Below, piece after piece: positions 1 to 12,132 of a DNA stretch of 12,132 bases. The notes beneath the pieces were generated by a model, which searched no databases, was not told where the DNA came from, and saw only the letters and a list, made by a program, of their open reading frames with translations. Source of the stretch: an uncultured Halioglobus sp. GTDB taxonomy: Bacteria > Pseudomonadota > Gammaproteobacteria > Pseudomonadales > Halieaceae. A program made the translations under genes and the position numbers. Within the stretch, counting starts at the first letter, position 1; every line of letters begins with the position of its first letter. The stretch lies in assembly GCA_905480565.1 (NCBI GenBank), contig CAJQQW010000391.1, forward strand, positions 1 to 12,132, read 5' to 3'.

Positions 1-1
1 C

Positions 2-511
2 GCAACCGCCGTTACTTTTCACATAGTCTCAATTTTCGCTGAAGCCGGTCGAAGTCAGACAGAGGCCTTCGCCTACTTCCTCCCCGTGGCGGTGGTGTCC
101 ACCATGAGCAACCTGTTTTGCGGTTGGCTCGCCGACACCCGTTCGCTAAAACCTTTTATGGTCACCATGCTGGCCAGTTTTCTCATCGGGGCTGTGGGCC
201 TGCTTAATCTTGCGCAGGACTGGGGCTACGTGCTGTTGGCGGCCGGGTTTGGCTTTGGAGGAGGCCTGTGGTCTGTGACCTCCAATCTTGCCTTTATTCG
301 CAATTTTGGACCATTGCACCTCGGCGAGATCACCGGTCTGTGTACCTCCATCATGGTCTTTGCCAGTGCTATTGGCCCCGCTCTTTTCAGCCTTGGCCTG
401 GATCTGTACGGTAGCTATGCAGCTGCACAGTGGCTGTGCATTGCGCTTCTAGTAGGATTACTCGCATTTTCCCTCTTGGTCGATCAGGAAGAGCCTGAAC
501 ACCGCCGCTAG
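2..511 (+). CDS. Major facilitator superfamily transporter, C-terminal part (5' end outside window)
   Basis: The reading frame is open from the left edge to a TAG at 509-511, giving about 169 residues of the C-terminal half of an MFS-type membrane transporter. It is very hydrophobic, with about five predicted membrane segments. The stretch GWLADTRSLKPF matches the cytoplasmic 'motif A' type loop (GxLaDrxGrk) that MFS proteins repeat between helices 8 and 9. A later glycine-rich segment (GFGFGGGLWS) and GEITGLCTSIMVFASAIGPALFS are typical of helices 10-11. It ends in a short charged tail (DQEEPEHRR). A GTG at 86 is only an internal codon, because matching protein sequence continues upstream of it. 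Substrate cannot be told from this half. No clear terminator hairpin follows the stop. Confidence 0.85.
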   Translation, partial: ATAVTFHIVSIFAEAGRSQTEAFAYFLPVAVVSTMSNLFCGWLADTRSLKPFMVTMLASFLIGAVGLLNLAQDWGYVLLAAGFGFGGGLWSVTSNLAFIRNFGPLHLGEITGLCTSIMVFASAIGPALFSLGLDLYGSYAAAQWLCIALLVGLLAFSLLVDQEEPEHRR

Positions 512-577
512 AGGGCCGGGAAACTAGCTCACTAGCCTTAAAATCAGTTATAAGTGATCAAGAGTGCGGTTCACGCA

Positions 578-745
578 ATGAAAAAAAGTGTGCGGGTCAT
601 GATCGAATCCGTGGTTGGATTTATGCACTATATCAGCGCGTCATGTTTGTTCTCGTTTCGCCCGCATATGCCACACTCTCTGCACAACGCGCCGCACAGG
701 CATAAAGCCTATTATGACGACGTTGAGTTGGATGATACTGTTTAG
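578..745 (+). CDS. Possible small hypothetical protein (55 aa)
   Basis: An ATG at 578 opens a 55-codon frame; an in-frame GTG at 554 would make it 63. It begins MKKSVRVMIESVV and contains a short hydrophobic stretch (GFMHYISASCLF), then a His- and Pro-rich middle (HMPHSLHNAPHRHK) and an acidic C-terminus (YYDDVELDDTV). I do not recognise a family. Neither start has a good Shine-Dalgarno sequence. The frame is the same one that continues, with stops, through the next 550 bp, so this may be the 5' piece of a decayed gene instead of a stand-alone peptide gene. Confidence 0.25.
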   Translation: MKKSVRVMIESVVGFMHYISASCLFSFRPHMPHSLHNAPHRHKAYYDDVELDDTV

Positions 746-757
746 GACTATTTTGCG

Positions 758-904
758 ATGATCTCACGGTTTGGCGAGGTGGCTGGAGAGCTACCTCGAG
801 ACGCCGGCGAAGACACAGCCATTTACAATATGACGCATAATGGTTTTGTACAGGCGGGTTGCAGGGGTGATAGGGGTGATAGAGATGACAGAGGAAAGGA
901 GTAG
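758..904 (+). pseudogene. Short in-frame remnant encoding an RGD/RDD-repeat tail
   Basis: An ATG at 758 begins a 48-codon frame in the same phase as the frames on either side of it. It reads MISRFGEVAGELPRDAGE..., and ends in a charged Arg/Gly/Asp tail (RGDRGDRDDRGKE) encoded by the 9-bp repeats at 864-890. It stops at a TAG (902-904) immediately before the GTG at 905 of the next piece. There is no family match that I recognise. It is listed as part of a probable decayed coding region and could equally be non-coding. Confidence 0.2.
864..890 (+). repeat. Three tandem 9-bp units (two perfect, one degenerate)
   Basis: GGGGTGATA occurs at 864-872 and again at 873-881, followed by GAGATGACA at 882-890, which differs at three positions. 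In plus frame 2 the units encode Arg-Gly-Asp, Arg-Gly-Asp, Arg-Asp-Asp. They are followed by a purine-rich GAGGAAAGGAG tract that would serve as the ribosome binding site for the GTG at 905. Confidence 0.7.
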
Positions 905-1294
905 GTGGCCATCTTACGAGCGCGGTATCAGAACACAGTTTTTCCTATAGCATCCAGATACGAGGCTGTTGTGCGAACAGAGCTATCGCTGGCAGTGGAC
1001 GTCACCGCTACAATTTTTGCAATCTCTGGCGCAGGTTATTCAGCTTCACCTGAAAGAAACCTTCCTGTGTCATACTTGGGGTAAGAGCCTGCCTTCGGCA
1101 GTGGTTCTTCAATATTTGCAACCGATGGAAGAGAGAGCGTTTTGGAAGAGAAGTGGATACGCGTTGTCGACTGGAAGCTCGTTGAGATCGAAGATACTGA
1201 CAGCGATCGAGGGTATTATCTCAGCCTCGACCCCGAGGAGAAATCGAATTATATCGTTCGGCCCGAATATACTCTGGCTTGGCTGAACTTCGAT
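905..1294 (+). pseudogene. Probable broken gene: one frame interrupted by a TAA at 1082
   Basis: A GTG at 905 sits just behind a strong purine tract (GAGGAAAGGAG, 891-901) and opens a 59-codon frame ending TAA at 1082-1084. The same frame then continues for 69 codons to a TAG at 1292-1294. Both halves look like ordinary protein. The first has a hydrophobic beta-like stretch (LSLAVDVTATIFAISGAGYS). The second (EEKWIRVVDWKLVEIEDTDS, then RGYYLSLDPEEKSNYIVRPE) has the alternating pattern of a small beta-barrel and a plausible C-terminal end. The simplest explanation is one gene of about 129 codons with a nonsense mutation. Alternatives are a sequencing error at 1082 or two unrelated short frames. 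Family not recognised; a lipocalin-like or META-like secreted barrel is only a guess. Confidence 0.35.
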
Positions 1295-1407
1295 TAGAGC
1301 CCGAAAAAAGGGATGGAGTGGCGTGCTAGAGGCGATGAAGGCACTTGCGCATCTACTGAAACGCTGGATTTGAAGCATCACTCACCACGATCAAGGTAGC
1401 GAATGTC

Positions 1408-1947
1408 GTGAAACTCAAGCTCTTACTGCCCATTATTTTAGTTGCCGCGCTCTTGTTTGAAATATTACATTTTTTTGGGTCTGCGCGTGTTGCGCCGTTG
1501 TATACCATCCATACGAGCATAGTTTTGCCAGCTAATGTACGAGACAGCTGGAACGTACTGACAGATTTCGCAGAGTATCCAACCTGGAACCCCTATCTGA
1601 CTCGAGTCGAAGGACGTTTTTCCGTTGGCGAAAAAATGTCCTTTACGCTACTGGATGAAAATTTCGCTGATCCGCTCGATCTCAGCGCTACGCTCGGCGA
1701 AGTGTCACCGAGTAAGCGATTTTTCTGGATAGGCCGAGTGGGTATACAGGGCCTCTTTGATACAAAACATGTTTTCGAGTTGGTTCCTTCAGATGAGGAA
1801 ACAAGCGAGCTCCATCACTATGAGGAATTCAGAGGCCTCATCCCGGCGATATTGCCCGACAGGGCGCGGCGCTCCGCAAATACTCGCGCAGCGTTCGAGC
1901 GCATGAATCAGGCGCTGTATCAACGTTTGAAAGATATCGGCAGCTAG
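1408..1947 (+). CDS. Membrane-anchored SRPBCC (START/polyketide-cyclase-like) family protein
   Basis: This is a 179-residue protein. Residues 4-23 form one hydrophobic segment (a signal anchor or uncleaved signal peptide). From about residue 33 the sequence follows the SRPBCC pattern: a first beta strand (YTIHTSIVLP), then the signature helix-turn NVLTDFAEYPTWNPYL (49-64), a strand-rich centre, and a long C-terminal helix (RSANTRAAFERMNQALYQRL). SRPBCC proteins bind hydrophobic ligands in a deep cavity; the ligand here is unknown. The anchored topology puts the domain outside the cytoplasmic membrane. The start is a GTG with AAGG about 11 nt upstream. An out-of-frame ATGTCGTGA at 1403-1411 overlaps it. 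It is convergent with the zinc-ribbon gene and appears monocistronic. Confidence 0.8.
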   Translation: MKLKLLLPIILVAALLFEILHFFGSARVAPLYTIHTSIVLPANVRDSWNVLTDFAEYPTWNPYLTRVEGRFSVGEKMSFTLLDENFADPLDLSATLGEVSPSKRFFWIGRVGIQGLFDTKHVFELVPSDEETSELHHYEEFRGLIPAILPDRARRSANTRAAFERMNQALYQRLKDIGS

Positions 1948-2086
1948 TGCTCCGGTTCCTGAACCAATAGCTCTGATCCGGCATAGCGTTAAATTTTATC
2001 GACTAATTTTTCCCATGGTACTGCGCGGAGAGATAGCGTTGGGAGAATTGATTATCTAGCTCCCCGAGTCGGAGTAATGATTGAAT

Positions 2087-2114
2087 TTAGCTGCTTCAGA
2101 AATGAAACAGCTAA
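2087..2114 (-). terminator. Hairpin behind the zinc-ribbon gene, possible terminator
   Basis: Arms at 2087-2097 and 2104-2114 pair over 11 bp around a 6-nt loop. Read as minus-strand RNA, ten pairs are Watson-Crick and one is a G-U wobble; as plus-strand RNA the same position is an A-C mismatch, so the structure favours the minus strand. It begins 14 nt past the stop of the zinc-ribbon gene, in the interval between two convergent genes. The downstream tract (ATTCAATCATT) is only weakly U-rich, so termination efficiency is uncertain. Confidence 0.4.
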
Positions 2115-2128
2115 TGCCTCAATAACCG

Positions 2129-2440
2129 CTAGGACATACCCATGGTAAAGCTGCGAGTCATCGCCAGCATTGCGTCGGCCTGGAGGTCATCTCGCAACTT
2201 GTCTAGTTCACCTCCGTCAAGCCATACGCCATGGCAACTCGGACAACGATCTATTAGTACCATATGCGCAACTTCTTTTTGCATCACTGAATCGTCTACC
2301 GGGCAATGGCGAGCATTTTCCTTAGTGGCGTCCAGAATGAGCGCCATCTCATTAACGCAGGCGTCACATACAGGCTTACCCTCTTCCTCATTCCTTGTTT
2401 TTTTACCGCAGCGATCACATTTTGGTGCGAATAAAGACAT
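2129..2440 (-). CDS. Small zf-TFIIB-type zinc-ribbon protein
   Basis: A 103-residue protein starting at the ATG at 2440, chosen because GGAG (2448-2451) lies 7 nt upstream. A longer frame reaching 2578 runs back into the channel gene and is not credible. There are two zinc-binding modules: CDRC (8-11) with CDAC (25-28), and a zf-TFIIB-like module with CPVD (46-49), CPSCHGVWLDGGEL (66-79). The second module has Asp where the fourth Cys of a strict CxxC pair would be; CPxD forms are common in this family. Proteins of this type are small cytoplasmic zinc ribbons of unknown role. It lies 25 nt behind the channel gene, so it is very probably last in the same transcript. Any functional link to the channel is inference from position only. 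Confidence 0.85.
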   Translation of the reverse strand: MSLFAPKCDRCGKKTRNEEEGKPVCDACVNEMALILDATKENARHCPVDDSVMQKEVAHMVLIDRCPSCHGVWLDGGELDKLRDDLQADAMLAMTRSFTMGMS

Positions 2441-2465
2441 TATTTTTCTCCATTTAAAGGTGTAT

Positions 2466-3605
2466 CTAGTAGGTTGACGTCCATGTAAGCACAGCCACGG
2501 CGGCAAAAGCAGCGACAGAGACGCACTGGAAGATAAAGTCGACCTTGTTGATTCGCTCGATGGCGGCCGCTTTTTCATCGTCTTTCGCTTTAGTATAGAC
2601 GTTAGTGCCCCAGGTAAACAAAGCGAAAAGCCCCATCGCGATCATATAACTGCAGGCAAAAAGTTGGTCGAGAAAAGTAAGGTAGGGCAATGACGGTAAA
2701 TCGTCATGATATGCCTGCTGCAGAAAAATCAGGGTAAGTAGTGCTGTAGATGGAATGGCCAGCCGCACATCGCCCAAAGAACCGGCTACGGCTGGCGAAA
2801 GTAAAACAACCGACATCACAATAATCAGAGGAAGAACCCAATTTACAAATGCGCTCCAGTAATCGGAGCGATAAATAATTTCGAGTCGCGCCTGACTTTG
2901 CTCGGGCTGATACCATGACCCAAACTTTGATGGATAACGATGAATATAGCTTTTCAGCACCGCTCCTTTCAGTTGATAGCCACTGAGATCTCCAGACATG
3001 CCGAGAAAGCCATTTTGATGGTGATGCGGATAAAGCAATGTTTGCTCGTATTTATTTGACATTTCGTCGGGTGCGATTTCTGTAACAATGGGAAGTATCA
3101 GGGCATCAAAAGGGTCGCGGTGAAAATTTACTTCATCGTCGTAAAAACGACTCGAGAACCTATAGCGCTGATAGTAGCGTCCAGCAGAAAGAGTCACCGG
3201 TTCATCGGTGACGGGTTCAAAAGTAGAGTCCCAGCTCTCAATTCGATTGACAAGGCGTATTAAACGACTCGGAGGTATACCCTTTTCCACCATCAATTGC
3301 TGGGTTTTTGCAGACCATTCGAGCCAGACATATCCGTCGGCAGAAAAGGTACGGGATTGAAGCGATAGCTCATACACTTTATCAACGTGTATTCCGTAAT
3401 ACATAATCTGCTGATCTTCTCGTACCAGGGCAATATCAGCTTGAGGTTCAACAGACTCTTCGAGTTCGTCAAACACTACCGTCCTCGGTTTTATATTTAA
3501 CTCATCTTGGGTGGTGCTGAGCCAGAGACTAAACAGTGCGGCAATAATCAATAGAATAGGCAAAAGGCGCCACAGGGCGCGTCCACTTGAGCCCGATATA
3601 TTCAA
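2466..3605 (-). CDS. Pentameric ligand-gated ion channel (prokaryotic Pro-loop/Cys-loop superfamily) homologue
   Basis: A 379-residue protein with the full pLGIC layout. Residues 11-30 are a signal peptide or anchor; about 55-248 form a beta-rich extracellular domain with YGIHVDKVYELSLQSRTFSA (70-89) and the Pro-loop HRDPFDALIL (162-171); four membrane segments follow. M1 is about 252-272 (with P259), M2 about 279-299, M3 about 311-332 and M4 about 355-375. The M2-M3 loop and start of M3, LPSLPYLTFLDQ (303-314), resembles the LPxLPYxTxxDQ pattern of bacterial channels such as ELIC. The only cysteines (318, 361) are in membrane segments, so there is no Cys-loop, as usual in bacteria. The start is a TTG overlapping the upstream stop (TTGA), with AGGA at 3615-3618. 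These channels assemble as pentamers and open on ligand binding at subunit interfaces. Here the partner gene suggests gating via a binding protein, which is inference. Confidence 0.87.
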   Translation of the reverse strand: MNISGSSGRALWRLLPILLIIAALFSLWLSTTQDELNIKPRTVVFDELEESVEPQADIALVREDQQIMYYGIHVDKVYELSLQSRTFSADGYVWLEWSAKTQQLMVEKGIPPSRLIRLVNRIESWDSTFEPVTDEPVTLSAGRYYQRYRFSSRFYDDEVNFHRDPFDALILPIVTEIAPDEMSNKYEQTLLYPHHHQNGFLGMSGDLSGYQLKGAVLKSYIHRYPSKFGSWYQPEQSQARLEIIYRSDYWSAFVNWVLPLIIVMSVVLLSPAVAGSLGDVRLAIPSTALLTLIFLQQAYHDDLPSLPYLTFLDQLFACSYMIAMGLFALFTWGTNVYTKAKDDEKAAAIERINKVDFIFQCVSVAAFAAVAVLTWTSTY

Positions 3606-4876
3606 TGGTGTACATCCTGTTCTTCGCTATAGAAACGCGCAGCGTCAGATCTGGATTGCGTCCAATCACAGCGGTAGCCTTTGTTTGCAGGCAGGAGTTG
3701 CGACCAGGTCCTTGGTTCAACCACTCCAGCGTCAAACACAACGCTGAATTGGCCATCCGACTGCACCTCACCAATGTAAACGCGCTTACGTAGATGATGA
3801 TTCTTTGCTACCTCAACGCGTCCATGGGGCGCGTCGAAGGTCGTACCTATGAGCTTTTCCCGCACGCGATCTGGAGAAGTGCTTCCCGCCCTGACCACCG
3901 CCCTAGCCCATAGATGAACCATCGTGTAGGCAGCCTCGGCCGGATCATTTGTAACTCTATGAACTCCATGCATCTCTTTGAAGTTCCTCGTAAACGACTC
4001 GGAAGCCGGCGTCTCTATCGCTTGAAAAAAGTTCCAGGTGGCAAGAGACCCCTCCAGGTAATGAGCACCGATCGCTTTTACTTCTTCTTCAGATACGGAG
4101 AAGCTCATTACCGTATAATTATTCTCCGCTGTGACTCCCAGTGCAGAGGCTTCTTGGAAGAATGCCACATTGGAGTCGCCATTTATTGTATTAATGATTA
4201 TGCCTCCGTCGGGAAGAGCCATTTTTATCTCGTGAAGTGTCTCCGTCAGGTTCTGATCGCCCAACGGTACATAGTGCTCCCCCACAATGGTTCCCCCTGC
4301 CTGCAAAACCTGTCGCGAGATGATTCTATTGACAGTATGCGGATAAATATAATCGGAGCCGACGAGAAAAAAACGATCACCTCTGTTTTGCAGCAGCCAG
4401 TCTATAGCAGGGCCGGCCTGCTGGTTGGGCGTTGCGCCTGCGTAAAATACAAAATCGGAGCACTCTTCCCCCTCGTACTGCAGAGGATAGAATAGTAAGT
4501 GCTCGCGGGATTCGATAACAGGTAGCATTGCCTTACGGCTACTTGAGGTCCAGCCACCGAAGATTACCTCAACCTTGTTCACATCGATAAGTTTTTCAGC
4601 CTTTTGAGCGAACGTGAGCGAATCGGACTCACCATCCTCTTCTACGGGCACAATACGCAGCCGTTTTCCGTCTATCATCAGACCGCCGGCCCTATTGATT
4701 TCACCGATCGCCAACAACTCGGCTTCTGCTACGGTATTCTCTGAAATAGAAAGCGTGCCAGTGCGGGAGTGCAGCAGGCCGACAAGAACCTCGCCATCGA
4801 AGTTGCGTGCAGGAAGTGGATCTTCCTGGCAGGCCAAGCACAACACCAAGGACATAATGATCAACAAATAACGCAT
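3602..4876 (-). CDS. UrtA/AmiC-type (urea/amide) periplasmic binding lipoprotein
   Basis: A 424-residue type I periplasmic binding protein. I chose the ATG at 4876 because MRYLLIIMSLVLCLACQEDP is a compact lipoprotein signal with Cys16 as the likely lipidated residue; position -3 is Cys, not the usual Leu/Val. An earlier TTG at 4933 would add 19 residues and spoil it. No clear SD precedes either start. The mature part follows UrtA/FmdD/AmiC closely: VGLLHSRTGTLSISE, then FGGWTSSSRKAMLPV, LLFYPLQYEGEECS, ATPNQQAGPAIDWLL, FLVGSDYIYPHT, NTINGDSNVAFF and TNDPAEAAYTMVHLWA. In that family these segments line the urea/amide site. The usual ABC permease and ATPase genes are absent; instead the gene overlaps the pLGIC gene. 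The likely role is extracytoplasmic sensing of a small amide- or urea-like ligand. Confidence 0.9.
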   Translation of the reverse strand: MRYLLIIMSLVLCLACQEDPLPARNFDGEVLVGLLHSRTGTLSISENTVAEAELLAIGEINRAGGLMIDGKRLRIVPVEEDGESDSLTFAQKAEKLIDVNKVEVIFGGWTSSSRKAMLPVIESREHLLFYPLQYEGEECSDFVFYAGATPNQQAGPAIDWLLQNRGDRFFLVGSDYIYPHTVNRIISRQVLQAGGTIVGEHYVPLGDQNLTETLHEIKMALPDGGIIINTINGDSNVAFFQEASALGVTAENNYTVMSFSVSEEEVKAIGAHYLEGSLATWNFFQAIETPASESFTRNFKEMHGVHRVTNDPAEAAYTMVHLWARAVVRAGSTSPDRVREKLIGTTFDAPHGRVEVAKNHHLRKRVYIGEVQSDGQFSVVFDAGVVEPRTWSQLLPANKGYRCDWTQSRSDAARFYSEEQDVHH

Positions 4877-4942
4877 AAGGCGGCATACAATGTGGAGATG
4901 ACTCAACATTAGCATAAACGCCGATACAGGCAATGGGGCTTG

Positions 4943-5797
4943 CTAATATTCTCCTATTCTGCGCCCTTCCTTGCGCACCCACTTTTCCCATACGAAATAG
5001 TAATCCCATTCGAGCCGGTGCGTTTTGGCGAGTTCATTGCGAATTCGACGGCGCTTTTTGTAGGCTCCAGGATGCCACTCATGAAATTGTATCAAGAAGC
5101 AATCTACGCATTTGAGAAGATCACATTCGATCATTTTTTCAAGTAAGGGGAATTCGGCGCCTTCGATATTGATCTTCATAAGGTCAACGTTTTCCAGCTT
5201 AAGCTCACTCCATACTCTATCGATAGCGGCTATCTCAACGGTCGTCCTTGGCGCATCAGAGCTACTGTCTCTTTCGTCGTACATTGACGATCCGAGGCCT
5301 TTCAGTGTGAACTCTGCGGCCATGTCTTTATCTCCCAAGCCGTAACTGATCGGCCTAAGTTTGGGGTTTCCCTCCGCCTTTGCCTGAACCTGAGCATAGG
5401 AACGTGGATTCGGCTCAAACGCATAGATCACGGGATCGTAGCGATCAATGATGTGTTGTGCCCAGCTGCCATTGAAGGCGCCGACATCGAGCACCACGCT
5501 CTGAGAGCCTATTGCTGCTTCATGCAGGATATGAGCGTTATAGATCGTTGCACCCATAAACTCCATGAACGGACGTCGATAATAATGGAGTTCCATCATT
5601 ACTTTTGCCGGACCGCTGTTTTTGCGGTACTTCCACCGCATGAAAAAGGTACGCGGCCAGAAAAAAATCTTTTTAAGTTGGTACAAACTGGGGAAGATTG
5701 TTGTCATATTATTCTGTTGCAAACGGCCAGCTATTTGAAACACGTAATCATGGTATTCCATCAAGCGCAGCATGTCGACTTGGGTGCGTCTGGCCAC
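4943..5797 (-). CDS. FkbM-family SAM-dependent methyltransferase
   Basis: A 284-residue protein. Residues 101-112 (VVLDVGAFNGSW) form the glycine-rich SAM-binding motif I; 125-131 (YAFEPNP) carry the acidic residue that holds the ribose; VDLMKINIEGAEFPLLE (204-220) is the hallmark of FkbM methyltransferases. About 100 residues precede the catalytic domain and a basic C-terminal region (KKRRRIRNEL) follows. FkbM enzymes O-methylate sugars or polyketides; the substrate is unknown. The GTG at 5797 directly follows an in-frame TGA, so the protein cannot begin earlier. ATG codons at 5773 and 5761 are alternatives, and none has a good SD. The binding-protein gene starts 66 nt downstream, so this is probably first in the channel operon, though co-transcription is inferred from spacing. 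Confidence 0.85.
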   Translation of the reverse strand: MARRTQVDMLRLMEYHDYVFQIAGRLQQNNMTTIFPSLYQLKKIFFWPRTFFMRWKYRKNSGPAKVMMELHYYRRPFMEFMGATIYNAHILHEAAIGSQSVVLDVGAFNGSWAQHIIDRYDPVIYAFEPNPRSYAQVQAKAEGNPKLRPISYGLGDKDMAAEFTLKGLGSSMYDERDSSSDAPRTTVEIAAIDRVWSELKLENVDLMKINIEGAEFPLLEKMIECDLLKCVDCFLIQFHEWHPGAYKKRRRIRNELAKTHRLEWDYYFVWEKWVRKEGRRIGEY

Positions 5798-6158
5798 TCA
5801 TCGAAACGAATGGATCAATCAGCCCCAGAATCGTAAGCCCCAAGGTTGATGCCTGCCGAACGTGTGCGCAATGAGGTAATAAATACACTTCTGTATATCT
5901 ACAACGTGCATGTGCTAGAAACCGATAAGATTCAGCGTAACTAACGCTACCGTATATCCAGAACCACTGAAGCTGCTGGCTAATGGGTCTTTGTAGCACT
6001 CAATATGGTAGATCAGTGAGTTTTGCGTGGCACATGTGTTAGCAGTTTGAAAATCGGCACGTCGTCATTCGGTCTCATCGCTAAACCGCGAATTTCGGTT
6101 TAGTCATTAGGTCACCTGGCAAAGCTTTACCGGCCACACGGCACACTGGCTATAGGTT
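5798..6158. other. 360-bp intergenic region between the two minus-strand operons
   Basis: This interval follows the end of the CotH-type operon and holds the leader of the FkbM/binding-protein/channel operon. I found no gene in it. A minus-strand frame at 5748-5999 has no recognisable content and runs into the FkbM gene out of frame. The only clear structure is the inverted repeat at 6081-6103. The minus strand in front of FkbM is AT-rich around 5870-5905, where a promoter would be expected, but no convincing -35/-10 pair could be assigned. Confidence 0.6.
6081..6103. repeat. Perfect 8-bp inverted repeat with a 7-nt loop
   Basis: CTAAACCG at 6081-6088 and CGGTTTAG at 6096-6103 are perfect reverse complements around CGAATTT. 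Neither strand has a run of T after the stem, so it does not look like a standard Rho-independent terminator. It lies 56 nt beyond the stop of the metallophosphoesterase-like gene and could still mark the 3' end of that operon, or be a regulator site upstream of the FkbM operon. Confidence 0.5.
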
Positions 6159-7163
6159 TTATTTGTTATTGTCACTTCTATCGACCGCGGCGGCAAAATC
6201 TGGATTCTCTTGATAAAATGTACGCCAGTACTCGAGACCAAAGGAATCTAGTGAGCTGATAGCTCCAGAGCTGAAATTCGTTCCTTTTAGGGACACCTCG
6301 CCATTGCTAATTGTTACAGTGACAAACGAATCTCGACTGGGATTACCCATACCCGTCGCGATATAGGTGAGTCGCCCCTCCCGATGAAAGAATGTCTGAA
6401 GAAATTTGGAACCTCCTCCAATATCGCCCGCCATGAGAAATACCTTTTTGCCTTCCGGCAGACTTTCAAGAAGAGGCTTCAGGGTGTGCAGAAAATATCG
6501 GTACCCACTGGGCGGATTGACAGGGTGCCGATAACGAAATACGGGCTCCTGTGCAGGGTTATAATAGCTCCAAAATAGTTGATGGGAAATGATAAAAATA
6601 TTGCGTATTTCTGTGTTGCTCGCTGCCTGTGATAGCAAATTTTCGAGATGAATTTCCTGCTCCTGACTGAGTATAGGTGTCTTCCCATTTTCGAGAAAGA
6701 TATATAACTCGCTGCCCAGTATAAAGTCGAAGCTTGGGTTACCGAATGCACTTGCATAAAGAGCCGAGTCATGTCCAGAGTAGGTTTGAGTATCGTGATT
6801 TCCCACCGCGTTGAAGACAGGTATAGGAATATTCTGGCTTGTCCACTGTTTAATATTGGCGATACTTTTTTCCGAAATACTGTAATACAGATCGCCCAGT
6901 GCAATGACAAATGCTGGCTCGTCTGCAAAAATACGTCCGAAATTTCTCTTTAAATTTCGATTCGGACCTTGTTGTTTGGGGCCCGTTCGAATGTGCCCCA
7001 GCGCAACGAAGCTGTAGTGACTCCAGTCTTGGTTCGGGTCGATTGCACGTTGGTTAAAACACGAAAGAAGCGGATCGTTCTGGCATGTTTTCGGCTCAAA
7101 CCATAATAAGCTCAGTAGCAATGATAACGCCGTTACGGTGAGGAGCCATGCTAGCTTGTTCAT
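6159..7163 (-). CDS. Exported metallophosphoesterase-like protein with altered metal motifs
   Basis: A 334-residue protein with an N-terminal hydrophobic segment (residues 4-21) that exports or anchors it. ATG start with AAGG (7171-7174) 7 nt upstream. The calcineurin-like phosphoesterase order is visible: strand plus FVALGHIRTG (52-61) where DxH is expected, ALGDLYYS (88-95), the intact GNHD (121-124), IISHQ (191-195), and MAGDIGGG (244-251) where GHxH is expected. Thus GD, GNHD and one His are present, while the first Asp and the two final His ligands appear replaced. The fold call is good. Activity is uncertain: it may use a changed metal site or be non-catalytic. It is the last gene of the DUF4956-CotH-VTC operon, 88 nt after the small secreted protein, so a phosphate-ester or polyphosphate-related role in the envelope is plausible. 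Confidence 0.75.
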   Translation of the reverse strand: MNKLAWLLTVTALSLLLSLLWFEPKTCQNDPLLSCFNQRAIDPNQDWSHYSFVALGHIRTGPKQQGPNRNLKRNFGRIFADEPAFVIALGDLYYSISEKSIANIKQWTSQNIPIPVFNAVGNHDTQTYSGHDSALYASAFGNPSFDFILGSELYIFLENGKTPILSQEQEIHLENLLSQAASNTEIRNIFIISHQLFWSYYNPAQEPVFRYRHPVNPPSGYRYFLHTLKPLLESLPEGKKVFLMAGDIGGGSKFLQTFFHREGRLTYIATGMGNPSRDSFVTVTISNGEVSLKGTNFSSGAISSLDSFGLEYWRTFYQENPDFAAAVDRSDNNK

Positions 7164-7251
7164 GGAAAAACCTTGTTATTAGAATACCCGTAAATAGTGC
7201 CGCGGCTAGGATTACAGGCCTACCATATATCGATCGTACGAAAAGTTACAC

Positions 7252-7830
7252 CTAATATAGTGCGTGGACTCGCACCAGGAAAAATTCATATTCACGGATA
7301 TCTTCTTTTCCATTGGGACCGCGATTACCTGAAATAGCGATAGGCGCCCGGTGCTTGAACTCAATTTCGAGCTGCCCATCCTGCGCGATACCGGGGGGAA
7401 GATCTATATTGTGGTGAATCAAGGGGACCTCACTGAGTAATTTCCCGTTTACAATTACCTGCGTTGCTTCTTTGTCGCGATGATATCTGCCGTGAATATA
7501 TAATCTATAGGGTTGTTTTCCCGGAGGCACACGCAGGTAAATTTTGGAGGAGCTGCCATCGCTCCAGCGGCCTTCTGGCTCTTTCCTGTGCCAACCTTCG
7601 GCGAACAGAATATAGCCTGTAACTTCATCACCAATTAGCACATGGTCGGGAAATGGTTGTAAATCAGAGATATAGTCTTCGAAGCCAGGCATTTCGTCGG
7701 CGACATTCCGAGCGGATTCCATCAGGCGTTGTTTTCGTTCCTCCAAACCTATTTCAACGTCTGCCAGCGTGCTCGATATGGGCAGGCAGATGGCAGAAAC
7801 TAAAGCCGAAGCTACCACTAAAGATCGCAT
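7252..7830 (-). CDS. Small secreted protein with a GW..E.GRWSDG beta-sandwich-like motif
   Basis: A 192-residue protein with a signal peptide (residues 1-23, MRSLVVASALVSAICLPISS, cleavage likely after STLA). After a charged helical stretch, residues 63-188 look like one beta-sandwich domain. It contains AEGWHRKEPEGRWSDGSSS (77-95) and then strands KIYLRVP, YRLYIHGRY, TQVIVNGK, LEIEFKHR and YEFFLVRVH. The 'GW/GFS..E..GRWSDG' pattern occurs in carbohydrate-polymer-associated beta-sandwich domains, so sugar or envelope-polymer binding is a reasonable guess; no enzyme motif is seen. The ATG at 7830 overlaps the end of the VTC gene by 13 nt and lacks an SD, which points to translational coupling. 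Secretion places it with the metallophosphoesterase-like protein outside the cytoplasm. Confidence 0.65.
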   Translation of the reverse strand: MRSLVVASALVSAICLPISSTLADVEIGLEERKQRLMESARNVADEMPGFEDYISDLQPFPDHVLIGDEVTGYILFAEGWHRKEPEGRWSDGSSSKIYLRVPPGKQPYRLYIHGRYHRDKEATQVIVNGKLLSEVPLIHHNIDLPPGIAQDGQLEIEFKHRAPIAISGNRGPNGKEDIREYEFFLVRVHALY

Positions 7831-8498
7831 ACAGTATCAACACCGACGACATATTTTGAATGGCGAAACACTCGTCCTGGCATGCCAGACAGCAGTTGCG
7901 TCGCTCTTTTCGCGTCCTCGATAGCATATTTGAACTCTACTACGACATCGACAGTGGATCGCCTCATATAGTCTGTTTGAATCGGAAACAGTTTCTGATA
8001 GTGAATGTCGGTATCCAGTGTCATACGAATGTTCGGTGCGATTTCATAGTACGCGCGCTCGTACTGCACATGCAGACAAGGAAATAAACAGAGCTCGCGC
8101 GTCAAGGCTCGACTGCGTTGGTGGCCTTTTAGTATGTTGTTGCTTACAGTGCGATCGAAAGGAAAAGCCGCCGCGGGGTTATCTAATGGTATAACAAGCT
8201 TGTTAGCCAGTCGGCCTCGTTTGTTTTTGAGTTCCAGAACCATTTCAGAGCGAGCATCGTTATACCAGCGGAATCGAGTTTTACCGCGGTTACTCATTCC
8301 AGACACGTTATCCTGATAATCATCGAGGAATGCGGTATCGAGATATACGGAATGAATCTGTCTATCTGCGAACGTTTTCTGTAAAGAGAGGCCTGACTGC
8401 CTCAACCATTCGTTAAAGTCGACGTACTGTGATTTCTGCAGAGGCACTTTTATTTCATGGCGAAAATCATTTTTTTTAAGGTCGCTATTCTGTAACAA
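7818..8498 (-). CDS. VTC-domain (polyphosphate-polymerase type) protein
   Basis: A 226-residue protein that is almost entirely a VTC domain, the tunnel-shaped fold of the yeast Vtc4 polyphosphate polymerase and of bacterial relatives. Charged residues that would line the tunnel occur in order: RHEIK (13-17), HSVYLDT (49-55), RGKTRFRWY (71-79), LELKNKRG (88-95), NKLVIPL (99-105), QYERAYY (145-151), RMTLDTD (158-164), VVEFKY (186-191) and HSKY (213-216). It has no signal peptide or membrane segment. Established members make polyphosphate from nucleoside triphosphate; that activity here is inferred. The start is a TTG, supported by GGGAGG (8505-8510) 6 nt upstream, and it overlaps the CotH gene by 14 nt. 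VTC genes commonly neighbour CotH and DUF4956 genes. Confidence 0.9.
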   Translation of the reverse strand: MLQNSDLKKNDFRHEIKVPLQKSQYVDFNEWLRQSGLSLQKTFADRQIHSVYLDTAFLDDYQDNVSGMSNRGKTRFRWYNDARSEMVLELKNKRGRLANKLVIPLDNPAAAFPFDRTVSNNILKGHQRSRALTRELCLFPCLHVQYERAYYEIAPNIRMTLDTDIHYQKLFPIQTDYMRRSTVDVVVEFKYAIEDAKRATQLLSGMPGRVFRHSKYVVGVDTVCDL

Positions 8499-11196
8499 AA
8501 CCGGCCTCCCGTAGATGCGCCTGCTGAAAATTTGTTACCGCTTGCGCCCTGCCGTCGATTCGAATTTGGCTTCCCCGTTGATTGGTCGCTGTGTATGTGG
8601 TGTTTGCGAACGTACAATTATCACAGTCGATTGATGCACTGCCGTATTCATTTTTTTTGATATAGGTAATCAAACCGCTGCCGGAAATATTTCCAAAATA
8701 ACTGTCTATAATATGAGCGGTGGACTTGTCTTTGCTCGCCACGCCGGTCGCAGCGAAATCAATATTCAGCTGGCTGGCATTAAGAGTCGATTCCTCGCCG
8801 ACTGAAATCGATTTATCACCGATATTTCGGAAATAGACATTCCTCAGCGTAAGCTTTGTGCCTGAAACGTCGACGGCATCATTGCCAGTATCGAAGAAAC
8901 GAGAATCTCGAAGCTCGCCCTGAGAAAAATCACTATCGAATCCGTCTGCGCGTGGCCTCTCAATCGTTGTTTTTGAAATGGTAAAATTCGATCTCACGAT
9001 ATTCAGTGCATCTTCGCAGTGCATATCAGAAAAAGTACTGTCGCTAATATCCACATCGCTTTCATAAAATGTGAGGCAGCCAGTTATCCCGTAATAATCT
9101 TGCCGGTTGAGGAGGGTAGCACTCCCTGCCCCTCGTAACATTGCATGCTGAATACGTGACCTGCGTGGGGATTGCGAAACAAGAATACCGCCCCATGCGC
9201 CAGCCTTTTTGTAATTTGGGGAGGGCGCTACTTCGATGGTCACCGGAGCCTCTTCAGTACCCTGTATGTATAGAGGCCCTCTAATCTTGAGCGTCGCGCC
9301 ATCTATTAATGTCAGGCTAGAGCCCTCGGATAGAATCACTGACCAGCCCTTATCTAGCTCTATGCTCTCACTGATCTCATGAGAGCCGCTGAACCTGATA
9401 CTTTTTTTAGCCGCATCCTGACTCACACCTGATCGTTCGGCGAAAACACTCCCAGACATATGTCTAAAGCCCGTTACATGATCACGATGCTGCGGCGTTG
9501 CCGACATGGTCATAGCAACACCGCGATGCGTATAGTCGATTGTGATTTTGGTTGTGTCGGTGAACGGCTGATCGATGTCCATGGTAACTACGTGTTGTTC
9601 CTTTACTCCATCCGCGTTGTATGCAGGAAGCAATTGTGGTCCTTGGAAAAAAACCGGGTCGTCGTACTCGTCAGCGATCGTGATCTGAATATTTTCGATT
9701 GGATCGTAGCTGAGATTCTTTATCTCTAGCGACAGACCCAAATCCAGTGGAAAGAAAAAAGCACGAAGGTGAGAATACAAAGGCGCATCGGAATATGCTG
9801 CCATCGAACTTCCCGTCTTGTCCGATACAACAGGCCTTGCGCTTGTGAACACGAGTGCCTTAAGAAAGTAGTAGAGATTCCGCACGACATCCTTGGGCAG
9901 CAACAGTCTGGAATCGAACCCCTCCAGCAGTAATATTTTTTGTTTCATTGCCTGCTTTTTCCGGAAAGTGCTTTGCCATTCTGCGGACTGATATTTCTCA
10001 AGCAACATTTGACTGAAGTCCAGTACATGAGTTTGGAAATCGACGTTGTCTCCCAGTCTGCTCGCAACGAAAGTATCACAGTTTTTATCGTTCTCGCCTC
10101 TTTCATTTGGGCTCGGTGCGTTATCAAATGCGATTGGCTCTAGAAGATTCGTTGTCGGATTGAAATAAAATCTTCGATTGTGGTAAGCCACGCCGTGGCA
10201 GCTATGCCAGGTATTGACGAGTACCCACCATCGGGCCATTTTTTCCAGGTCGAAAACGGTTTCCGCAGAGCGTTTACCATCGATGAAATCTCGGTACAGG
10301 GAGATCGCCCGAATCGCGTTAGTCGTCTTTGTCGATCCGAGTCGAAAAGGGGGTGCCCCGAACTGTTTTACCGGTAAGTCGATAATGCGTAAGTTAGAGG
10401 CGTTCAGCGGAGGGTTGTTCGCACCAGCTACTGAGGCGGTCTTGGCATTCAGGTCTTTCTGGCGCCATATGGGATCTTCATCCACCACCAGCACTGGGCC
10501 CTCCCGCCGACGCTGTGATTCAAGCATCTCTTTAGAAATATGCTCTTCCAGCGCCATGATGCCAATGGGGTAGTCATTGAGCCGTACATCAATGAAGCGG
10601 TATCTCGGCGCAAGAATACCCCAGTTGCGCATTTCATCGAGCATTATCGGTTCAGCCTGAAAGTTACGCGTATTAGGATGCTGTATCGAAAATCGTTTCA
10701 TGCCAAAGGCATACGCCTCGCCAAGCACTTTTATGCGGAATGAGAGCTTGGTTGGGTGCTCGTAATGATCTGACCAATCCCCCTTCAAGCGAAGGCGAGT
10801 CTTGAGCTTTTTTGTCTCATTACCAGTGTTCAGGATAATTGACGCTTTTACCCAGTCATTATCGTCCTTTATCAGAATCTGTCCTGGCTTGTCTAAAGTT
10901 TCTCTGCGCTTTCGGTACAACTTGTCAAGAGCACCATTGGTGAGATAAATCTTCATCACCGGCAATGTTTCTTTATCAAACGTCTTTCGCTGCAAATCAT
11001 ATTGTACATTGGAGGCATCTCGTGCCACATCCTCTACTGTAAGACATAGAGGGTTTTCTCCGGGGCATTCGAGGATTTCTTTGAGATTTGATGGGTTTTT
11101 TTCAATGTATTGGATGCCAGCCAACAGAGCTAATGCCAGTAACAGCGGTGCCAGCACGGGCAACACGGCAACATTTTCGAGAAATCGATTTATCAA
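8485..11196 (-). CDS. CotH-kinase-family protein fused to a C-terminal parallel beta-helix
   Basis: A 903-residue protein with a signal anchor (about 11-30) that puts the rest outside the membrane. Residues about 80-450 are a CotH kinase domain: MKIYLTNGALDKLY, TRLRLKGDWSDH (133-144), SFRIKV, YPIGIMALEEHISKEMLE (209-226), then WHSCHGVAYHNRRFYF (330-345) and IAFDNAPS (355-362) with the D/N pair expected near the metal. CotH of Bacillus is an atypical kinase of spore-coat protein; the substrate here is unknown. Residues 480-570 form a beta-rich linker domain. Residues 595-880 carry repeating short strands with Asn/Asp turns (for example SDVDISDSTFSDM, SNFTISKTTIE, TKLTLRNVYFRNIG), typical of a right-handed parallel beta-helix. 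The start is a TTG 4 nt after the DUF4956 stop, without an SD, so coupling is likely; no ATG is available before the anchor. Confidence 0.9.
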   Translation of the reverse strand: MINRFLENVAVLPVLAPLLLALALLAGIQYIEKNPSNLKEILECPGENPLCLTVEDVARDASNVQYDLQRKTFDKETLPVMKIYLTNGALDKLYRKRRETLDKPGQILIKDDNDWVKASIILNTGNETKKLKTRLRLKGDWSDHYEHPTKLSFRIKVLGEAYAFGMKRFSIQHPNTRNFQAEPIMLDEMRNWGILAPRYRFIDVRLNDYPIGIMALEEHISKEMLESQRRREGPVLVVDEDPIWRQKDLNAKTASVAGANNPPLNASNLRIIDLPVKQFGAPPFRLGSTKTTNAIRAISLYRDFIDGKRSAETVFDLEKMARWWVLVNTWHSCHGVAYHNRRFYFNPTTNLLEPIAFDNAPSPNERGENDKNCDTFVASRLGDNVDFQTHVLDFSQMLLEKYQSAEWQSTFRKKQAMKQKILLLEGFDSRLLLPKDVVRNLYYFLKALVFTSARPVVSDKTGSSMAAYSDAPLYSHLRAFFFPLDLGLSLEIKNLSYDPIENIQITIADEYDDPVFFQGPQLLPAYNADGVKEQHVVTMDIDQPFTDTTKITIDYTHRGVAMTMSATPQHRDHVTGFRHMSGSVFAERSGVSQDAAKKSIRFSGSHEISESIELDKGWSVILSEGSSLTLIDGATLKIRGPLYIQGTEEAPVTIEVAPSPNYKKAGAWGGILVSQSPRRSRIQHAMLRGAGSATLLNRQDYYGITGCLTFYESDVDISDSTFSDMHCEDALNIVRSNFTISKTTIERPRADGFDSDFSQGELRDSRFFDTGNDAVDVSGTKLTLRNVYFRNIGDKSISVGEESTLNASQLNIDFAATGVASKDKSTAHIIDSYFGNISGSGLITYIKKNEYGSASIDCDNCTFANTTYTATNQRGSQIRIDGRAQAVTNFQQAHLREAGFVTE
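8505..8510 (-). promoter_or_regulatory. Strong Shine-Dalgarno fixing the TTG start of the VTC gene
   Basis: On the minus strand GGGAGG lies exactly 6 nt ahead of the TTG at 8498 and inside the last codons of the CotH gene. It decides the unusual start codon and allows the VTC gene its own ribosome loading. Confidence 0.7.
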
Positions 11197-11200
11197 CGTT

Positions 11201-11878
11201 TCACGTGATGACTCGGGAGTTTGATGTCAGCGAAATTTCAAACCCCAGTCCGCTATCAGCAAATGCGTGTTTGAGTGAATCAAGGCTTGCCAGATCGATC
11301 TTCAGCGTGTCGATTAGCAGCTCAACCCGGTTATCTTTTTGATACAAACGTTTGATCTTGTACGTGAAATTCTGTCGCTGTAACAGCTTCTCGACGTCTG
11401 CCAGTTGCAGATTATTTCCGTCCGGTACGTGTAGAATGATATCGATAAGATTACTGTTGCTGCTCAAATGCAGCTTTTTAGTCAGGCCAAAAGGAATCAA
11501 AACTGCCACTACGACGGCGAAACCGATTGTTGTTACCATCACCTGATTAGCTCCGAGACCCAGCCCGATGGCGATGGCGACAAATATGTAGAGTAATTCT
11601 TCCGGCTCTTTTATGGGGGTTCGAAAGCGTACGATGGAGAGTGCACCCACCAGTCCCAGCGATAATGCAATAGATGATTTTATGATCGTAATTATCAGAA
11701 TCATAGTCGGTATCAGTAGTAGAAACATCGGAAGATATTGCCTGTGATCTGCTACCAGCCGAGTGGTTTTCGAAATGACCAAAGCCCAGATGACGGCCAT
11801 GATCAACCCAACGCTGAGATTCCGGAATAGCTCCAATAATGGGATATCTATGACAGCATAGGGATTAGCAAAATCCAC
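11201..11878 (-). CDS. DUF4956 family membrane protein
   Basis: A 225-residue protein with three to five predicted membrane segments in residues 20-132 and a soluble C-terminal domain (about 143-218) of alternating strands and helices, resembling small ACT-like or MgtC-C-terminal folds. The family hallmark SLGLVGALSIVRFRTPIKEP followed by EELLYIFVAIAIGLGLGA (73-110) is clearly present. Function is not established; the family is found beside CotH and VTC genes, which is the arrangement here. Start GTG, with TAAGGAG (11885-11891) 6 nt upstream. It is the first gene of the operon, and its stop lies 4 nt before the CotH start. Confidence 0.9.
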   Translation of the reverse strand: MDFANPYAVIDIPLLELFRNLSVGLIMAVIWALVISKTTRLVADHRQYLPMFLLLIPTMILIITIIKSSIALSLGLVGALSIVRFRTPIKEPEELLYIFVAIAIGLGLGANQVMVTTIGFAVVVAVLIPFGLTKKLHLSSNSNLIDIILHVPDGNNLQLADVEKLLQRQNFTYKIKRLYQKDNRVELLIDTLKIDLASLDSLKHAFADSGLGFEISLTSNSRVIT

Positions 11879-11884
11879 CGGTAA

Positions 11885-11891
11885 CTCCTTA
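11885..11891 (-). promoter_or_regulatory. Near-perfect Shine-Dalgarno of the DUF4956 gene
   Basis: TAAGGAG on the minus strand, 6 nt from the GTG at 11878. It supports the GTG as the true start and marks 11878 as the beginning of the operon's coding part. Confidence 0.75.
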
Positions 11892-11919
11892 CATCAATGG
11901 CTAATTAACGATTAGGGGT

Positions 11920-11947
11920 CCTATATTACAGTAGAGCCAAGGCTCAA
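11920..11947 (-). promoter_or_regulatory. Candidate promoter of the DUF4956-CotH-VTC operon
   Basis: On the minus strand TTGAGC (11942-11947) is followed after 16 nt by TATAGG (11920-11925), which would start RNA about 35 nt ahead of the DUF4956 GTG. Both hexamers match the sigma-70 consensus only partly. A perfect dyad, GAGCC-TT-GGCTC (11934-11945), overlaps the -35 end and could be a regulator site or chance. Confidence 0.3.
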
Positions 11948-11987
11948 TGCATGCCTATTTAGCGGCAGTGAGGAAAATCCCCTTTTC

Positions 11988-12132
11988 TATAATGCTTCGT
12001 TGACCGCTTTTGACCACAGCAGTGGAGATAACACTACCTATCAGGCGATGACTAATATTGGCCGGGTGTGTCGAATACTCAGCGGCAATGCATCTGATTT
12101 AGCGATGATTTTTCATATTCGCCACACATCGA
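11988..12132 (+). CDS. Possible 5' end of a divergent gene running off the right edge
   Basis: A perfect TATAAT stands at 11988-11993, without a good -35 partner. Behind it a plus-strand frame (open since 11916) stays open to the window end. The first ATG is at 12048 and reads MTNIGRVCRILSGNASDLAM; a TTG at 12000 is an alternative. There is only a weak AGG ahead of the ATG. With 28 visible codons no family can be named, and the open frame could be chance. Confidence 0.25.

Follow-up and report, generated by a model that had tools for sequence, protein, structure and literature searches.

Among the pentameric ligand-gated ion channels (pLGICs) of bacteria, GLIC is gated by protons, and to our knowledge the natural ligands and roles of most of these channels are unknown. 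DeCLIC is inhibited by calcium according to the available part of its description (PMC9897478), and it carries a two-lobed, calcium-linked N-terminal domain in the same chain, as an excerpt of a further source has it (PMC12664993). The cooperation of such channels with periplasmic binding proteins (PBPs) has already been proposed. In the accessible text of Tasneem et al., 2004 (PMC549065), bacterial ART-LGICs are described as fused to PBP-I or as encoded beside stand-alone PBP-II or Cache proteins, cooperation of channel and PBP in ligand sensing and a role as chemoreceptors are suggested, and a Synechococcus protein belongs to the protein set. Modules with a binding-protein fold are also tied to an ion channel in ionotropic glutamate receptors of the NMDA/AMPA type (available parts of PMC549065 and PMC12664993). 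On the side of the binding proteins, 'orphan' urtA genes that lack the importer subunits are mentioned in a review of picocyanobacteria from 2021, which in the section at hand describes both their function and their partners as unresolved (PMC8786288).

Here we describe a gene pair from an uncultured Halioglobus sp., found in a stretch of 12,132 nucleotides (contig CAJQQW010000391.1, positions 1 to 12,132), hereafter the window. We rather favor the reading that the pair encodes a split ionotropic receptor, whose ligand is likely urea or a close amide. The features are as follows.

3602..4876, minus strand: gene for a UrtA-type (type I, Peripla_BP_5) substrate-binding protein, from matches to PF13433, TIGR03407 and UrtA chains in the PDB
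3602..3605, minus strand: TTGA, where the stop of the binding-protein gene overlaps the start of the channel gene by 4 nt, read from the sequence
2466..3605, minus strand: gene for a divergent pentameric ligand-gated ion channel subunit of 379 aa, assigned from the ORF, phmmer, an AF2 model, Foldseek/VIA-align and an alignment of 34 sequences
before the extracellular domain, minus strand: N-terminal signal or anchor segment of the channel, from the ORF and the model
channel residues ~66-247, minus strand: beta-sandwich extracellular domain, from the AF2 model and secondary structure
channel residues 249-272, 279-302, 311-339 and 342-378, minus strand: four membrane helices, from the AF2 model and secondary structure
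2700..2771, minus strand: predicted M2 helix lining the pore (channel residues 279-302), its inner end carrying D279 and R281, from the model helix

Like the systems of Tasneem et al. (PMC549065, accessible text), the locus ties a prokaryotic pLGIC to a periplasmic binding protein by neighborhood (23 of 31 loci) or by fusion (the protein P0121, below). It differs from them, as judged by that paper's text, in that the partner is a stand-alone type I protein of the UrtA type with an intact urea site, which spans four phyla and occurs in a split and in one fused form. On the same text-based comparison, the new parts are the stand-alone UrtA-type partner, its spread over four phyla, the single-chain version and the connection with orphan UrtA proteins; we found no published link of UrtA-type proteins to such channels in the open-access literature, preprints excluded. 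In DeCLIC the additional module is part of the channel chain (PMC12664993, in excerpt), whereas in the window it is a separate type I binding protein. The pore of the ionotropic glutamate receptors is unrelated, and the pair is not a member of that group.

The initial annotation had read the downstream gene as a pLGIC from its Pro-loop, membrane segments and M2-M3 loop, and this identity was borne out. By sequence and model, the window channel is a very divergent member of the pLGIC superfamily; the predictions here are of a single chain, and the pentamer is assigned by family. The Pfam pLGIC models gave no match to it. With phmmer it matched pLGICs in the PDB at E 9.3e-7, spanning residues 71-357, and the profile of its family reached E 3.2e-5 overall against solved pLGICs, a value summed from weak single stretches. 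The fold of the AF2 model matched GLIC and DeCLIC with Foldseek and VIA-align, at an identity to solved bacterial pLGICs of about 14-18% among the matches listed. A beta-sandwich extracellular domain is followed by four membrane helices, P165 of the Pro-loop is invariant in all 34 aligned family members, and the M2-M3 LP..PY features are present in the same alignment. The proline of the beta6-beta7 (Pro) loop is named as the single most conserved pLGIC position in the available text of PMC4795631. These features are shared with GLIC, ELIC and sTeLIC, from which the window channel differs by the linked binding protein next door and by the missing Pfam match. No cysteine flanks the RDPFD loop, so the Cys-loop disulfide of animal Cys-loop receptors is absent and that subfamily could be ruled out as the home of the window channel. 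An extra N-terminal domain of the DeCLIC type is also absent from the AF2 model, in which about 60 residues, forming a helix and low-confidence stretches, precede the extracellular domain. The inner end of M2 bears D in 29 of the 34 family members and R in all of them. By analogy with GLIC, whose -2' and 0' positions we matched to these residues by eye, the charge suggests that the pore is probably cation-selective.

The binding protein likewise belongs to the family that the initial annotation had given it. It matches PF13433 at E 3.5e-136 and the PDB UrtA chains 7s6e, 7s6f and 8hic at E 8.7e-137 or better, and is about 59-62% identical to seven cyanobacterial UrtAs. Against the UrtA model TIGR03407 it scores 482.2 bits, under the curated cut-off of 492.75, which the pair binding proteins of some relatives exceed. 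An N-terminal signal is present, with a probable though non-canonical lipobox; the protein is probably lipid-anchored. The gene could alternatively start at an in-frame TTG at 4933.

Eight residues around urea are strictly conserved in UrtA (PMC10392092, available portion), and all eight are found in the window protein. Seven of these positions are identical in 24 of 24 pair binding proteins and the eighth, Q144, in 23 of 24, the exception being L030. Six importer-type UrtAs (L044, L045, L046, L049, L050 and L052) have the same eight positions, apart from A at S274 in L044 and L050. At a ninth residue near urea, F192, the 24 pair proteins and these six importer UrtAs all carry Y. Since the urea-contact residues of the solved UrtA are all present, the urea- or amide-like ligand proposed by the initial annotation is reasonable, and the conserved site makes urea or a close amide the likely leading candidate. 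The window protein thus shares with importer UrtA (7s6e, 7s6f, 8hic) the family and all eight urea-contact residues, and differs from it in lacking UrtBCDE neighbors, in having a channel partner and in scoring below the UrtA cut-off. We also tried to read a docking surface from positions at which pair proteins and cyanobacterial UrtAs differ, and rejected this approach, as the eight mild differences that emerged were uninformative.

Both genes lie on the minus strand, with the binding-protein gene upstream of the channel gene. The 4-nt TTGA overlap noted initially was confirmed in the sequence and is consistent with translational coupling. A start codon giving exactly the same overlap is available in 10 of 22 same-strand pairs among the relatives, and a start lies within 51 nt in all 22.

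The checks set beforehand on the proposed partnership were the conservation of the pair in other genomes, the occurrence of fusions, and an ABC transporter set elsewhere in the genome as the actual partner. Related loci were collected by a genome-collection scan with one genome per species (84,980 species), which yielded 31 loci with a related channel in Halieaceae and other Gammaproteobacteria, Verrucomicrobiota, Myxococcota and Cyanobacteria. A homologue of the window binding protein adjoins the channel in 23 of the 31 loci across these four phyla, so the pair is conserved and chance adjacency or an assembly accident could be ruled out. The seven channels without an adjacent UrtA-type protein (L031-L033 and L038-L041) are all cyanobacterial, and L018 ends at a contig edge. 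In the 23 pairs the binding protein comes first in 19, the channel comes first in three (L035-L037), and one pair is convergent (L034). Adjacency preserved under three layouts points to a functional linkage and not merely to a frozen gene order. Among families of neighboring genes in the loci and the window, the channel was counted in 32 of 32 sources, the binding protein in 21 (an antisense ORF was chosen instead in L022, L029 and L030), and the next family in five.

The channel subfamily is patchily distributed: in a sample of 293 genomes from the window's order, five had matches that passed E 0.001, and outside the window genome none of these exceeded 29 bits, which ruled out the subfamily as a general trait of the order. 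Cargo of mobile elements was also ruled out, as the channel was unmatched in 50,697 phage and 72,556 plasmid records and no confirmed relative occurred in viral contigs.

The trees of channels and binding proteins give the same groups. A Verrucomicrobiota group with two Gammaproteobacteria appears in both, supported at 100/99 in the binding-protein tree and 89/100 in the channel tree. The distances of the two proteins correlate at 0.886 over 23 pairs (L020 was dropped, its channel being cut), compared with a maximum of 0.425 in 5000 permutations, the correlation being partly inflated by shared ancestry. The pair label requires at least three changes on the channel tree, which carries a long-branch warning; on this tree, the link thus arose or disappeared on more than one occasion. 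In the binding-protein tree, the pair proteins stand beside cyanobacterial UrtAs and separate from five proteobacterial-type importer UrtAs. The partner in the convergent locus L034 falls inside the cyanobacterial UrtA clade and is 84-89% identical to seven of its proteins, five of which have a UrtD match on the same contig. Judging by these relationships, L034 apparently represents a second recruitment of a UrtA copy to the side of a channel.

One natural fusion, P0121, lends support to the partnership. It is a single chain of 761 aa comprising a lipoprotein-type signal, a UrtA-like domain and the channel, and with the joined window pair as the query it was found among the best 120 of 2667 matches, covering 99% of the query at 60% identity (E 3.9e-296). 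Its channel part starts just past the signal segment of a stand-alone relative (P0090, 82-83% identical), and the segment itself is missing. We take P0121, which is one sequence on one contig, as a genuine fusion because a sequencing frameshift would not delete the signal segment of the channel. Both domains would lie on the periplasmic side, and a 1:1 stoichiometry is implied for the fusion itself only. No further fusion was detected in a second search that scored the 7997 candidates sharing most words, where P0121 was one of ten matches. The predicted model of P0121 has a disordered linker (395-449) and a pTM of 0.49, with no confident domain arrangement and no interface. Among the matches listed, which are the best 120 of 448 in one search and the best 120 of 2667 in another, stand-alone channel and binding-protein matches also lie on contigs of equal size, namely P0097 and P0244 (142,836 bases) and P0027 and P0138 (45,913 bases), which hints at more pairs.

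The initial annotation had gone further and proposed that the two proteins work as one complex. This claim stands in part: conserved adjacency, the natural fusion and the absence of urea importer matches in the window genome (74% complete) and in Synechococcus WH7803 speak for it, and the fusion model gave no confident domain arrangement that would have backed it structurally. In the split receptor that we favor, the secreted and probably lipid-anchored UrtA-type protein would capture its periplasmic ligand, urea or a close amide, and close around it. Once closed, the binding protein would dock on the channel pentamer from the periplasmic side, at the extracellular domain, and docking would switch the probably cation-selective pore between its shut and open states, thereby converting a metabolite signal into an ion flux. 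Docking of the separate proteins, gating and its direction, cation selectivity, urea as the ligand and a 1:1 stoichiometry are what we infer for this scheme. A conserved partner with a recognizable ligand site provides a concrete test of the ligand of a bacterial channel. If the scheme is true, a two-part receptor, whose channel is a relative of neurotransmitter-gated channels, could report the presence of a small nitrogen compound electrically, and would constitute a bacterial parallel to the glutamate receptors, where binding-protein folds drive a channel.

The main rival is that the binding protein acts as a concentrator, collecting the ligand or handing it over for binding at the channel's own classical site, without any gating by docking. 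Such a model was proposed in 2004 for PBP-linked bacterial channels (PMC549065, accessible text), and the window channel retains a full extracellular domain of the ligand-binding type. However, the tethered domains of P0121 suit direct coupling, although a hand-over stays compatible with them, and a high-affinity binder would presumably be a poor donor. We consider this model unlikely.

Alternatively, the two proteins could take part in the same response without forming one receptor; for example, the channel might answer pH, calcium or tension, and the binding protein might signal or buffer separately. The proton gating of GLIC and the calcium inhibition of DeCLIC provide precedents, and operons can hold linked proteins that do not interact. 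The fusion P0121 and the recruitment of a UrtA beside the channel of L034 point instead to a closer coupling, and type I binding proteins of another kind occur beside other channels, as described below, which makes separate action improbable.

A third alternative is that the binding protein works for an ABC importer whose genes lie elsewhere, and that it adjoins the channel incidentally or for co-regulation only. UrtA-type proteins normally serve importers, as the family names tell, and the window genome is merely 74% complete. No UrtBCDE importer subunit was found among the window proteins scanned, and the window genome at this completeness contains neither a UrtD over the cut-off nor a BPD_transp_2 permease. 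The UrtA and UrtD searches covered 30 of the 31 related loci (L026 is from the same isolate as L023 and was left out), with a UrtD threshold of E 1e-60, and BPD_transp_2 was searched in the 22 genomes with the pair and separately in the window genome. Among the pair genomes, most of which are incomplete metagenome assemblies, UrtD exceeded the cut-off in 5 of 22 and was missing at E 1e-60 in 17. In a sixth genome with signs of an importer (G030), permeases share a contig with an importer-type UrtA, so a urea importer or its permeases occur in 6 of the 22. BPD_transp_2 had no match in 12 of the 22 pair genomes and was present in 12 of 14 control genomes. The complete genome of Synechococcus WH7803 gave no UrtD, BPD_transp_2 or urease match, and this strain is reported to lack genes for urea assimilation in the accessible part of PMC4923085. 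An ABC set elsewhere as the true partner was thus found neither in the window genome, as far as it is complete, nor in WH7803. Together with the pair kept in 23 of 31 loci under three arrangements and the existence of P0121, the WH7803 genome renders the importer explanation very improbable.

The importer-less genomes bear on the orphan UrtA proteins of marine picocyanobacteria (PMC8786288, available section), which the window protein resembles in being a UrtA without importer subunits. The channel partner proposed here sets our proteins apart from them and, provided that the genes in L035-L037 are among the orphans of the review, offers an answer on the partner for at least the orphan UrtA genes of the WH7803 type. 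If true, it would give the importer-less UrtA proteins of marine cyanobacteria a job.

Strong urease matches (E below 1e-50) were found in 6 of 22 pair genomes and neither in the other 16 nor in the window genome, so that a nutritional meaning of a urea signal is less obvious and urea, if it is sensed, may be a cue and not a food. Weak part-length urease matches of 21-28 bits, some of them over the cut-off, in other pair genomes and in the window genome are presumably other amidohydrolases. The channel as an uptake route, with the binding protein feeding urea into a urea-permeable pore, would fit the frequent lack of an importer match in pair genomes, and is scarcely credible given that M2 retains hydrophobic and charged positions of the pLGIC type (by eye), that 16 of 22 pair genomes have no strong urease match and that we know of no pLGIC that carries urea.

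Where the channel stands without a UrtA-type neighbor, which is the case in seven genomes, UrtA exceeded the cut-off elsewhere in six and UrtD in four, leaving room for a shared UrtA. The wider channel family was found in 80 of 251 genomes of the family of WH7803. A type I binding protein lies within 2 kb of at least 42 of 114 channel places, counted as those scoring 130 bits or more after weaker ones were dropped. At about three type I substrate-binding proteins (SBPs) per 2.7 Mb genome, a rough estimate puts the chance of finding one within 2 kb below 1%, the genomes not being independent. In 100 regions with 104 channels, which cover most of the channel places, the next gene encodes a type I SBP for 43 channels (34 divergent, 5 convergent and 4 on the same strand), as scored with an SBP profile seeded partly from the same loci; the remaining 61 have no type I SBP as the next gene, some of them at contig ends. 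The four same-strand neighbors are UrtA-type. Pfam assigns the neighbors in L108 (divergent) and in L111 (convergent, the second channel of WH7803) to the Liv-like Peripla_BP_6 family. WH7803, a cultured strain, thus has both kinds of channel pair, UrtA-type and Liv-like. We tentatively entertain a general class of split ionotropic receptors in bacteria, in which pentameric channels would work with interchangeable separate type I binding proteins (UrtA-type or Liv-like), and in which, in those cyanobacteria that have no copy beside the channel, the UrtA of an importer may serve both importer and channel.

Long N-terminal sensory domains in the cyanobacterial channels, an idea raised by open frames that reach 885 aa, were rejected. 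The extra lengths in L115, L119 and L121 resemble sequence that precedes an ordinary signal peptide, and of seven long cyanobacterial frames compared with Pfam, six matched no family and L114 gave only a channel-domain match below the cut-off. In four regions (L188, L195, L199 and L207), a weak Cache-domain family and an MFS transporter family lie ahead of the channel on the same strand, a gene order that recalls the Cache operon of Tasneem et al. (PMC549065, accessible text).

The channel and binding-protein genes are flanked by genes on the same strand, followed upstream by a separate gene cluster, distinct from the pair:

2129-2443, minus strand: zinc-ribbon gene, directly downstream of the pair
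4943-5797, minus strand: FkbM-type methyltransferase gene, directly upstream of the pair
6159-11878, minus strand: cluster encoding a calcineurin-like phosphoesterase, an unknown protein of 192 residues, a VTC domain, a large protein and DUF4956

The large protein of the cluster matched CotH and beta-helix families weakly, below the cut-off. Across the 31 loci holding relatives of the channel, none of the cluster families recurred next to the pair, and neither the methyltransferase nor the zinc-ribbon neighbour reappeared.

The genome from which the window derives encodes a further channel on another contig, which is picked up by Pfam family PF02931:

L001:1117-2181, minus strand: second pentameric ligand-gated ion channel (pLGIC), 354 residues

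In one of the related loci, L036 (positions 163-2545 and 6814-8160, the latter on the minus strand), the channel occurs in tandem copies next to one binding protein, and a third, distant channel also lies nearby. It is conceivable that mixed pentamers form. Inspection by eye of the alignment of 34 channel-family members revealed a cysteine behind a lipobox-like signal in several relatives, for example P0062 and P0080, suggesting from sequence that some channels may be lipoproteins themselves.

Other neighbours were found among the 100 cyanobacterial regions holding the wider channel family. In five of these (L112, L113, L124, L138 and L145), the binding protein of the divergent pair, in which the two genes adjoin in opposite directions, is itself adjoined by a gene of one shared family; its representative L112:6742-7887 has a match to the sodium/calcium exchanger family. 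This neighbour might offer a clue to which ion the channel conducts. A family of ABC1-type atypical kinase genes was present in 22 of the 100 regions, including L109 and L110, many of which also hold divergent pairs. In L188, L195, L199 and L207, three gene families follow one another on one strand: one that matches the Cache domain weakly (below the Pfam cut-off for L195:1570-3045), one of MFS transporters, and the channel.

UrtA-type modules appear to act as sensors in other settings as well: in P0141 and P0143, two proteins retrieved by searches with the pair proteins, they are joined to a protein-kinase domain. Read at full length, P0141 seemingly carries two such modules. Synechococcus WH8102 reportedly has a second urtA far from its urt cluster (PMC6737895).
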